Source: Methylobacterium sp. NMS14P (GTDB lineage: Bacteria; Pseudomonadota; Alphaproteobacteria; Rhizobiales; Beijerinckiaceae). Taken from it: a stretch of DNA of 64,000 bases. The stretch covers positions 1,178,001 through 1,242,000 of the forward strand of contig NZ_CP087106.1 in NCBI RefSeq assembly GCF_028583545.1. Reading direction: 5' to 3'. Below are positions 1-64,000 of this stretch, one piece after another (position 1 is the stretch's first letter; the number at the start of each line of letters is the position of its first letter). The notes below the pieces were generated by a model. That model saw only the letters and a list, made by a program, of their open reading frames with translations. It ran no database searches and was not told the DNA's origin. Position numbers and translations under genes: made by a program.

Positions 1-2
1 TC

Positions 3-1007
3 GGCCGGATCACGGGCGCGCTCGGCCTGGAGAACGCCGGGGAAGCCGATATCGTCGTCGAGGCGGCCTTCGAGGATATGGGCGTCAAGCGCGAGATCTT
101 CTCGAAGCTCGATTCCATCGCCAAGCCCGGGGCGATCCTGGCCACCAACACCTCCTACCTCGACGTGAACGCCATCGCGGCGGTGACGGGCCGGCCGCAG
201 GACGTGCTCGGCCTGCACTTCTTCAGCCCGGCCAACGTCATGCGCCTCGTCGAGGTGGTTCGGGCCGAGAAGACGGCCCCGGACGTGCTCGCCACCGCCC
301 TCGACCTGGGCAAGCACCTCAACAAGCTGCCGGTGACGGTGGGGGTCTGCTTCGGCTTCGTGGGCAACCGCATGCTGGAGCGCCGCAGCCGGGCCGGCGA
401 GCGGCTGCTGCTCGAGGGCGCGCTGCCCCACGAGGTCGACGCGGCGGTGACCGGGTTCGGCTTCCGGATGGGCCCCTTCGCCATGAGCGACCTCGCGGGG
501 CTCGATATCGGCTGGCGCTCGCGCAAGGATTTCGGCGGCCGGGCTCCGGTCGCGGACTCGCTCGCCGAGCAGGGCCGGTTCGGCCAGAAGACCGGTCGCG
601 GCTTCTACCTCTACCCGGACGGCGCCCGCACCGGCACGCGTGACCCCGAGGTCGAGGCGCTGATCGCGCGGGTCGCCGCCGAGCACGGCGTCGCCCGCCG
701 CAGCTTCACGGCGGACGAGATCGTCGCGCGGCTCATGTACCCGATGGTCAACGAGGGCGCGCGGATCCTCGAGGAGGGCATCGCGGCCCGGCCCAGCGAC
801 ATCGATACGATCTGGATCAACGGCTACAACTGGCCCGCCTGGCGCGGCGGCCCGATGCACTGGGCCGACACGGTCGGGCTGAAGACGATCGCGGAGGCGC
901 TGTCCCGCTTCGCGGCCGAGACCGGCGACGACAGCCAGGAGCCGGCGCCGCTCCTGCGGAAGCTCGCCGCCGAGGGCGGCCGCTTCGCCGGCCTGAAGAA
1001 CGCCTGA
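3..1007 (+). CDS. 3-hydroxyacyl-CoA dehydrogenase, C-terminal part of a FadB/PimF-type multifunctional protein (5' truncated by window edge)
   Basis: The frame is open from the window edge, so only the last 334 residues are present. It oxidises 3-hydroxyacyl-CoA to 3-ketoacyl-CoA with NAD in beta-oxidation. The visible part starts late in the NAD-binding domain ([10 protein letters not shown], then [10 protein letters not shown] and [11 protein letters not shown], typical of 3HCDH_N) and continues through two C-terminal 3HCDH domains (VGNRML near residue 120; [14 protein letters not shown] near 245). Family members carry an N-terminal enoyl-CoA hydratase domain, which would lie to the left. 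A thiolase follows after 13 bases and then two acyl-CoA dehydrogenases, matching the order of pimeloyl-CoA degradation operons, so a PimF-like role is my inference from context. Confidence 0.9.
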
Positions 1008-1020
1008 GCGGGAGATCGAC

Positions 1021-2208
1021 ATGACCGACGCGGTGATCGTCTCGACCGCCCGCACGCCCATCGGCAAGGCCCATCGCGGCGCGCTGAACCTCACCCGCGG
1101 CGCCGACCTCGCGGCCCACGCGATCCGCGGCGCCCTGGACCGGGCGCGGCTGGAGCCCAAGGCGGTCGAGGAGGTGGTGCTCGGCTGCGGCTATCCGGAG
1201 AACGCCACGGGCGGCAACGTCGCCCGCCACGCGGCGCTGGTGGCGGGGATCCCGGTCGAGTCTGCCGGCGTGACCGTATCGCGCTTCTGCGCCTCGGGCC
1301 TCGAGGCGATCGCCAGCGCGGCGCGGCGGATCGTGCTCGACGGCGTTCCGGTGGCGGTGGCGGGCGGCGTCGAGTCGATCAGCCTCGTCCAGCCGAAGGT
1401 GCAGCGGGAGCTGACCCGCAACGCGTGGCTGGAGGCGCACCTACCGGCCATCTACATGCCGATGATCGAGACCGCCGACATCGTGGCGGAGCGCTATCGG
1501 ATATCCCGGGAGGCGCAGGATCAATTCGCCCTGGAGAGCCAGCGCCGCACGGCCGACGCGCAGGCGCGCGGGCTGTTCGACGACGAGATCGTCCCGATGT
1601 CCGCCGTGATGGCGGTGACCGACAAGGCCACCGGCGAGACCCGGGAGGTCGAGACCCGGCTCGCCAAGGACGAGGGCAACCGCCCGGACACGACCCTCGA
1701 CGGTCTCGCCAAGCTGAAGCCCGTGCGCGGGGAGGGCGCCTTCATCACGGCGGGCAATGCCAGCCAGCTCTCGGACGGGGCCTCGGCCAGCGTGCTGATG
1801 TCGGCCGGCGAGGCGGCGCGGCGGGGCCTCGAACCGCTGGGCACCTTCCGGGGCTTCGCCTCGGCGGGCTGCGGCCCGGACGAGATGGGCATCGGCCCGG
1901 TCTTCGCGGTGCCGCGGCTCCTGGAACGGCAGGGCCTGCGGGTCTCCGACATCGACCTGTGGGAGTTGAACGAGGCCTTCGCGTCCCAGTCGGTCTATTG
2001 CCGCGACACGCTCGGGATCGATCCGGACAAGGTCAACGTCAACGGCGGCGCCATCGCGGTCGGCCACCCGTTCGGCATGTCGGGGGCGCGGCTCGTGGGC
2101 CACGCCCTGCTGGAGGGCCGCCGCCGCGGCGCGCGCTACGCCGTCGTCACCATGTGCGTCGCCGGCGGCCAGGGCTGCGCCGGCCTGTTCGAGATCGCCC
2201 GGAGCTGA
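1021..2208 (+). CDS. acetyl-CoA acyltransferase (thiolase), PimB/FadA-like
   Basis: A 395-residue type I thiolase that would cleave 3-ketoacyl-CoA with CoA to release acetyl-CoA. The nucleophilic cysteine is Cys90 in [11 protein letters not shown]; the second conserved block [15 protein letters not shown] carries the active-site histidine near residue 350, and the C-terminal [10 protein letters not shown] supplies the second catalytic cysteine near 380. Length is normal for the family. A GGGAG ribosome site lies just before ATG 1021. The upstream 3-hydroxyacyl-CoA dehydrogenase ends 13 bases earlier and the next gene starts 4 bases after this stop, so the genes are almost certainly cotranscribed. 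The precise chain-length preference cannot be read from sequence. Confidence 0.95.
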
Positions 2209-2212
2209 GCCG

Positions 2213-3409
2213 ATGGACCTGCGCTTCACCGACGAGGAAATCGCGTTCCGCGACGCGGTCCGGAGCTTCTGCCGGACGGAGATCCCGGCGGAGATCCGGA
2301 AGAAGGTCTCGGAGGGGCGCAGCCTCACCAAGGACGATTACGTCGCGAGCCAGCGCATCCTCAACGCCAAGGGCTGGGCGGTGCCGCACTGGCCGCAGGA
2401 ATGGGGCGGCCGGGACTGGACCCCGATCCAGCGCTACATCTACACCGAGGAGCTGTTCCAGGCAGCGGTGCCGCTGCCGCAGCAGTTCAACTGCTACATG
2501 TTCGGCCCGGTGCTGGCGACCTTCGGGCGACAGGACCAGAAGGCGCGCTTCCTGCCGCGCGCCGCCAACCTCGACGACTGGTGGTGCCAGGGCTTCTCCG
2601 AGCCCGGCGCGGGCTCGGACCTCGCCTCACTGAAGACCAAGGCGGTGCGTGACGGCGACCACTACGTCGTGGACGGCCAGAAGACCTGGACCACGCTGGG
2701 CCAGCACGCCGACTGGATCTTCTGCCTCGTCCGCACCGACTTCGAGGCCAAGAAGCAGCGCGGCATCTCCTTCCTCCTCATCGACATGAAGACGCCGGGG
2801 ATCACCGTGCGGCCGATCCTGACCCTGGAAGGCCGGCACGAGGTCAACGAGGTCTTCTTCGACGCCGTGCGCGTACCCGTCGAGAACCTCGTGGGCGAGG
2901 AGAACAAGGGCTGGGACTACGCGAAATTCCTGCTCGCCAACGAGCGCACCGGCATCGCCCGGATCGGCCTCACCAAGGAGCGGATCGCGCGGATCAAGCG
3001 GCTCGCCCGCGAGATGCCGGCCGGATCCGGGACGATGTGGGACGATCCCGCCTTCCGCGGCCGCGTCGCGGAGGTCGAGGTCGAGCTGAAGGCGCTGGAG
3101 ATCACCCAGATGCGTGTGGCGGCCAAGCAGGGCCGGGCGGATTCGGTGGAGCCGGACCCGGCCTCCTCGCTCCTCAAGATCCGCGGCTCGCAGCTCCAGC
3201 AGGCGGCGACCGAGCTGCTGGTGGAACTCGCCGGGCCCTTCGCGCTGGCGGCGCCCGTCCGTGGGGCAGGGGCCAACAACCTGCCCGGCGGCTTCGACTG
3301 GGTCGACGCGGCGGCGCCGAGCTACTTCAACAACCGCAAGGTCTCGATCTACGGCGGCTCGAACGAGATCCAGCACAACGTCATCGCCAAGGGCATCCTG
3401 GGGTTGTGA
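2213..3409 (+). CDS. pimC: acyl-CoA dehydrogenase, PimC-like large subunit
   Basis: A 398-residue FAD-dependent acyl-CoA dehydrogenase. Family marks include the N-terminal opening MDLRFTDEEIAFRD, the substrate/FAD loop WWCQGFSEPGAGSDLAS near residue 125, the TWTTLGQHADWIFCLVRTD strand near 160, and the C-terminal IYGGSNEIQHNVIAKGILGL block. The first 130 residues closely resemble what I remember of PimC, the large subunit of pimeloyl-CoA dehydrogenase in Rhodopseudomonas, and a second, shorter dehydrogenase follows, as in pimCD. The enzyme would pass electrons to ETF. It starts 4 bases after the thiolase stop. Assignment to pimeloyl or other dicarboxylyl-CoA is inferred from order and resemblance; a general acyl-CoA dehydrogenase is the alternative. 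Confidence 0.88.
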   Translation: MDLRFTDEEIAFRDAVRSFCRTEIPAEIRKKVSEGRSLTKDDYVASQRILNAKGWAVPHWPQEWGGRDWTPIQRYIYTEELFQAAVPLPQQFNCYMFGPVLATFGRQDQKARFLPRAANLDDWWCQGFSEPGAGSDLASLKTKAVRDGDHYVVDGQKTWTTLGQHADWIFCLVRTDFEAKKQRGISFLLIDMKTPGITVRPILTLEGRHEVNEVFFDAVRVPVENLVGEENKGWDYAKFLLANERTGIARIGLTKERIARIKRLAREMPAGSGTMWDDPAFRGRVAEVEVELKALEITQMRVAAKQGRADSVEPDPASSLLKIRGSQLQQAATELLVELAGPFALAAPVRGAGANNLPGGFDWVDAAAPSYFNNRKVSIYGGSNEIQHNVIAKGILGL

Positions 3410-3482
3410 GCGGTCGCCTCGTCCCTCCTCCCCCTCATCCTGAGGTGCCGTGCGCCTCCGACGATATCCGCGAGGGAACACC

Positions 3483-4637
3483 ATGGATTTCGACCTGAAC
3501 GAGGACCAGTCGCTCCTGCGCGACAGCGTCGAGCGGCTGGCCGCCGACCTCTACCCGTCGCTGGAGAGCCGGCAGGCGCGGCTCAAGGCGCCCCTCGGCT
3601 TCCCCGCGGACGGCTGGGCGGCCTTCGCGGAACTCGGCGTCGCCGGCCTGCCCTTCTCCGAGGACGAGGGCGGCCTCGGCGGCGGGCCGGTCGAGACCAT
3701 GCTGGTCATGGAGGCGGTGGGCCGCAACCTCGTGGTCGAGCCCCTGCTCGCGAGCCTCGTGCTGGGCTCAACGGCCCTGCGGCTCGGCGGCAGCGCGGCG
3801 CAGAAGGCGCGCCTCGTCCCCGGCCTCGTCGCCGGTGACCTGCGCCTGACCCTCGCCCACACCGAGCGCCAGTCCCGCTACGACCTCGCCGACGTGGCCA
3901 CCGCGGCCCGACGCTCCGGCGAGGGCTACGTGCTGAGCGGCGCCAAGAGCGTCGTGCCCAACGCCGACGCGGCCGGCCTGATGGTGGTCGCGGCCCGGGT
4001 CTCGGGCGAGCGGCGCGATCCCCGCGGCATCGGCCTGTTCCTGGTCCCGACGGACGCCGCCGGCGTCGCCATCGAGGCCTACCCGACCCAGGACGGCGGC
4101 CGGGCCGCCGAGGTGTCGTTCTCGGACGTGACGCTCCCGGCCGACGCGGCGCTCGGCGATCCGGAGGGCGGCCTGCCGCTCCTGGAGCGGGTGGTGGAGC
4201 ACGGCATCGCGGCGCTCGCCGCCGAGGCGGTCGGCTCCATGGACGCGCTCCACAAGCTGACCGTGGAGTACCTCAAGACCCGCAAGCAGTTCGGCGTCAG
4301 CGTCGGCTCGTTCCAGGCCCTGCAGCACCGGGCCGTCGACATGCTGATCCAGCTGGAGCAGGCGCGCTCGATGGCCCTCTACGCCGCCATGATGGTGGAC
4401 ACGCCGGACGCGCGGGCGCGGGCCGCGGCCCTGTCGGCCGTGAAGGTGCAGATCAACAAGGCCTGCCGCTACGTCGGCCAGGAGGCGGTCCAGCTCCACG
4501 GCGGCATCGGCATGACGCTCGAATATATCGGCGCCCACCACTTCAAGCGGCTCGCCATGATCGAGTACCAGCTCGGCGACACCGCTCACCACCTGCGCCG
4601 GATCACGCAGGACGAGAACGGGCTGCTGGCGGCCTAG
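3483..4637 (+). CDS. pimD: acyl-CoA dehydrogenase, PimD-like small subunit
   Basis: A 384-residue acyl-CoA dehydrogenase-family protein and the likely partner of the preceding gene. I chose ATG 3483 (MDFDLNEDQSLLRDSVERL) rather than an in-frame ATG at 3450, because 3483 is preceded by GAGGGAA and begins exactly at the family N-terminus. C-terminal family signatures are RKQFGVSVGSFQALQHRAVD near residue 270 and QLHGGIGMTLEYIGAHHFKR near 340. Arginine and glutamine in the first block are FAD contacts in the family. The 73-base gap before it holds a fragment resembling a dispersed repeat (CCTCATCCTGAGGTGC) but no terminator, so it probably belongs to the same operon. Confidence 0.88.
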   Translation: MDFDLNEDQSLLRDSVERLAADLYPSLESRQARLKAPLGFPADGWAAFAELGVAGLPFSEDEGGLGGGPVETMLVMEAVGRNLVVEPLLASLVLGSTALRLGGSAAQKARLVPGLVAGDLRLTLAHTERQSRYDLADVATAARRSGEGYVLSGAKSVVPNADAAGLMVVAARVSGERRDPRGIGLFLVPTDAAGVAIEAYPTQDGGRAAEVSFSDVTLPADAALGDPEGGLPLLERVVEHGIAALAAEAVGSMDALHKLTVEYLKTRKQFGVSVGSFQALQHRAVDMLIQLEQARSMALYAAMMVDTPDARARAAALSAVKVQINKACRYVGQEAVQLHGGIGMTLEYIGAHHFKRLAMIEYQLGDTAHHLRRITQDENGLLAA

Positions 4638-4658
4638 TTCGACGCAGGCGCCGTCACT

Positions 4659-4749
4659 GTCTTTGCGGGCGGAGCGCAGCAATCCAGAGGGCGCCACGCT
4701 TGAGAACGTTGCGCCACCCCGGGTCGCTTCGCTCCGCTCGCGATGACGG
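4659..4749. repeat. 91-bp extragenic palindromic repeat, copy A
   Basis: It begins GTCTTTGCGGGCGGAGCGCA and ends with the near-complementary TCGCTCCGCTCGCGATGACGG. The outer arms form an imperfect inverted repeat around a variable centre. Four further copies are present (20089, 21383, 56313, 63726). It sits between the 3' ends of convergent genes, the acyl-CoA dehydrogenase (+) and the TPR lipoprotein (-), where a foldback could end transcription from both sides. Confidence 0.85.
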
Positions 4750-4754
4750 AGCGA

Positions 4755-5627
4755 TCAGTTGAACAGCGTGCCGACCCCGCCCTGAACGCGGCCGAGGCCG
4801 GCCCGCGCGACGGTGTTGTTGGGGTCGATCGTCGAGGCGCGCTGGTAGTTCTCCGTCGCCTCCTTGCGCTGGCCCTGCTTCTCGTAGGCGAGGCCCCGAT
4901 AGGCCCAGGACGTGGCGTCCTTGGCGTTCACGTTGAGCGCGGCGTTGTAGTCTTCGATCGCCTTCGCGTACTGGTTGGTCGCGATCAGGCTCTGGCCGCG
5001 GGCCGCGTAGGGCGCGGCCACGAACGGGTCGCGGTCGATGGCGGCGTCGAAATCGGCGATCGCCTGGGTGTCCTGGCCCTGCTTCTGCTTCACGAGGCCG
5101 CGGGCGTGGTACGCCTGCGCGGATTCGGGGCTCAGGCGGATCGCGACGTTGAGGTCGTTCAGCGCCTGGTCGAGGTTGCCCTGCGCGCGCTCGACATTGG
5201 CCCGGCCGATATAGGCCGGCCCGTAATTCGGATCGATCCCGATCGCCTTGGAGAAGTCCTGCAGCGCCGGGCCGTCGCGGCCGATCTGGCGGTTCGCCAG
5301 GGCGCGGTTGTTGTAGGCGGAGGCGGAGTTCGGATCGAGCTGGATCGCCTTGGTGAAGTCGCCGATGGCGTCGTTGAACTGGCCGGCGCGGGCGTAGGCG
5401 GCGCCGCGGGTGTTGTAGGCCGCCGCGTCGTTCGGGTTGCGCTGCACCACCTCGGTCAGGGACGCGATGTTGACGTTCGTGGCGCCGGTCGTGTCCTTCT
5501 CCAGGACCGCGTATTGCCGCGGGCCGGCCGCGCTGCCGACGGTCTCGCAGCCCGCGAGGCCGGCAGCCGAGACCAAGGCCGCGCCGATCAGTGCCGTCTT
5601 CCGTCCCAGCCGGTTGCGTACGTTCAT
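4755..5627 (-). CDS. tetratricopeptide-repeat lipoprotein
   Basis: A 290-residue protein with a signal peptide ending in a lipobox, LAGC, at about residues 24-27, so it is expected to be lipid-anchored in the envelope. The rest is a run of TPR units with the usual spacing of Ala, Gly, Tyr and Asp-Pro: AYNTRGAAYARAGQFNDAIGDF, AYNNRALANRQIGRDGPALQDF, AYIGRANVERAQGNLDQALND, AYHARGLVKQKQGQDTQAIADF and two more after them. TPR arrays bind protein partners; the partner is not evident here. It is a single gene convergent with the acyl-CoA dehydrogenase operon. Similar Methylobacterium and rhizobial proteins are annotated only as TPR proteins. Confidence 0.9.
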   Translation of the reverse strand: MNVRNRLGRKTALIGAALVSAAGLAGCETVGSAAGPRQYAVLEKDTTGATNVNIASLTEVVQRNPNDAAAYNTRGAAYARAGQFNDAIGDFTKAIQLDPNSASAYNNRALANRQIGRDGPALQDFSKAIGIDPNYGPAYIGRANVERAQGNLDQALNDLNVAIRLSPESAQAYHARGLVKQKQGQDTQAIADFDAAIDRDPFVAAPYAARGQSLIATNQYAKAIEDYNAALNVNAKDATSWAYRGLAYEKQGQRKEATENYQRASTIDPNNTVARAGLGRVQGGVGTLFN

Positions 5628-5959
5628 TGCCCCACTCTCCCCGAGGCATCGCCCGCTGCCGCGCGCCCGCCCCGCCCCTCACAGTCCAAGAGCCCGCGCC
5701 GAGCGCCGGGCACGCCCGAGTTCGGGGCACCGTCGCGCATCACGGTGAAGGCCGGCTTAAGAAGCGCCGCGTCGTGATCCAGCCCCAGCCGGTCCCGGCG
5801 GGACCGCGGCGGTGCGGGCGGACGCGATCGACAGCATTCGGAACCGACCACGGTGTCGTGGAAGCGGCGGGATGTGGCGAAGGTATGGCTCGACCGGTCC
5901 GCGGGACCGAGGACGGCCCTCCGGCGGTCATGCAGCGGCGCGGGTGTGCCCTCGAAGCC
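5628..5959. other. intergenic gap without a recognised gene
   Basis: This 332-base stretch lies between the divergent start of the TPR lipoprotein and the stop of purK. Frames on both strands are open but low in complexity and resemble nothing I recognise. It should hold the promoter of the lipoprotein gene; I could not pick out a convincing -10/-35 pair or a terminator for purK. Confidence 0.4.
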
Positions 5960-7072
5960 TCAGGAACCGGTCGGGCCGGGCCCGAGACGGGTGACGTGGC
6001 CCATCTTGCGGCCGGGGCGCGCCTCACCCTTGCCGTACAGGTGCAGGTGGGCACCGGGCTCGGCCAGCAGGGCGTGCCAGTCGTCGGCCTGGGCACCGAT
6101 CAGGTTGCGCATCTCGACGGGGAGGCCGCCGACCCGGCCCGCATCGCCCAGCGGCCAGCCGCAGACGGCCCGGACGTGCTGGGCGAATTGCGAGGTCAGC
6201 GCGCCCTCGCTGGTCCAGTGGCCCGAATTGTGGACCCGGGGCGCGATCTCGTTGACCACGAGCCGCTCCGCCCCGTCCTCGCGGACGAGGAACATCTCCA
6301 CCGCCAGCACGCCGACATAGTCGAGGGCGTCGGCGATCCGCCGGGCGATCTCGACGGCGGCGGCGCCCGTCTCGGCGGAGACGCCGGGCGCCGGCACCCG
6401 GGTCAGCGCCAGGATGTGGTCGCGGTGCTCGTTCTCGCAGAGGTCGTAGGCCGCGAAGCTGCCGTCGCGCCCGCGCGCGCCCACCACCGAGACCTCGCGC
6501 TCGAACGGCACGAAGCCTTCCAGGATCAGCGGCGCGCCGCCGAACTCGGCGAACAGCGCGTTGCGGTCGCCCTCGGCCCGCTCGCGCAGCATCCGCTGCC
6601 CCTTGCCGTCGTAGCCGAAGCGGCGGGTCTTAAGCACGGCCGGCAGGCCGATCACCTCGATCGCCCGGTCGAGGTCGTCGGGCGTGTCCACCGCCCGGAA
6701 CGGCGCCGTCGGGATGCCCAGGCCGTTGATGAAGTCCTTCTCGGAGAGCCGGTCCTGCGTGGTCGAGAGCGCCCGCGCGTTCGGGTGCAGGGCGGCGTGC
6801 CGGGCCAGGACGTCGGCGGTGGCGTGCGGGATGTTCTCGAACTCGTAGGTCACGACGTCGACGCTGCGGGCGAAGTCCGCCAGCGCCGCGGCGTCGTCGT
6901 AGGCCGCGCAGGTGGTCCGGGCGGCCACGTCGAAGGCGGGGCTGTCCGCGTCGGGCGCGTAGACGTGCACCTTGAGACCGTAATCGGCCGCCGCGAGCGC
7001 GATCATGCGCCCGAGCTGACCTCCACCGACGATGCCGAGGGTGGAGCCGGGGCCGAGGATCCTGTCCGTCAC
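5960..7072 (-). CDS. purK: 5-(carboxyamino)imidazole ribonucleotide synthase
   Basis: PurK makes N5-CAIR from AIR, ATP and bicarbonate in purine biosynthesis. The 370-residue product has the N-terminal nucleotide-binding loop [19 protein letters not shown], the ATP-grasp stretch [16 protein letters not shown] near residue 150, [11 protein letters not shown] near 200 and the metal-site region [15 protein letters not shown] near 280. I place the start at GTG 7072, which overlaps the purE stop as GTGA. The upstream in-frame ATG at 7129 would lie inside purE and would add 19 non-conserved residues. The 4-base overlap implies translational coupling with purE, whose product uses N5-CAIR. Confidence 0.95.
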
Positions 7073-7569
7073 GCGTTCTCTTCCGTCACCGGCCGTTCGG
7101 CCACCGAAGCGCTCTGGGCCGCGCGCCACGCCTCCAGGCGCTCCGCCAGGCCCGGGTCGGTCAGCGCCAGGACCGCCGCGGCGAGCAGGGCCGCATTGAC
7201 GGCCCCGGCCCGGCCGATCGCCAGGGTCCCCACCGGGATGCCGGCCGGCATCTGGACGATGGAGAGCAGGCTGTCCTGGCCGGACAGGGCCTTCGACTCC
7301 ACCGGCACGCCGAAGACCGGCAGGCGGGTCATCGCGGCCGCCATGCCGGGCAGGTGCGCGGCGCCGCCCGCACCCGCGATCACGACCTTGAGACCGGCCG
7401 CGACCGCGCCCTTAGCGAAGGCCACGAGCCGGTCCGGCGTGCGGTGGGCCGACACGATGCGCGTGTCGTACGGCACGCCGAGCGCGTCGAGCGTCTCGGC
7501 GGCATGACGCATGGTCGCCCAGTCGGACTGGCTGCCCATGATGATCGCGACCGGAGGAGGCGACGCCAT
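7069..7569 (-). CDS. purE: N5-carboxyaminoimidazole ribonucleotide mutase
   Basis: PurE isomerises N5-CAIR to CAIR, the step after PurK. The product of 166 residues has the family N-terminus [14 protein letters not shown], the catalytic histidine motif SAHRTPDRL near residue 45, and the glycine-rich [12 protein letters not shown] near 75. Start ATG 7569 is chosen because the open frame upstream (to 7620) adds a non-conserved basic segment. purE is upstream of purK in the same direction with a GTGA overlap, the common purEK arrangement. Confidence 0.95.
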
Positions 7570-7647
7570 CGTTGATCCCGGCAAAAGAGGGCGCTTACAG
7601 GCGGCGCGGGCCGGCGGCAAGGCGGGGCCCGAGGGCGTCCACCGGCA

Positions 7648-7908
7648 TCAGGCGATGATGTCCGGCGTGAGCGCGTCCTCGATGTGATAGATGCGGTCGC
7701 GCAGCGTGAGCTTGCGCTTCTTCAGGCGCTGGATCTGGAGCTGGTCCCCGGCGACGCTGCGCTCCAGCGCCTCGATGGCGCTGTCGAGATCCCGGTGCTC
7801 CTCGCGCAGCCGCGCCAGTTCGCCCTGGAGGTCCGACTGCGCACCCTCACCCGCCTCGTCCGCCATCGTCACCTGAGAACCCGAAGACCGTTCGTCGCCC
7901 GAGAGCAT
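7648..7908 (-). CDS. DUF465 (YdcH-like) small coiled-coil protein
   Basis: A protein of 86 residues, or 72 if translation starts at ATG 7866, which has a good AGGTGA ribosome site. It matches the DUF465/YdcH family: a heptad-like helix (LARLREEHRDLDSAIEALER), then the characteristic QIQRLKKRKLTLRDRIYHIE. The function of the family is unknown; these are short, charged, alpha-helical cytosolic proteins. It is divergent from a second DUF465 gene at 8040, and both share the intergenic region 7909-8039. It lies upstream of purEK in the same direction but 79 bases away, so cotranscription is uncertain. Confidence 0.85.
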   Translation of the reverse strand: MLSGDERSSGSQVTMADEAGEGAQSDLQGELARLREEHRDLDSAIEALERSVAGDQLQIQRLKKRKLTLRDRIYHIEDALTPDIIA

Positions 7909-8039
7909 GCGTCACGCTCCGGCGCCGGACAAGGCGGCGCGGTAAGCAATCATCAGACTTAGCAGCAGAAAACGCTTCGACAGGTCCGGCATCCTGTGCC
8001 AATCTCGGTGTGTCGAAACGATGACAGGAGAGTCGACTC

Positions 8040-8222
8040 ATGTCGCTGCAGACGCATCTGAACCAACTCGCCCGGAAGCACGAAGCCCTCGAGCGCGAGA
8101 TTCAGGAAGCGATCCACAGACCTTCGGCGAACGACCTCCACATTGCCGAGCTGAAGCGACGGAAACTCCTTCTCAAGGACGAGATCAACAAGCTCCAGGC
8201 AGGCAACGACACGTTGCACTGA
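8040..8222 (+). CDS. DUF465 (YdcH-like) small coiled-coil protein, second copy
   Basis: A 60-residue protein of the same DUF465 family as the divergent gene at 7648-7908: HLNQLARKHEALEREIQEAI followed by HIAELKRRKLLLKDEINKL. The basic K/R-rich turn (LKRRKLLLKDEI) aligns with LKKRKLTLRDRI in the neighbour. An ACAGGAG ribosome site precedes ATG 8040 with normal spacing. A strong intrinsic terminator follows at 8261, so this is a one-gene transcript. Predicted to be a cytosolic helical hairpin; function unknown. Confidence 0.88.
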   Translation: MSLQTHLNQLARKHEALEREIQEAIHRPSANDLHIAELKRRKLLLKDEINKLQAGNDTLH

Positions 8223-8260
8223 CGCCTGACACGTCCATCGGATAGCGAATTCAAGCTGAG

Positions 8261-8298
8261 AACCGCCGCACCGGGAGCCCCGGTGCGGCGGTTTTCTC
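8261..8298 (+). terminator. intrinsic terminator after the DUF465 gene
   Basis: A 15-bp perfect stem (8261-8275 with 8279-8293) closes a 3-base loop and is followed by TTTTCTC. It lies 38 bases after the stop of the 60-residue DUF465 gene and before the acyl-CoA synthetase, so it separates the two units. Confidence 0.9.
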
Positions 8299-8420
8299 AT
8301 GGCGGGACCCGAGGCTCACCCGGGCGCGGCCGTCTCGCCCGTGGCCACTCCCGCGCGCGCGAGAATGGTCTACTCTGCGGGCCGCCGCCGGAGAGCGGCC
8401 CGCGAGGAAACGCCGAACCG

Positions 8421-10349
8421 ATGACGAGAGCCAGCCTGCCGGGCCGCTACCCGGAGATCTACGAATCGGCCCGCCGCGACCCCGAGGCGTTCTGGCTCGG
8501 CGCGGCGCGGGCCCTCGACTGGGCGCGGTCGCCGGAGCGGGCCTTCGCGCCGGATTCCGGCCCCTACGGTCGGTGGTTCCCGGACGGCACCCTGAACGCC
8601 TGCCACAACGCGGTGGACCGCCACGCCGACGGCGCCCGGGCGGACCAAGTGGCGATTCGCTACGACTCGCCCGTGACCGGGACCAAGCGCAGCATCACCT
8701 ACCGGGCGCTGCGCGACGAGGTGGCGGTGCTGGCCGCGGTGCTGGCCGACCTCGGCGTCGGCAAGGGCGACCGGGTGATCCTGTACATGCCGATGGTGCC
8801 CGAGGCGCTGTTCGGCATGCTGGCCTGCGCGCGGCTCGGTGCGGTCCATTCGGTGGTGTTCGGCGGCTTCGCGGCCAACGAGCTGGCGGTGCGGATCGAG
8901 GACGCGGCGCCGAAGTTGGTGCTCGCCGCCTCCTGCGGGATCGAGCCGAATCGCGTGGTCGCCTACAAGCCGCTCCTCGACGCGGCGATCGCGGCCTCGC
9001 GGCACAAGCCGAAGGCCTGCCTGATCCTCCAGCGCCCGCAAGGGCCCGCGACCCTCGTCGCGGGACGGGATCGCGACTGGGGCGAGACCGTCGCGGCGGC
9101 CCGGGCGGCGGGGCGGAGCGCGGACTGCGTGCCGGTCGCCGCCACCGACCCGCTCTACATCCTCTACACGTCCGGCACGACCGGGAAGCCGAAGGGCGTG
9201 GTCCGCGACACCGGCGGCTACCTCGTCGCCCTGGCCTGGTCGATGCCGAACCTCTACGGCGTCCAGCCGGGCGAGACCTACTTCTGCGCCTCCGACATCG
9301 GCTGGGTCGTCGGCCATTCCTACATCGTCTACGCGCCCCTGCTGCACGGCTGCACGACCGTCCTCTACGAGGGCAAGCCGGTGGGCACGCCGGATGCCGG
9401 CGCCTTCTGGCGGGTCGTCGCCGAGTACGGGGTCGCGTGCCTGTTCACCGCCCCGACGGCCCTGCGGGCGATCAAGAAGGAGGATTCCGCCGGCGCCCGC
9501 ATCGCCGCGTACGACCTCTCGGCCTTCCGTAGCCTGTTCCTGGCGGGCGAGCGCGCCGATCCCGACTCGGTCGCCTGGGCCGAGCGCGTGCTGGGCCGGC
9601 CGGTCGTCGACCATTGGTGGCAGACCGAGACCGGCTGGCCGATCGCCGGCAACCCGATGGGCCTCGGCCTCCTGCCGGTGAAGCACGGCAGCACCTGCGT
9701 GCCGATGCCGGGCTATCAGGTCGAAGTCCTGGACGAGGGCGGCAAGCCGGTTCCGGCGGGGACCATGGGCACGATCGCGATCCGCCTGCCGCTCCCGCCC
9801 GGGTGCCTCCCGACCCTCTGGGGCTCGGACGACCGGATGCGGTCGAGCTACCTCGCCACCTTCCCGGGCTACTACGACACCTCGGATGCCGGGGTGATCG
9901 ACGGCGACGGCTACATCACGGTCCTGGGACGGACCGACGACATCATCAACGTCGCGGGCCACCGCCTGTCCACCGGCGGCATGGAGGCGGTGCTGGCGAG
10001 CCACCCGGACGTGGCGGAGTGCGCGGTCATCGGCATCCGCGACGCGCTGAAGGGGGAGGTGCCCTGCGGGTTCGTGGTGCTCAAGGCCGGCGTCGCCCGG
10101 CCGACCGAGACGATCGAGCGGGAACTCGTCGCGAAGGTGCGGGACGAGATCGGCCCGGTGGCGGCCTTCAAGCTGGCGCTCACCGTGCCGCGGCTGCCCA
10201 AGACCCGGTCGGGCAAGATCCTGCGGGCGACCATGAAACGCATCGCCGATCACGAGCCCTGGACGATGCCGGCGACGATCGACGACGCGGCCGCCCTCGA
10301 CGAGATCGGCGACAGCCTGAAGGACCGGGGCATCGGCGCGGCCCAGTAG
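8421..10349 (+). CDS. prpE: propionyl-CoA synthetase (AMP-forming)
   Basis: A 642-residue acyl-CoA synthetase of the acetyl/propionyl-CoA synthetase family. It has the AMP-binding core YILYTSGTTGKPKGVVRD near residues 247-264, the DHWWQTETGWPI motif near 396, TDDIINVAGHRLSTGGMEA near 510, and the C-terminal PKTRSGKILRATMKRIAD, whose lysine is the usual acetylation-controlled residue. The tail (EPWTMPATIDDAAALDEI) is typical of PrpE rather than Acs. Start ATG 8421 follows GAGGAAA; the longer frame from 8283 runs into the upstream terminator. It activates propionate to propionyl-CoA, which would feed the methylmalonyl-CoA branch connected to the ethylmalonyl-CoA pathway. Confidence 0.92.
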   Translation: MTRASLPGRYPEIYESARRDPEAFWLGAARALDWARSPERAFAPDSGPYGRWFPDGTLNACHNAVDRHADGARADQVAIRYDSPVTGTKRSITYRALRDEVAVLAAVLADLGVGKGDRVILYMPMVPEALFGMLACARLGAVHSVVFGGFAANELAVRIEDAAPKLVLAASCGIEPNRVVAYKPLLDAAIAASRHKPKACLILQRPQGPATLVAGRDRDWGETVAAARAAGRSADCVPVAATDPLYILYTSGTTGKPKGVVRDTGGYLVALAWSMPNLYGVQPGETYFCASDIGWVVGHSYIVYAPLLHGCTTVLYEGKPVGTPDAGAFWRVVAEYGVACLFTAPTALRAIKKEDSAGARIAAYDLSAFRSLFLAGERADPDSVAWAERVLGRPVVDHWWQTETGWPIAGNPMGLGLLPVKHGSTCVPMPGYQVEVLDEGGKPVPAGTMGTIAIRLPLPPGCLPTLWGSDDRMRSSYLATFPGYYDTSDAGVIDGDGYITVLGRTDDIINVAGHRLSTGGMEAVLASHPDVAECAVIGIRDALKGEVPCGFVVLKAGVARPTETIERELVAKVRDEIGPVAAFKLALTVPRLPKTRSGKILRATMKRIADHEPWTMPATIDDAAALDEIGDSLKDRGIGAAQ

Positions 10350-10378
10350 GCCGCCGGACCGCGCCGATGGAGGGCTGA

Positions 10379-10395
10379 CGGGTCGTCGCGACCCG
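10379..10395. terminator. hairpin between convergent prpE and phospholipase-like gene
   Basis: CGGGTCG, loop TCG, CGACCCG: a perfect 7-bp stem in the 48-base gap between the two converging genes. There is no clear U-tract on either side, so its action as a terminator is only inferred from position. Confidence 0.4.
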
Positions 10396-10397
10396 CT

Positions 10398-10871
10398 TCA
10401 GTCCGCGTCGGCGCCGTCGTCGTCGGGGTCGATATCGACCGTCGGCGCCGGTCGCGTCGCGTCGGGTAGGTAGGCGCCCGGGGCCGGACCGGTGGCGACC
10501 GAGGCCGGCAAGCGCCGCGCGTTCGGCTCGGACGGGATCAGCGTCGCGGTAGCGGCCACGAGGCCGGCGAGGGACCGGACATCGTCCGGCTGACGCGGAT
10601 CGCGGGAGATCAGCGCCGCTTCCTGCTGGAGGCGCAGGTTGCAGGCCTGCGAGGGCAATCCGCCCTGCGGCGTGCAGGCGTCGTGGCGCGCGCAGGCCGC
10701 GTCGAGGGCGTCGATCGGCGGGAGCGGCGCGTTGTTGCCCGGCCCGCAGTAATTGCCGTGGATCAGCATCTTGGGTCCGCCGAAGGCGGCCGGCTGGGCC
10801 TGCGCCGCGCCCGCGAGGGCGGCGCAGCCGGCGGCCAGGACGAGCGGTACGGCGAGTCTGGTGAGCATCAT
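10398..10871 (-). CDS. secreted phospholipase A2-like protein
   Basis: A 157-residue protein with an N-terminal signal peptide (cleavage after AQA, about residue 25). The mature part has the two hallmarks of the phospholipase A2 fold: a YCGPG calcium-loop-like segment near residues 41-45 and the active-site helix DAACARHDACT, with His63 and Asp64 as the expected catalytic pair and flanking cysteines. The C-terminal third is rich in Pro, Asp and Ala and looks disordered. Start ATG 10871 has GAGGT six bases upstream; a second ATG follows immediately. Bacterial PLA2-like proteins are known but uncommon; whether this one hydrolyses lipids is not shown by sequence. Confidence 0.78.
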   Translation of the reverse strand: MMLTRLAVPLVLAAGCAALAGAAQAQPAAFGGPKMLIHGNYCGPGNNAPLPPIDALDAACARHDACTPQGGLPSQACNLRLQQEAALISRDPRQPDDVRSLAGLVAATATLIPSEPNARRLPASVATGPAPGAYLPDATRPAPTVDIDPDDDGADAD

Positions 10872-11058
10872 CTGGACCTCGGGCGATCTCGCCCCCTCAG
10901 GCGGTTCGCGTCGATTGCCGCGATGCGGCGACAGGCGTGGAAACGGGCAGCTACATCCGCAAGTTCCCGCAACGCCCGCCCGCAGAGGTGCTCTGCCGCA
11001 CTGCACTGGCCGCCGCGCCCGTCCTGGGCCACAGTGGCCCTTCCACCAGGAGTTGCCG

Positions 11059-12177
11059 ATGACCGCTCGCCTCTTCGAACCGCTGACGCTCGACGCACTC
11101 ACGCTCGAGAACCGCATCCTCGTCGCGCCGATGTGCCAGTACTCTGCGCGGGACGGCGAGGCGACCGACTGGCACATGATGCACCTCGGCCAGCTCGCCA
11201 TGTCGGGGGCGGGCCTGCTGACCCTGGAGGCCACCGCGGTCTCCCCGGAGGCACGAATCACTGCCTGGGATCTCGGCCTCTACAACGACGGCTGCGAGCG
11301 GGCACTGGGCCGGGTGCTCGACGCCGTGCGCGAGTACGCGCCGATCCCGGTCTGCATCCAGATCGCCCATGCCGGCCGCAAGGCCTCGAGCGAGGCCCCA
11401 TGGGCCGGCGGCCAGCAGATCCCGCCTGAGCACGCCTACGGCTGGCGCACCGAGGCGCCCTCGGCGGTCGCCCACGGGGAGGGCGAGGTCCCGCCCCACG
11501 CCCTCGACGCCGCCGACCTGAAGCGCGTCCGCGACCAGTTCGTGGCCACCGCCAGGCGGGCCGTGCGCCTCGGCATCGAGGCCGTGGAGCTGCACGGCGC
11601 CCACGGCTACCTGCTGCACCAGTTCCTGTCGCCGATCGCCAACAAGCGGACGGACGCATACGGCGGCAGCCTCGCGAACCGCATGCGCTTCCCCCTCGAG
11701 GTCTACGACGCGGTGCGGGATGTCGTCCCCGCCGGCAGCCCGGTCTGGCTGCGGGTCTCGGCCACCGACTGGGTCGAGGACGGCTGGGACCTCGACGAGA
11801 CCATCGAACTGGCCCAGGCCCTGAAGAGGGCCGGGTCGCCGGCGCTGCACGTCTCCACCGGCGGCGTCTCGCCGAAGCAGGCGATCAAGCTCGGGCCGGG
11901 CTATCAGGTGCCCTACGCAGAGCGGATCAAGGCCGAGACCGGGCTCACTACCATCGCGGTCGGGCTGATCACCGAGGCACAGCAGGCGGAGACGGTCCTG
12001 CAGGAGGGCCGGGCGGACGCGATCTCGCTCGCCCGCGCCATGCTGTACGATCCGCGCTGGCCCTGGCACGCCGCCGCCGAGCTCGGAGCCCGGGTGCGCG
12101 CGCCCAAGCAGTACTGGCGCTCGCAGCCGCGGGAGTACAAGGACCTGTTCAAGGACACGGCCTTCGGCCAGCGCTGA
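11059..12177 (+). CDS. NADH:flavin oxidoreductase, old yellow enzyme family (YqjM-like)
   Basis: A 372-residue TIM-barrel flavoprotein that would reduce activated C=C bonds using FMN and NAD(P)H. Recognisable parts are the N-terminal LTLENRILVAPMCQYSA, where Cys26 is the redox-tuning cysteine of the YqjM subclass, the substrate-binding pair in ELHGAHGYLLHQFLSP near residue 180, and the FMN-binding DAISLARAMLYDPRWPWHAA near 320. The start at ATG 11059 has AGGAG at the right distance and begins at the conserved N-terminus; the longer frame from 10753 covers the neighbouring gene's promoter. It is divergent from the phospholipase-like gene. The physiological substrate is unknown. Confidence 0.93.
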   Translation: MTARLFEPLTLDALTLENRILVAPMCQYSARDGEATDWHMMHLGQLAMSGAGLLTLEATAVSPEARITAWDLGLYNDGCERALGRVLDAVREYAPIPVCIQIAHAGRKASSEAPWAGGQQIPPEHAYGWRTEAPSAVAHGEGEVPPHALDAADLKRVRDQFVATARRAVRLGIEAVELHGAHGYLLHQFLSPIANKRTDAYGGSLANRMRFPLEVYDAVRDVVPAGSPVWLRVSATDWVEDGWDLDETIELAQALKRAGSPALHVSTGGVSPKQAIKLGPGYQVPYAERIKAETGLTTIAVGLITEAQQAETVLQEGRADAISLARAMLYDPRWPWHAAAELGARVRAPKQYWRSQPREYKDLFKDTAFGQR

Positions 12178-12249
12178 GGACGGCCGCCGCGCGGAGGGTC
12201 CCGGGGGGCGGCGCACGAGCCGCCGCGGACGTCTTCCCTCTGACCGAAG

Positions 12250-12364
12250 CGTCATTCCGGGGCGCCGCGAGCGCGCCCGGGATCTCGAACTATCTCAGGT
12301 GCCGAAGCGCGGCGCCCCGGGCGAGCCCGGGACCCGGGTTCCGCCGCGCGGCCCCGGGATGACG
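12250..12364. repeat. extragenic imperfect palindrome of a second type
   Basis: It opens CGTCATTCCGGGGCGCCGCG and closes with GCGCGGCCCCGGGATGACG, an inverted repeat around a centre containing two more CCCGGG units. This resembles the dispersed GTCATTCCGGGGC elements found in many alphaproteobacteria (recollection). It lies between the 3' ends of convergent genes in a 272-base gap with nothing else recognisable. Confidence 0.6.
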
Positions 12365-12449
12365 GCTCGGACGTCGCGGAAGCCGGCCCGATCGGTCAAC
12401 GGGATCGAGAGCCAAGCTCTCTGCCGCCACGGAAGCCCGGAACTGCCCC

Positions 12450-13202
12450 TCAGCGTGGCAGAGCCCCGACCAAGGGTCCGAGAGGGCGGCTGATATCCGA
12501 GCGGCCGAGGTTCGGCGCGTAGAGGCTGGAGACCGAGCCGTCGAGGAACAGGGCGTTGCGGCAGCCGAGATCGTCGCGGAACAGCCGCGCGAAGGCCCCG
12601 AAGGTCACCGGGCGCTCGGAGATCGCGAAGATCGCCACGTGACCGTCGCCGGGCACGCCGACGCCGTTCCGGATCTTCTGGCTCGGCCCGTCGGCGGCGA
12701 TCTTCGGGTGGACCTGCCCGTCGATCACCAGCATCGGCCCGGACTGCGTGGCGAAGTCCGGCCGGATCTTCGCCCGCAGGTAGCGGGCGGTGTCGATCAC
12801 CCCGGCGCGCTCGCCCTTCACCCAGAAGATCCCGTTGGGCTTCAGGTGGAAATTGCCCGGCCCGTCCGCCGTGGAGACGCGCTTCAGCTCGTGCCCGTCC
12901 TCGACGTAGAGGCCGACCGGCGCCTGGTCCTTGTCGTACATGCCGGCATTCATCGCGAAGGCGAGGCGGCCGCCCTGCTTCTCGGCGAGGGTGCCGAGGG
13001 CGCCGTAGGGCTTGCCGTCGTCCTGGAGCCAGAACATCCGCAGCCGCTGTTTCCGGAGGTCGATGGTGCAGACCGTGAAGGTCTCACCCTGCGCCTCGAC
13101 CGCCCGGCAGGGCTCGGCGGCGGCCGGAGCGGCCGCCCGGGCCGGGGCCGCGAGGGCGAGCAGCACGATCAACAGGGCGTGAGCCGGGCGCAGCATCATC
13201 AT
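12450..13202 (-). CDS. phosphodiester glycosidase-like protein (DUF2233), secreted
   Basis: A 250-residue protein with a signal peptide (cleavage around residues 22-25, ARAAAPA). The mature part matches the DUF2233/NAGPA-like fold: LAFAMNAGMYDKDQAPVGLY near residue 80, FHLKPNGIFWV near 115, ATQSGPMLVIDGQVHP near 150, KIRNGVGVPGDGHVAIFAIS near 180 and CRNALFLDGSVSSLYAP near 220. Family members cleave N-acetylglucosamine-1-phosphodiester bonds or act on cell-wall glycans in bacteria; the exact substrate is unknown. It is a single gene convergent with the old yellow enzyme gene. Confidence 0.88.
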   Translation of the reverse strand: MMMLRPAHALLIVLLALAAPARAAAPAAAEPCRAVEAQGETFTVCTIDLRKQRLRMFWLQDDGKPYGALGTLAEKQGGRLAFAMNAGMYDKDQAPVGLYVEDGHELKRVSTADGPGNFHLKPNGIFWVKGERAGVIDTARYLRAKIRPDFATQSGPMLVIDGQVHPKIAADGPSQKIRNGVGVPGDGHVAIFAISERPVTFGAFARLFRDDLGCRNALFLDGSVSSLYAPNLGRSDISRPLGPLVGALPR

Positions 13203-13433
13203 TCAATCCATGCCGATCGGAGGCCGCGATTCGGGGACGGCGAAGCTCGATCGGCGCGCCCTTCGCTCCGGAAAGCGGCGAATTTCGTGTCCGCGCCGCG
13301 CCGGGATGCGTCTGTACGATGTCGGGATGGGGCCGGGTGCGTCTCGCGGCCGCGCGCCGCGGGCGTGGCTGGACCGTTTTGCCGGTTCAGGCGTTCTTAG
13401 CCGTAGAGGGCGTGTTTCCACGGAGATGACGTG

Positions 13434-13958
13434 ATGAAGGGTGCAGTGCTCGGCTCGACCCTGCTGGCGGCGGGTGCTCTGGCCTTGGCGCCGGCCAGCG
13501 CGGACGCGCGCGGTTTCGGCGGCGGCGGATTCCATGGCGGCGGCTTCGGCGGCGGCTTCCACGGTGGCGGCTTCGGCGGCGGCTTCCGGGGCGGCGGGTT
13601 CGGCGGGTTCCGCAACGGCGGTTTCGGCGGCGGCTTCCGCGGCGCCGGCTTCCGTCCGGGGGGCTTCGGCTACGGCCGCGGCTTCTACGGCCGGGGCTAC
13701 GGCTATCGCGGTGGCTACGGCTACGGGCTCGGCGGCCTGGGTCTCGGCGTCGGGCTCGGCCTCGCGGCCGGCGGTCTCTACGGCGGCTACGGTGGCTACG
13801 GCTACCCGGGCTACGGCTACGGCTACGGCGGCGGCTACGCCCCCGTCGGCTACGGTTACGGCGGCGATTACGGCTACGGTGGCGGCTGCTACACGGTCCC
13901 GCGGGTGCGCTGGACTCCCTACGGCTACCGCCGGGTGCTGGTCGAGCGCTGCTACTGA
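13434..13958 (+). CDS. Gly/Tyr-rich secreted protein
   Basis: A 174-residue protein of extreme composition. After a signal peptide (GALALAPASADA, cleavage about residue 24) come tandem GGGF(H/R)GGGFGGGF units, then YGRGFYGRGYGYRGGYGYG repeats and a C-terminal part with three cysteines and CYTVPRVRWTPYGYRRVL. The start could be GTG 13431 or ATG 13434; the GGAG at 13422 favours ATG. Such proteins are common in Methylobacterium and rhizobia, where they are annotated as hypothetical. A surface or matrix role is a guess. The strong codon bias makes the opposite strand look open, which is an artefact. A terminator follows directly. Confidence 0.85.
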   Translation: MKGAVLGSTLLAAGALALAPASADARGFGGGGFHGGGFGGGFHGGGFGGGFRGGGFGGFRNGGFGGGFRGAGFRPGGFGYGRGFYGRGYGYRGGYGYGLGGLGLGVGLGLAAGGLYGGYGGYGYPGYGYGYGGGYAPVGYGYGGDYGYGGGCYTVPRVRWTPYGYRRVLVERCY

Positions 13959-13988
13959 GCGCCGATCGACCGCGAAAAGAACGGGACA

Positions 13989-14012
13989 GGCCGCCTCCGG
14001 GCGGCCTTTTCC
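13989..14012 (+). terminator. intrinsic terminator after the Gly-rich gene
   Basis: GGCCGCC, loop TCCG, GGCGGCC followed by TTTTCC. The 7-bp perfect stem begins 31 bases after the stop codon. Confidence 0.85.
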
Positions 14013-14067
14013 TTGCGCGTTCCTTGCGTGACCCGCCGCATCGTTGGACAGCTCAACCCGGGACGCT

Positions 14068-14079
14068 GATACTGGTATC
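14068..14079. promoter_or_regulatory. candidate operator GATAC-TG-GTATC before the MFS gene
   Basis: A 12-base inverted repeat with 5-bp perfect arms ends 18 bases before ATG 14098 and just upstream of the ribosome site. Size and symmetry fit a dimeric repressor such as a GntR-family protein, but no such regulator gene is adjacent. Confidence 0.35.
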
Positions 14080-14097
14080 GGGCGGCGGGAGGCGGTG

Positions 14098-15402
14098 ATG
14101 AGTTCAGCAACCGGACAGGGGCCCACGGGCGTGGACGCGGTCGAGATCCGCGACGCCAGCCTCACCGCCTTCTACCGATCGATGACGCCGCCCGAGCGGC
14201 ACACCTTCTGGGCCTGCGCCGCCGGCTGGTGCCTCGACGGCATGGACTTCATGATCTACCCGCTGGTGATCGGGACGATCATGGCGCTGTGGCACGTCGA
14301 TGCCGGCACGGCCGGGCTCGCCGCCACGGTGACGCTGCTGGCCTCGGCGCTGGGCGGCTGGCTCGCGGGCTTCGTCGCCGACCGGATCGGCCGGGTGCTG
14401 ACCCTGCAGATCACGATCCTCTGGTTCTCGCTGTTCTCCCTGCTCTGCGCCTTCGTGCAGAACTTCGAGCAGCTCCTCATCGCGCGGGCACTGCTCGGCC
14501 TCGGCTTCGGCGGCGAGTGGGCGGCCGGCGCGGTGCTGATCGGTGAGACGATCCGCGCCGAGTATCGCGGCCGGGCGGTGGGCTCGGTCCAGTCCGGCTG
14601 GGCGATCGGCTGGGGCCTCGCGGTCCTGTCGCAGGCGGTGCTGTTCTCGGTCCTGCCGCCAGAGACCGCGTGGCGCTGGATGTTCGCGGTGGGCGCCCTG
14701 CCGGCGCTGCTGGTCTTCTACCTGCGCCGCTACGTGAAGGAGCCGGAGGTCGCCGCCGAATCCCGCGCCCGGGCCGCCGCCACGGGCGACCGGCCGCAGA
14801 TCTGGGAGATCTTCTCCGGTCCGATCCTCAAGACCACCCTGCTCGCCTCCCTGGCGGCGGCGGGCTGCCAGGGCGGCTACTACGCGATCACCACCTGGGT
14901 GCCGCGCTTCCTGACCACCGAGCGCCACCTGTCGATCGTGTCCTCCACCGGCTACCTCGCGGCCCTGATCATCGGCTCGTTCACCGGCTACCTCGTGGGC
15001 GCGTGGCTCGCCGACCGGCTCGGCCGGCGGCCGCTCTTCCTGATCTTCTCGCTGGGCGCCATCGCGGTGATCGTCGCCTACACGCAGATCCCGCTGTCGA
15101 ACGGCGTACTCTGGGTGCTGGGCTTCCCGCTGGGCTTCTTCGCCTCCGGCTACTTCTCCGGGATGGGCGCGTTCCTGACCGAACTGTACCCGACCCGCCT
15201 GCGCGGCTCGGGGCAGGGATTCTGCTACAATTTCGGCCGCGGCATCGGCGCGCTGTTCCCGGCGCTGGTCGGCTACCTCGCGGAGCGCGCCGGCCTCGCC
15301 TCCGCCATCGCGATCTTCGCGGCCGTCGCCTACGGGATCTTCTTCCTGGCGGCCTTCGCGCTGCCGGAGACGCGCGGCAAGGTCCTCCACGCGGATTCCT
15401 GA
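14098..15402 (+). CDS. MFS transporter, aromatic acid/sugar acid:H+ symporter type
   Basis: A 434-residue major facilitator with about 12 hydrophobic segments. The loop after TM2 carries the MFS motif GFVADRIGRVLTLQ near residue 95 and TM4-5 has LLGLGFGGEWAAGAVLIGE near 135, a signature shared with sialic-acid, shikimate and aromatic-acid symporters. The second half repeats AWLADRLGRRPLFL near 305. ATG 14098 follows GGGAGG. The stop codon is 2 bases before the next ATG, so it is coupled to an amidohydrolase resembling 2-pyrone-4,6-dicarboxylate lactonase. By association it probably imports an aromatic or dicarboxylic substrate. Confidence 0.9.
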   Translation: MSSATGQGPTGVDAVEIRDASLTAFYRSMTPPERHTFWACAAGWCLDGMDFMIYPLVIGTIMALWHVDAGTAGLAATVTLLASALGGWLAGFVADRIGRVLTLQITILWFSLFSLLCAFVQNFEQLLIARALLGLGFGGEWAAGAVLIGETIRAEYRGRAVGSVQSGWAIGWGLAVLSQAVLFSVLPPETAWRWMFAVGALPALLVFYLRRYVKEPEVAAESRARAAATGDRPQIWEIFSGPILKTTLLASLAAAGCQGGYYAITTWVPRFLTTERHLSIVSSTGYLAALIIGSFTGYLVGAWLADRLGRRPLFLIFSLGAIAVIVAYTQIPLSNGVLWVLGFPLGFFASGYFSGMGAFLTELYPTRLRGSGQGFCYNFGRGIGALFPALVGYLAERAGLASAIAIFAAVAYGIFFLAAFALPETRGKVLHADS

Positions 15403-15404
15403 TC

Positions 15405-16274
15405 ATGCCCGAGATCCGAGACTGCCCCGCCCCCGACCCGCATCCGGAGGGCCCGACCCGCTTCGCCGTGCCGGACGGCGCGGTCGACACGCACGCCCAC
15501 GTCATCGGCCTGCCGCCGGACTATCCCCTGGTGGCCGACCGCAGCTACACGCCCCCGGCGGCGCCGGCCGAGCGGTACCTCGCGATGCTCGACGGGACCG
15601 GCATGGCCAACGGCGTGCTGATCCAGGTCAGCGTGCACGGCACCGACAACCGGCTGATGGTCGAGACGCTGCGCGCCCACCGGCGGCGCCTGCGTGGCGT
15701 CGCGGTAATCCCGCTCGGCCTGCCCGACGCGGAGCTCGCCGCGCTGAAGGAGGCCGGCGTGGTCGGCCTGCGCCTCAACGTCCTGTTCGGCGGCGGGGTC
15801 GGGCTCGAGGCGGTCGAGTCCTACGGGGCGCTCGCCCGCGAGATGGGCTGGCACCTCCAGTTCCTGCTCGACGCCCGGGAGCTGCCGCCGATCGCCGGCC
15901 GCCTGTCGCGGCTGCCCGTGCCGCTGGTCTTCGACCATATGGGCCACATGCCGACCTCGGCCGGCCTGGACCATCCGGGCTTCGAGGCACTGCTCGGCCT
16001 CGTCGCCGACGGCAACTGGGTGAAGCTCTCGGGCGCCTTCCGGGATTCCGTCACCGGGCCGCCCTACGCGGACACGATCCCGTTCGCGCGGGCGCTCAAC
16101 GACGCCGCGCCGGGACGCTGCCTCTGGGGCTCGGACTGGCCGCACGTGGCCGCCTGGGACGGGCCGCCGCGGACGCGGGAGCTCCTCGACCTGATGGCCG
16201 ACTGGGTGCCGGACGCGGACCGACGCCGGATGGTGTTCGTCGACAACCCGCGGCGGCTCTACGGCTTCGGGTAA
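15405..16274 (+). CDS. amidohydrolase-family hydrolase, 2-pyrone-4,6-dicarboxylate lactonase-like
   Basis: A 289-residue TIM-barrel hydrolase. Diagnostic segments are GAVDTHAHVIG (metal-site HxH, near residue 29), VVGLRLNVLFGGG near 120, PLVFDHMGHMP near 175 (conserved histidines), and LWGSDWPHVAAWDGPP near 245 with the catalytic aspartate. The motif set matches the PDC lactonase subgroup that opens lactone rings in protocatechuate or lignin-derived aromatic breakdown. The start at 15405 is two bases past the transporter stop, so the two genes form a transport-plus-hydrolysis pair. The actual substrate could be another lactone. Confidence 0.88.
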   Translation: MPEIRDCPAPDPHPEGPTRFAVPDGAVDTHAHVIGLPPDYPLVADRSYTPPAAPAERYLAMLDGTGMANGVLIQVSVHGTDNRLMVETLRAHRRRLRGVAVIPLGLPDAELAALKEAGVVGLRLNVLFGGGVGLEAVESYGALAREMGWHLQFLLDARELPPIAGRLSRLPVPLVFDHMGHMPTSAGLDHPGFEALLGLVADGNWVKLSGAFRDSVTGPPYADTIPFARALNDAAPGRCLWGSDWPHVAAWDGPPRTRELLDLMADWVPDADRRRMVFVDNPRRLYGFG

Positions 16275-16313
16275 GGGCGGACCGAGGCGCGGCGGGCGCG
16301 CGGGACGCCGCCG

Positions 16314-16511
16314 TCAGACCCGCAGGTCGACGCTCTGGCCCTGTCCGGGAGGGGCCGGCGGGCCGGCGCTCGCCGCCTGGGCGGCGCTGTCCGCCACGAG
16401 CCCGGCGACGGCCTTGTCGGCCGACAGCTGCTGCTTGGCGACGGCGATGCCGATCTGCTGGCTCTGGGACGAACCCAGCATCTGGACGGCGGCTGCGGCG
16501 ATCGAATCCAT
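16314..16511 (-). CDS. small YjfB-like putative motility protein
   Basis: A 65-residue protein, MDSIAAAAVQMLGSSQSQQI followed by a helix rich in Ala and Lys and a Pro/Gly-rich tail. Length, the MD-I-A-A start and the Q/K-rich second helix resemble the YjfB putative motility family, which has no established function. No flagellar genes are nearby; a chemoreceptor occurs 30 kb away. It is a short gene convergent with the amidohydrolase gene. Resemblance is moderate. Confidence 0.6.
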   Translation of the reverse strand: MDSIAAAAVQMLGSSQSQQIGIAVAKQQLSADKAVAGLVADSAAQAASAGPPAPPGQGQSVDLRV

Positions 16512-16579
16512 GGGGCCGATCCTAGACCTCCGGTCTGAATCCGGCGTTACCCGGATCCGGCGCCTTTGACCGGTCGCGC

Positions 16580-17899
16580 TCACCCGTCCAGGAAGCCCCG
16601 CTGCCGGGCCCGGTAGCCGCCGATCGCCGTGACGCACACGAACGACACGCCGGCCAGCGCCGTGCCGAACACCGCGATCGGCCACCAGTGGCCCTGGAAG
16701 CGCTCGGCCAGCACGGTGCCAACGATCGGCGTCAGGCCGCCCGCGAGCGCCCCGCAGAACTGGTAGGCGATGGAGATCGCCGTGTAGCGCACCCGCGTCG
16801 GGAAGGCGCCCGCGAGGTAGCCGGCGATCACCGCGTAGAACGTGGCGCTGCCGATCACGTTGAGGGCGAGGCCGAGCACGATCAGGGGCACCGACTTGGT
16901 CTCGACCAGCCAGAACAGCGGGTAGGGGGCCAGCATCGCCCAGACCAGCGTCCCCTGGAGGAACAGCCGCTCGTTGCGGATCACCTCCGCGATCCGGGCG
17001 CCGACCGGGGTCATCATCAGCTGGACCACGGCGGCGATCAGCAGGGCGTCGAGGATCGTCGCCCGCGCGATGCCGAGATACTGCGTGGTGAACGCGATCA
17101 TGAAGGTGTTGAACAGGTAGACCGAGGCGATCGCGAAGGTGTTGGCCCCCGCCGCCAGCAGCACCGGCTTCAGGCAGGTCGTCAGCACCTCGCGCACCGG
17201 CGCCGGCGGCGGCCCGCCGGCGGCCCGGGCCCTCTCGAAGGCCGGCGATTCCGCGACGCCGAGGCGGATCGCGAGCCCCACGCCGAGCAGCAGGATGCTG
17301 ACGAGGAACGGCACCCGCCAGCCCCAGGTCAGGAAGCTCTCCTTGTCGAGGAGGCCCGCGAGCCGGAAGGCCAGCAGCGACAGGATCTGCCCGGCGGGGC
17401 TGCCGAGCTGCGCGAAGGAGGCGAAGAAGGTGTTGCGCCCGGCCGGCGCGTGCTCGGCGGCCATCAGCACCGCGCCGCCCCACTCGCCGCCGACCGCGAG
17501 CCCCTGGATGAGCCGCAGGACCACCAGCATCACCGGCGCCCAGATCCCGATCGACGCGTAGGTCGGCAGCAGGCCGATACCGGAGGTCGCGATGCCCATC
17601 ATCACGAGCGTCGCCACCAAGGCGCGCTTGCGCCCGAACCGGTCGCCGAGATGCCCGAAGATCAGGCCGCCCAGCGGCCGGGCCAGGAAGCCCACCGCGA
17701 AGGTGCCGAAGGCCGAGAGCGTCGCGATGTAGGGGGATTCGGTCGTGAAGAAGAGCGGCCCGAACACCAGGGCCGCCGCGGTGCCGTAGATGAAGAAATC
17801 GTACCACTCGATCGTGGTGCCCACGAAGGCCGCCAGCGCCGCGCGCGCCGACTGGTTCTGTCCGGGCCCGGTGGCCGGGGCTGCGGTCGTGACGGCCAT
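16580..17899 (-). CDS. MHS-family MFS metabolite:H+ symporter
   Basis: A 439-residue transporter of the metabolite:H+ symporter group (ShiA/KgtP/ProP-like). Signatures are FVGTTIEWYDFFIYGTAAAL in TM1 (residues about 25-44), RPLGGLIFGHLGDRFGRKRA after TM2-3 near 80, and LRLIQGLAVGGEWGGAVLM in TM4 near 128. About 12 membrane segments are apparent. Substrates of this group are organic acids and small zwitterions. It lies next to and in the same direction as an XRE-cupin regulator gene (119 bases away) that is divergent from an omega-aminotransferase, so an amino-acid or amine-related substrate is possible but inferred. Confidence 0.9.
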   Translation of the reverse strand: MAVTTAAPATGPGQNQSARAALAAFVGTTIEWYDFFIYGTAAALVFGPLFFTTESPYIATLSAFGTFAVGFLARPLGGLIFGHLGDRFGRKRALVATLVMMGIATSGIGLLPTYASIGIWAPVMLVVLRLIQGLAVGGEWGGAVLMAAEHAPAGRNTFFASFAQLGSPAGQILSLLAFRLAGLLDKESFLTWGWRVPFLVSILLLGVGLAIRLGVAESPAFERARAAGGPPPAPVREVLTTCLKPVLLAAGANTFAIASVYLFNTFMIAFTTQYLGIARATILDALLIAAVVQLMMTPVGARIAEVIRNERLFLQGTLVWAMLAPYPLFWLVETKSVPLIVLGLALNVIGSATFYAVIAGYLAGAFPTRVRYTAISIAYQFCGALAGGLTPIVGTVLAERFQGHWWPIAVFGTALAGVSFVCVTAIGGYRARQRGFLDG

Positions 17900-18017
17900 C
17901 GATCCTCGCGCGGCATTATGAATTCAAACGCCGCCCTGCATGCGCCAGTCTGCCGGCCGACCGCAACGCCCGCACGCGACAGGGCGGGCGTTTCATCCGC
18001 CGCAGCCCGGCTCCGCC

Positions 18018-18578
18018 TCAGAAGCTCGGCGGCGTGCAGGCGCTCACCACCTCGCACGGATTGGGACCGACGCAGCGGAACCGGTGGGGGCGGCGGCTGT
18101 CGAAGCTGTAGGCGTCGCCGGGGCCGAGGATCCGGCGCTCGGCGTCCACCGTCACCTCCAGGCGGCCGGAGAGCACGATGCCGCCCTCCTCGCCCTCGTG
18201 GGAGAGCGGCACCCGGCCCGTGTCGGCGCCCGGCTCGTAGCGCTCCTTGAGGATCTGGAGCTTGCGCCCGAACAGGCTGTCGCCGACCTGCTGGTACGAG
18301 ATTGCCCCCTTGGCGGCCCGGCGGCCGATCTCGGTCAGCTCCTCGGCGGCGAAGAACGCCTTGCGCTCCGGCTCCGGCTCCAGGGCGAAGAACTCGGCCA
18401 TGCCGATCGGCACCCCGTCGAGGATCCGCTTCAGGGCGCCCACCGAGGGATTCACCCGGTTGGCCTCGATCAGCGAGATCGCGGAATTGGTCACCCCGGC
18501 CCGCTTGGCCAGCGTCCGCTGCGACAGGCCGTGGCGCGCGCGCACGAAGCGCAGGCGCGCGCCGACATCGATGCTCAT
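18018..18578 (-). CDS. XRE-family regulator with C-terminal cupin domain (PuuR-like)
   Basis: A 186-residue regulator. The N-terminal helix-turn-helix spans about residues 8-62 (RFVRARHGLSQRTLAKRAGV then NSAISLIEANRVNPSVGALK), and the C-terminal cupin spans about 105-180 (HEGEEGGIVLSGRLEVTVD and GPGDAYSFDSRRPHRF). This architecture is that of PuuR, which controls putrescine use, and of related regulators of amine and amino-acid catabolism. It is divergent from an omega-amino-acid aminotransferase, and a perfect 17-bp palindrome stands 23 bases upstream of its ATG, a likely site for autoregulation and control of the neighbour. Confidence 0.92.
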   Translation of the reverse strand: MSIDVGARLRFVRARHGLSQRTLAKRAGVTNSAISLIEANRVNPSVGALKRILDGVPIGMAEFFALEPEPERKAFFAAEELTEIGRRAAKGAISYQQVGDSLFGRKLQILKERYEPGADTGRVPLSHEGEEGGIVLSGRLEVTVDAERRILGPGDAYSFDSRRPHRFRCVGPNPCEVVSACTPPSF

Positions 18579-18600
18579 CCGGCCGGACCCCGTTTCAGGT

Positions 18601-18617
18601 GTTGCGGATCCCGCAAC
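18601..18617. promoter_or_regulatory. candidate XRE operator, GTTGCGG-ATC-CCGCAAC
   Basis: A perfect inverted repeat with 7-bp arms and a 3-base centre lies in the 167-base divergent region between the XRE-cupin gene (start 18578) and the aminotransferase gene (start 18746). Its position, 22 bases from the regulator start codon, suits autorepression. Confidence 0.55.
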
Positions 18618-18745
18618 GGTGCCACCCGTGGCCCCGGTCCTGCAAGGGGTTGGCGGCGACCAGAAAAGGACTTGTTGCCCGATCGGCGAAGGTGTCCCCT
18701 GGTCCCGCCGCCCGATCCGCGCCGCCTGCCCCGGAGAACCGCCCC

Positions 18746-20080
18746 ATGACCGACCATCCGCTCCGCAACACGCCCGCGATGGACGCCTTCTGGATGCCGT
18801 TCACGGCCAACCGCCAGTTCAAGGCGGCGCCGCGCCTGCTCGTCTCGGCCGAGGGCATGCACTACACCGCCGATGACGGCCGCAAGATCCTCGACGGCTC
18901 CGCGGGCCTCTGGTGCGTCAACGCCGGCCACGGCCGCCGGGGCATCGCCGCCGCGGTGGAGCGCCAGCTCGCGACCCTCGACTTCGCCCCGACCTTTCAG
19001 ATGGGCCATCCCATCGCGTTCGAATTCGCCGAGCGCCTCGCGGAGATCGCCCCGGGCGGCCCCGACAAGCGCCTCGACCGGGTGTTCTTCACCAATTCCG
19101 GCTCGGAATCGGTCGACACCGCCCTCAAGATCGCGCTCGCCTACCAGCGGGCGATCGGGCAGGGGACCCGCACCCGGCTCATCGGGCGCGAGCGCGGCTA
19201 TCACGGCGTCGGCTTCGGCGGCCTGTCGGTCGGCGGCATCGTGTCGAACCGGCGGGTCTTCCCGCAGCTCAACGGCACCGACCACCTGCGCCACACCCAC
19301 GACCCGGCCCGCAACGCCTTCGTGAAGGGCCAGCCCGAGCACGGGGCGGAGCTCGCCGAGGATCTGGAGCGGCTGGTGGCGCTGCACGGGGCCGAGACCA
19401 TCGCGGCCTGCATCGTCGAGCCGGTGGCGGGCTCCACGGGCGTGCTGGTCCCGCCGAAGGGCTACTTGGAGCGCCTGCGCGAGATCTGCACCAAGCACGG
19501 CATCCTGCTGATCTTCGACGAGGTGATTTCCGGCTTCGGCCGCCTCGGCGCGCCCTTCGCCACCGACTTCTTCGGCGTCGTCCCCGACCTCGTGACCAGC
19601 GCCAAGGGCCTCACCAACGGCACGGTGCCGATGGGCGCGGTCTTCGCCAGCCGCGCGGTCCACGACGCGCTGATGCAGGGCCCGGACGGGATCGAGCTGT
19701 TCCACGGCTACACCTATTCCGGGCACCCGATCGCCTGCGCGGCCGGGATCGCGACGCTGGACATCTACCGGGAGGAGGGGCTCCTCACCCGCGTCGCCGA
19801 CATCGCCGACGACTGGGCGGCGGCGATGCACGACCTGCGCGGGCGCAAGAACGTCATCGACATCCGCACCATCGGACTCGTCGCCGGCATCGAGCTGGCG
19901 CCGCGTCCGGACGCGGTGGGCAAGCGCGCCTACGAGGTGTTCGTGGACTGCTTCGAGCGCGGCCTGCTGACCCGGGTGACCGGCGACATCATCGCGCTGT
20001 CGCCGCCGCTGATCATCGAGCGCGGCCAGATCGGCGAGATCGTCGACATCCTCGGGGCCGCGATCGACCGGGTCGCCTGA
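18746..20080 (+). CDS. omega-amino acid:pyruvate aminotransferase (class III PLP)
   Basis: A 444-residue class III aminotransferase. Features include the N-terminal DAFWMPFTANRQFKAAPR, typical of beta-alanine/omega-amino acid:pyruvate transaminases; the PLP phosphate-binding FFTNSGSESVDTALK near residue 112; RERGYHGVGFGG near 150; the DEVISGFGRLG motif near 257, where Asp contacts the PLP ring; and the Schiff-base lysine in LVTSAKGLTNGTVP near 286. It would move an omega-amino group from beta-alanine, GABA or diamines to pyruvate. The divergent PuuR-like gene suggests an inducible amine or amino-acid pathway. GGAG lies upstream of ATG 18746. A palindromic repeat follows the stop. Confidence 0.92.
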   Translation: MTDHPLRNTPAMDAFWMPFTANRQFKAAPRLLVSAEGMHYTADDGRKILDGSAGLWCVNAGHGRRGIAAAVERQLATLDFAPTFQMGHPIAFEFAERLAEIAPGGPDKRLDRVFFTNSGSESVDTALKIALAYQRAIGQGTRTRLIGRERGYHGVGFGGLSVGGIVSNRRVFPQLNGTDHLRHTHDPARNAFVKGQPEHGAELAEDLERLVALHGAETIAACIVEPVAGSTGVLVPPKGYLERLREICTKHGILLIFDEVISGFGRLGAPFATDFFGVVPDLVTSAKGLTNGTVPMGAVFASRAVHDALMQGPDGIELFHGYTYSGHPIACAAGIATLDIYREEGLLTRVADIADDWAAAMHDLRGRKNVIDIRTIGLVAGIELAPRPDAVGKRAYEVFVDCFERGLLTRVTGDIIALSPPLIIERGQIGEIVDILGAAIDRVA

Positions 20081-20088
20081 GGGCGCAC

Positions 20089-20180
20089 GTCTTTGCGAGC
20101 GAAGCGAAGCAATCCAGGGTAGCGCCACGCTTGCTGATGTCGCGCAGCCCTGGGTCGCTTCGCTGCGCTCGCGATGACGG
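20089..20180. repeat. 91-bp extragenic palindromic repeat, copy B
   Basis: GTCTTTGCGAGCGAAGCGAA at the left and TCGCTGCGCTCGCGATGACGG at the right form inverted arms around AATCCAGGG...CCCTGGGT. It begins 9 bases after the aminotransferase stop. It is the second of five copies in the window and is highly similar to copy A. Confidence 0.88.
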
Positions 20181-20307
20181 GAGAGGTCTCGCGATTACAC
20201 AACCCTTGCGCGCCGCACAGGCGTCCCCGCCGCCCGGCGGGGTTGTGACGACATCACCCGTGCCCATCTGCCCCGGACCCGGATTTGGGCCGGGCGCGAG
20301 GGTTTCC

Positions 20308-21369
20308 ATGTCGAACACCGCCCTGATCGTCGGCGCCAGCGGGATCGTCGGCAGCGCCACCGCGGCGCTGCTCCACCGGGAGGGCTGGACGGTCGCGGGC
20401 CTCGCCCGTCACCCGGTGCAGCAGGACGGCGTCGCGCCGGTGGCCGCCGACCTGCAGGATCCGGCCTCTCTGGAGAAGGCGCTGGCCGACCTCGCCCCGA
20501 GCCACGTCTTCCTGGCGACCTGGCAGCGGCGCCCGACTGAGGCGGAGATGATCCGCGTCAACCGGGCGATGATCGAGAACCTGCTCGACGCGCTCCGCCC
20601 GAAGAAGAGCGTCCGCCACGTCGCCCTGGTGACCGGGCTGAAGCACTATCTCGGCCCGTTCGAGGCCTACGGCAGAGGCACCCTGCCGCAGACGCCGTTC
20701 CGCGAGGACCAGGGCCGCCTCGACATCGAGAATTTCTACTACGCGCAGGAGGACGCCGTGTTCGCGGCCGCCGCGCGCGACGGCTTCACCTGGAGCGTCC
20801 ACCGCCCGCACACGATCATCGGCAAGGCGGTCGGCAACGCCATGAACATGGGCACGACGCTCGCCTGCTACGCCACCCTGTGCCGGGAGCTGGGGCGGCC
20901 CTTCATCTTCCCGGGTTCGGCCGCGCAGTGGAACGGCCTCACCGACATGACCGACGCGCGGCTCCTCGCCCGCCAGCTGCTCTGGGCGTCGACGGAGCCG
21001 AGGGCCGCCAACGAGGCGTTCAACGTCGTCGACGGCGACGTCTTCCGCTGGAGCTGGATGTGGGGCCGGATCGCCGCTTGGTTCGGGATCGAGGCGGTGC
21101 CGTTCGACGGCACGCACCGGCCCCTGGAGCCGCGGATGGCGCAGGATGGCCCGGCCTGGGCGGAGATCGCGCAGCGCTACGGGCTGGCCGAGCCGAACCT
21201 CGAGAAGCTCGCCTCGGCCTGGCACACGGATGCCGATCTCGGCCGGCCGATCGAGGTCGTCACCGACATGAGCAAGAGCCGCCGCCTCGGCTTCACGGCC
21301 TATCAGCCGACCGACGACGCGTTCTACGACCTGTTCGGCCAGCTCCGCGCGGACCGGCTGATCCCCTGA
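20308..21369 (+). CDS. PRISE-type SDR reductase (progesterone 5beta-reductase/iridoid synthase-like)
   Basis: A 353-residue atypical short-chain dehydrogenase. The N-terminus has the nucleotide-binding ALIVGASGIVGSATAALL. The distinguishing motifs are VTGLKHYLGPFEAYG near residue 110, whose lysine is the catalytic lysine of the PRISE group, and ENFYYAQEDAVF near 145 with its catalytic tyrosine, followed by SVHRPHTIIGKAVGNAMN. PRISE enzymes reduce activated enones using NADPH; they are best known from plant steroid and iridoid metabolism, and bacterial members are mostly uncharacterised. ATG 20308 is the first start in the conserved frame. The gene is flanked on both sides by copies of the same palindromic repeat. 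Confidence 0.88.
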   Translation: MSNTALIVGASGIVGSATAALLHREGWTVAGLARHPVQQDGVAPVAADLQDPASLEKALADLAPSHVFLATWQRRPTEAEMIRVNRAMIENLLDALRPKKSVRHVALVTGLKHYLGPFEAYGRGTLPQTPFREDQGRLDIENFYYAQEDAVFAAAARDGFTWSVHRPHTIIGKAVGNAMNMGTTLACYATLCRELGRPFIFPGSAAQWNGLTDMTDARLLARQLLWASTEPRAANEAFNVVDGDVFRWSWMWGRIAAWFGIEAVPFDGTHRPLEPRMAQDGPAWAEIAQRYGLAEPNLEKLASAWHTDADLGRPIEVVTDMSKSRRLGFTAYQPTDDAFYDLFGQLRADRLIP

Positions 21370-21382
21370 CGAAAGATCACGC

Positions 21383-21473
21383 CGTCATCACGAGCGTAGC
21401 GAAGTGATCCAGGGCAGCACCAGCTCGGCGGGCGTGGTGCTGCTGGATTGCTTCGCTTCGCTCGCAAGGACGG
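21383..21473. repeat. 91-bp extragenic palindromic repeat, copy C
   Basis: CGTCATCACGAGCGTAGCGA and TTCGCTTCGCTCGCAAGGACGG form the outer arms. The centre is a separate hairpin, GCAGCACCAGC...GTGGTGCTGC. It fills the gap between convergent genes (PRISE reductase and M20 peptidase). Confidence 0.88.
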
Positions 21474-21477
21474 CGGC

Positions 21478-22770
21478 TCACCCCGCCTTGCGCTCGGTCC
21501 CGCACCACTCGGCCACGAACAGCGCCATGGTGGTCGTGATCCGCTTCACCGAGGCGAGGCTCACGCGCTCGTCGAAGCCGTGGATGTTCTGGGAGGTCGG
21601 GCCGTAGCAGAGGGCCGGCACCCGGTCGTAGAGGGCGTGGACGCGGGTATCGAGGTAGCCCGCGGTCATGAAGCTCTGGAGCGGTGAGCCGATCGCCCGC
21701 TCGTGGGCGCGGCCGAGCACGGCCTCGGCCTCCGAGCCTTCCTCCAGCACGTAGCCCTCGGCGAAGAAGCCGTTGAAGACCACCCGCGGCGGGCTGTTGG
21801 CCAGGAACGGGTCGGTGCGGGAGAAGGACGCCACCGCGGCCTCGATCTCGGCGGCGGCCTGCGCGGCGGTCACGCCCGGGTAGAGCGCGACCCGGCAGTG
21901 GATCCGGCACCAGGCCGGGACCGAGGAGGCCCAGTCGCCGCCCTCGATCTTGCCGATGTTGAGGTTGATCGGGTGGTCCTCGGTCTCGAAATGCGGGTGC
22001 GCGGCCTTCTCGGCGTTCCAGCGGGCCTCGACGTCGCGCAGCGCGCCGATCACCCGGTAGGTGGCGTCGATGGCGTTGGCGCCCGCGCCCATCTCGCGGA
22101 CGTGGACCGGGACGCCCCGGACCTCGACGGTGAACCACAGCACGCCGGTATTGGCGCGCACGAGCTTTTCGTCCTCGGGCTCCGGGATCAGCACGGCGTC
22201 GGCGCGGTAGCCGCGCAGGTGGGTCATCAGGGCGCCGTTGCCGGTGGATTCCTCCTCGACCACCGACTGCACCGTCACGGCGGCCGCCGGCTGCAGGCCG
22301 AGGCGGGCGAGGGCGTCGAGGGCGAACAGGTTGGCGGCGTGCCCGGCCTTCATGTCACCGGCGCCGCGGCCGTACATCCAGTCGCCCTGGATCACAGGAT
22401 CGAAGGGCCGGTGGGTCCAGAGGTCGACGGGCCCCGGCGGCACGACGTCGACATGGGCCTGGAGGATCAGCGAGCGCCCGGTCTCCGTGCCGGGACGATG
22501 GTGGCAGACCACGATCGGCGCGTCCGAATGGTGCGCCTCGTCGATCTTCGAGCCGCCCGGATGGGCCGCGATGGCGTCCCGGTCCATGGCGAAGCGCTCG
22601 GTGGCGTAGCCGCGGGCGCGGAACTGGTCGAACACGTAGTCCTGGCAGGCATGCTCCTCCCCGCGCAAGGACGCGAACCGGACCAGCGCCTGCGTGTGGG
22701 CGACCTGATCGGCGAAGCCCTCCGCCACGGAGGCTTCGATCTCGGCGGCGAGGGTGGGGTCGAGGGCCAT
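21478..22770 (-). CDS. M20-family peptidase/deacylase (ArgE/DapE-like)
   Basis: A 430-residue zinc hydrolase. The metal and catalytic motifs are present in order: LILQAHVDVVPPG near residue 108 (metal His, catalytic Asp), YGRGAGDMKAGHAAN near 135 (bridging Asp), VVEEESTGNGA near 170 (catalytic Glu-Glu) and SQNIHGFDERVSL near the C-terminus (metal His). The group includes acetylornithine deacetylase, succinyl-diaminopimelate desuccinylase and several N-acyl-amino-acid hydrolases. Start ATG 22770 has GGAG upstream; the frame extends to 22827 without similarity. It is not in an operon with arginine or lysine genes, so the substrate is open. Confidence 0.9.
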   Translation of the reverse strand: MALDPTLAAEIEASVAEGFADQVAHTQALVRFASLRGEEHACQDYVFDQFRARGYATERFAMDRDAIAAHPGGSKIDEAHHSDAPIVVCHHRPGTETGRSLILQAHVDVVPPGPVDLWTHRPFDPVIQGDWMYGRGAGDMKAGHAANLFALDALARLGLQPAAAVTVQSVVEEESTGNGALMTHLRGYRADAVLIPEPEDEKLVRANTGVLWFTVEVRGVPVHVREMGAGANAIDATYRVIGALRDVEARWNAEKAAHPHFETEDHPINLNIGKIEGGDWASSVPAWCRIHCRVALYPGVTAAQAAAEIEAAVASFSRTDPFLANSPPRVVFNGFFAEGYVLEEGSEAEAVLGRAHERAIGSPLQSFMTAGYLDTRVHALYDRVPALCYGPTSQNIHGFDERVSLASVKRITTTMALFVAEWCGTERKAG

Positions 22771-22869
22771 GGGAACTCCGAACCGTCTGCGGCCGGGAGG
22801 AAGCGCCCGGGCCCGGGCCGCTGTCAACCGGCGGTTGCCGAGGGCACGGTCCGTGCCGGAATCGGGGCC

Positions 22870-23772
22870 CTACGGCGAATGCGACGGCGAGTCCGGGATG
22901 GCCGTCCGGACCTGCTCGGCGAACCGCGCGAAGGCCGCGCTCGGCCGGTCGTCGGCGCGGTGGACCAGCAGGGTCGGGGCGTAGCCGTCCCCGTCGGGCA
23001 CCGGGTGGATCGAGACGCGGCCGGCGCGGTGCGCCGGGTCCGCCACGGCCCGCGGAACCAGGGTCACGCCCAGGCCGGCCGCCACGCAGCCGAGGATGCC
23101 GTCGAGCGTGCCGAACTCCATGCGACGCACATGCACGAGGCCCTGACGGGCCAGGAAGTTGTCCAGGCGCCTCCGGTACGAGCAGCCGGCCCGGAACACG
23201 AGCACCTTCGCGTCGCGCGCCCGGGCCAGACGGTCGAGCAGCGCCGCGAGGTCGCCGACGGCCGGGTGCGCCACCAGCACCAGCTCCTCCGTGAAGACCG
23301 GGATCCCCACGAGGTCGGCCTGCGCGACCGGGCCGGCCACGAAGGCCCCCTCCAGGTTCCGGTCGAGGACCCGGGCGATCAGCTGCTCGGTCGGGCCGGT
23401 CTCCAGCTCAATGTCCACGTCCGGGTGGCGCGCGGCGAAGTCGGCGAGCGGGCCGGGCAAGCGCAGGGCCGCGGTCGTCTCCATGCCGCCGATCCGCAGC
23501 GGCCCGCGGGGCTCGCCCTCGGCCAGCAGGGCGTGCCGCGCCTCCGCGAGCAGCTGCCCGACCTGGAGCGCGTAGGGCAGGAGCCGCTCCCCGGCCCGGG
23601 TCAGCGTCACCCCGCGGCTGCCGCGGTGGAACAGCGGCACGCGCAGGGCCTGCTCCAGGGTGCGGATCCGGCCGGTGACGTTGGACTGGACGGTGTTGAG
23701 CCGCGCTGCCGCCCGCCCGATGCCGCCGGTCTCGGCCACCGCCGCGAAGAACATCAGGTCGGTGCTGTTCAT
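22870..23772 (-). CDS. LysR-family transcriptional regulator
   Basis: A 300-residue LysR regulator: N-terminal winged HTH (FFAAVAETGGIGRAAARLNT then QSNVTGRIRTLEQALRVPLF, residues about 8-50), then a periplasmic-binding-protein-like effector domain (RIGGMETTAALRLPGPLADF near 90). It is divergent from the nitronate monooxygenase gene, the usual arrangement for a LysR regulator and its target. A perfect 15-bp palindrome containing T-N11-A lies 22 bases upstream of its ATG. It resembles the LysR group with N-terminus DLMFFAAVAETG that often controls small catabolic or sulfur genes; the effector is unknown. Confidence 0.93.
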   Translation of the reverse strand: MNSTDLMFFAAVAETGGIGRAAARLNTVQSNVTGRIRTLEQALRVPLFHRGSRGVTLTRAGERLLPYALQVGQLLAEARHALLAEGEPRGPLRIGGMETTAALRLPGPLADFAARHPDVDIELETGPTEQLIARVLDRNLEGAFVAGPVAQADLVGIPVFTEELVLVAHPAVGDLAALLDRLARARDAKVLVFRAGCSYRRRLDNFLARQGLVHVRRMEFGTLDGILGCVAAGLGVTLVPRAVADPAHRAGRVSIHPVPDGDGYAPTLLVHRADDRPSAAFARFAEQVRTAIPDSPSHSP

Positions 23773-23793
23773 GCCATCTGCTTTTCCGATGCC

Positions 23794-23808
23794 TTCCTTC
23801 TGAAGGAA
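23794..23808. promoter_or_regulatory. candidate LysR operator TTCCTTC-T-GAAGGAA
   Basis: A perfect 15-bp palindrome (7-bp arms) containing the T-N11-A pattern of LysR sites. It lies between the LysR start (23772) and the nitronate monooxygenase start (23897), with an A/T-rich stretch (ATTTTTT) right after it that is unusual for this genome and may mark a promoter. Confidence 0.6.
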
Positions 23809-23896
23809 TCATTTTTTCCGCAACACCCCGAGCGTTAAGCCCGGATGGGCGGCGCGCGCAACCGCGCGCGCGACACGCTCCGCCGGGAGGGGACGC

Positions 23897-24883
23897 ATGG
23901 CCTTGAAGACCAGACTCACCGACGCCTTCGGGCTGCGGCACCCGATCGTGCTGGCCCCCATGGACCCGGCCTCGGGGGGCGCCCTCGCGGCGGCGGTGAG
24001 CGCCGCCGGCGGCCTCGGCCTGATCGGCGGCGGCTACGGCGACCACGCGACGCTCGACCGGGAATTCGCCCGTGCGGGCAATCAGCGGGTCGGCTGCGGC
24101 TTCATCACGTGGTCGATGGCCCGGGACCCGTCGCTCCTCGACGCGGCGCTCGCCCGGTCGCCGGCTGCCCTGATGCTCTCCTTCGCGGATCCCGCGCCCT
24201 TCGCGGACCGGATCCGCGCCGCCGGCGTGCCGCTGATCTGCCAGGTGCACACCCTGGCGCATGCGAGGCGTGCCCTGGAGGTCGGCGCGGCCGTGGTGGT
24301 GGCGCAGGGGACGGAGGCCGGCGGCCACGGCCTCACCGCCCGCGGCACCGTGGCGTTCGTGCCCGCGGTCGCCGACCTGATCGCCCGCGAGCGCCCCGAG
24401 ACGCTGCTCCTCGCGGCGGGCGGCATCGCGGACGGGCGCGGTCTCGCCGCCGCCCTTGCGCTGGGGGCCGACGGTGTCCTGATGGGGACGCGGTTCTGGG
24501 CCACCCGGGAGGCGCTGATCCACCCGGCCGCGAAGCAGCGGGTTCTCGCCGCCACCGGCGACGACACGGTCCGCACCCAGGTCTACGACATCGCCCGCCA
24601 GCGGGCCTGGCCGGCGCCCTATACCGGGCGGCTCCTGCGCAACGCCTTCATCGAGACGTGGCACGGCCGCGAGGACGCACTGCGCGCGGCCTCGGCCGAG
24701 CGCCGCCGGGACGTGGAGGATGCCGACGCGGCGGGCGACTACGACGTCGCCAACGTCACGGTCGGCGAGGCGGTCGGGCTGATCGCCGACCTGCCGGGCG
24801 CCGGCGACCTGGTCCTGCGCATCGCCGAGGAGGCCGAGGCCGCGATCCGCCGGATCTCCGGCATGGCCGCGGCGGCGCCGTGA
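23897..24883 (+). CDS. nitronate monooxygenase (2-nitropropane dioxygenase family)
   Basis: A 328-residue FMN-dependent TIM-barrel enzyme. Recognisable are the N-terminal HPIVLAPMDPASGG, GGLGLIGGGYGD near residue 40, VVVAQGTEAGGHG near 140 (family histidine and phosphate-binding loop) and LLAAGGIADGRGLAAALALGADGVLMGTRF (two blocks near 175-195). Family members oxidise alkyl nitronates, including propionate 3-nitronate, to the carbonyl plus nitrite, with a role in detoxification. It is divergent from a LysR gene with a clear palindrome between them, so probably induced by its substrate. An 11-base tandem duplication (GTGAGGGCGCC) overlaps the stop codon. Confidence 0.9.
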   Translation: MALKTRLTDAFGLRHPIVLAPMDPASGGALAAAVSAAGGLGLIGGGYGDHATLDREFARAGNQRVGCGFITWSMARDPSLLDAALARSPAALMLSFADPAPFADRIRAAGVPLICQVHTLAHARRALEVGAAVVVAQGTEAGGHGLTARGTVAFVPAVADLIARERPETLLLAAGGIADGRGLAAALALGADGVLMGTRFWATREALIHPAAKQRVLAATGDDTVRTQVYDIARQRAWPAPYTGRLLRNAFIETWHGREDALRAASAERRRDVEDADAAGDYDVANVTVGEAVGLIADLPGAGDLVLRIAEEAEAAIRRISGMAAAAP

Positions 24884-25018
24884 GGGCGCCGTGAGGGCGC
24901 TCAGCAAAGCGTGACTACGCAGCGGCACGGCGGCCCGGAACCTCGGTGTTGCCGACGGTTTTAGCGAGACGGCAAACCGCCGCGGTTTCTCGCGGCGCGT
25001 GCCGGGTCGGAGTCGCTC

Positions 25019-25657
25019 ATGCGTATCGGTCTGATCTCCGTCCTATCCGGGCTCCTCCTGTGCGCGGGAAGCCCCGCGACGGCCAGCGCGGACGTGCTCG
25101 TCAACGTCGACAAGACCACCCAGCGCATGGAGGTCTCGGTCGACGGGCAGCCCCGCTACTCCTGGCCGGTCTCGACCGGCGTCGCGAGCTACGACACCCC
25201 GTCCGGCGCCTACCGCCCGTTCCGGATGGAGCGCACGCACTTCTCGAAGGAGTGGGACGATGCGCCCATGCCTTTCGCGATGTTCTTCACGACCCAGGGC
25301 CACGCCATCCACGGCACCAACCACGTCCGGAGCCTGGGGCGCGCGGCCTCGCACGGCTGCGTGCGCCTGTCGGTGCGCAACGCCGCGACCCTGTTCAACC
25401 TCGTGAAGAGCCAGGGCGTGGGCCGGACCCGGGTGGTGATCGAGGGGGCGGATGTCCCGATGGCGGATCGCGGCCGGCGCGGTACCCGGCTCGCCCGGAA
25501 CCGCGGATCCTACGAGCCGGACGACCTGCTGGCGAACGGCGATCAGATGGGGCGCCGGTCGGTGCCGGCCTATTATCGTCCCGCGGCGCGGCCCGCCTAC
25601 GCGCCCGCGACCGTCTACGGCTACCCTGCCGACACCGACGAGACGGACGGCTGGTAG
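25019..25657 (+). CDS. L,D-transpeptidase (YkuD domain), secreted
   Basis: A 212-residue protein with a signal peptide (cleavage after TASA, about residue 24) and a YkuD catalytic domain. The active site is intact: HAIHGTNHVRSLGRAASHGCVRLS, with catalytic Cys114 in SHGCVRLS. These enzymes make 3-3 cross-links in peptidoglycan or attach proteins to it in the periplasm. The C-terminal 50 residues are basic, then rich in Tyr, Pro and Ala, and are outside the domain. GGAG precedes ATG 25019. It appears monocistronic and is followed by a decayed GST fragment. Confidence 0.93.
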   Translation: MRIGLISVLSGLLLCAGSPATASADVLVNVDKTTQRMEVSVDGQPRYSWPVSTGVASYDTPSGAYRPFRMERTHFSKEWDDAPMPFAMFFTTQGHAIHGTNHVRSLGRAASHGCVRLSVRNAATLFNLVKSQGVGRTRVVIEGADVPMADRGRRGTRLARNRGSYEPDDLLANGDQMGRRSVPAYYRPAARPAYAPATVYGYPADTDETDGW

Positions 25658-25690
25658 GCCGGATCGTGGCCGGGATCCCGTTTCAGCTGA

Positions 25691-25929
25691 ATCGCGCTGG
25701 CCGAGACCGCGCGGCTCCTCGGCGACCGCGACTGGTCGATGGGCGACCGCTTCACGCTGGGCGACGTCGCGGCGGGCACCGCCGCCGGCTACCTCTCCGT
25801 CCGGTTCCCCGAACTGCTTGGCGCGCGCACATCCGAACCTCGCTCGGCTCGGCGAGCGCCTTGGAAGCGCGTCCGTCGTTCCGGGACTCCGTGCCCGACG
25901 CGCAGACGATCATTGACCGCGTCGTCTGA
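25691..25929 (+). pseudogene. 3' remnant of a glutathione S-transferase gene, frameshifted
   Basis: Translation in three successive frames rebuilds the C-terminal domain of a GST: LAETARLLGDRDW then MGDRFTLGDVAAGTAAGY and RFPEL in one frame (25691 to about 25820), AHPNLARLGERL in the next (from 25827), and EARPSFRDSVPDAQTIIDRV in the third up to TGA 25927-25929. Two single-base shifts within about 50 bases separate the segments. No thioredoxin-like N-terminal domain is found upstream, where a stop at 25688 and the L,D-transpeptidase end intervene. It is therefore a decayed fragment, not a functional gene. Confidence 0.8.
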
Positions 25930-26054
25930 TCGCGAAAGTCATGCGCCGCCACTCCCGCCCATTGCCGAGCGCACCCTCCCGGCCTAGCTCCTGCGCGGCC
26001 ATCAGAGCCTGCGCGGCCCCTGCCGCGACCTGAGACGGACGGAGACACCCCGAG

Positions 26055-26540
26055 ATGCCCTTCGCTTTCTGCCGGTCCCTTCCCTTCGCCGCCCTGGCGC
26101 TCGCTGCGGCCACCGTGCCGGGCTACGCCCTGGAGGTGACGCGCTCGGCCGACATCGCCGCGCCGCCGGCCAAGGTGTGGCAGACCATCGGCGAGTTCTG
26201 CGGCATCGGCGACTGGCACCCCGCCATCGAGAAGTGCGTCCTGTCGGACAAGGACGGCATGAAGGTCCGCACCCTCAGCCTCAAGGGCGGCGGCACCATC
26301 AAGGAGGAGCAGGTCTCCCGCGACGACAAGGTGATGAGCTACACCTACACGATCCTGGAGAGCCCTCTGCCGGTCTCGGACTACAAGTCGACCCTCTCGG
26401 TCGCCCCCGCCGGCTCCGGCTCGAAGGTGACCTGGACCGGGACCTTCAACGCCAAGGGCGCGCCGGACACGGTCGCCACCGACGCGATCCAGGGCATCTA
26501 CGATTCCGGCCTGAAGGCGCTCGCCGACAAGGCGAAGTAA
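26055..26540 (+). CDS. secreted SRPBCC-family protein
   Basis: A 161-residue protein with a signal peptide (FAALALAAATVPGYA, cleavage about residue 25) followed by an SRPBCC/polyketide-cyclase fold: VTRSADIAAPPAKVWQTIGE, then IGDWHPAIEKC near residue 55 and SDYKSTLSVAPAGSGSKVTW near 113. The domain forms a hydrophobic-ligand pocket; the export signal places it in the periplasm. Similar secreted SRPBCC proteins occur in many Proteobacteria with no assigned ligand. Isolated gene with GACGGAG upstream. Confidence 0.88.
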   Translation: MPFAFCRSLPFAALALAAATVPGYALEVTRSADIAAPPAKVWQTIGEFCGIGDWHPAIEKCVLSDKDGMKVRTLSLKGGGTIKEEQVSRDDKVMSYTYTILESPLPVSDYKSTLSVAPAGSGSKVTWTGTFNAKGAPDTVATDAIQGIYDSGLKALADKAK

Positions 26541-26739
26541 GCCCGTCACGATTCGGAGCGCGCCGCCGACGCCGGATGCCGGCGGTGCGCACCAAGACCT
26601 TCCGACGACAGCAAAATCACGCGTCACCGACGCTCTGCGCCCCGCGTTCCGCGCCCGTTCGGCATGTGGCCGGCGCGATTGACCCACTGCCAAGCTCGGC
26701 CCAGAACCTCGGCGGCGCGGCCCCTCGCGCACCAACAGG

Positions 26740-27084
26740 ATGATCGCCGTGCCCGCGTCCCGCCTCCCGATGCGCCTCAGCCTCGTCGCCCTCGCCGTCG
26801 CGGCGCTGGGCGCCTGCCAGCAGCGCGCCACGCCCGCGGTCATGGAGCCCGCGCCGGTCGTCCCGGCCCCCCTGGCCCTGCCCACGGGCAGCGGCTGCGG
26901 CCCCGAGATCGCGCGCACCAAGGCGATCGTCGACAGCGACGTGGCCACCGGCAACCTCAACAAGCCGGTGGGCGACCGCTTCAACGCCGACCTCGCCCAC
27001 GCCGCGGCGGAATGCTCGGCCGGCAAGCCGGGCGAGGCCCTGCACCTGCTCGCCGCCGCCAAGAGCCGCTACGGCTATCGCTGA
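26740..27084 (+). CDS. small putative lipoprotein, uncharacterised
   Basis: A 114-residue protein (104 if it starts at ATG 26770). The N-terminus is a lipoprotein signal with a lipobox, ALGACQQ, around residues 22-28, followed by a Pro/Ala/Val linker and a 60-residue domain with two cysteines (GSGCGPEIARTKAIVDSD and AAAECSAGKPGEALHLL), which could form a disulfide. I do not recognise a family. The last 10 bases overlap the 3' end of the convergent LysR gene. Confidence 0.75.
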   Translation: MIAVPASRLPMRLSLVALAVAALGACQQRATPAVMEPAPVVPAPLALPTGSGCGPEIARTKAIVDSDVATGNLNKPVGDRFNADLAHAAAECSAGKPGEALHLLAAAKSRYGYR

Positions 27085-28025
27085 GCGAGCGCCGCCCGCG
27101 TGGCGGGCTCCGGCGCGATCCCCGGGACCGCGCGGAGCCCCGCGGCGAGGTGATCCGCCAGCAGCCGGACCCGCGCGATCGCGGCCCGCTCGGGCACGAT
27201 CAGCAGGCTGAGCGGCACCGACGGCACCGCGTAGTCCGGCAGGACCGCCTCGAGCCGGCCGTCGGCGAGGCAGTCCGCGACCAGCCAGCGATGCGCGGGC
27301 GCGATCCCCCGCTCCGCGAGGACCGCCGCCCGTGCGGCCAGCCCGTGATCGACCCGGAGGCGTCCGCCGAAGGGTACCGCGTGGCGCCCGCCATCCGGTC
27401 CTTCGAGGACCAGGGTGCCGCTCCCGGCCACGTTCGTCATGCGGATCCCCTCGTGGCCGGCGAGATCCTCCGGCGTCAGGGGCCGACCGCGCGCCGCTAG
27501 GTAGGCGGGGGCGGCGACGAGGCGACGCTCCGAACGCCCGACGGCCCGCAGCCTCAGCGCGCTGTCGGCCAGGGGGCCCAGGCGGATCGCCAGGTCCATG
27601 CCCTCGCGAACGAGGTCCACGCGCTCGTCGGTGAGGCTCAGATCCACCGAGATGTCGGGGTAGCGGTCCTGGAACGCGAAGACGATGGCGCCGACGTGGA
27701 GGACGCCCAGAGCCGCCGTGCACGACAGGCGGACGGTGCCCGACGGGGCGTGACGCCGGTCCCGCGCCTCGGCGCCCGCCTGCTCGACGAGGTGCAGGAT
27801 GCGCAGGCTGCTCTCGTAGTAGGCCAAGCCCTCGGCCGTCAGGGCGAGGCGCCGCGTCGTCCGGCTGATCAGGGCGACGCCGAGGGCGTCCTCGAGTTCG
27901 CGCAGATGCCGGGTGATCGTCGATTGCCCGGCCCCGAACTCGCGCGCCACCGCCGACAGGCTGCCGCGCTCGGCCACCCGGACGAAGCTGCGCATGCGCT
28001 CGAGGGTGACGTCGGATCTATCCAT
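27075..28025 (-). CDS. LysR-family transcriptional regulator
   Basis: A 316-residue LysR regulator: HTH at about residues 8-50 (MRSFVRVAERGSLSAVARE then QSTITRHLRELEDALGVAL), effector domain from about 92. The N-terminus with ERMRSFVRVAERGS and the SRTTRRLALTAEG segment matches the large CrgA/AaeR-like group that commonly controls adjacent oxidoreductases. It is divergent from a flavodoxin-fold quinone reductase gene, which it likely regulates. Its 3' end overlaps the convergent small lipoprotein gene by 10 bases. Confidence 0.92.
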   Translation of the reverse strand: MDRSDVTLERMRSFVRVAERGSLSAVAREFGAGQSTITRHLRELEDALGVALISRTTRRLALTAEGLAYYESSLRILHLVEQAGAEARDRRHAPSGTVRLSCTAALGVLHVGAIVFAFQDRYPDISVDLSLTDERVDLVREGMDLAIRLGPLADSALRLRAVGRSERRLVAAPAYLAARGRPLTPEDLAGHEGIRMTNVAGSGTLVLEGPDGGRHAVPFGGRLRVDHGLAARAAVLAERGIAPAHRWLVADCLADGRLEAVLPDYAVPSVPLSLLIVPERAAIARVRLLADHLAAGLRAVPGIAPEPATRAALAQR

Positions 28026-28118
28026 TTCGCGGCATAATCCTATCCGGACGCGTCACGTACCGGACCGATCGGCCTTGGGCTAGCTGGGGGGCTCCCGCGT
28101 CACGACGGATCGCGCACC

Positions 28119-28904
28119 ATGAACATCCTGATCGTCTTCGCCCATCCGGAGCCGCGCTCCCTCTGCGGCGCGCTCCGGGACGAGACCGTGGCCGCGCTGG
28201 AGGCGCAGGGTCACACGGTCGCGGTGTCCGATCTCCACGCCATGGACTGGATCGCGGCGGTCGACCGGGCGGACTTCCCGGGCCTCGCCCCCGAGGCCCG
28301 CCTGCGCGTGCCGGCCGCCTCGGGGGAGGCTGCCGCGGCCGGGCGCCTCACCCAGGACGTGGTCGCCGAGCAGGCCAAGCTCCTCTGGGCCGACCAGCTG
28401 ATCCTGCTGTTCCCGCTCTGGTGGTTCGGCCTGCCGGCGATCCTCAAGGGCTGGGTCGACCGGGTCTACGCGCACGGCTTCGCGTACGGCGTCGGCGAGC
28501 ACAGCGACCGCCGCTGGGGCGACCGCTACGGCGAGGGCCGCCTCGCCGGCCGGCGCGCCATGCTGATCGTGACCGCCGGCGGCTGGGAGGAGCACTACGC
28601 CGCGCGCGGGATCAACGGGCCGATCGACGATCTGCTGTTCCCGATCCAGCACGGGATCCTGCACTATCCCGGCTACGCGGTGCTGCCGCCCTTCGTCGTC
28701 TACCGGGCCGACGGGCTCGACGCGGCGGCGTTCGCGGCCGTCGCCGAGCGGCTGCGGGACCGGTTGGCCGCGCTCGCGACGACGCCCCCGATCCCGTTCC
28801 GGCGGCAGAACGGCGGCGATTACCGGATCCCCAGCATGCAGCTCCGGCCGGGGCTGGAGGCGCCGGGCGCGCGCGGCTTCGCCCTCCATCGCGACGGCGC
28901 GTGA
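28119..28904 (+). CDS. NAD(P)H:quinone oxidoreductase, flavodoxin-like fold
   Basis: A 261-residue flavoprotein of the Flavodoxin_2 family (NQO1/MdaB/KefF-like). It starts MNILIVFAHPEPRSLCGAL, the FMN/FAD phosphate-binding segment, and has LILLFPLWWFGLPAILKGWVDRV near residue 92 and LIVTAGGWEEHY near 150. It would perform two-electron reduction of quinones with NAD(P)H. A divergent LysR gene with a 93-base shared promoter region suggests induction by quinones or electrophiles. It is convergent with fdhE, separated by 19 bases. Confidence 0.92.
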   Translation: MNILIVFAHPEPRSLCGALRDETVAALEAQGHTVAVSDLHAMDWIAAVDRADFPGLAPEARLRVPAASGEAAAAGRLTQDVVAEQAKLLWADQLILLFPLWWFGLPAILKGWVDRVYAHGFAYGVGEHSDRRWGDRYGEGRLAGRRAMLIVTAGGWEEHYAARGINGPIDDLLFPIQHGILHYPGYAVLPPFVVYRADGLDAAAFAAVAERLRDRLAALATTPPIPFRRQNGGDYRIPSMQLRPGLEAPGARGFALHRDGA

Positions 28905-28923
28905 CCGGCGCGGTTGCGGCCGT

Positions 28924-29919
28924 TCAGATCACGAACAGCAGGTTCAGTCCGGCGCGCCGGAACCCGTCCTCGGCGATCTTCAGATCGAGCCCGTAGGACG
29001 CGATGTCGTCCGCCACCGGGTCGAGGGCCGGCGCGCGGTGCTGGTGGAGGTGCTTGATGTAGCTGTGGCAGGTCGTGCAGGTCTCGACCTGAACGTCCTT
29101 CGAGACCTCGTCGAGCCCGTAATAGCTGACGCCCTCGCCGTCGCCGCAGGCGGTGCAGCGGATCCGGACGTGGTTCCAGTACGTGCCGCAGAGCGAGCAG
29201 CTGAGATACCGGGCCTTGTCGGCCGGGGTCCAGGAGACGATGACGCTCGCCACCGGCGCGCCGCCGCAGCACGGGCAGACGCCGTCCGCCACCGGCTTCA
29301 GCGTCTTCGTGTCGAGGCGCGCGGCCTGCCCGGCGAGGCGCACCTGCAGCGCGGCCGAGACGAACACGCATTCGGCGATCCGGTCCACCGGCAGCGCGCC
29401 CTCGAAGACCTGAACGGCGAGATCGAGGCGATCCTCCCGTGAGGCGGCCCGCAGGGCGTCCCGCGCCGCGGCCGAAGCCTCGGGCGCGGTCGAGAGATCC
29501 AGCTCGGCGAGCAGCGACAGAAGGGACGCGTCGAAACCCGGGTCGGCCTCGAGGCTGTGCCGCGACAGCGGCGGCATGCCGTGCTCGCTCCGCAGCGCCT
29601 GATCGGCGGCCTCCGGAGCCGCGGGGGCGGGAAACTGCGCCTGGATCACCGACTGGGCCCGCGCGACCTCGCTCACGAACCGGAGATAGGCCTCCAGCGG
29701 GTGCCCGGGCGCGGCCCCCGCCAAGCGCGCGGCCCGGTCGGCGAACAGCGTGGCGGGATCGGGCAGGCGGACGAACGGCACCGAGCCCGAGATCCCGATC
29801 TTGTCGGGGTCGGGCTTCAGCTCGCTGAAATCCCGGCGGCGGGGCTTCGGCGCCTCGGCGGGTGTCGGGCTCTTGCCCGCGGCCGGTGCCGCGGGTTTGC
29901 GCTTGAAGAAATTGGCCAA
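28924..29919 (-). CDS. fdhE: formate dehydrogenase accessory protein FdhE
   Basis: A 331-residue protein of the FdhE family, needed for maturation of membrane-bound formate dehydrogenase. Its C-terminal half has the rubredoxin-like iron-binding cysteines: CPCCGGAP near residue 215, CSLCGTYWNHVRIRCTACG near 245-262 and ETCTTCHSYIKHLHQHRA near 285-300. The N-terminal 30 residues are Lys/Pro/Ala-rich and poorly conserved. It is the last gene of the fdn operon, starting 3 bases after the fdnI stop. A terminator was not obvious before the convergent quinone reductase. Confidence 0.95.
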   Translation of the reverse strand: MANFFKRKPAAPAAGKSPTPAEAPKPRRRDFSELKPDPDKIGISGSVPFVRLPDPATLFADRAARLAGAAPGHPLEAYLRFVSEVARAQSVIQAQFPAPAAPEAADQALRSEHGMPPLSRHSLEADPGFDASLLSLLAELDLSTAPEASAAARDALRAASREDRLDLAVQVFEGALPVDRIAECVFVSAALQVRLAGQAARLDTKTLKPVADGVCPCCGGAPVASVIVSWTPADKARYLSCSLCGTYWNHVRIRCTACGDGEGVSYYGLDEVSKDVQVETCTTCHSYIKHLHQHRAPALDPVADDIASYGLDLKIAEDGFRRAGLNLLFVI

Positions 29920-29922
29920 GAC

Positions 29923-30645
29923 TCAGGATCCGCGCTTGTCCACCGAGCCGTGGCGCGCCTTGCCGCCTGCGATCTGGCGGAACCACTTGCGGTGGTGCCG
30001 GTAGGCCCAGCCGCCCGTGACCGTGCCGCGGACCATCGCCCGGCCGGTGCCGCGCACCCAGATGCCGGCGTAGATGTGCACCACGATGATCGCGATGGCG
30101 ATCACGGCGGCGAGCGAGTGGGCGAGCAGCGCCCAGCGCTGGGTCTCGATCGAGGTCAGCCCGCCGAAATAGGTGTTCCAGATCACCAGCCCGGTCACGA
30201 ACATCACGCCGATCAGCGCGGTCTGACCCCAGAACACGCCCTTCTGACCGGCATTGTACTTGCCGAGTTCCGGGAGCCGGTCGTCGCGGTTGGTGACCAC
30301 GTCGCCGATGTGCTTCGTCCACTCGACATCGTCCTTGTTGGGGATGTTGAGCTTCCAGAAGCGCACGAACAGGAAGAAGAAGCTGACCGCCAGCGCCACG
30401 CCGAACCACGGGTGAACCGCCCGGGTCGCCTGGCCGCCACCGAACAGGCCGGTCAACGAGAACAGGTAGGGCGTGAACATCGCCAAGCCCGACAGGGTCA
30501 GCAGCGTGAACAGGATCGCGGTGATCCAGTGGTTCACGCGCTGCACGCCGGTGTAGCGCGGGACGTACATCACCTCGGGCGCCGCGGACTTGGCGTGGTG
30601 GAGGGGGCGGGAATCGCCGTCCCGGACATCGTTCTGGATCGTCAT
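29923..30645 (-). CDS. fdnI: formate dehydrogenase cytochrome b556 (gamma) subunit
   Basis: A 240-residue membrane protein with four hydrophobic helices. Candidate haem-b ligand histidines are in RVNHWITAILF (TM1, near residue 40), RAVHPWFGVAL (TM2), LLAHSLAAVIA (TM3) and VVHIYAGIWVRG (TM4), as in FdnI/FdoI. It receives electrons from the iron-sulfur subunit and reduces quinone. It is separated from fdxH by an unusual 304-base gap containing an inverted repeat, and is followed 3 bases later by fdhE. Confidence 0.94.
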   Translation of the reverse strand: MTIQNDVRDGDSRPLHHAKSAAPEVMYVPRYTGVQRVNHWITAILFTLLTLSGLAMFTPYLFSLTGLFGGGQATRAVHPWFGVALAVSFFFLFVRFWKLNIPNKDDVEWTKHIGDVVTNRDDRLPELGKYNAGQKGVFWGQTALIGVMFVTGLVIWNTYFGGLTSIETQRWALLAHSLAAVIAIAIIVVHIYAGIWVRGTGRAMVRGTVTGGWAYRHHRKWFRQIAGGKARHGSVDKRGS

Positions 30646-30949
30646 CGGCCTTCTCGCGCCTGATGCGGTGCCGGCCCCGCCTCGCGGCGGAGGTGGCTCT
30701 GAAGTTCAAGATAGGGCCTCTGCGCCCCGCCGTCTTCGGTCGCCCGTTTCCGGCTGGATCGCGGGTTCCCTCTCCCGAGCGGGGAGGGGCAGGGTGAGGG
30801 ATGGGAACGATCCGGAGAAGGCGAAACCGGAACCCGCTTCGAGGGCGTGCTCAGGTCTGGACCGTCTCGCCCCTCACCCCGACCCTCTCCCGCACGGGAG
30901 AGGGGGCGGGTCGCGTCACCCGGGCCGGCGGGCCAGCCCGGGGTTCGTC
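30646..30949. other. 304-base spacer inside the formate dehydrogenase operon
   Basis: It lies between the fdxH stop and the fdnI start on the minus strand. No gene is recognisable. The middle is occupied by two oppositely oriented copies of a CCCTCTCCCG-type element (listed separately). The transcript of this region could fold strongly, affecting the ratio of subunits or the stability of the two mRNA halves. Confidence 0.5.
30768..30905. repeat. inverted pair of CCCTCTCCC-type extragenic elements
   Basis: CCCTCTCCCGAGCGGGGAGG plus GCAGGGTGAGGG at 30768-30800 is mirrored by CCCTCACCCCGACCCTCTCC plus CGCACGGGAGAGGG at about 30871-30905. Each arm has its own small hairpin and the two arms can also pair with each other. 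Elements of this type are dispersed in many proteobacterial genomes (recollection); only this pair is seen in the window. Confidence 0.65.
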
Positions 30950-31885
30950 TCAGTGCGGCCGGGCCTCGCCGCCGCCATTCTCGCGGCGCTTGGCCTCGTC
31001 GTACTCAACCGCCTCTTCCTCCTCCTCGGGCACGACCTCGTTCGGGCCGGCCGTCACGTAGTGGAAGAAGCCCGCGACCGCGGCGAAGCCCATCGCGGCG
31101 AGCCCGAACACCTTGGCGCCGCCCTTCCAGAAGGCGACCAGCGGCGAGATCTTCGGGTCGTTCGGCAGGCCCGCGTAGAGGCTCGGCTGGTCGGCGTGGT
31201 GCAGCACGTACATGACGTGCGTGCCGCCGACCCCGGCCGGGTCATAGAGACCCGCCTTGTCGAACCCGCGCGACTTCAGGTCCTCGACGCGGTCGTGGGC
31301 CTGATCGATCATGGCCTGCTTGGTGCCGAACATGATCGAGCCGGTCGGGCAGGCCTTGGCGCAGGCCGGTGCCTGACCCACCGCCACCCGGTCCGAGCAC
31401 AGGGTGCACTTGTACGCCTTGTGGTCGGTCTGGCTGATGCGCGGGATGTTGAACGGGCAGCCCTTCACGCAGTAGCCGCAGCCGATGCAGTTCTCCTCGA
31501 TGAAGTCGACGATGCCGTTGGAGTACTGCACGATCGCACCGGGCGACGGGCAGGCCTTCAGGCAGCCCGGCTCGGTGCAGTGCATGCAGCCGTCCTTGCG
31601 GATCAGCCACTCGAGGTTGTTGGTCTCCGGGTTCTCGTACTCGGTGAACCGCATCAGGGTCCACGACTTCGGCGTGAGGTCGTGGGGGTTCTGGTAGGTG
31701 CCCGTGTTGACACCGATGTCGTCGCGCAGGTCGTTCCACTCCTCGCAGGCCGACTGGCAGGCCTTGCAGCCGATGCACTTCGACACGTCGATGAGTTTAG
31801 CGACCTCCACTTGGCGGCGGATCTCCGGCGGCGTCTCCGTGGAGGCGGAGCGCTGGCGGATGTCGAGGGAGCTGTAGTCAGCCAT
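30950..31885 (-). CDS. fdxH: formate dehydrogenase iron-sulfur (beta) subunit
   Basis: A 311-residue ferredoxin-type subunit with four [4Fe-4S] motifs: [14 protein letters not shown] (residues about 38-51), [14 protein letters not shown] near 98, [16 protein letters not shown] near 133 and [20 protein letters not shown] near 160. A single C-terminal hydrophobic helix near 260-280 anchors it to the membrane, followed by an acidic tail ([15 protein letters not shown]), as in FdnH/FdoH. It starts 16 bases after the fdnG stop. It carries electrons from the molybdopterin subunit to the cytochrome b subunit. Confidence 0.95.
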
Positions 31886-31900
31886 GTCTGCCGCTCCCCC

Positions 31901-34900
31901 TTACGCGACCGCGTCCGACGGAGGCGTGGTCGGCTCGATATTCACGAGCCAGGCCTTGAACTCCGGCGTCTCGGTGTTCGCGTCGCCGACGACGGGCGTC
32001 AGCGAGTTCGGGTGCCATCCTTTCTTGGTGTGGCCCATGAAGCCCCAGTGCTGCGGGATGCCGACGACGTGGACGGGCTTGCCGTCGCAGATCAGCGGCT
32101 TGATCCGCTTCGTCACCACGGCCTTGGCCTTCAGGGAGCCGCGTTTCGACCAGACGCGGACCCAGCCGCCCTTGGCGATGCCCTTCTCCTTGGCGAGCTC
32201 CTCCGAGATCTCCACGAAGGCCTCCGGCTGGAGGATCGCGTTGATCCGGGCGTGCTTGGTCCACCCGTGGAAGTGCTCGGTCAGGCGGTAGCTCGTCGCC
32301 GCGTAGGGGAACTCCTTCGCGTCGCCGAGATCGGCCAGGTCGTCCTTGAAGATGCGGGACGCGGGCGCGCCCTTGATCTTCGGGAAGGCGAGGTTGGCCA
32401 CCGGGGACTCGAAGGGCTCGTAGTGCGCCGGGAACGGCCCGTCGCGCATGAGACCGCGGGTCCACAGGCGGGCGACGCCCTCCTGGTTCAGGATGAACGG
32501 GCCGACGCCCTTATCGGGGGCGACGGTGACGCCGTAATCCGGCACGTCGAAGCCGATCCACTGCTTGCCGTTCCACTCGATGAGCTTCTTCTTCTCCGAC
32601 CACGGGCGGCCCTCGGGGTCGCACGAGGCGCGGTTGTAGAGCACGCGCCGGTTGGCCGGCCACGCGAAGGCCCAGTTCGGCGCGATGCCGCGGTCGCCGG
32701 GATCGGTGTTGTCCCGGCGGGCCATCATGTTGCCCTTCTCGGTGTAGCAGCCCGAGTAGATCCAGCAGCCGCAGGCGGTCGTCCCGTCGTCCTTGAGCTG
32801 GGCGAAGCCGTCGACCTGCTTGCCCGCCGGGATGACGGTCCCGTTGAGGTCCGGCGTCGGCGCCAGCGTGTAGCCGTTGAGCTCGCGGGCGAGCTCGGTC
32901 GGGGTCGGCGCCTCGGCGATCGCGTAGTCCCACTTCAGATTGACGATCGGGTCCGGGAAGGCCCCGCCGTCCTTCTTGTAGGCCGCCTTCACGCGGAGGA
33001 AGATCTCCGACATGATCTCGATGTCCGAGCGGCACTCGCCCGGCGCTTCCTGCGCCTGCCAGTGCCACTGCAGCCACCGGCTGGAGTTCGACAGCGAGCC
33101 TTCCTCCTCCACGAACAGGGTGGTCGGAAGCTCGAACACCTCGGTCTGGATCTTGGTCGGATCGACGTCGTTGTACTCGCCGTGGTTCTCCCAGAACCGG
33201 GCCGTCTCCGTCTTGAGCGGGTCCATCACCACGATGAACTTCATCTTGGAGAAGGCTTCCGTCATCTTGGCGCGATTCGGGAACGACAGCAGGGGGTTGA
33301 AGCCCTGGATGACGTAGCCGGTCATCTTGCCCTGCTTGGCGAGCTCGAACCCACGGATCACGTCGTAGGTCGGCACGTCGAGCTTGGGCAGGTAATCGTA
33401 CGCCCAGTCGTTCTCCTTGGTGGCCTTGTCGCCCCACATCGCCTTCTGGAACGAGACGAAGAACTTGTTGTAGTTCTGCCAGTAGCTCGTCTGGCCGGGA
33501 CGCAGCGGCTTGAATTGCCGCTTGGCGATGTAGCTCGCGTAGTCGGGCTCCTTCTCCACCGGAATGTTCAAGTACCCGGGGATGAGGTTCGACATCAGCC
33601 CGATATCGGTCAGCCCCTGGATGTTGGAGTGACCGCGCAGCGCCTGCATGCCGCCGCCGAGCACGCCGATATTCCCGAGCAGGGTCTGCACGATGCACAT
33701 CGAGCGGATGTTCTGCGAGCCCTTGGAGTGATGGGTCCAGCCGAGCGCGTAGAGCGAGGCCATCGACTTCTCGGGAGAAGCCGTCGTCGCCATCATCTCG
33801 CAGACCTTCAGGAAGGTCTCCTTGGGCGAGCCGCAGATCTTCTCGACCATCTCGGGCGTGTAGATCGAGACGTGCTTCTTCAGCAGCTGCATCACGCAGC
33901 GCGGGTGCTGCATGGTCTCGTCGACCACGGCGTAGCCGTCGGGGCCGATCTCGTAGTCCCAGGTGGTCTTGTCGTAGTCGCGCTTGTCCGCGTCGTAGCC
34001 CGTGAACAGCCCCTCGCTGAAGTCGTAGCCCTCGCGGACCACGTACCCGGCGTTGGTGTAGGCGGAGACGTAGCGGTGCTGCAGCTTGTCGTTGTCGAGC
34101 AGGTACTTGGCCACGCCCGACAGGAACGCGATGTCCGAGCCCTGCCGGATCGGGCAGTAGAGATCGGCCACCGACGCCGTGCGGGTGAAGCGCGGATCGA
34201 CGACGATCAGCTTGGCGTTGTTATGGGCTTTCGCCTCCACGACCCACTTGAAGCCGCAGGGGTGCGCCTCGGCGGCATTGCCGCCCATCACGGTGATCAC
34301 GTCCGCGTGCTTGATGTCCATCCAGAGGTTGGTCATCGCACCGCGTCCGAAGGAGGGCGCCAAACTGGCGACCGACGGACCGTGTCAAACTCTGGCCTGG
34401 TTATCGAAGACCAGGGCCCCCATGCTTCGGACTGTCTTGTAGGTCAGCCAGGCCGTCTCGTTGGTGGTGGCCGAGGCGCCCAGGAAGCCCATCGTGGTCC
34501 AGCGGTTGACCGTGAGGTCGCCGTTCTTGGCCACGAAGTTCTTGTCCCGGTCCTCTTTAAGGAGGGCCGCGATCCGGTCGAGGGCGAAGTCCCAGGACAC
34601 GCGCTTGAACTCCGAGGAGCCCGGAGCGCGGTGGAGCGGGTACTTGGTGCGGGTCTCCGCGTGCACGAAGTCGAGCAGCGCCGAGCCTTTCGGGCAGAGC
34701 GTGCCGCGGTTGACCGGATGATCCGGGTCGCCCTCGATATGCATGACCGAGGAGCGCGCGTTCTTCGAACGGTCGCCCAGGCTGTACAGGATTACGCCGC
34801 ACGCGACCGAGCAGTACGGGCAGGTGTTGCGGGTCTCGCGCATCTGCGCGAGCTTGTACGGCCGCACCGCGGCGGCCATGGCGGGCTCGAGTCCGCCGAA

Positions 34901-34981
34901 TCCGAGCGCGCCCAGCGAGCCGCCCGCGAGGCCGGCACCGGCCCCCTTGAGCAGGCCACGCCTTGAGACCTGGACCGTCAT
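31901..34981 (-). CDS. fdnG: formate dehydrogenase-N alpha subunit, selenocysteine-containing (in-frame TGA)
   Basis: One 1026-residue gene read through an in-frame TGA at 34387-34385, decoded as selenocysteine 199. N-terminal to it: a Tat signal SRRGLLKGAGAG (residues 6-17), the [4Fe-4S] cysteines Cys54, Cys57, Cys61 and Cys96 (NTCPYCSVACG, GTLCPKGS). The sequence DNQARV-U-HGPSVASLAPSFGRGAMTN aligns with E. coli FdnG around its Sec196. Then follow GGNAAEAHPCGFKW, VDPRFTRTASVADLY and the molybdopterin-guanine-dinucleotide domains to the end. Total length fits the family (E. coli 1015). It oxidises formate on the periplasmic face. Start ATG 34981 has CGGAG upstream. Naive gene calling splits this gene at the TGA. 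Confidence 0.95.
34350..34387 (-). promoter_or_regulatory. bacterial SECIS element of fdnG
   Basis: Starting at the TGA, the transcript reads UGACACGGUCCGUCGG then UCGCCAGUUUGGCGCCC. It folds as GG-U-CGCC-A / U-GGCG-C-CC with an apical GUU loop. The loop G is 20 bases after the UGA, the same spacing as the GUC loop of E. coli fdnG (from memory), and the apical GU that SelB recognises is kept. Confidence 0.85.
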
Positions 34982-35134
34982 CTCCGCTCCGTAAAAGCGA
35001 TCTGGTATAATTCCAGGGTGTCCCAAAAAAGCGTGTTCGAGGCAAGTGCGGTTGCGTGACACAGCAAGTCGCCGTGTCTCAGCCGAAGCAACACGTTTGT
35101 CGCACCGGCATCATCCTGCATGAAAACACTTTTT

Positions 35135-35476
35135 TTACTTGCTGGGATTTGCCGGGTTGGAGCCCGACGGGCCGGCGGTGCGGTGCTCCAGGGGCGCCTG
35201 CGGCTCGGTGGCGGAGGAGCCGCCGGGCTGGGCCGGCGGGACCGGACGGTCGGCGTTCTCCTTGATCGAGTGGCCGCCCGGATCGGGCGCGTCCTTGGCG
35301 GCCGACTGCTCCCGCGGAACCGGCGCCTGGCTCCAGCCGTCCTGCGCGCTGCGGGACTTGTCGCCCATCGCGTCGATGCCCTTGATCTCGCCCGGCTTCG
35401 TCTGCGCGAGGCAGGGCGAGGCGGCCGTCGCCACGCCGAGGAGCACCGACATCATCAAGGGAATCGAGCGGGACAC
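35135..35476 (-). CDS. small secreted Pro/Ser-rich protein, uncharacterised
   Basis: A 113-residue protein beginning at GTG 35476 (VSRSIPLMMSVLLGVATAAS), preceded by AGGAG at a 7-base spacing. A signal peptide ends at PCLAQ, about residue 26. The mature part is hydrophilic and rich in Pro, Ser, Gly and Lys (DKSRSAQDGWSQAP, PPAQPGGSSATEPQAP) with little predicted fold. I do not recognise a family. It is upstream of fdnG in the same direction, 153 bases away; a link to formate metabolism is not shown. Confidence 0.6.
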   Translation of the reverse strand: MSRSIPLMMSVLLGVATAASPCLAQTKPGEIKGIDAMGDKSRSAQDGWSQAPVPREQSAAKDAPDPGGHSIKENADRPVPPAQPGGSSATEPQAPLEHRTAGPSGSNPANPSK

Positions 35477-35671
35477 GGGGCGGCTCCTGGCAGCGAGGAA
35501 TGCCCGGGCAACGTAGCCTTCACCGCCGCAGTTCCGAGCTGCGACACCGTCCCGGCATCGGGCGTCCGGATCATCGGCCCGCATCACGCCGGGATCCCGG
35601 CATCGGTGGTGACGGCTCCTTAACCAAACCTTGCAACCGTACGTGTCCACAGGTGCGAGGATCTCCCGGTC

Positions 35672-35857
35672 ATGTCGAAGCCGCATCCCGAGCGCCCCTC
35701 CGAGACCGAGCGGACCGTCGACGCGCCGCCGCTCAGCCCCGGCATCCGGCGCCACCTCGGCCAGAATCTGCGCACGCTCCTCACCGACACGCTCTCGGCC
35801 CCGGTCGACCAGCGGCTGGAAGCGCTGATCGACCGGCTCGGCAAGCCCAAGCGCTGA
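35672..35857 (+). CDS. small NepR-like protein (candidate anti-sigma factor)
   Basis: A 61-residue protein: a Pro/Glu-rich N-terminus, then IRRHLGQNLRTLLTDTLSAP and VDQRLEALIDRLGKPKR. The pattern G-x-x-LR-x-L...PV-x-x-R...L...L resembles the two helices of NepR, which sequesters the EcfG sigma factor of the alphaproteobacterial general stress response until PhyR is phosphorylated. Tyr and the second Pro common in NepR (LYDEVVNEPVPDR) are absent here, and no phyR or ecfG gene is adjacent. It could be a divergent paralogue or an unrelated small protein. Confidence 0.55.
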   Translation: MSKPHPERPSETERTVDAPPLSPGIRRHLGQNLRTLLTDTLSAPVDQRLEALIDRLGKPKR

Positions 35858-36299
35858 CGCGGATCGCCGCTGGCCGGGCAGTCCGCCGGGCAGCCCACCG
35901 TGAAGTACGCCGGGAAGTCCGCCGAAAAGTCCGGGATCGCCGCCGCGCGGAGCACGGCGCATGCGCGCCGCCAACGTGCCCGTCAACGTGCACCGCCAGC
36001 GCGCCGAACGCCACACGATGTGCGCCAGAACACATAAGATTGTTCGTTCTGAGAAACCCAGATCGGCGCAGCGATTCTTCTACGGCGGCGCCGCCGTGGA
36101 GAAGATCCATGCGTTCTTCCGACCTACCGCCCTGAGTTCTCTTGCCTTTCCAGCCCGATCATCGATCTTGATCGCGCTACGCCATCGCGCAGGTCCGCAT
36201 CCGAGACTTGACTTCGTTCGATAAAACGAACGATTCCCGGCGTCTCGGGGACGTCTGTCCCCTGCGTCGCAACCGCGGATGGCTGGGGGATCGGACGTG
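35858..36299. other. 442-base intergenic region upstream of the sulfate operon
   Basis: No convincing gene on either strand. The first 150 bases are GC-rich; the rest is locally A/T-rich (ACACATAAGATTGTTCGTTC; CGATCATCGATCTTGATCGC), unusual here and promoter-like. It contains TTGACT at 36208 followed immediately by a perfect 20-bp palindromic site at 36214 (separate entry). Confidence 0.5.
36214..36233. promoter_or_regulatory. candidate operator TCGTTCG-ATAAAA-CGAACGA before the sulfate-binding protein gene
   Basis: A perfect inverted repeat with 7-bp arms and a 6-base A/T centre begins right after TTGACT (36208-36213, a good -35 match), so a bound protein would overlap the promoter spacer. 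It lies 67 bases before the ATG of the sulfate operon. A sulfur-responsive regulator is a reasonable guess; none is encoded next to it. Confidence 0.5.
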
Positions 36300-37337
36300 A
36301 TGAAGAACGCTTCAGGTCGGGGTCGGATGGCTCGGGCGATCGGGCTCTCCCTTCTGGCCGGAGCAGGCCTGCTGGCCTGCGCGTTGCCGGCCGCGGCCGA
36401 GACCGCGCTCCTCAACGTCTCGTACGATCCGACCCGCGAGCTCTACCGCGAGATCAACGCCGCCTTCGCGGAGGAGTGGAAGGCCAAGACCGGCGAGGCC
36501 ATCACGGTGCGGGCCTCGCACGGCGGCTCGGGCGCGCAGGCGCGCACGGTGATCGACGGGGTGGACGCCGACGTGGTCACCCTCGGCATCCCGTCCGACA
36601 TCGACGCGATCGCCAAGCTCACCCGCAAGATCCCCGAGGATTGGCGCAGCAAGCTGCCGAACCAGGGGACGCCCTACACCTCGACGGTGGTGTTCCTCGT
36701 CCGCAAGGGCAACCCGAAGGGCGTCAAGGACTGGGACGACCTGGTCAAGCCGGACGTGAAGGTGATCACCCCGAATCCGAAGACCTCGGCGGGCGGGCGC
36801 TGGAACTTCCTCGCCGCCTGGGGCTACGCCTACGGGAAGGACAAGGACGCCGCGAAGGCCGACGCCTTCGTCGGGCAGGTCTACAAGAACGTGCCGGTGC
36901 TCGACACCGGCGCCCGCGGCTCGACGGTGACCTTCGCGCAGCGCGGTCTCGGCGACGTCCTGCCGACCTGGGAGAACGAGGCCTACCTCGTGCTCCAGGA
37001 GTTCGGCGCTGACAAGTTCGACATCGTCTCGCCGCCGACCTCGATCTACGCCGAGCCGCCGGTGGCCCTGGTGGCGGTCAATGCCGAGCGGAAGGGCACC
37101 ACCAAGGCGGCCCAGGCCTATCTCGACTTCCTCTACAGCGACCGCGCCCAGGCGATCTTCGCCAAGCACCATTACCGGCCGATCCGCCGGGAGGCGGCCG
37201 CCCAGGCGGACCTCGCCCAGCTGCCCGACATCAAGCTGTTCAAGATCGAGGATCTCCAGGGATCCTGGGACGAGATCCAGAAGCGGAACTTCGACGCCGG
37301 CGGTCTGTTCGATCGTCTGAGCCGGGCCGGCCGCTGA
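36300..37337 (+). CDS. sbp: sulfate ABC transporter substrate-binding protein
   Basis: A 345-residue periplasmic sulfate-binding protein of the Sbp/CysP family. Signal peptide about residues 1-34 (LACALPAAAETALL); family signatures are LLNVSYDPTRELYREIN, SHGGSGAQARTVIDGVDADV near residue 78, VITPNPKTSAGGRWNFLAAW near 155, and DTGARGSTVTFAQRGLGDV near 205, which contains sulfate-contacting backbone and serine groups. Starts at ATG 36279, GTG 36297 and ATG 36300 are possible; 36300 has GGGGA at good spacing. First gene of sbp-cysT-cysW-cysA-cysK. Confidence 0.93.
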   Translation: MKNASGRGRMARAIGLSLLAGAGLLACALPAAAETALLNVSYDPTRELYREINAAFAEEWKAKTGEAITVRASHGGSGAQARTVIDGVDADVVTLGIPSDIDAIAKLTRKIPEDWRSKLPNQGTPYTSTVVFLVRKGNPKGVKDWDDLVKPDVKVITPNPKTSAGGRWNFLAAWGYAYGKDKDAAKADAFVGQVYKNVPVLDTGARGSTVTFAQRGLGDVLPTWENEAYLVLQEFGADKFDIVSPPTSIYAEPPVALVAVNAERKGTTKAAQAYLDFLYSDRAQAIFAKHHYRPIRREAAAQADLAQLPDIKLFKIEDLQGSWDEIQKRNFDAGGLFDRLSRAGR

Positions 37338-37348
37338 GGCTTCAGACC

Positions 37349-38203
37349 ATGGTCCAGACGCCCCGTCCCCGTCGGACATTCCGACGGCCGAGCGTGATCC
37401 CGGGCTTCGGGATCAGCTTCGGCTACACGCTGACCTGCCTCGGCCTGATCGTCCTGCTGCCGCTGGCCGGGCTGGTGGTGAAGGCCTCGGGGCTCGGCCT
37501 GTCGGGCATCTGGGATGTCGCCACCGATCCGCGGGTGGCGAGCGCCCTGCGGATCAGCTTCGGCGTCTCGGCCATCGCGGCACTCGTCGCCTCGGCCTTC
37601 GGCTTCCTGGTGGCCTGGGTGCTGACCCGCTACCGCTTCCCGGGCCGCAAGCTGGTCGACGCCGCCGTCGACCTGCCCTTCGCCCTGCCGACCGCGGTCG
37701 CCGGCATCGCGCTCGCCTCGCTGTACGCGCCGGACGGGCTGCTCGGCGCCCCGCTCGCGCGCCTCGGCATCCAGGCGGCCTACACGCCGGTCGGCATCTT
37801 CATCGCCATGGTGTTCATCGGCCTGCCCTTCGCGGTGCGGACCGTGCAGCCGCTGATCGCCGAGATCGACAAGGAGATCGAGGAGGCCTCGGCGACCCTC
37901 GGGGCGACGCGCCTCGTCACCCTCGCCAGAGTGGTGCTGCCGCCGCTGATCCCGGCGGTGCTCACCGGCTTCGCGCTCGCCTTCGCCCGGGGCGTCGGCG
38001 AGTACGGCTCGATCATCTTCATCGCCGGCAACCTGCCCTACGTGTCGGAGATCGCACCGCTCCTGATCGTCATCAAGCTCTCCGAATTCGACTACGGCGG
38101 CGCGGCGGCCATCGCGACGATCATGCTCGGGATCTCGTTCCTGACGCTGCTCGCCATCAATCTCATCCAGGCGTGGTCACGGCGGCGGTTCGGCTATGTC
38201 TGA
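37349..38203 (+). CDS. cysT: sulfate ABC transporter permease CysT (CysU)
   Basis: A 284-residue inner-membrane permease with six to seven hydrophobic helices. It begins [20 protein letters not shown], typical of CysT, and carries the ABC-permease EAA loop [20 protein letters not shown] near residue 175, which docks on the ATPase. [14 protein letters not shown] near 210 is a family hallmark. It starts 11 bases after sbp and overlaps cysW by 8 bases (ATGTCTGA), indicating translational coupling. Confidence 0.95.
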
Positions 38204-39077
38204 AATCTTCTCCCCCGCCTTCGTGCCGGCCGCCAAGCCGGCCCCGGTCGCCTCGGAAGGGGCCGGCGTCCGCGTGGTCCTGATCGGGATCGCGGTGGCG
38301 TTCCTGGCGCTGTTCCTGGTGCTGCCGCTGTTCGCGGTCTTCCTCCAGGCCTTCTCGAAGGGGATCGGCGCCTTCCTGGACGCGTTCCGGGAGCCCGACG
38401 CCTGGAGCGCGATCCGTCTGACGCTGACCGTGGCGGCGATCGCGGTGCCGTTCAACGTCGTGTTCGGCCTGGCCGCCTCCTGGGCGATCGCCAAGTTCGA
38501 GTTTCCCGGCAAGTCGCTGCTGATCACCCTGATCGACCTGCCGTTCTCGGTCTCGCCGGTGGTCTCGGGGATGATCTACGTGCTGCTGTTCGGGTCCCAG
38601 GGCCTGTTCGGATCCTGGCTCGTCGACCACGGCATCCAGATCCTGTTCGCGCTGCCGGGGATCGTGCTGGCGACGGTGTTCGTGACCTTCCCGTTCGTTG
38701 CCCGCGAGCTGATCCCGCTGATGCAGGAGCAGGGCACGGCCGAGGAGGAGGCGGCGCTGACGCTGGGCGCCTCGGGCCTGCACGCGTTCCGCACGGTGAC
38801 GCTGCCCAATATCCGCTGGGGCCTGCTCTACAGCGTGCTCCTGTGCAATGCCCGGGCGATGGGCGAGTTCGGAGCGGTGTCGGTGGTGTCGGGTCACATC
38901 CGCGGCTTGACCAACACTATCCCACTCCACGTGGAGATCCTCTACAATGAGTACAACTTCGTCGCCGCATTCGCCGTCGCTTCGCTCCTCGCTGTCCTTG
39001 CCCTCATCACCCTCGTCCTCAAATCCGTCCTCGAGTGGCGCTTCGCAGGCGAGCTCGCGCACGGCCGGGCGCACTGA
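38196..39077 (+). CDS. cysW: sulfate ABC transporter permease CysW
   Basis: A 293-residue permease, partner of CysT. Six hydrophobic helices, EAA loop [20 protein letters not shown] near residue 187, and [19 protein letters not shown] near 225 are typical. The C-terminal segment [19 protein letters not shown] is well conserved in CysW, which shows that this is the selected frame across the region where the cysA frame also runs open (38947-39077). Codon choice shifts in that stretch (ctt, gct, tca-like triplets in place of ctg, gcg), which may reflect the overlap. Confidence 0.95.
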
Positions 39078-40119
39078 TCGCCCCTCCACGGCGATCCGGG
39101 TCGAGAACGTCTCGAAGACGTTCGACACGGCGGCGGTGCTGCACGATCTGTCGCTGGACGTGCGGGCGGGCGAGCTGATCGGGCTGCTCGGCCCCTCGGG
39201 CTCGGGCAAGACGACGCTGCTGCGGATCATCGCCGGGCTCGACGCGCCGGACCGGGGCCGGATCCTGTTCGGCGGCGACGACGCCACGGGCCTGCCCGTG
39301 CAGGAGCGCGCGGTGGGCTTCGTGTTCCAGCACTACGCCCTGTTCAAGCACATGAGCGTGGCCGACAACATCGCCTACGGGCTGAACGCGCGGCGCCGCG
39401 CCGACCGGCCGGCCAAGGCCGATATCAAGCGCCGGGTCGGCGACCTGCTCGACCTGATCCGGCTCTCAGGGTTCGGCGACCGCTACCCGTCGCAGCTCTC
39501 CGGCGGCCAGCGGCAGCGGGTGGCGCTCGCCCGCGCCCTCGCGGTCGAGCCGCGGGTCCTACTGCTGGACGAGCCGTTCGGGGCGCTCGACGCCCAGGTC
39601 CGCAAGGATCTGCGCCGCTGGCTGCGCGAGATCCACGATCGCACCGGCCAGACCACGATCTTCGTGACCCACGACCAGGACGAGGCGCTGGAGCTGTCCG
39701 ACCGCGTGGCCGTGCTCGACCGCGGCCGCCTCGAGCAGGTCGGCACGCCGGACGAGGTGCAGGAGAACCCGGCCTCGGCGACCGTGATGAAGTTCCTCGG
39801 CGATTCCGTCGAGGTCGAGGCGATCGCCGAGGGCGGCCGGGTGCTGGTCCGGGGCCGGGAGACGCCGGTCGCGGCGCCCGGAAGCCTGTTCGGTCCGGTG
39901 AAGCTCTACGTGCGGCCGTGGCAGCTGCAGCTCGCCGAGCCCGAGGCCGCGCACCTGTCCGGCACCGTGCGCAGCTCGTACCGGACGCAGGGCCGCCAGC
40001 GGATCGAGGTGGCCGACCCCGAGGGGCGGGTGCTGGCGGTGGAGGATTTCGACGGCGTGCGCTACCCGGCCGGGCACCCGGTCGGCCTGCGGATCAACGG
40101 CGGGCACGTGTTCGGGTGA
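38947..40119 (+). CDS. cysA: sulfate/thiosulfate ABC transporter ATP-binding protein
   Basis: ABC ATPase energising CysT/CysW. Walker [14 protein letters not shown] near residue 82, Q-loop [11 protein letters not shown] near 120, signature [15 protein letters not shown] near 182, Walker [15 protein letters not shown] near 202, H-loop [14 protein letters not shown] near 235, then a C-terminal TOBE-like regulatory domain. The only ATG in frame upstream of the conserved [10 protein letters not shown] is at 38947, which overlaps cysW by 131 bases and would add a 45-residue Ser/Pro-rich extension; TTG 38998 is an alternative. The true start is therefore uncertain. Confidence 0.92.
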
Positions 40120-40158
40120 GGCTCGCCAGCGGCCGCGCGGCACCCTAGGCTCCCGACC

Positions 40159-41208
40159 ATGACCGTACCGAGTCGCGAACCCGCCCCCGACGTCCTGGCC
40201 GCCATCGGCCAGACGCCGCTGATCCGCCTGCGCCGCGCCTCCGAGGAGACCGGCTGCACCATCTACGGCAAGGCGGAGTTCCTCAATCCCGGCCTCTCGG
40301 TGAAGGACCGCGCGGCGCTCTCCATCGTGCGGGACGCGGAGGCGCGGGGCCTGATCCGCCCGGGCGGCACGATCGTCGAGGGCACCGCCGGCAACACCGG
40401 CATCGGCCTCGCCCTGGTGGCCTCGGTGCGCGGCTACCGGACGCTGATCGTCATCCCGGTCACCCAGTCCGAGGAGAAGAAGCAGACCCTGCGGCTCGCG
40501 GGTGCCCGGCTGGTGGAAGTCCCGGCGGTGCCCTTCGCCAACCCGAACAACTACGTCCATGTGGCCCGGCGGCTCGCCGACAAGCTCGCCGCCACGGAGC
40601 CGGCGGGCGCCTTCTTCGCCGACCAGTTCGACAACGTCGCCAACCGGCAGGCCCACGTCGACGGCACCGGCCCGGAGATCTGGGCGCAGACCGGCGGCCG
40701 GGTCGACGGCTTCGTCTGCGCGGCCGGGACCGGCGGCACGCTGGCCGGCACCGCCGAGGCCCTGCGCGCCCGCAACCCGCAGGTGCGGATCGCGCTGTCG
40801 GACCCCGAGGGATCGGCCCTCTACGCCCACTACACGACCGGCACCCTGAAGGCCGAGGGCTCCTCGATCACCGAGGGGATCGGCCAGGGGCGGATCACCC
40901 GCAACCTCGTGGGCTTCACCCCCGACCGCGCCTTCCGGATCCCGGACCGCGAGGCCCTCGACATCGTCTTCGGCCTGATGCGGGAGGAGGGGCTGTCGCT
41001 GGGCGGCTCGTCGGGCATCAACGTCGCCGGGGCGATCCGGCTGGCCCGGGACCTCGGGCCCGGTCATACCATCGTGACGATCCTCTGCGATGGGGCGGCG
41101 CGCTACGCCTCGAAGCTGTTCAACCCGGCCTTCCTCACCGAGCGCGACCTGCCGGTGCCGGGCTGGCTCGACGCGCCCGCGGAGGCTCTGCCGGACTGGC
41201 ACGCCTGA
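40159..41208 (+). CDS. cysteine synthase (O-acetylserine sulfhydrylase family)
   Basis: A 349-residue PLP enzyme that joins sulfide to O-acetylserine. The Schiff-base lysine is in NPGLSVKDRAAL near residue 48, the substrate loop is EGTAGNTGIGLAL near 80 (usual family: TSGNTG), and the PLP-phosphate loop is CAAGTGGTLAGTAEAL near 193. EGSSITEGIGQGRIT near 235 is the GIG motif. C-terminal SLGGSSGINVAGAI carries the Ser contacting the pyridine nitrogen. It follows cysA by 39 bases and completes a transport-to-cysteine unit. The TAGNTG variant and the length of about 350 suggest a CysK subgroup distinct from classical CysK of about 310 residues. Confidence 0.9.
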   Translation: MTVPSREPAPDVLAAIGQTPLIRLRRASEETGCTIYGKAEFLNPGLSVKDRAALSIVRDAEARGLIRPGGTIVEGTAGNTGIGLALVASVRGYRTLIVIPVTQSEEKKQTLRLAGARLVEVPAVPFANPNNYVHVARRLADKLAATEPAGAFFADQFDNVANRQAHVDGTGPEIWAQTGGRVDGFVCAAGTGGTLAGTAEALRARNPQVRIALSDPEGSALYAHYTTGTLKAEGSSITEGIGQGRITRNLVGFTPDRAFRIPDREALDIVFGLMREEGLSLGGSSGINVAGAIRLARDLGPGHTIVTILCDGAARYASKLFNPAFLTERDLPVPGWLDAPAEALPDWHA

Positions 41209-41329
41209 GGCCCGGGCCTCATCCGGAATTTTCCTCACAAAAGCGTGGCTTGGCGTTGAACGGAACGGATTGTCGCAGCGTTTGAACGGTCACGCTCGCA
41301 CCAGCGCGACCGTCCGGAGAACGCGACCG

Positions 41330-41485
41330 ATGTCCCTCGTCACCATCCTGCTCATCATCCTGATCATCCTGGCCTTCGGCGGCGGCGGCTTCCTCGGCGG
41401 CGGCGCGTATCGCGGCCCCGGCTTCGGCCTGGGCGGCATCCTGCTGATCGTGCTGATCGTGCTGCTGGTCACCGGGCGGCTCTGA
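41330..41485 (+). CDS. DUF3309 small membrane protein
   Basis: A 51-residue protein: hydrophobic helix (LVTILLIILIILAFGGGG), a short Gly/Tyr/Arg-containing turn (AYRGPGFGLGG) and a second hydrophobic helix ending LLVTGRL. This is the layout of DUF3309, a family of tiny two-helix membrane proteins common in Alphaproteobacteria with no known function. CCGGAG lies at a good distance from ATG 41330. It is an independent small gene after cysteine synthase. Confidence 0.85.
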   Translation: MSLVTILLIILIILAFGGGGFLGGGAYRGPGFGLGGILLIVLIVLLVTGRL

Positions 41486-41600
41486 GCCGTAGCCCGTCGC
41501 CTGGGCGGACACGTCGTCCGCTCAGGCCCCGGACGGCCGCAGGTTCCGGCCGCAGGTTCCGGCCGCCGAGCGGCAGGGAATGCCACCTGCGGTGCGATCC

Positions 41601-43055
41601 CTACCGGCAGGTGATCCCTACCACGGCGGGCGCGACCGCGCCGGGCCCGCCACCCGGCGGGGGCGGCGCGGGGGCGACGCCCTGGGCGGCGAGGAAGGCG
41701 GTGATCGCCCGCGCCGGCACGATCGGCAGGCGCGCCGGGGGCACCACCCCCGCGACCCGGCGCGGCGCCGCGGGATAGCGGGCGACGAGCCCGACGAGGA
41801 CCCCCGACCGGTCGAGCACCGGCGCGCCGCCGGAACCCGGCTGGAGCGCCGCGATCACGTCGCCGCCCCGCGCCTCGCCGGGGGCGGCCTGGACGCCGTC
41901 CGGGCCCGGTGCCAGGGCGATCACGCTCTCCTCGGCACCGACGGGCTCGGTCCGGATCGCGGGCCGGAGCGGGGCGGGGGCGCCGGGCACGTCGAGGAGG
42001 GCGAGGCCGGCCGGATCCGTGGCGAGCACCCGCGCCGGGGTCGCGCCGACGCGGGGTTGCGCGCAGCCCTCCAGCACGGCGGCGGCGGTCAGCACGCGTC
42101 CCGGCGCGACCGCGAGCCCCGCGCCCGTTGCCGGAGCGGGCGAGAGGCTCGCCGGCCTCAGGGGCGCGGCGGCCTGCGGCTGGGGCGCCGGGTTGGCGGC
42201 GCGGGTCGCCGGCCCCGGGCCCGAGGGGAGCTGGGCGGCCGGCACCGCGGCGGGATCGGGAAACGGCACGAAGGCGTTCGCCACGGCGATGACGAGCCGG
42301 TCGACCTCGGGCGCCAGGGCGCGGTCGTAGCCGAGCAGGAAGCCGCGCACGCCCTCGGGTCCGGACGCGTAGCGGATGTAGGACAGGCCCGGCCCGGTCT
42401 CGGCGGTGACCACCACGGTGTCCGGCCGCCGCAGCTTGTAGGTCACCTTGCGGCCGGGGAGCGGCGCGGTCGCCTTCTCGAACAGCGCGTCCAGGCTCTC
42501 GGCCCCCGGCGGGAAGGCGCGGGATTCCAGGGTCACGCGCCCGTCCTGGCTCTGCCAGCGGGTTCCGGAGGGCAGGGCGGTCCGCTTCGCCAGGAGGCGC
42601 TCGGGCACCCCCATCACGGCGCCGGTCCCGGGATCGACCGCGGCGCGGAAGCGCGCCGCGTTCCGCGCCGCCGCGCCGGCGGCCAGCAGCGCCGCCCGTC
42701 CGCGCGGATCGAGGGGGTCGGCCCCGCCGGCCCGGGCACCGTAGGCATTGAGCGCCTCGAAGGTCCGGCGCCCGAAGGCGCCCGACACCACGGCGTTGAA
42801 GTCGCCGGTCCAGACCAGGGCGTCCTGGAGCGCCTTGCGGTCGGCCTCCGGCAGGGCCTCGAAGCCGGCCTTCATCGCCTCGAAGGCAGGGTCGGCCGGC
42901 GCTCCGGCCGCCGGCGCGGGTCTGGGGGCGGCCCGGGCGGGCGCCGGTCGGTCCTGGGCCGCGACCGGCCCGGTGCCGAGGGCGATCAGGATCGCGACGG
43001 CCGTCGCGCGCCGGGCGCCCGGGAACCGACACCGCGACGCGTCACCCGTATCCAT
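41601..43055 (-). CDS. secreted trypsin-like protease-fold protein with degenerate catalytic triad
   Basis: A 484-residue protein with a signal peptide (cleavage after PVAAQ). Residues about 45-100 (PEADRKALQDALVWTGDFNA, SGAFGRRTFEALNAY) look like a peptidoglycan-binding domain. A Pro/Ala-rich linker leads to a trypsin/DegP-type domain at about 300-470. The serine motif is kept (QPGSGGAP, Ser408), but the usual His motif TxAHV is replaced by VLTAAAVLEGC (near 318) and the usual Asp in DLALL is Gly (DPAGLALLDV, near 346). It is thus probably not a serine protease and may bind peptides or wall. Start ATG 43055 has GGAGGG upstream. Confidence 0.8.
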   Translation of the reverse strand: MDTGDASRCRFPGARRATAVAILIALGTGPVAAQDRPAPARAAPRPAPAAGAPADPAFEAMKAGFEALPEADRKALQDALVWTGDFNAVVSGAFGRRTFEALNAYGARAGGADPLDPRGRAALLAAGAAARNAARFRAAVDPGTGAVMGVPERLLAKRTALPSGTRWQSQDGRVTLESRAFPPGAESLDALFEKATAPLPGRKVTYKLRRPDTVVVTAETGPGLSYIRYASGPEGVRGFLLGYDRALAPEVDRLVIAVANAFVPFPDPAAVPAAQLPSGPGPATRAANPAPQPQAAAPLRPASLSPAPATGAGLAVAPGRVLTAAAVLEGCAQPRVGATPARVLATDPAGLALLDVPGAPAPLRPAIRTEPVGAEESVIALAPGPDGVQAAPGEARGGDVIAALQPGSGGAPVLDRSGVLVGLVARYPAAPRRVAGVVPPARLPIVPARAITAFLAAQGVAPAPPPPGGGPGAVAPAVVGITCR

Positions 43056-43248
43056 TCCCGCCCTCCAACCCTCGTCGCCGCGATCCTGGCAGAGGCCGGC
43101 GCGACAGGCCAGATCAATCCGGTCCAGGCGACCGTGCGTCCGGAACCGCGATGCGCTACAGGGCGGATACCCGGCCCCGGGCGGCGGCCGGATCCCGGAT
43201 CGGTCGTCCGGCCACGCGATGCCGCCACGGTTCGACGCGGAGCCCGGC

Positions 43249-43425
43249 ATGAGCGACACGAACAACACCTTCAAGAAGGCGCCCAAGCGCAAGGCCGCCA
43301 AGGGCAAGAGCATCAGCGTGTCGCCGGAGATGCGGCAGGCCTATGCCGACCTGATCCAGGAGCGCGCGGAGAAGCAGGAGGCCTACGGACGCCACCTGCC
43401 GCAGGAGGAGACGCGGCGGCGGTGA
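43249..43425 (+). CDS. small basic protein, uncharacterised
   Basis: A 58-residue basic protein: MSDTNNTFKKAPKRKAAKGK followed by a predicted amphipathic helix (SPEMRQAYADLIQERAEKQ) and a polar tail. CGGAG is at a normal distance from ATG 43249; a second in-frame ATG at 43219 would add ten residues. I do not recognise a family. The lysine-rich start could bind nucleic acid. It is convergent with the PhnA-like gene; the 54-base gap has a G/C-rich inverted repeat at 43437-43465. Confidence 0.6.
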   Translation: MSDTNNTFKKAPKRKAAKGKSISVSPEMRQAYADLIQERAEKQEAYGRHLPQEETRRR

Positions 43426-43479
43426 CGCGCGCGGATCGGGGTCGCGCCGGCGGCGCGAGGCCCCGACCGGACCGTCCGT

Positions 43480-43779
43480 TCAGCGCTTGCGCACGAATTC
43501 GGTGCGCAGCACCAAGCCCTTGATGGTGTCGTGGCGGCAGTCGATCTCCGCCGGATCGTCCGTGAGCTGGATCGAGCGGATGACCGTGCCCTGCTTCAGG
43601 GTCTGGTTGGCGCCCTTGACCTTGAGGTCCTTGATCAGCGTGACCGAATCGCCGTCGGCCAGGACGTTGCCGGCCGCGTCGCGGACGGCCGTCGCCTCGG
43701 GGGGCGTGGCCGCGGAGCCGGGCGGGAGCCACTCGCCCGTCGCCTCGTCGTAGACGTAAGCCTCGTCGTCGCCGCTCAA
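43480..43779 (-). CDS. PhnA/YjdM C-terminal domain protein
   Basis: A 99-residue protein. Residues 32-99 match the conserved C-terminal domain of PhnA/YjdM (VRDAAGNVLADGDSVTLIKD, KGANQTLKQGTVIRSIQL, EIDCRHDTIKGLVLRTEFV). The N-terminal zinc ribbon found in many members is missing; instead there is an acidic start with a YDEATGEWLPPG element. The product is unrelated to phosphonate breakdown despite the name. The frame begins at TTG 43779; no ATG is available upstream, so a rare start is likely. Function unknown. Confidence 0.85.
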   Translation of the reverse strand: MSGDDEAYVYDEATGEWLPPGSAATPPEATAVRDAAGNVLADGDSVTLIKDLKVKGANQTLKQGTVIRSIQLTDDPAEIDCRHDTIKGLVLRTEFVRKR

Positions 43780-43951
43780 ATCCGTGCCCCCTGTTCGGAT
43801 CGGGGCCGGGTCCCGTCAGGATCTCGCGGGCCCGTCATCCGCGCGCGTCCCGGCACACTGAACCGGTCAGCGAGTCGGCGCGGGACGCCGCGAGCTTAGC
43901 CGATCGGGCCGGCCCCGCGCGAGAGCGGCGGGGCCGGCCCGATCGAGAGCC

Positions 43952-45238
43952 TCACCGCTTCAGCGGGCCGGCCTCGATCACGTCCTCGACCGTGCGCAGG
44001 CCGGCGCGCGGGGAGTTGACGAGGCAGGCCATGTTGCCCGGCGGGTGCTGGTTCTTCCACATCTTGGTGTGGGCCTGGGGAATCTTGTCCCAGGGGAAGA
44101 CCTCGCTCATGCACGGGTCGATCCGCTGGTCGAGCACGAACTGGTTCGCCGCCGAGGCCTGCTTGAGGTGGGCGAAGTGCGAGCCCTGGATGCGCTTCTG
44201 CCGCATCCAGACGTAGCGGGCGTCGAAGGTGATGTTGAAGCCGGTCGTGCCGGCGCAGAACACCACCATGCCGCCGCGCTTCACCACCAGCGCCGAGACC
44301 GGGAAGGTTGCCTCGCCGGGATGCTCGAACACGATGTCGACATCCTGCTTGCCGGTGATGTCCCAGATCGCCTTGCCGAACTTCCGCGCCTCCTTGGTCC
44401 AGGCGTGGAATTCGGGGCTGTTGACCTTCGGGAGCTGCCCCCAGCAGTCGAAGTCCTTGCGGTTGATGACACCCTTGGCGCCGAGGCTCATGACGTAGTC
44501 GCGCTTCGACTCGTCCGAGATCACCGCGATCGCGTTGGCTCCGCTCGCCGCGCAGAGCTGCACGCCGAACACGCCGAGGCCGCCGGAGGCGCCCCAGATC
44601 AGCACGTTCTGGCCCGGCTTCACCGTGTGCGGGGCGTGGCCGAACAGCATGCGGTAGGCGGTGGCGAGCGTCAGCGTGTAGCAGGCGGCCTCCTCCCAGG
44701 TGAGGTGCTTGGGCCGCGTCATGAGCTGGCGGGACTGCACCCGGCAGAACTGCGCGAAGGAGCCGTCGCCGGTCTCGTAGCCCCAGATGCGCTGCGAGGG
44801 CGACAGCATCGGGTCGCCGCCGTTGCACTCCTCGTCGTCGCCGTCGTCGCGGTTGCAGTGGACGATGACCTCGTCGCCGACCTTCCAGCGCTTCACCTTG
44901 GAGCCGACCTTCCAGACGATGCCGGAGGCGTCGGAACCCGCGATGTGGTACTCGCCCTTGTGGACGTCGAAGGGCGAGATCGGCTCGCCGAGGCCGGCCC
45001 AGACGCCGTTGTAGTTGACGCCCGCCGCCATGACGTAGACCAGCACCTCGTCGTCGCCGATCTCCCAGACCGGCAGCACCTCGAGCTGGTGGGACTGCTC
45101 CGGGGGTCCGTGCCGCTCGCGCCGGATTGCCCAGGCATACATCTTGGCCGGCACATGACCCAGCGGCGGGATCTCACCCATCTCGTAGAGGTCCTTGACC
45201 TCCCCGCCCGTCGGACTGATCGCAGCGCTCGCCGCCAT
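43952..45238 (-). CDS. ccr: crotonyl-CoA carboxylase/reductase
   Basis: A 428-residue MDR-family enzyme that reductively carboxylates crotonyl-CoA to (2S)-ethylmalonyl-CoA with NADPH and CO2, the defining step of the ethylmalonyl-CoA pathway. Features: GEIPPLGHVPAKMYAWAIRR, the long CCR-specific insert HCNRDDGDDEECNGGDPMLS near residue 150, the Rossmann motif VLIWGASGGLGVFGVQLCAA near 220 and EHPGEATFPVSALVVKRGGM near 320. Start ATG 45238 has GAGGAG upstream; the longer open frame to 45514 is not conserved. It is divergent from ecm, whose product acts two steps later. Confidence 0.97.
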   Translation of the reverse strand: MAASAAISPTGGEVKDLYEMGEIPPLGHVPAKMYAWAIRRERHGPPEQSHQLEVLPVWEIGDDEVLVYVMAAGVNYNGVWAGLGEPISPFDVHKGEYHIAGSDASGIVWKVGSKVKRWKVGDEVIVHCNRDDGDDEECNGGDPMLSPSQRIWGYETGDGSFAQFCRVQSRQLMTRPKHLTWEEAACYTLTLATAYRMLFGHAPHTVKPGQNVLIWGASGGLGVFGVQLCAASGANAIAVISDESKRDYVMSLGAKGVINRKDFDCWGQLPKVNSPEFHAWTKEARKFGKAIWDITGKQDVDIVFEHPGEATFPVSALVVKRGGMVVFCAGTTGFNITFDARYVWMRQKRIQGSHFAHLKQASAANQFVLDQRIDPCMSEVFPWDKIPQAHTKMWKNQHPPGNMACLVNSPRAGLRTVEDVIEAGPLKR

Positions 45239-45850
45239 CTCGCTCTCCTCTCGTCCCGCGTGTTCCTCACGGCCGCGGTTCTCCATCGCGCTATAGCGGC
45301 GTTGCCGGAGGCGTCCAAGTGGGCCGAAAGTCGAAAGCCGACGGTTTCCGACATGAAAAAAGCGCCAGCACAGGGCGGGTGGCCACGTATTCAAAATCGG
45401 CTTTCCGGCAGACCAAGTATTATTCGGCGCTGGCCTTGGCCATCCCGGTGCCGAGACCTTCCCCGACTCCGCAGCCGCGGGCCTCAGCTGCTCCCGGGCG
45501 CCCGGCGAGCACATGCAGCTCTAAGTCCTTGGTCCGACAAGCTCTCTCGCGCCTGAACAGCGACAGGTCCCGCGAAGAACAGATCAGGTGGGCTTTATAC
45601 CAGCACTGACAAAGCCGGTCGCGACCGTCGCCCGGCACCGTCCGGACCGCGGTCGCGGGCGGCGGACGGGCGGCGGCGCGCCGCGGCGCCCTCAAATCCC
45701 GCTGTTCCGGCGGGCAAGTTTTTTCATGAGCCGGGGAAGCCCGCGCGGGCGTCTTGCACTTCCGTCCCGGATGACGCGTGCTCAAGCCTTCGCTACGGTG
45801 ACCGCAAGGCCGCGCCCCGCGCGGATACAAAGATCACACGGAGGCGAGGA
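45239..45850. other. 612-base divergent region between ccr and ecm
   Basis: No gene recognised. It must hold the promoters of both ethylmalonyl-CoA pathway genes. A/T-rich islands occur at about 45350-45425 (GACATGAAAAAAGCGCC; CCAAGTATTATTCGGC) and a terminator-like hairpin at 45698. I looked for cobalamin-riboswitch boxes ahead of the B12-dependent ecm and saw none. Confidence 0.5.
45698..45724 (+). terminator. terminator-like hairpin upstream of ecm
   Basis: CCCGCTG, loop TTC, CGGCGGG (7 pairs including one G-T), then CAAG and six T. It is 127 bases before the ecm ATG in the same direction, so it could end a short leader or small RNA, or act as an attenuator. Confidence 0.45.
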
Positions 45851-47893
45851 ATGGGCGCGAGCGTCGCCGAGACCAGGAGCGACAAGTCGAGCCGCGACAA
45901 GCCCTGGATCATCCGCACCTACGCGGGGCACTCGACCGCGGCGGAGTCGAACAAGCTCTATCGGGGCAACCTCGCCAAGGGTCAGACCGGCCTGTCGGTC
46001 GCCTTCGACCTGCCGACCCAGACCGGCTACGACCCGGACCACGAGCTCTCCCGCGGCGAGGTCGGCAAGGTCGGCGTCTCGATCGCGCATCTCGGCGACA
46101 TGCGGACCCTGTTCCAGGACATCCCGCTCGCCCAGATGAACACCTCGATGACCATCAACGCCACGGCCCCGTGGCTGCTGGCGCTCTACCTCGCGGTGGC
46201 CGAGGAGCAGGGCGCGCCGATCGCCGCGCTCCAGGGCACGACCCAGAACGACATCATCAAGGAGTACCTGTCGCGCGGCACCTACGTGTTCCCGCCCGCG
46301 CCGTCCCTCCGGCTCACCAAGGACGTGATCCTGTTCACGACCAGGAACGTGCCGAAGTGGAACCCGATGAACGTCTGCTCCTACCACCTGCAGGAGGCGG
46401 GGGCGACGCCGGTCCAGGAGCTCTCCTACGCGCTCGCCATCGCCATCGCGGTGCTCGACACCGTGCGCGAGGACCCCGAATTCGACGCCGCGAGCTTCCC
46501 CGAGGTGTTCGGCCGGATCTCGTTCTTCGTGAACGCGGGCCTGCGGTTCGTCACCGAGATCTGCAAGATGCGGGCGTTCTCGGAGCTCTGGGACGAGATC
46601 GCCCGGGAGCGCTACGGCATCGACGACCCGAAGAAGCGCATCTTCCGGTACGGCGTGCAGGTCAACAGCCTCGGGCTGACGGAGCAGCAGCCGGAGAACA
46701 ACGTCCACCGCATCCTGATCGAGATGCTGGCGGTGACGCTGTCCAAGCGCGCCCGCGCCCGCGCGGTGCAGCTCCCGGCCTGGAACGAGGCGCTCGGCCT
46801 GCCGCGGCCCTGGGACCAGCAATGGTCCATGCGCATGCAGCAGATCCTGGCCTTCGAGACCGACCTCCTCGAGTACGACGACATCTTCGACGGCAGCCAC
46901 GTGATCGAGGCCAAGGTCGAGGCGCTGAAGGTCGAGACCCGGGCCGAGCTGGAGCGGATCGGCGGCATCGGCGGCGCGGTCGCGGCCGTGGAGACCGGGG
47001 CGCTCAAGCGCGCGCTGGTGGAGTCGAACGCCCGGCGGATCTCGGCCATCGAGGCCGGCGACCAGATCGTCGTCGGCGTGAACAAGTGGCAGCAGGGCGA
47101 GCCCTCGCCGCTCACCGCCGGGGAGGGGGCGATCTTCTCCGTCTCCGAGACCGTCGAGATGGAGGCGCAGGGCCGGATCCGCGAGTGGCGCGGCCGCCGC
47201 GACGCGAGCGCGGTCGGCCAGGCCCTCGACGCCCTGGAACAGGCGGCGCGCTCGGGCGCCAACATCATGCCGCCCTCGATCGAGGCCGCGAAGGCCGGCG
47301 TCACCACCGGCGAGTGGGGCGAGCGCCTGCGCGCGGTCTTCGGCGAGTATCGCGCGCCCACCGGCGTGACCCTGGAGACGGTCTCGGCCGGGGCCGCCGA
47401 GGAGGCCAAGCTGCTGATCGCCGATCTCGGCGAGCGGCTGGGCGAGACGCCGAAGCTCGTGGTCGGCAAGCCCGGCCTCGACGGGCATTCCAACGGCGCC
47501 GAGCAGATCGCGCTCCGCGCCCGCGACGTCGGCTTCGACGTCACGTACGACGGCATCCGCCAGACGCCGGCCGAGATCGTCGCGAAGGCCAAGGAGACCG
47601 GCGCCCACGTGGTCGGCCTGTCGATCCTGTCCGGCTCCCACGTGCCGCTGGTGCGGGAGGTCCGCGCCAAGATGCGCGAGGCGGGGCTCGACCACATCCC
47701 GGTGGTGGTCGGCGGCATCATCTCGCCCGAGGACGAGCTGGTCCTCAAGAACATGGGCGTGCGCGCCGTCTACACGCCGAAGGACTACGCCATCGACCAG
47801 ATCATGGTCGGGCTCGCCAAGGTCGTGGAGAAGGGTCTCGATCGACGGGACGGCCCGGCGGATCAGCCGCGCGCCGAGGCCCAGGTCTACTAG
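45851..47893 (+). CDS. ecm: ethylmalonyl-CoA mutase (B12-dependent)
   Basis: A 680-residue single-chain coenzyme B12 mutase, converting ethylmalonyl-CoA to methylsuccinyl-CoA (the meaA product of Methylobacterium). N-terminal TIM barrel: TYAGHSTAAESNKLYRGNL and GLSVAFDLPTQTGYDPDHEL near 50, QGTTQNDIIKEYLSRGTYVF near 130. C-terminal B12-binding domain from about 530: the DxHxxG motif is PGLDGHSNGAEQ, followed by GLSILSGSHVPLV and VVVGGIISPEDE. ACGGAGGCGAGG precedes ATG 45851. Divergent from ccr; together they form the core of glyoxylate regeneration in this organism type. Confidence 0.97.
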   Translation: MGASVAETRSDKSSRDKPWIIRTYAGHSTAAESNKLYRGNLAKGQTGLSVAFDLPTQTGYDPDHELSRGEVGKVGVSIAHLGDMRTLFQDIPLAQMNTSMTINATAPWLLALYLAVAEEQGAPIAALQGTTQNDIIKEYLSRGTYVFPPAPSLRLTKDVILFTTRNVPKWNPMNVCSYHLQEAGATPVQELSYALAIAIAVLDTVREDPEFDAASFPEVFGRISFFVNAGLRFVTEICKMRAFSELWDEIARERYGIDDPKKRIFRYGVQVNSLGLTEQQPENNVHRILIEMLAVTLSKRARARAVQLPAWNEALGLPRPWDQQWSMRMQQILAFETDLLEYDDIFDGSHVIEAKVEALKVETRAELERIGGIGGAVAAVETGALKRALVESNARRISAIEAGDQIVVGVNKWQQGEPSPLTAGEGAIFSVSETVEMEAQGRIREWRGRRDASAVGQALDALEQAARSGANIMPPSIEAAKAGVTTGEWGERLRAVFGEYRAPTGVTLETVSAGAAEEAKLLIADLGERLGETPKLVVGKPGLDGHSNGAEQIALRARDVGFDVTYDGIRQTPAEIVAKAKETGAHVVGLSILSGSHVPLVREVRAKMREAGLDHIPVVVGGIISPEDELVLKNMGVRAVYTPKDYAIDQIMVGLAKVVEKGLDRRDGPADQPRAEAQVY

Positions 47894-47958
47894 CGGACCG
47901 AGCCTGCCCGGTCCGGGCAGGCCCCAAACAACCTTAACATTTATCGGACAAGTATTGG

Positions 47959-47984
47959 CCCCGATCCCAGACACGGGATCGGGG
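47959..47984 (+). promoter_or_regulatory. perfect 10-bp hairpin covering the ribosome site of the chemoreceptor gene
   Basis: CCCCGATCCC, loop AGACAC, GGGATCGGGG. The right arm contains GGGG at 10-14 bases before ATG 47995, the best Shine-Dalgarno candidate, so folding could limit translation. Confidence 0.45.
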
Positions 47985-47994
47985 ACCAACTCCT

Positions 47995-49680
47995 ATGCGC
48001 GCCGGTATCTCCATCGCGGCCAAGCTCGGCCTGTGTCTCGCGGCCCTGGTGCTGCTGATCGCCGCGACGAGCGGCCTCTCGCTGGCCGAGCTGGGCCGCA
48101 TCGAGTCCGCCGCCGCGCAGCTGCGCGACACGCGCGTCCCGGCCACCGACGCCCTCGGCCGGATCGGCATCAACTTCATGCGGCAGCGGGTCAACGCCGT
48201 CCGCCTGATCACCGCCGACACGCCCGCGCTGCGCGCCGAGGTCGCCGACCAGATCGCCAAGCGCGACGCGCTGCTCGCCGCCCAGTACGCCCGGTACGAG
48301 GCCCTGCCGCTGACCCAGCCCGAGCGCGAGGCCTACGCGGCCTTCCGCCAGCACGTCGCCACCTACGCCGAGCAGCAGCGGGAGGCGGTGGCCAAGGCCG
48401 AGGCGGGCGACGTCGCCGGCGGGCAGCGGATCTACAACACGACCATGTCGGACAGCATCCGCGCCATCATGGCCGACTGGGAGAAGCTCGTCGCCCTGAA
48501 CGGCGACGGGTCGCAGGCGAGCGGCACCCTGATCGCGCAGACCTACGACGCCGCCAAGCGGAACGTGCTGGCGCTCGCCGGCCTCGCCCTCGCGGTGGCG
48601 CTCGGGGCCTTCGTGCTGGTGACCCGCGGCGTCAGCGGGCCGCTCAGAAAGATCGCCGCCGTGACGCAGCGCCTCGCGGCGGGCGACGCCGAGGTGACGA
48701 TCCCCGGGCAGGCGCGCCGCGACGAGATCGGGGCGCTGGCGGGCTCCGTGGTGGTGTTCCGCGACAACCTCGTCCGCGCGCGCGCCCTGGAGGCCGAGAC
48801 GGCGCTGGCCCGCGCCGATGCCGAGACGCAGCGCCGGGCCGCGACCCGGGCCATGGCCGACGCCTTCGAGCAGGCGGTGGGCGGCATCGTCGGCGGCGTG
48901 TCGGCGGCGGCCACCGAGCTAGAGGCCACCGCCCGGTCGCTGACCGGCAGCGCGGCCGAGGCGGCCGGGCAATCCGGCACCGTCGCGGGCGCGGCGAGCG
49001 ACGCCGCCGCCAACGTCAACACGGTCGCGGCCGCCGCCGAGGAGCTCGGCTCCTCCGTGCAGGAGATCGGCCGGCAGGTCAGCGGCTCGGCGGAGCTCGC
49101 GCGGGTCGCCGTCGCTGAGGCGACCAGCACGGTGGCGCTGGTCCAGGACCTGAGCGGCGCGGCCGCGAAGGTCGGCGACGTGGTGGCACTGATCTCCGGG
49201 ATCGCCGCCCAGACCAACCTGCTGGCGCTCAACGCCACGATCGAGGCGGCGCGCGCCGGCGCCGCGGGCCGCGGCTTCGCGGTGGTGGCCTCGGAGGTCA
49301 AGGCGCTCGCCGAGCAGACCGCCCGGGCCACCGAGGAGATCACCGGCCAGATCGGCCGGATCCAGTCCTCCACCGGGCAGGCCGCCTCGGCGATCGACGG
49401 GATCGGCCGGCGCATCCGCGAGATCGACGGCGTGGCCGCCAGCATCGCGGCCGCCGTGGAGCAGCAGGGCGCGGCCACCCAGGAGATCGTCCGCAACGTC
49501 GCCGAGGCGGCCGCCGGCACCGGCGCGGTGACCGGCACCATCGCGAGCCTGGCCCAGTCCGCCGAGGAGACCGGCGCCGCCGCCGCCCAGGTGCTCGGGG
49601 CCGCGAGCGAGATGTCGCGCCAGTCCGAGCATCTCGGGGCCGAGGTCGCGCGCTTCCTCGCCACGGTGCGGGCGGCGTAG
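47995..49680 (+). CDS. methyl-accepting chemotaxis protein
   Basis: A 561-residue transmembrane chemoreceptor: TM1 about residues 9-32, a periplasmic four-helix-bundle sensor of about 155 residues (residues 33-187), TM2 about 188-208, a HAMP domain ([19 protein letters not shown] near 213), and a cytoplasmic signalling domain with the conserved hairpin tip ([20 protein letters not shown] then [20 protein letters not shown] near 400-445). The ligand cannot be inferred. Methylation-site Gln/Glu pairs are plausible in the flanking helices. It is a single gene; no che genes are nearby. A hairpin masks its ribosome site. Confidence 0.95.
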
Positions 49681-49720
49681 CCCCCTCACGGTCGGGCGGC
49701 GGATCGCGTAGGACCGCGCC

Positions 49721-50770
49721 ATGCCGCCCGACATGCCGCCCGCCCTGACCGCGATCCTGCTCCTGGCGGTGCCCCTCGCCGCCGCCCTCTCGGCGGGCCT
49801 GATCCTGCGCCTGCGCCCGCTGCTGCAGCGCTACGCCCTGGCCCGGCCGAACGCCCGCTCCAGCCACACCGTGCCGACCCCGCAGGGCGGCGGGATCGCC
49901 GTGGTGACGGCTCTGGTCACGATCTCGGGCCTGCTGATCGCGGCGCCGGAGATCGGCGGCCGGCCGGACTGGACCTGGCTCGCCGGCGGCGCCCTCGCGC
50001 TGGCGGTCCTCGGCGCCGTGGACGACGTCCGGCCGCTGCCGGTCGCCCTGCGGCTCGCCGTGCAGGCCGTGGTGGTCGGCCTGCTGGTCTGGCACCTGGA
50101 CGGGCGCCTGCTGCCCGGCCTGCCGCTGTGGCTGGAGCGCGGCCTCGCGCTGCTGGCGGGCCTCTGGTTCGTCAACCTGACGAACTTCATGGACGGGCTC
50201 GACTGGATGACGGTCGCGGAGATCGTCCCGGTGGCGGGCGCGCTCCTGCTGCTCGGCCTCGCCGGGCACCTGCCGCCGCTGCCGACGCTGGTGGCGGCGA
50301 GCCTGCTGGGCGCGGTGCTGGGCTTCGCGCCGTTCAACCGGCCGGTCGCGCGGCTCTTCCTCGGGGATGTCGGGTCGCTGCCGGTCGGGCTCGTCACCGC
50401 GTGGCTGCTGTGCCAGCTCGCCCTGGCGGGCGGGCTCGCCGCCGCCCTGCTGCTGCCGCTCGTCTACCTCGCCGATGCCAGCCTGACCCTCGCCGCGCGG
50501 GCGGCGCGGGGCGAGCGGGTCTGGGAGGCCCATCGCGGGCACTATTATCAGCGGGCCACCGTCAACGGGCTGACCGTGCCCGGCGTGGTCGGACGGGTGT
50601 TCGCGGCCAACCTCGCCCTGGCGGCGCTCGCCGCCGCGACCTTGCTTTGGCCGTCCTGGCCGGTCACGCTCGCCGCATCGGCCGCCGGGCTCGTCCTGGT
50701 CGCCGCCCTGCTCCGCCGCTTCGCCCGCGCCCCGGCGCCGGCCCCAGCCGAAGATGCCGCCCAGCCGTGA
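49721..50770 (+). CDS. WbpL/WecA-family undecaprenyl-phosphate sugar-1-phosphate transferase
   Basis: A 349-residue polytopic membrane enzyme of the MraY/WecA family that starts O-antigen or capsule synthesis by moving a HexNAc-1-phosphate to undecaprenyl phosphate. Motifs: ARPNARSSHTVPTPQGGGIA near residue 42, the metal-binding AVDDVRPLP near 105, the aspartate motif NLTNFMDGLDWM near 152, RLFLGDVGSLPVGL near 210, and the cytosolic AHRGHYYQRA near 268. It is paired with an SDR epimerase gene, the common WbpL-plus-WbpV/galE-like arrangement. The gene junction carries a 20-bp tandem duplication. Confidence 0.92.
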   Translation: MPPDMPPALTAILLLAVPLAAALSAGLILRLRPLLQRYALARPNARSSHTVPTPQGGGIAVVTALVTISGLLIAAPEIGGRPDWTWLAGGALALAVLGAVDDVRPLPVALRLAVQAVVVGLLVWHLDGRLLPGLPLWLERGLALLAGLWFVNLTNFMDGLDWMTVAEIVPVAGALLLLGLAGHLPPLPTLVAASLLGAVLGFAPFNRPVARLFLGDVGSLPVGLVTAWLLCQLALAGGLAAALLLPLVYLADASLTLAARAARGERVWEAHRGHYYQRATVNGLTVPGVVGRVFAANLALAALAAATLLWPSWPVTLAASAAGLVLVAALLRRFARAPAPAPAEDAAQP

Positions 50771-50791
50771 CAGAGGCCGCCCAGCCGTGAC
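50756..50791. repeat. 20-bp-period tandem duplication at the gene junction
   Basis: GCCGCCCAGCCGTGAC occurs at 50756-50771 and again at 50776-50791. The first copy supplies the stop TGA of the sugar transferase; the second supplies the GTG start of the epimerase. Each copy contains GTGA, the classic coupled stop/start overlap. Confidence 0.85.
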
Positions 50792-51707
50792 CGGACTCAT
50801 CGCGCTCACCGGGGCGACCGGGTTCATCGGCCGCCACCTGCTCGCCGACCTCACCGCGCGCGGCTACCGAGTCCGCGTGCTGCTGCGCCGGCCCACGACC
50901 GTGCCGGAGGGCGCGGCGAGCGCGGTCGTGGGCGACCTGACCCGCCCGATCAACATGGCGGCGGCCCTCAGCGGCGTCGACGCGGTGGTGCACTCGGCCG
51001 GCCTCGCCCACGCCATGTCGGGGGCACCGGAGGACGACTACCGCACGCTCAACACCGAGGCGACGCGCCGGCTGGCGGAGGCCGCGGCGCGCGCGAAGGT
51101 GCGCCGCTTCGTGTTCCTGTCGTCGATCCGCGCGCAGGTCGGGGCGAGCGCGCCGGGCGTGGTCGGGGAGGGCGATCCGCCCCGGCCCACCGACCCCTAC
51201 GGCCGCTCCAAGCTCGAGGCCGAGGCGGCGCTCGCCGAGACCGGCCTGGACTGGGTCGCGCTGCGCCCGGTCCTCGTCTACGGGGCCGGCGTGAAGGGCA
51301 ACATGGCCGCGCTCCTGCGGCTGGCGCGCAGCCCGTACCCGCTGCCGCTGGGCGGCCTCGCGGCGCGGCGCTCGCTGATCGCGCTGGAGAGCCTGTCGGG
51401 CGCCGTGGACGCGGTGCTGGCGGCGCCCGGCCCCCTGAACCGCGCCCTCGTGGCGGCCGACCCGGACCCGCTCAGCCTGCCCGAGATGATCGCGGCGCTG
51501 CGCCGGGGCCTCGGCCGCGGCCCGGGCATCGTCCCGGTCCCGGCCGGGCTCCTCCGGCTGGCCTGCCGGGTGACCGGCCGGGACGCGCAGTTCGCCCGCG
51601 TCGCCGAGGGGCTCGTCGCCCGCGCCGACGGGCTCGCCTCCCTCGGCTGGCGGCCGGCCGGGCCGACCCGCGACGGGCTCGCCCGGCTGGCCCGCGACGG
51701 CGGCTGA
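50787..51707 (+). CDS. NAD-dependent epimerase/dehydratase (extended SDR), sugar-nucleotide type
   Basis: A 306-residue SDR with the Rossmann motif LTGATGFIGRHLLADL at the N-terminus, VVHSAGLAHAMSG near residue 70, the catalytic serine region FVFLSSIRAQVG near 107 and the YxxxK motif in DPYGRSKLEAEAAL near 135. The adjacent WbpL-like transferase suggests it makes or modifies the sugar nucleotide used there (WbpV or quinovosamine-type reductase). Start GTG 50787 is the only start at the conserved N-terminus. The product is somewhat short for the extended SDR class. Confidence 0.9.
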   Translation: MTGLIALTGATGFIGRHLLADLTARGYRVRVLLRRPTTVPEGAASAVVGDLTRPINMAAALSGVDAVVHSAGLAHAMSGAPEDDYRTLNTEATRRLAEAAARAKVRRFVFLSSIRAQVGASAPGVVGEGDPPRPTDPYGRSKLEAEAALAETGLDWVALRPVLVYGAGVKGNMAALLRLARSPYPLPLGGLAARRSLIALESLSGAVDAVLAAPGPLNRALVAADPDPLSLPEMIAALRRGLGRGPGIVPVPAGLLRLACRVTGRDAQFARVAEGLVARADGLASLGWRPAGPTRDGLARLARDGG

Positions 51708-51720
51708 ACGCGGGGCTGCC

Positions 51721-52644
51721 TCAGCGGCCCGCGTAGATGTCGGTGATCTTGCCGAGCAGCGACAGGGCGTCCGCCTTCGAGCGCTGGAACGCGTTGCGGC
51801 CCACGATCGAGCCGAACCCGCCGCCCGCCTGGATGGCCCGGATCTCGTCGAGGAAGCTGGCCTCCTCGGCCTGGGCCCCGCCGGAGAAGATCACGATCCG
51901 CCGGCCGTTGAACGCGCACTGCACCACGTGGCGGACGCGCTCGGCCGCCGTGCCGATCGGGATGCCGGTCGATTCGTAGACCTTCTTCGCCGCCGGCTGC
52001 TCGATATGGGCCGAGGGCAGCTTCACCTTGATGATGTGGGCGCCGAGCTGCGCGGCGATCTGGGCCGCGTAGCCGATCACGTCGATGGCGGTCTCGCCCT
52101 CCTTCGACAGGGCCGAGCCGCGGGCGTAGGACCAGATCACCACGGCGAGGCCGACGCTCTTGGCCTCCTCGGCGATCGCGCGGATCTGCCCGTACATGGC
52201 GTTGCGGTGGGCGGAGCCCGGGTAGATCGTGAAGCCGATAGCGCAGGCGCCGAGCCGCAGGGCGTCGGCCACCGAGCCGGTGATCGCCTGCTCGGGATCC
52301 TCCTCGTCGGCCAGGAGGTCGTGGTCATTGAGCTTCAGGATCAGCGGGATGCGCCCGGCGTAGTCGCGCGCGCCCGCCTCCAGGAAGCCGAGCGGCGCCG
52401 CGTAGGCGTTGCACCCCGCCGCCAGGGCCAGCTCGAAATGGTAGTGCGGGTCGTAGGCCGGCGGGTTCGGGCCGAAGCTGCGGGCGGGCCCGTGCTCGAA
52501 GCCCTGGTCGACGGGCAGGATCAGCATCTTGCCGGTGCCGCCGAGCGTCCCGTGCTCCAGCATCCGGGCGAGGTTGGTGAGGGTCCCGGGGCTGTCGGCC
52601 CCGTACCACGACAGGATCTCGGTGACGCGGGCGGATCGGTCCAT
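51721..52644 (-). CDS. class I fructose-bisphosphate aldolase (DhnA/FbaB type)
   Basis: A 307-residue Schiff-base aldolase of the archaeal/bacterial DhnA type. Segments: ILPVDQGFEHGPARSFGPNP near residue 42, PLILKLNDHDLL near 100, IGFTIYPGSAHRNAMYGQI near 137, the active-site lysine in GAHIIKVKLPSAH near 203, RIVIFSGGAQAEEASFLDEI near 250 (phosphate loop) and AGGGFGSIVGRNAFQRSKAD near 275. It cleaves or forms fructose 1,6-bisphosphate in central carbon metabolism. Monocistronic and convergent with the epimerase gene. Confidence 0.93.
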   Translation of the reverse strand: MDRSARVTEILSWYGADSPGTLTNLARMLEHGTLGGTGKMLILPVDQGFEHGPARSFGPNPPAYDPHYHFELALAAGCNAYAAPLGFLEAGARDYAGRIPLILKLNDHDLLADEEDPEQAITGSVADALRLGACAIGFTIYPGSAHRNAMYGQIRAIAEEAKSVGLAVVIWSYARGSALSKEGETAIDVIGYAAQIAAQLGAHIIKVKLPSAHIEQPAAKKVYESTGIPIGTAAERVRHVVQCAFNGRRIVIFSGGAQAEEASFLDEIRAIQAGGGFGSIVGRNAFQRSKADALSLLGKITDIYAGR

Positions 52645-52856
52645 CGGGCAGCCTCCTGGCCAGAGACCGTCGCGCCGCGGATCGGGCCGCGGGCCGTGCT
52701 GCGGACGGCTCCCGGTCGGAACGGTGCGGGCAAAGCCGCGGTTCCCGCACGCGGCGCTTTCGGCTAACCGGGCCGGAGCGGGCGCCGCCCGGTCCGGCCG
52801 CGCGCCCGAACCGGCAGCTCCGAGACCGGCCCACGAGACGCGTCAGAGGTTCGCTC

Positions 52857-53381
52857 ATGCGCAGGCTGATCCTGCTGCGGCACGCCAAGTCCGACCGTCC
52901 GCCGGGCGTGGCGGACCACGAGCGCCCGCTCAACGCGCGCGGGAAACGGGCCGCCCCGGCGGTGGGCGCCCACCTCGCGCGGGAGGACCTGTGCCCGGAT
53001 CTCGCCCTGGTCTCCAACGCCGCGCGGACCCGCCAGACCTGGGCCGCGATGGAGGCCGCCCTCGGCAGCCCCGAGACGCGCTGGCACTCCGAGATCTACG
53101 AGGCGCCGGCGGATCGGATCCTCGGTGTGATCCGGCAGGCGCCCGACGCGGCCGCCACGCTGATCGTGGTCGGCCACAATCCGGGCCTCGGCGACCTCGC
53201 GGCGGCGCTCGCGGGGTCGGGGCCGCGGGCGGCCCGGGACCGGCTGGCCCTGGAGTTCCCGACGGCGGCCTTCGTGGTGATCGACTTCGAGGACGACCGC
53301 TGGGCGGAGATCGCGCCGGGCCGCGGGCGCCTCGACCGGTACGTGCGCCCCCGGGACATCGACCCGGACCTCGGGGGCTGA
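52857..53381 (+). CDS. SixA-like histidine phosphatase
   Basis: A 174-residue histidine-phosphatase-superfamily protein. The RHG-type motif is LILLRHAKSDRPP, with the phosphate-accepting histidine at residue 9; the second catalytic histidine is in LIVVGHNPGLGDLA near 106. DLALVSNAARTRQTW near 47 supplies the conserved arginine. The length and the RHAKS variant match the SixA group, some of which dephosphorylate phosphohistidine in phosphorelays or PTS-Ntr proteins. It is not next to any sensor kinase, so the target is unknown. Confidence 0.9.
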   Translation: MRRLILLRHAKSDRPPGVADHERPLNARGKRAAPAVGAHLAREDLCPDLALVSNAARTRQTWAAMEAALGSPETRWHSEIYEAPADRILGVIRQAPDAAATLIVVGHNPGLGDLAAALAGSGPRAARDRLALEFPTAAFVVIDFEDDRWAEIAPGRGRLDRYVRPRDIDPDLGG

Positions 53382-53385
53382 CGCC

Positions 53386-54429
53386 TCAGGCGACCGGCAC
53401 CGCGACGGCGTGCGCCTCGACCTCCGCGTGGGTCGGCAGGGGCGAGCCTGGCACGAACGCCTCGAAGGCCGCCCAGAAATCCTGCCGGATCGCGTCGCGC
53501 TCGGTCAGGATCTCGTGCCGGGAATCCGGCAGGACCAGGATGTGGCCGGCCTTGAGCCGGGCGGCGAAGCGCTCGGTCTCCGCCGTGCCGCAGACCGGGT
53601 CGGCGCCCGCCGCGACGATCAGGGTCGGCAGCCCGATCCGCGGTGCCGCCCGGGGGTCGCGCAGCCGCGCCATCGCGCGGAACGCCTCGGCGAGCCACGC
53701 GATCGTCGGGTCGCCGACCGCGCCGGCGCCGACCTGCCGGGCCGCCGCGGCGTTGCGGGCGTAGCGGACCGGGTCGCGCGACAGCCGGTTGCCGGCGTAC
53801 GGGTTGGTGGCGATCGAGACCGGCTTGCCGAACGGGATGTAGCGGCTCCCGAGGCCGATCCGCTGCAGGCCCCGCGACAGGATCGCGGCGCCGGCCGGCC
53901 AGCGGACCATCCGGATCGACAGCATCGGCGCCAGGGTCACCAGCCGCCGGAACGGCAGCGCGCCGTCGAGGGCCGCGAGGAGGGCGACGCATCCGCCCAT
54001 GGAATGCGCGAGGCCTACATGGGGCTCGGGCATCAGCGGCACCAGGATCGTCTCGGTCACCGCCCGCAGGTCGAGGCGGTAATCGTCGAACCGGGCGACG
54101 TGGCCCTTGTGCGGATCGTCCACCCGCCGGTCCGATTCGCCCTGGCCGCGCCAGTCGAACGCCACGACCGCGAAGCCCCGGGCGCGCAGCTCGTGGATCG
54201 TCTCGTAGTACTTCTCGATGAACTCGGCCCGGCCCTGGAGCAGGCAGACCGTGCCCCGGCAGGTGCGCGCCGTGGTCTGCCAGTAGGCCGCCCGCAGGGT
54301 GCAGTCGTCGCGCGTGCCGACGGCGATCAGCGTGCCGCCCGGCGGCACCGGGTTGTCGGGCGTGCTGCGCAGGGTCAGGAGCGGCGGCTCGCGCCCGGTG
54401 TCACCGTCGAAGCGTCTCACTGGCCTCAC
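53386..54429 (-). CDS. alpha/beta hydrolase, lysophospholipase/monoacylglycerol lipase-like
   Basis: A protein of about 347 residues with the serine aminopeptidase S33/PldB-type fold: GTVCLLQGRAEFIEKYYETI (oxyanion region), FAVVAFDWRGQGESDRR, the nucleophile motif VGLAHSMGGCVALL, then LIVAAGADPVCGTAETERF (acid) and LPDSRHEILTERD (histidine). These hydrolases act on lysophospholipids or monoglycerides in the cytoplasm or inner membrane. The start is uncertain: GTG 54429 has GGAGG at 7 bases; ATGs at 54447 and 54471 also exist. Convergent with the SixA-like gene (4 bases apart). Confidence 0.88.
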   Translation of the reverse strand: MRPVRRFDGDTGREPPLLTLRSTPDNPVPPGGTLIAVGTRDDCTLRAAYWQTTARTCRGTVCLLQGRAEFIEKYYETIHELRARGFAVVAFDWRGQGESDRRVDDPHKGHVARFDDYRLDLRAVTETILVPLMPEPHVGLAHSMGGCVALLAALDGALPFRRLVTLAPMLSIRMVRWPAGAAILSRGLQRIGLGSRYIPFGKPVSIATNPYAGNRLSRDPVRYARNAAAARQVGAGAVGDPTIAWLAEAFRAMARLRDPRAAPRIGLPTLIVAAGADPVCGTAETERFAARLKAGHILVLPDSRHEILTERDAIRQDFWAAFEAFVPGSPLPTHAEVEAHAVAVPVA

Positions 54430-54518
54430 CTCAGCGCCTCCGCGCATCGTCCGATGCACGCCCGGATGCACTCTGCGACCGTAGCGAAAAAATCTCGTTT
54501 CCGACCCTCGCCGGGGGT

Positions 54519-54547
54519 CTTGAAGCGCGATTTTCCCCCTCCGATAT
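54519..54547 (+). promoter_or_regulatory. candidate RpoH (sigma-32) promoter of the hsp20 gene
   Basis: CTTGAAG at 54519-54525, then CCGATAT at 54541-54547, 18 bases after CTTG. This fits the alphaproteobacterial heat-shock pattern CTTG-N17/18-CYTAT with one mismatch in the second element. Confidence 0.5.
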
Positions 54548-54555
54548 CTCGTCTG

Positions 54556-54637
54556 TGCCGGCCGTCAGGCGGCACGAGAGACGGGTCCGGCCCATCGGGC
54601 GGACCGGAATTGCATGTTGCTCAGACGAGGATATGTC
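54556..54637 (+). promoter_or_regulatory. candidate ROSE-type RNA thermometer in the hsp20 leader
   Basis: The leader can form GTGCCG...CGGCAC (54556-54576) and GGTCCGGCCC...GGGCGGACC (54583-54605) hairpins, then ends GCATGTTGCTCAGACGAGGA just before ATG 54638. TTGCT facing the AGGA ribosome site is the conserved ROSE arrangement that masks the site at low temperature. Comparison is from memory of rhizobial ROSE elements. Confidence 0.6.
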
Positions 54638-55120
54638 ATGCGTCAGTTCGATCTCGCTCCTCTGTACCGTTCCACCGTCGGCTTCGATCGCCTGTTCTCC
54701 GCCCTCGACCAGTTCGCGAGCGCCGAGGCGGCCCCGACCTACCCGCCCTACAACATCGAGCGGACCGGCGAGAACGCCTACCGCATCACCGTCGCGGTCG
54801 CCGGCTTCACCGAGTCCGACCTGTCGATCGAGGTGCGGGAGAACGCGCTCACGCTGAAGGGTGAGCGCAAGGCCGAGGGCAAGGCGGAGTTCCTGCACCA
54901 GGGCATCGCGGCCCGCGCCTTCGAGCGCCGGTTCCAGCTCGCCGACCACGTCCAGGTGACCGGCGCGGCGCTCGAGAACGGCCTCCTCCACATCGACCTC
55001 GTCCGCGAGGTCCCGGAGGCGAAGAAGCCCCGTCGCATCGAGATCGCCTCGGCGGCGCGCCCCAGCGCCCCGGTGATCGAGGGCGACGTCCGCAAGGACG
55101 CGGTCCAGCAGGCCGCCTGA
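54638..55120 (+). CDS. Hsp20-family small heat-shock protein
   Basis: A 160-residue IbpA-like chaperone that holds unfolding proteins. N-terminal arm RQFDLAPLYRSTVGFDRLFS, alpha-crystallin domain at about residues 35-130 (YPPYNIERTGENAYRITVAV, LSIEVRENALTLKGERK, FERRFQLADHVQVTGAALEN, GLLHIDL), then a C-terminal extension with KKPRRIEIA in the place of the usual I-x-I anchor. Start ATG 54638 follows GAGG; the upstream ATG at 54614 lies inside the ROSE-like leader. Expected to be heat-induced by RpoH and by melting of the leader. A strong terminator follows. Confidence 0.95.
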   Translation: MRQFDLAPLYRSTVGFDRLFSALDQFASAEAAPTYPPYNIERTGENAYRITVAVAGFTESDLSIEVRENALTLKGERKAEGKAEFLHQGIAARAFERRFQLADHVQVTGAALENGLLHIDLVREVPEAKKPRRIEIASAARPSAPVIEGDVRKDAVQQAA

Positions 55121-55163
55121 TCCCGCCCCGCGCGGAACCGTCAGGTCCCGATCAGGCTCTCGG

Positions 55164-55195
55164 AGCGCCCCGGCCCCCGGCCGGGGCGCTTTCTC
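55164..55195 (+). terminator. intrinsic terminator after hsp20
   Basis: AGCGCCCCGGCC, loop CCC, GGCCGGGGCGCT: a 12-bp perfect stem followed by TTCTC. Confidence 0.85.
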
Positions 55196-55281
55196 GCGTC
55201 GGCTGTCATAATGGCGTGTGGCCGTCGTGCTCTCTGTCGGATTCGACGGTGCACGGACGCGCACCCGGAGTGAACCCGACC

Positions 55282-56280
55282 ATGGTCGCCAATCTCGCCC
55301 GCGGAGCCTACAGCGCGCTCGGAGCCGGCTGGCACAGGGGCGTGCAGTGGGGCGTCGGCGCGCCGATCGCCAAGCTGCGCCGCCGGCCGGTCGCGCTGCC
55401 GGGCATCGCGGGCGCGGGCGGGATCGACGACGTGCTCTCGGCCGAGCGGGCGATCCGCCTGCCCGAGCCGCTCGAAGGGCGCAGCCTCGGCCGCATCGGC
55501 AGCCTCGAGGTCCGGCTGGCGACGCGGAAATCCGAGATCCGGCGGGCCCAGCGGCTGCGCTACAAGGTCTTCTACGAGGAGATGTCGGCGGTGCCCTCCG
55601 GGCTCGCCGCCCTGTCCCGCCGCGACGTCGACGGCTACGACGCGGTCTGCGACCACCTGCTCGTCCTCGACCACGCGGCGCCGCGGCGGAAGAAGCCGTT
55701 CGTCGAGCCGCGCCCGAAGGTCGTCGGCACCTACCGGCTGCTGCGCGGCGAGGTGGCCGAGCGGCACACCGGCTTCTATTCCGAGGGCGAGTACGACCTC
55801 GCGCCGCTGCTCGGCGCGCAGGGGCACCGGCGGCTCCTAGAGCTCGGCCGCTCCTGCGTGCTCAAGCCCTACCGGAGCAAGCGGACCGTCGAGCTGCTGT
55901 GGCAGGGCATCTACGCCTACGTCCTGCACCACCGGATCGACGCGCTGATCGGCTGCGCAAGCCTGGAGGGCACCGACCCGGACCGGCTGGCCCTGCCGCT
56001 CGCGTTCCTGCATCACCACGCCCGCGCGCCGGAGGGCTGGCGGGCCCGGGCGCTGCCGGAGCGGGCGGTGGCGATGGACCGGATGCCCCGCGAGGCGGTG
56101 GACGCCAAGGCGGCCCTGCAGGCGCTGCCGCCCCTGATCAAGGGCTACCTGCGCCTCGGCGCCACGTTCGGGGACGGCGCGGTGATCGACCGCCAGTTCG
56201 GCACGACGGACGTGTTCGTCACGCTACCGGTCGAGGTGATCGGCGCGCGCTACCGGGGCCATTTCGCGCCGGCCGGGTGA
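55282..56280 (+). CDS. GNAT-fold N-acyltransferase, OlsB-like (ornithine lipid synthesis type)
   Basis: A 332-residue protein with the OlsB/acyl-homoserine-lactone-synthase-like GNAT fold: LEVRLATRKSEIRRAQRLRY, KVFYEEMSA near residue 97, the acidic catalytic YDAVCDHLLVLD near 118, VVGTYRLLRGEVAERHTGFY near 145, and LLELGRSCVLKPYRSKRTVE near 185, where the E-x-GRSCV-x-P-x-YR block is characteristic. OlsB N-acylates ornithine with a 3-hydroxyacyl group from ACP to give lyso-ornithine lipid. No olsA partner is adjacent. Function as OlsB itself is probable but other amino acids are possible acceptors. A palindromic repeat follows the stop. Confidence 0.85.
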   Translation: MVANLARGAYSALGAGWHRGVQWGVGAPIAKLRRRPVALPGIAGAGGIDDVLSAERAIRLPEPLEGRSLGRIGSLEVRLATRKSEIRRAQRLRYKVFYEEMSAVPSGLAALSRRDVDGYDAVCDHLLVLDHAAPRRKKPFVEPRPKVVGTYRLLRGEVAERHTGFYSEGEYDLAPLLGAQGHRRLLELGRSCVLKPYRSKRTVELLWQGIYAYVLHHRIDALIGCASLEGTDPDRLALPLAFLHHHARAPEGWRARALPERAVAMDRMPREAVDAKAALQALPPLIKGYLRLGATFGDGAVIDRQFGTTDVFVTLPVEVIGARYRGHFAPAG

Positions 56281-56312
56281 GAGCGCGGGCTATCGGAGGC
56301 GAGAGCCCGCAC

Positions 56313-56402
56313 CGTCCTCGCGAGCGGAGCGAAGCGATCCGGGAGCGCCACGCTTCGCAGGGTCGCGCTGCCCTGGGTTGCTTCGCACCGCTCGCGAGGA
56401 CG
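56313..56402. repeat. 91-bp extragenic palindromic repeat, copy D
   Basis: CGTCCTCGCGAGCGGAGCGA and CTTCGCACCGCTCGCGAGGACG form the outer arms. The inner part GCGCCACGCTTCGCAGGGTC is shared with copies A and B in part. It lies between convergent genes (OlsB-like and HTH protein). Confidence 0.87.
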
Positions 56403-56418
56403 AGGGCGCTGCAGCCCC

Positions 56419-56868
56419 TCAGAGATCCCCCAGCGCCAGCTGACCCTGGTTGCGCGCCTTGGGCGGCGCGGCCTTGCGCTCCTTGGCGCGCGCGGAGGCG
56501 GGGCGGGCGGCGGCCGCCTTCCTGGGCTTCGGGTCGCCGCGCATCCGGGCCACCGCCTTGTCGCGGGCCACGGCCTCCGGGGCGTTCGGGTCGTCGCTCA
56601 GCCACTTGCCGCGCTTGATCACCTCGTTCACGCGGCCCTGGTTGACCCCGACCTTGAAGGCGATCTCCTGCTGGGTCATGCCGGTCGTGGCGTGCAGGTC
56701 CAGGATCGCCCGGGCGAGTTCCGGGGTCATCTTCTGTCCGGTCAGCCGCCGGGCGGGCTTGACCGTCCGGGTCGCGCGGTCGCGCTCGCGCAGGCGCTCC
56801 AGCAGCGCCAGCGCCATGTTCATGCCGTGCTCGCGCAGGGCTTCCTCGAATTCCTTCAGGGTCGCCAT
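56419..56868 (-). CDS. HTH-domain protein with basic C-terminal tail, uncharacterised
   Basis: A 149-residue protein in three parts: an N-terminal helix (MATLKEFEEALREHGMNMAL), a central helix-turn-helix-like segment at about residues 46-88 (MTPELARAILDLHATTGMTQ then QEIAFKVGVNQGRVNEVIKR) and a Lys/Arg/Ala/Pro-rich tail with RKAAAARPASARAKERKAAP, as in DNA-binding tails of alphaproteobacterial proteins. It probably binds DNA; no family name comes to mind. ATG 56868 is preferred over 56877 because GGAGG is at 9 bases. It is divergent from the Kdo-hydroxylase-like gene (182 bases apart). Confidence 0.7.
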   Translation of the reverse strand: MATLKEFEEALREHGMNMALALLERLRERDRATRTVKPARRLTGQKMTPELARAILDLHATTGMTQQEIAFKVGVNQGRVNEVIKRGKWLSDDPNAPEAVARDKAVARMRGDPKPRKAAAARPASARAKERKAAPPKARNQGQLALGDL

Positions 56869-57050
56869 CGGCGCCATCCTCCGCCGGGCTCTCGGGCCGG
56901 GTGCTGGCCGGGGAACGTGCCGGGAACGAACCGGTTGCGCAAGCCGATCGGGTGGCTGCCCTCCGCCGCGGCGGTGGATGACAGCCGCCGTCCACCGGAA
57001 ATGCGCGGCTCTGGCCTCCCCCCGGCCGCTCCGCTAGAGGGGGCCGGACC

Positions 57051-57935
57051 GTGACGGCAGCCAGCGCGCAGACGATGATCAGCCCGATCCGCAGAGTCGC
57101 CCCCGGCGAGACGCCCGGCTCCCTCGCGCGGGAGCTGGAGGCCGGGGCGGTGCTGCTGTTCCCCGATCTGCCCTTCCCGTTCAGCGACTTCGAGCGCCGG
57201 TTCACCGAGCGGCCCTTCGCGGACGGCAAGGCCAAGAACGTCAACATCCGCGGCGAGGCCGCCGAGCTGCGCGGCGCGGCCGGCACGCCGGAGGAGCAGG
57301 AGGCCCTGCGCCAGCTCCTGATCCGCTACCGCGCCTTCGCCCGAGACCTGATCGGCACCTACCTGCCCGCGTATCGCGACCGGGTGAGCCTCGCCGGCAC
57401 CTCCTACCGGCCCTTCGACGTCGACCGGCGCAAGCTGAGCTGGCGGCGCGACGACACGCGCCTGCACGTCGACGCGTTCCCGTCGAACCCGATCGGCGAG
57501 AAGCGGATCCTGCGGGTGTTCCGCAACATCAACCCGGCGGGCGAGCCGCGCCGCTGGCGGGTCGGCGAGGATTTCGGCACGATGGCGGAGAAGTTCCTGC
57601 CGCGCCTGCCCGGCTACGCCCCGCTCTCGGCGCGCCTGCTGGCGGCACTCCGCGTCACCAAGGCCCGGCGCTCAGAATACGACCACCTGATGCTGCACCT
57701 GCACGACGCCCTCAAGCAGGACGAGGCGTATCAGGCGTCGGCGCCCCAGGCCGACGTGGAGTTCCGCCCTGGCGAGACCTGGGTGACCTTCTCGGACCTC
57801 GTGATGCACGGGGCCATGGGCGGCCGCTACATGCTGGAGCAGACCGCCTACCTGCCGGTCGCCGCCCAGGCCGACCCCACCTTGAGCCCGCAGCGCATCC
57901 TGGCGGCCAAGCTCGGCCGCGCCCTTCGCACCTGA
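57051..57935 (+). CDS. Kdo 3-hydroxylase-like Fe(II)/2-oxoglutarate dioxygenase (KdoO family)
   Basis: A 294-residue dioxygenase of the Kdo hydroxylase family, which adds a hydroxyl to 3-deoxy-D-manno-octulosonic acid in the LPS inner core. The iron ligands are recognisable: the HxD pair at His139 and Asp141 in RLHVDAFPSNP and the distal His253 in DLVMHGAM, followed by Arg259 in GGRYMLEQTAYLPV for 2-oxoglutarate. KRILRVFRNINPAGEPRRWR near 155 is characteristic. Start ATG 57051 leads to a normal family length. An ABM protein gene follows 17 bases later. Confidence 0.85.
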   Translation: MTAASAQTMISPIRRVAPGETPGSLARELEAGAVLLFPDLPFPFSDFERRFTERPFADGKAKNVNIRGEAAELRGAAGTPEEQEALRQLLIRYRAFARDLIGTYLPAYRDRVSLAGTSYRPFDVDRRKLSWRRDDTRLHVDAFPSNPIGEKRILRVFRNINPAGEPRRWRVGEDFGTMAEKFLPRLPGYAPLSARLLAALRVTKARRSEYDHLMLHLHDALKQDEAYQASAPQADVEFRPGETWVTFSDLVMHGAMGGRYMLEQTAYLPVAAQADPTLSPQRILAAKLGRALRT

Positions 57936-57952
57936 GAGAGGGACGTCACGTC

Positions 57953-58252
57953 ATGATCCTCGAGATCGCGCAGATCGAGATCAAGCCCGGCCTGGAGGCC
58001 GAGTTCGAGACCGGCATCGCCGAGGCCTCGGCGATCTTCAAGCAGGCCAAGGGCTGCCGGCACTTCGAGGTGCGGCGCTCGATCGAGCACCCGCAGCGCT
58101 ACCGGCTGCTGATCCACTGGGACACGCTGGAGGCCCACACCACGGACTTCACCGGCTCGCAGCCCTGGCAGGATTACCGCGCCCTGGTCTCCCACTGCTT
58201 CGCCGGCCCGGTGGCCGTCGAGCACGCCGAGCAGGTGCTGAAGGCGTTCTGA
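57953..58252 (+). CDS. antibiotic biosynthesis monooxygenase (ABM) domain protein
   Basis: A 99-residue ferredoxin-like alpha/beta-barrel dimer protein: LEIAQIEIKPGLEAEFETGI, KQAKGCRHFEVRRSIEHPQR near residue 37, YRLLIHWDTLEAHTTDF near 57. ABM-domain proteins include small monooxygenases and heme-degrading enzymes, but many have no known activity. The His/Trp in HWDTLEAH are typical of the group. It is probably cotranscribed with the Kdo-hydroxylase-like gene. No heme-linked neighbours. Confidence 0.9.
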   Translation: MILEIAQIEIKPGLEAEFETGIAEASAIFKQAKGCRHFEVRRSIEHPQRYRLLIHWDTLEAHTTDFTGSQPWQDYRALVSHCFAGPVAVEHAEQVLKAF

Positions 58253-58378
58253 GCCCCGGCGCGGGGCCGGGCAGGGCCTCGAGCGGTTCGGAGCGTTGCG
58301 AGCCCGACCGCCGGTGCTAGGCTCCCGCGCGACGGGACCCGGGACGAATCATCGGGATTGCGGGTGGGGAACAGGCTG

Positions 58379-61300
58379 ATGGCGCGGCTCGGACGGCTCG
58401 CGGGTGCCCTGGCGCTCCTCGGAGGGATCGCCAGCGGTCCGGCCCTCGCCCAGACTCCGCTCGCCCAGACCTCGCCGGCGGCCCGCACCGCGCCCCGGCC
58501 GGTCGCGGCCGTCGCGGCGCCCTTCGCCAGGACCTTCGTCCGGGCCGACCTCGCCAGCGCGGCGGTCCGCCTGGAGACCGCGCTGAAGGCGGAAGCCGGG
58601 GGGCCGCTCCGGCCCGCCGGCCAGTCCCGCGCCGCCGGGTTAGCCCTGCTCGCCGCCGACAAGCCCGACGAGGCGCTGGCGCCGCTCACCGCCGCGGTGG
58701 CGGCCGACCCGGCCGACGGGCGCAACTGGCAGGCCTACGCCCGCGGGGCCGCGGCGGCCCTGGGCGCCCTCGAGGACAACGACTACCAGGGCCGGTCGCG
58801 CCTGCGCGGGCGGGTGACGGCTGCCGCCTACCGCGCCTACGAGCGCGCCGGCACGGCCGCCGACGCCGCGGCGTCGCTGGCCGCGCTCGGCGCCGCGGAG
58901 GCCGAGCAGGAATCCTGGCGCCCGGCGCTCGACGCCTACGCGGCGAGCCTCGCCCTGGCCGAGACCGGTTCGGTCCGGGAGACCTACGAGACCCTGCGGG
59001 CGGAGCACGGCTTCCGCATCCTCGACTACAAGGTCGATTCCGACGCGGCCGCCCCGCGGGCCTGCTTCACCTTCTCGGAGGCGATCAGGCCCAAGACCGA
59101 CTACGCGCCGTTCTTCGCCGTCTCGGGCAGCAGCGCGGCCGCGGTGACCGGGGAGGGCTCCCAGGCCTGCGTCGACGGGCTCAAGCACGGCGGCCGCTAC
59201 GCCATCGTGGTGCGCCAGGGCCTGCCCTCGGCGGTCGGCGAGAGCCTGCTCAAGGCCGCCGACTACGAGATCTACGTCCGCGACCGCGCCCCGCAGGTGC
59301 GCTTCACCGGGCGCAACTACGTCCTGCCGCGGACGGGCCAAGCGGGCGTGCCCCTGGTCTCGGTGAACGCGCCGAAGCTCGACGTCGAGGTGCTGCGCAT
59401 CGGCGACCGCGGCCTGCTGCCGACCCTGCGGTCCGAGGACTTCCTCGGCCAGCTCAGCGGCTCGACCGCCCGGACGATCGCGTCCGAGAAGGGCCAGCGC
59501 GTCTGGAAGGGCACCCTCGACACCGCCAAGGCCGAGATCAATCAGGAGGCCGTCACCGCCTTCCCGGTGCTGCAGGCCGTGGGCAAGCTGGAGCCCGGCC
59601 TCTACGTGATGCTGGCCCGGCCCTCGGGCGTGGCCGCCTCCGACGAGGAGTACGACACCCAGGCGACCCAGTGGTTCGTGGTCTCCGACCTGGGGCTCAC
59701 CGCCACCAAGGGCCGGGACGGAGTCACCGTGGTCCTGCGCTCGCTCGCCTCCGCGCAGGTGATGCCGGGCGCCGAGATCCGGCTGGTCGCCCGCAACAAC
59801 GAGGTGCTGGGCACCCGGACCACGGACGCGCAGGGCCACGTCGCCTTCGATCCCGGGCTCGCCCGCGGGGAGGGCGGCCTGGCGCCGAGCCTCGTGGTCG
59901 CCCAGACGGGCGGCGATTACGGCTTCCTCGACCTCAACCTCGGCGCCTTCGACCTCACCGACCGCGGCGTGAAGGGGCGGCCCGAGACCGGCGGCCTCGA
60001 CGCCTACCTGTTCCCGGAGCGCGGGGTCTACCGCACGGGCGAGACCGTCCAGCTCACCGCCCTCCTGCGCGATCCCCGCGGCGCCGCCGTGCCGGACCTG
60101 CCGCTGACCCTGGTGGTCAAGCGGCCGGACGGCGTCGAGTACCGGCGCGTCTCGGTGCCCGACCAGGGGCTCGGCGGCCGGGCGCTGCCGCTGCCGCTCC
60201 TGTCGGGGGCGATGCACGGCACGTGGCGGGTCTCCGCCTACACGGACCCGAAGGCGCCCGCGATCGGCGAGACCAGCTTCCTCGTGGAGGATTACGTCCC
60301 GGAGCGGCTGGAGGTGACCCTCAAGGCCCGGCAGGCAGCCCTGAACCGGGGCGAGGCCGCGCAGGTCGACGTCGCCGCCCGCTACCTCTACGGCGCCCCG
60401 GGCGCCGATCTCGACGTGTCGGGCAGCGTCACCGTGCAGGCGGCCGGCACCAGCGGCATCAAGGGGCTGGAGAACTACGCCATCGGTCTCGACGACGAGG
60501 CCGTGGAGCCGGCGACCCAGGAACTGCAGGACCACGCCACCACGAACGCGCAGGGCGCCGCCACCGTCATGGTGCCGGTGCCCCAGGTCGCGGCGCCGCG
60601 GGCGCTGGAGGCGAAGATCACGCTGGCGGTCGGCGAGCCCGGCGGCCGGGCGCTGTCACGCAGCCTGACCCTGCCGATCCTCCCGGCCAACCCAGTCCTC
60701 GCCCTGCGCAAGGGTTTCACCGACCTCAAGGAGGGCGGGATCGCGGGCTTCGACGCGGTGTTCGCGAGCCCCGACGGGGCGCTCCTCGCCCGACCGGGCG
60801 TGAGCTGGACCCTGTCGCGGATCGACTCCTCCTACCAGTGGTACCGGGCGGACGGGCGCTGGTCGTTCGAGGCGGTGAAGTCCGCGCGGCGCATCGCCAG
60901 CGGCACCGTCGACCTCACGGCCGCCGGCCCGAGCCGGATCGAGGCGCCGGTCGGCCTCGGCCGCTACCGGCTGGAGGTCTCGACCGCGGGCGCCCCGGAG
61001 GCGACCGCGAGCCTCGGCTTCGAGGTGGGCTGGGGCGGCTCCGAGACCGCGGAGGCGCCCGACCTCCTCGACCTGACCCTCGACAAGGCCGCCTACGCGG
61101 CCGGCGACACGCTGCGGGCCAAGCTCAGCCCGAAGTTCAGGGGTCAGGCCAGCCTGATGGTCGTCAGCGACCGCGTGCACCAGACCCTGGAGGTCAGCGT
61201 GCCCGAGGGTGGCACCACGGTCAGCATCCCGGTGAAGGCCGAGTGGGGCGCCGGCGCCTACCTGGTGGCCACCGCCTACCGGCCCCTCGACCAGGCGGCC

Positions 61301-63685
61301 AAGCGCCTGCCCGGCCGGGCGCTGGGTCTGGCGTGGTTCTCGGTGGACCGGGAGCGGCGCAGCCTCGGGGTCGCCCTGAAGGCGCCGGAGCGGGCGCGCC
61401 CGCGCCAGGACCTGACCCTGCCGGTCCAGCTCACCGGGCTGAAGGCCGGCGAGCCGGCGCGGATCACCGTGGCCCTCGTCGATGTCGGCATCCTCAACCT
61501 GACCCGCTACGCGGCGCCGGATCCGACCCAGTACTTCCTCGGCCAGCGGGCGCTCGGGCCGGAGGTCCGCGACCTCTACGGCTACCTGATCGACGGCATG
61601 CAGGGCTCGGCCGGGGCGATCCGCTCCGGCGGCGACGCGGGCGGCGGCGAGCTCGCCGATTCCCCGCCGACCCAGGCGCCGCTGGCGCTCTACTCAGGCG
61701 TCGTCACCGTGGGACCGGGCGGCGCGGCCAGCGTCACCTTCCCGATCCCGGCCTTCAACGGCACCGGCCGCGTCATGGTCACCGCCTGGAGCGGCGACCG
61801 GGTCGGGCAGGCGCAGGCCGACGTGATCATCCGCGACCCGGTCGTGCTCAGCGCCACGCTGCCGCGCTTCCTCGACACCGGCGACCGCTCGCGCCTGTTC
61901 GTGGCTCTCGACAACGTCGAGGGGCCGGCGGGCGAGTACACGGTCGACCTGAGCCCGACCGGCCCGGTCGTGGTCGGCGCCAGCGCGCTGCGCCAGACGC
62001 TGCGGCTGGAGGCCGGCGCCAAGGGCCAGTTCGCGATCCCGCTCACCGCCGCCGGACCCGGCACGGCCCGGCTCGACCTCGCCCTGTCGGGGCCCGGCCT
62101 CCCGGCCGCCCTCAACCAGAGCTTCGCCCTGGGGATCGCGCCGGGAACCGGCGCCCTGCTGCGCCGATCGGTGCGCAGCCTCGCCCCCGGCGCGAACCTG
62201 ACGCTGACCTCGGACCTCCTCGCCGACCTGCAGCCCGGCACCGGCAGCGTCTCGCTCTCGGCCACGGCCCTGCCGGGGGTCGACGTGGCGGCCCTGCTCC
62301 GCGCGCTCGACCGCTACCCCTACGGCTGCTCCGAGCAGGTGGTGAGCCGGGCGATGCCGCTGCTCTACGTCAACAAGCTCGCGGCCCTGGAGAAGCTCGC
62401 CCTCGACGCGGGCGCCGACGACCGGGTGCGCGAATCGATCGAGCGCCTGCTCGCCCGCCAGGATTCGAGCGGCGATTTCGGCCTGTGGTCGGCGCAGGGG
62501 TCGAGCGACCTCTGGCTCGACGCCTACGTGACCGACTTCCTGACCCGGGCCCGCGAGCGCAACTTCGCGGTGCCGCAGAAGGCCTTCGCCCAGGCCCTCG
62601 ACTACCTGCGCAACGCGGTGGCCAATGCCACCGAGGTGCGCAACGGCGGCGCCGACCTCGCCTACGCGGCCTACGTGCTCGCCCGGAACGGCCGGCCGGT
62701 GATGGGCGACCTGCGCTACCTCGCCGACACCAAGATCGGCGACTTCTCTTCCGCCCTCGGGCGGGCGCAGCTCGCCGCCGCCCTGGCGCTGCTCGGCGAC
62801 CGCGGCCGGGCCGCCAAGACGATGGAGTCGGCGCTCACCGTGCTGCGCGCCGAGCGCGACAAGGGCCTGTACCGCGCCGATTACGGCTCGCGCCTGCGCG
62901 ACGGGGCCGGGCTGATCACCCTGGCCGCCGAGAGCGGGCTGGCGCAGGGGGCGCTGGGCCCCGCGGCGGCCGCGCTCGGCGAGGAGCAGCAGACCGAGCG
63001 TCCGACGAGCACGCAGGAGAATGCCTGGATGGTGCTCGCCGCCGAGAGCCTGTCGAACGAGGCGGGCGCCCTGTCGTTCACCCTGGACGGCGCGCCACAG
63101 ACCGGCCTCCTGGCGCGGGTCTACCGGGAGGCGGCCCTGGCCGACCGGGGCGTTCAGCTCACCAATACCGGCCGCGCGCCTGTGCAGGTGGCCGTGACCG
63201 TCAACGGCAGCCCCCTGGTGCCGGAACCGGCGGCGCAGCAGGGCTACACGATCGAGCGCAGCTTCCGCCGCCTCGACGGCAGCACCGTCGACCCGGCGAG
63301 CGGCCTGCGCCAGAACGACCGGCTGGTGGTGGTGCTCAAGGTCACCGAGGCCAAGGCGGAGGCCGCGCGGCTCCTGCTGGTCGATCCGCTGCCGGCGGGG
63401 CTGGAGATCGACAACCCGAAGCTCCTCGACGCCGACGCGCTCCAGGGGCTCGCCTTCGCCAAGTCCGACGTCCAGCCGGTCCACACCGAGTTCCGCGACG
63501 ACCGCTTCGTGGCGGCCTACGACCGCGACCCGAGCCAGTCGGCCTTCTTCACCGTGGCCTACACGGTGCGGGCGGTCTCGCCCGGGACCTACGTCCACCC
63601 GGGCGCCACCGTGGAGGACATGTACCGGCCGGCGCGGTTCGGCCGGACCGCCTCGGGCAGCGTGACGGTCGGGGCGGCGAAGTAG
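58379..63685 (+). CDS. bacterial alpha-2-macroglobulin with thioester motif
   Basis: A 1768-residue secreted protein (signal peptide to about residue 25, GPALAQ; no lipobox). MG domains start near 305 (APQVRFTGRNYVLPRTGQ); the main MG region carries AYLFPERGVYRTGETVQLTA near 540; the bait/linker region around 1060-1095 (YGYLIDGMQGSAG, SGGDAGGGELADSP) precedes APLALYSGVVTVGPGG. The thioester loop is intact: RYPYGCSEQVVSRAMPLLY, with Cys1317 and Gln1320. It would trap attacking proteases in the periplasm. Start ATG 58379 has GGGGA; TTG 58358 or GTG 58364 would lengthen it. A pbpC gene, the usual partner, may begin past the right edge. Confidence 0.93.
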   Translation: MARLGRLAGALALLGGIASGPALAQTPLAQTSPAARTAPRPVAAVAAPFARTFVRADLASAAVRLETALKAEAGGPLRPAGQSRAAGLALLAADKPDEALAPLTAAVAADPADGRNWQAYARGAAAALGALEDNDYQGRSRLRGRVTAAAYRAYERAGTAADAAASLAALGAAEAEQESWRPALDAYAASLALAETGSVRETYETLRAEHGFRILDYKVDSDAAAPRACFTFSEAIRPKTDYAPFFAVSGSSAAAVTGEGSQACVDGLKHGGRYAIVVRQGLPSAVGESLLKAADYEIYVRDRAPQVRFTGRNYVLPRTGQAGVPLVSVNAPKLDVEVLRIGDRGLLPTLRSEDFLGQLSGSTARTIASEKGQRVWKGTLDTAKAEINQEAVTAFPVLQAVGKLEPGLYVMLARPSGVAASDEEYDTQATQWFVVSDLGLTATKGRDGVTVVLRSLASAQVMPGAEIRLVARNNEVLGTRTTDAQGHVAFDPGLARGEGGLAPSLVVAQTGGDYGFLDLNLGAFDLTDRGVKGRPETGGLDAYLFPERGVYRTGETVQLTALLRDPRGAAVPDLPLTLVVKRPDGVEYRRVSVPDQGLGGRALPLPLLSGAMHGTWRVSAYTDPKAPAIGETSFLVEDYVPERLEVTLKARQAALNRGEAAQVDVAARYLYGAPGADLDVSGSVTVQAAGTSGIKGLENYAIGLDDEAVEPATQELQDHATTNAQGAATVMVPVPQVAAPRALEAKITLAVGEPGGRALSRSLTLPILPANPVLALRKGFTDLKEGGIAGFDAVFASPDGALLARPGVSWTLSRIDSSYQWYRADGRWSFEAVKSARRIASGTVDLTAAGPSRIEAPVGLGRYRLEVSTAGAPEATASLGFEVGWGGSETAEAPDLLDLTLDKAAYAAGDTLRAKLSPKFRGQASLMVVSDRVHQTLEVSVPEGGTTVSIPVKAEWGAGAYLVATAYRPLDQAAKRLPGRALGLAWFSVDRERRSLGVALKAPERARPRQDLTLPVQLTGLKAGEPARITVALVDVGILNLTRYAAPDPTQYFLGQRALGPEVRDLYGYLIDGMQGSAGAIRSGGDAGGGELADSPPTQAPLALYSGVVTVGPGGAASVTFPIPAFNGTGRVMVTAWSGDRVGQAQADVIIRDPVVLSATLPRFLDTGDRSRLFVALDNVEGPAGEYTVDLSPTGPVVVGASALRQTLRLEAGAKGQFAIPLTAAGPGTARLDLALSGPGLPAALNQSFALGIAPGTGALLRRSVRSLAPGANLTLTSDLLADLQPGTGSVSLSATALPGVDVAALLRALDRYPYGCSEQVVSRAMPLLYVNKLAALEKLALDAGADDRVRESIERLLARQDSSGDFGLWSAQGSSDLWLDAYVTDFLTRARERNFAVPQKAFAQALDYLRNAVANATEVRNGGADLAYAAYVLARNGRPVMGDLRYLADTKIGDFSSALGRAQLAAALALLGDRGRAAKTMESALTVLRAERDKGLYRADYGSRLRDGAGLITLAAESGLAQGALGPAAAALGEEQQTERPTSTQENAWMVLAAESLSNEAGALSFTLDGAPQTGLLARVYREAALADRGVQLTNTGRAPVQVAVTVNGSPLVPEPAAQQGYTIERSFRRLDGSTVDPASGLRQNDRLVVVLKVTEAKAEAARLLLVDPLPAGLEIDNPKLLDADALQGLAFAKSDVQPVHTEFRDDRFVAAYDRDPSQSAFFTVAYTVRAVSPGTYVHPGATVEDMYRPARFGRTASGSVTVGAAK

Positions 63686-63725
63686 GACGGATTCCGTTCG
63701 AGCGCTGCGCCCGACGGGGCTTTCC

Positions 63726-63818
63726 CGTCATCGCGAGCGCAGCGAAGCGACCCAGGACAGCGCGTCATCGGTGAGCGCGGCGCTTCCCTGGATTGCTTCG
63801 CTGCGCTCGCAAGGACGG
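63726..63818. repeat. 91-bp extragenic palindromic repeat, copy E
   Basis: CGTCATCGCGAGCGCAGCGA and TTCGCTGCGCTCGCAAGGACGG form the outer arms, with ACCCAGGACAGC and TTCCCTGGATT inside. It lies 41 bases after the alpha-2-macroglobulin stop. Confidence 0.88.
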
Positions 63819-63969
63819 TGGTGCTGAAGCGATCGTCCGGACCCGCCTCGAACGCGACGGTGCAACCCGCCGGGCCGGGTCGCTGCGTTGCGGCGGGCAC
63901 ATGGTGCATTGCGGAACCCCCGCGAGCGCCCACCCATTCCCACAGGTCCCGTTCGGAACCCGTGGAGCG

Positions 63970-64000
63970 ATGCCCGATGCCGGACCTCGACGCGCTCGCC
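63970..64000 (+). CDS. possible start of a further gene, cut by the window edge
   Basis: ATG 63970 has GTGGAG nearby and stays open to the edge (MPDAGPRRAR); ATG 63977 in another frame (MPDLDALA) is equally possible. Only about ten residues are visible, so the product cannot be told. The position after an alpha-2-macroglobulin gene would suit penicillin-binding protein 1C. Confidence 0.25.
   Translation, partial: MPDAGPRRAR

Follow-up and report, generated by a model that had tools for sequence, protein, structure and literature searches.

Within the DNA analysed here (the window, a stretch of 64,000 nucleotides at C1:1178001-1242000 of a 6.88 Mb Methylobacterium genome), the gene encoding the alpha subunit of formate dehydrogenase-N, fdnG, carries an in-frame TGA, which raises the question of whether this codon terminates translation or is decoded as selenocysteine (Sec). 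Among bacterial selenoprotein families, that of the formate dehydrogenase alpha subunit has the widest distribution according to the sections consulted of a 2026 review (PMC13188914), and a Sec-containing formate dehydrogenase on its own is a well-known arrangement and expected biology. The features relevant to the question are collected in Table 1.

Table 1. Position of the formate dehydrogenase operon, its recoding signals and the genes related to selenocysteine; window coordinates except for the last five features, which lie outside the window
Feature	Position	Strand	Remarks
fdnG, formate dehydrogenase-N alpha subunit	31901..34981	minus	1026 aa when the TGA is read through, Sec at residue 199
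In-frame TGA, predicted selenocysteine codon	34385..34387	minus	opposite X of 1kqf_A; TGA in 71/73 relatives
SECIS_3 element (RF01989), TGA included	34332..34390	minus	63.9 bits, model 1-59 of 59
SECIS hairpin, paired part	34342..34384	minus	apical loop 34363-34365, starting with GU
fdnH, formate dehydrogenase beta (iron-sulfur) subunit	30950..31885	minus	TIGR01582 464 bits, cut-off 334.7
fdnI, formate dehydrogenase gamma (cytochrome b) subunit	29923..30645	minus	TIGR01583 177 bits, cut-off 115.85
fdhE, formate dehydrogenase accessory protein	28924..29919	minus	TIGR01562 253 bits, cut-off 187.65
selA	5803035-5804150		outside window
selD	5940477-5941406		outside window
selB1	match 3460925-3463051 (C1; L003)		over SelB cut-off
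selB2	match 490756-492741 (C1; L002)		over SelB cut-off
Family-5 solute-binding-protein gene	C1:492802-494367 (L110:6803-8368)	minus	just upstream of selB2

The reading frame of fdnG, which was checked, extends from the ATG at 34981 to a terminal stop ending at 31901 and contains a single in-frame TGA. As the original prediction had stated, this codon occupies the Sec position of FdnG, in the context ARV-TGA-HGP (34387-34385, minus strand), and the family continues beyond it with no change of frame: the read-through product scores 1417.3 bits against TIGR01553 (cut-off 814.2), covering positions 1-1008 of the 1009 of the profile. Residues 4-1017 align with E. coli FDH-N (1kqf_A), with the TGA opposite its non-standard residue X, and the resulting ARV-U-HGP agrees at the active-site position with the UHxP motif given for Sec formate dehydrogenases in the portion consulted of PMC13188914. 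The N-terminus is of the Tat type (SRRGLLK, by eye). In subunit make-up, Sec position, alignment of the alpha subunit and class and spacing of the SECIS element, the locus resembles the FdnGHI system of E. coli (1kqf), from which it differs in the scattered genomic positions of fdnG and the sel genes and in the presence of two selB genes. Two further observations concern the surroundings of the operon. An open frame of 1458 codons (window 30590-34966, plus strand) covers the greater part of fdnG and fdnH in antisense orientation and is probably a shadow of the high G+C coding sequence. Genes that look by eye like those of a sulfate-type ABC transporter (a binding protein, two permeases and an ATPase) adjoin the operon on the opposite strand (window 36279-40119, plus strand).

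The signal expected 3' of the codon was searched for on the minus strand, where the original prediction had placed a stem with an apical GU at the distance found in E. coli fdnG. The SECIS_3 covariance model exceeds its gathering threshold of 63 bits by a narrow margin and is matched completely and without gaps, so the spacing between UGA and hairpin is that of the family; at E <= 0.001, it is the sole match in the genome. While these features of the stem were recovered, its folding energy lends no support, being no better than that of shuffled sequences (z = -0.06), and energy was therefore rejected as evidence in favour of a comparison of relatives. For this, the window sequence was aligned with 30 of the 73 relatives described below, chosen for being distinct, with L035 and L070 excluded. 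With the Rfam structure, both partners of a pair are changed in 27 cells of the alignment; shuffles give 8.3, and 0/500 of them reach the observed value. Pairing of 89% falls to 34-49% once the partners are slid, with helix 1 paired in only 81%. Two of the five measures of covariation are not clearly above the shuffles, namely the count of doubly changed pairs (4, reached in 139/500) and the further pair types (observed value reached in 39/500). In the two pairs that covary most strongly (columns 21:33 and 24:30), both partners are third codon positions, and selection on the protein is thus no explanation for them. Taken as sequence evidence, the match to the covariance model, together with the silent covariation among relatives, lifts the predicted fdnG hairpin above chance.

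Of 75 fdnG loci taken from the genome collection, two start past the site, leaving 73 for comparison; the closest relatives are mostly named Methylobacterium. Besides the 71 with TGA, one relative presents TNA and one (L070) is disrupted, with the motif not present upstream of the site. Cysteine, whose occurrence in close strains the original prediction had named as evidence against itself, is found in none of the 73. The genome without a stop in fdnG (G068) was considered as a cysteine replacement and rejected: in both of its formate dehydrogenase genes (L107 and L108), the Sec codon includes an ambiguous base, N (TNA in fdnG, TGN in the second gene), which masks the stops. Within the genus, FDH-N exceeds the family cut-off in 38/111 genomes, 37 with TGA and one with the ambiguous base in the codon. 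Some Methylobacterium genomes also encode a second type of formate dehydrogenase alpha subunit (L113, L114, L115 and L116), which has TGA and is matched weakly by SECIS_3 (29-33 bits).

From the lack of selA, selB and selC in the window, the original prediction had deduced that they are carried elsewhere, and a search of the genome locates the complete set, including selD, outside it. Two genes exceed the SelB cut-off, and there is one tRNA-Sec with anticodon TCA, a second RF01852 match over the threshold being a serine tRNA according to ARAGORN, which finds no tRNA in the 64-kb window. The presence of this machinery was then tabulated across the genus, after removal of weak SelA matches (G030, G049) and fragmentary SelB matches (G010, G030); G068 was scored as having a Sec formate dehydrogenase despite its ambiguous codons, and G038 despite a truncated gene. 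A formate dehydrogenase of the fdnG family exceeds the cut-off in 44/111 genomes (38 with FDH-N, 11 with the second type, five with both), and full-length SelA is encoded by 42 of these 44 versus 5/67 of the genomes without such an enzyme. One exception, G038, has no match to SelA or to SelB of either type described below, and its fdnG keeps the TGA and SECIS but has its C-terminus replaced, apparently by decay following loss of the Sec machinery. The other, G050 (93% complete), has the enzyme and SelB1 with no SelA match. Conversely, G012 and G097 encode SelA and SelB1, yet neither a formate dehydrogenase over the cut-off nor SelB2; SECIS_3 has no match in the stretches that surround their selA and selB1 genes, and a further selenoprotein may be hidden in these genomes.

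Were the TGA a true stop, arising from sequencing error or in a broken gene, fdnG would be non-functional, and the standard code indeed divides it into two open reading frames (34385-35062 and 31901-34363). The original prediction had expected gene calling to report two broken genes for this reason, which holds for the standard code and not for all annotations, since a single fdnG feature underlies the whole match in 4 of the 15 plasmid-record matches listed. Termination is, however, very improbable in view of the identical TGA in nearly all relatives, accompanied by the SECIS element and its silent covariation, and of the retention of the whole operon and the sel genes. Decoding as another amino acid has a precedent in other bacteria, in which TGA is recoded, for example as cysteine, by a tRNA-Cys resembling tRNA-Sec. 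Against it stand the tRNA-Sec (TCA), SelA and SelD of this genome and the fact that SelA accompanies the formate dehydrogenase gene across the genus, so that this reading is more improbable still. The operon architecture, the TGA at the family position, the covarying SECIS, the complete sel set and the co-occurrence with selA all argue for selenocysteine, and the fdnG of this Methylobacterium species almost certainly encodes a Sec formate dehydrogenase-N. As the mRNA is translated, SelB with Sec-tRNA-Sec would bind the hairpin just 3' of the UGA, leading to insertion of selenocysteine at the residue given in Table 1. By analogy with the family, its selenium would coordinate the Mo or W at the site of formate oxidation, FdnG would be exported, and electrons would pass through the iron-sulfur clusters of FdnH and the haem of FdnI to quinone.

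The two SelB proteins of this genome both carry SelB domains and are 37% identical. SelB1-type proteins (at least 63% identity) are encoded by 45/111 genomes, including 42 of the 44 with formate dehydrogenase; the remaining two are G038 and G069, the latter with another SelB beside selA and fdnG. Stop codons inside the match are reported for 16 of the 45 SelB1 entries, and six SelB1 stretches that were examined, including G012 and G078 from those 16, have no stop within the matched part. Going by their listed positions, the genes selB1 and fdnG are neighbours in three genomes (G022, G025 and G040), with a gap below 4 kb, and lie apart in the others, the genome of the window among them. In G025 and G040, fdnG, selB1, selA and tRNA-Sec share one contig stretch, an organisation that resembles the rhizobial fdo/fdn and sel clusters described in the part consulted of PMC8124441, which likewise combine an alphaproteobacterial Sec formate dehydrogenase with sel genes. 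According to the same part of that source, selC is nested in selB in rhizobia, unlike here, where the selB stretches of L110 and L154 to L161 contain no tRNA according to ARAGORN.

SelB2-type proteins occur in 20/111 genomes, all 20 of which encode SelA and 17 of which have a formate dehydrogenase over the cut-off. Each of their 21 loci also includes a gene for a family-5 solute-binding protein that has an in-frame TGA of its own, while no such gene is found in the region of a third SelB type (L122, from G069; 44% identical to SelB2). In 21 of 23 loci, including those of other genera (L147 and L148), this gene is on the same strand as selB2 and ends 61-367 bases before it; in L126 and L127 it is on the opposite strand. 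An additional 6.6 kb contig (L149) contains the solute-binding gene, with selB2 not in view. Across the 111 genomes, selB1 thus appears to go with the Sec formate dehydrogenase and selB2 with the solute-binding gene, the latter pairing resting on linkage and co-occurrence.

The TGA of the solute-binding gene falls in the same column in 24/24 sequences, that of this genome included, which are 51-97% identical and come from three genera. Over the 13 codons that follow it, the encoded amino acids differ only at codon 5, where 3/24 have A in place of P, and silent changes affect eight other codons; such dominance of silent changes is as expected of translated sequence. Upon read-through, the score against the NikA model increases from 22.6 to 68.6 bits (model cut-off 393), and the protein matches SBP_bac_5 with 117 bits. 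None of its 120 best database relatives extends over more than 63% of the read-through protein, which illustrates how such genes escape notice. The 11 sequences examined start after the TGA, and none of 140 candidates spans the site (query residues 60-215, E <= 0.001), N-terminal fragments falling outside the length limits. A cysteine homologue at the Sec position is a usual supporting criterion for a selenoprotein and is not required; no cysteine form was found here, with no cysteine at this position in the two PDB alignments examined. In a Methylobacterium radiotolerans plasmid record, whose gene table is incomplete, the gene lies between a MarR gene and selB and no feature is annotated over it. 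It is uncommon in the samples, being present in 6/397 genomes of the family (four in the genus) and in 1/385 of the class sample, namely the genome of the window itself.

A hairpin after this TGA is suggested by the pairing GGUCC-GUGGG-GGACU (or GGACC), which can form an apical stem in 24/24 sequences. Rare codons are fixed within it: ACT in 22/24 (1.1% of the Thr codons elsewhere in these genes), GGT in 24/24 (12.9% elsewhere) and GGG in 24/24 (17.1% elsewhere). At the sequence level, these codons are better evidence for the putative hairpin than conservation at fourfold sites, which is only moderately raised past the TGA (101/142 comparisons identical, 71%, against a mean of 61% over segments of the gene). 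Since values of up to 79% occur in other segments, the hairpin does not stand out by this measure, which was set aside. Folding energy was also rejected, as it matches that of synonymous draws, 31-77% of which fold as well in the eight of the 24 sequences tested. The chance of the apical stem under synonymous draws is 0.0085, a value computed after seeing the fold and hence not a clean test. Covariation is weak, with one pair changed on both sides (silently, in L148) and 45/500 shuffles reaching it; the alignment comprised 19 of the 24 sequences, L120, L125, L138 and L150 being repeats over the compared stretch and the distinct L149 being left out. None of the Rfam SECIS families matches this hairpin.

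With regard to known systems, the closest parallels are SaoX and SaoB, also substrate-binding proteins predicted to hold Sec (Table 1 of PMC13188914, in the portion covered). The solute-binding protein matches neither of the SaoX/SaoB models (NF040735 or NF040727) at E <= 0.1, its nearest models being NikA-like and far under the cut-off, and its Sec context is HWUVID, as opposed to the UxP and CUxxT of SaoX/SaoB. The same review catalogues, in the sections consulted, 119 prokaryotic selenoprotein families or subfamilies, and a family-5 solute-binding protein is absent from the covered portion of its Table 1. Nor is a solute-binding selenoprotein described in the parts consulted of PMC5029168, PMC5322559, PMC9312934, PMC1794560 and PMC8124441, retrieved by a term search of the accessible text of PMC12013277, or apparent from the title or abstract start of any open-licence paper listed, and it is probably uncatalogued.

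Taken together, the solute-binding gene very likely encodes a selenoprotein, and it probably represents a new family of selenoproteins that has its own partner SelB. The product may be a binding protein in which selenium serves as a ligand or redox centre; should it prove to be a selenoprotein, the catalogue would gain a family whose members are not evidently redox enzymes. The broader proposal, that this gene encodes a selenoprotein and that SelB1 and SelB2 are specialised for two different mRNA hairpins, is favoured with moderate confidence. Two Sec-decoding routes would then run in parallel in one genome and have one SelA, one tRNA-Sec and one SelD in common, with SelB1 serving the SECIS of formate dehydrogenase and SelB2 a different hairpin in the solute-binding selenoprotein. 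If true, the specificity between SelB and SECIS could be tested directly in such a cell, which would contain two paralogous SelB proteins, each with a different mRNA partner.

The genes that accompany the solute-binding gene vary among loci. In G046 and G101, in which no formate dehydrogenase of the fdnG family exceeds the cut-off, selB2, selA and tRNA-Sec are arranged consecutively, with the end of the solute-binding gene about 0.8 kb past the tRNA. A cytochrome c-like open reading frame (by eye) separates tRNA-Sec from the solute-binding gene in L126, where a redoxin-family gene with relatives in L127 and L149 adjoins. The solute-binding proteins of these three loci have a signal-like N-terminus, and the other 22 of the 25 start with MDAQATGDPGGG or a similar polar stretch (both by eye). 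Finally, a MarR-type gene related to one beside the copy of the window's genome is found in 13 of the 24 other loci.
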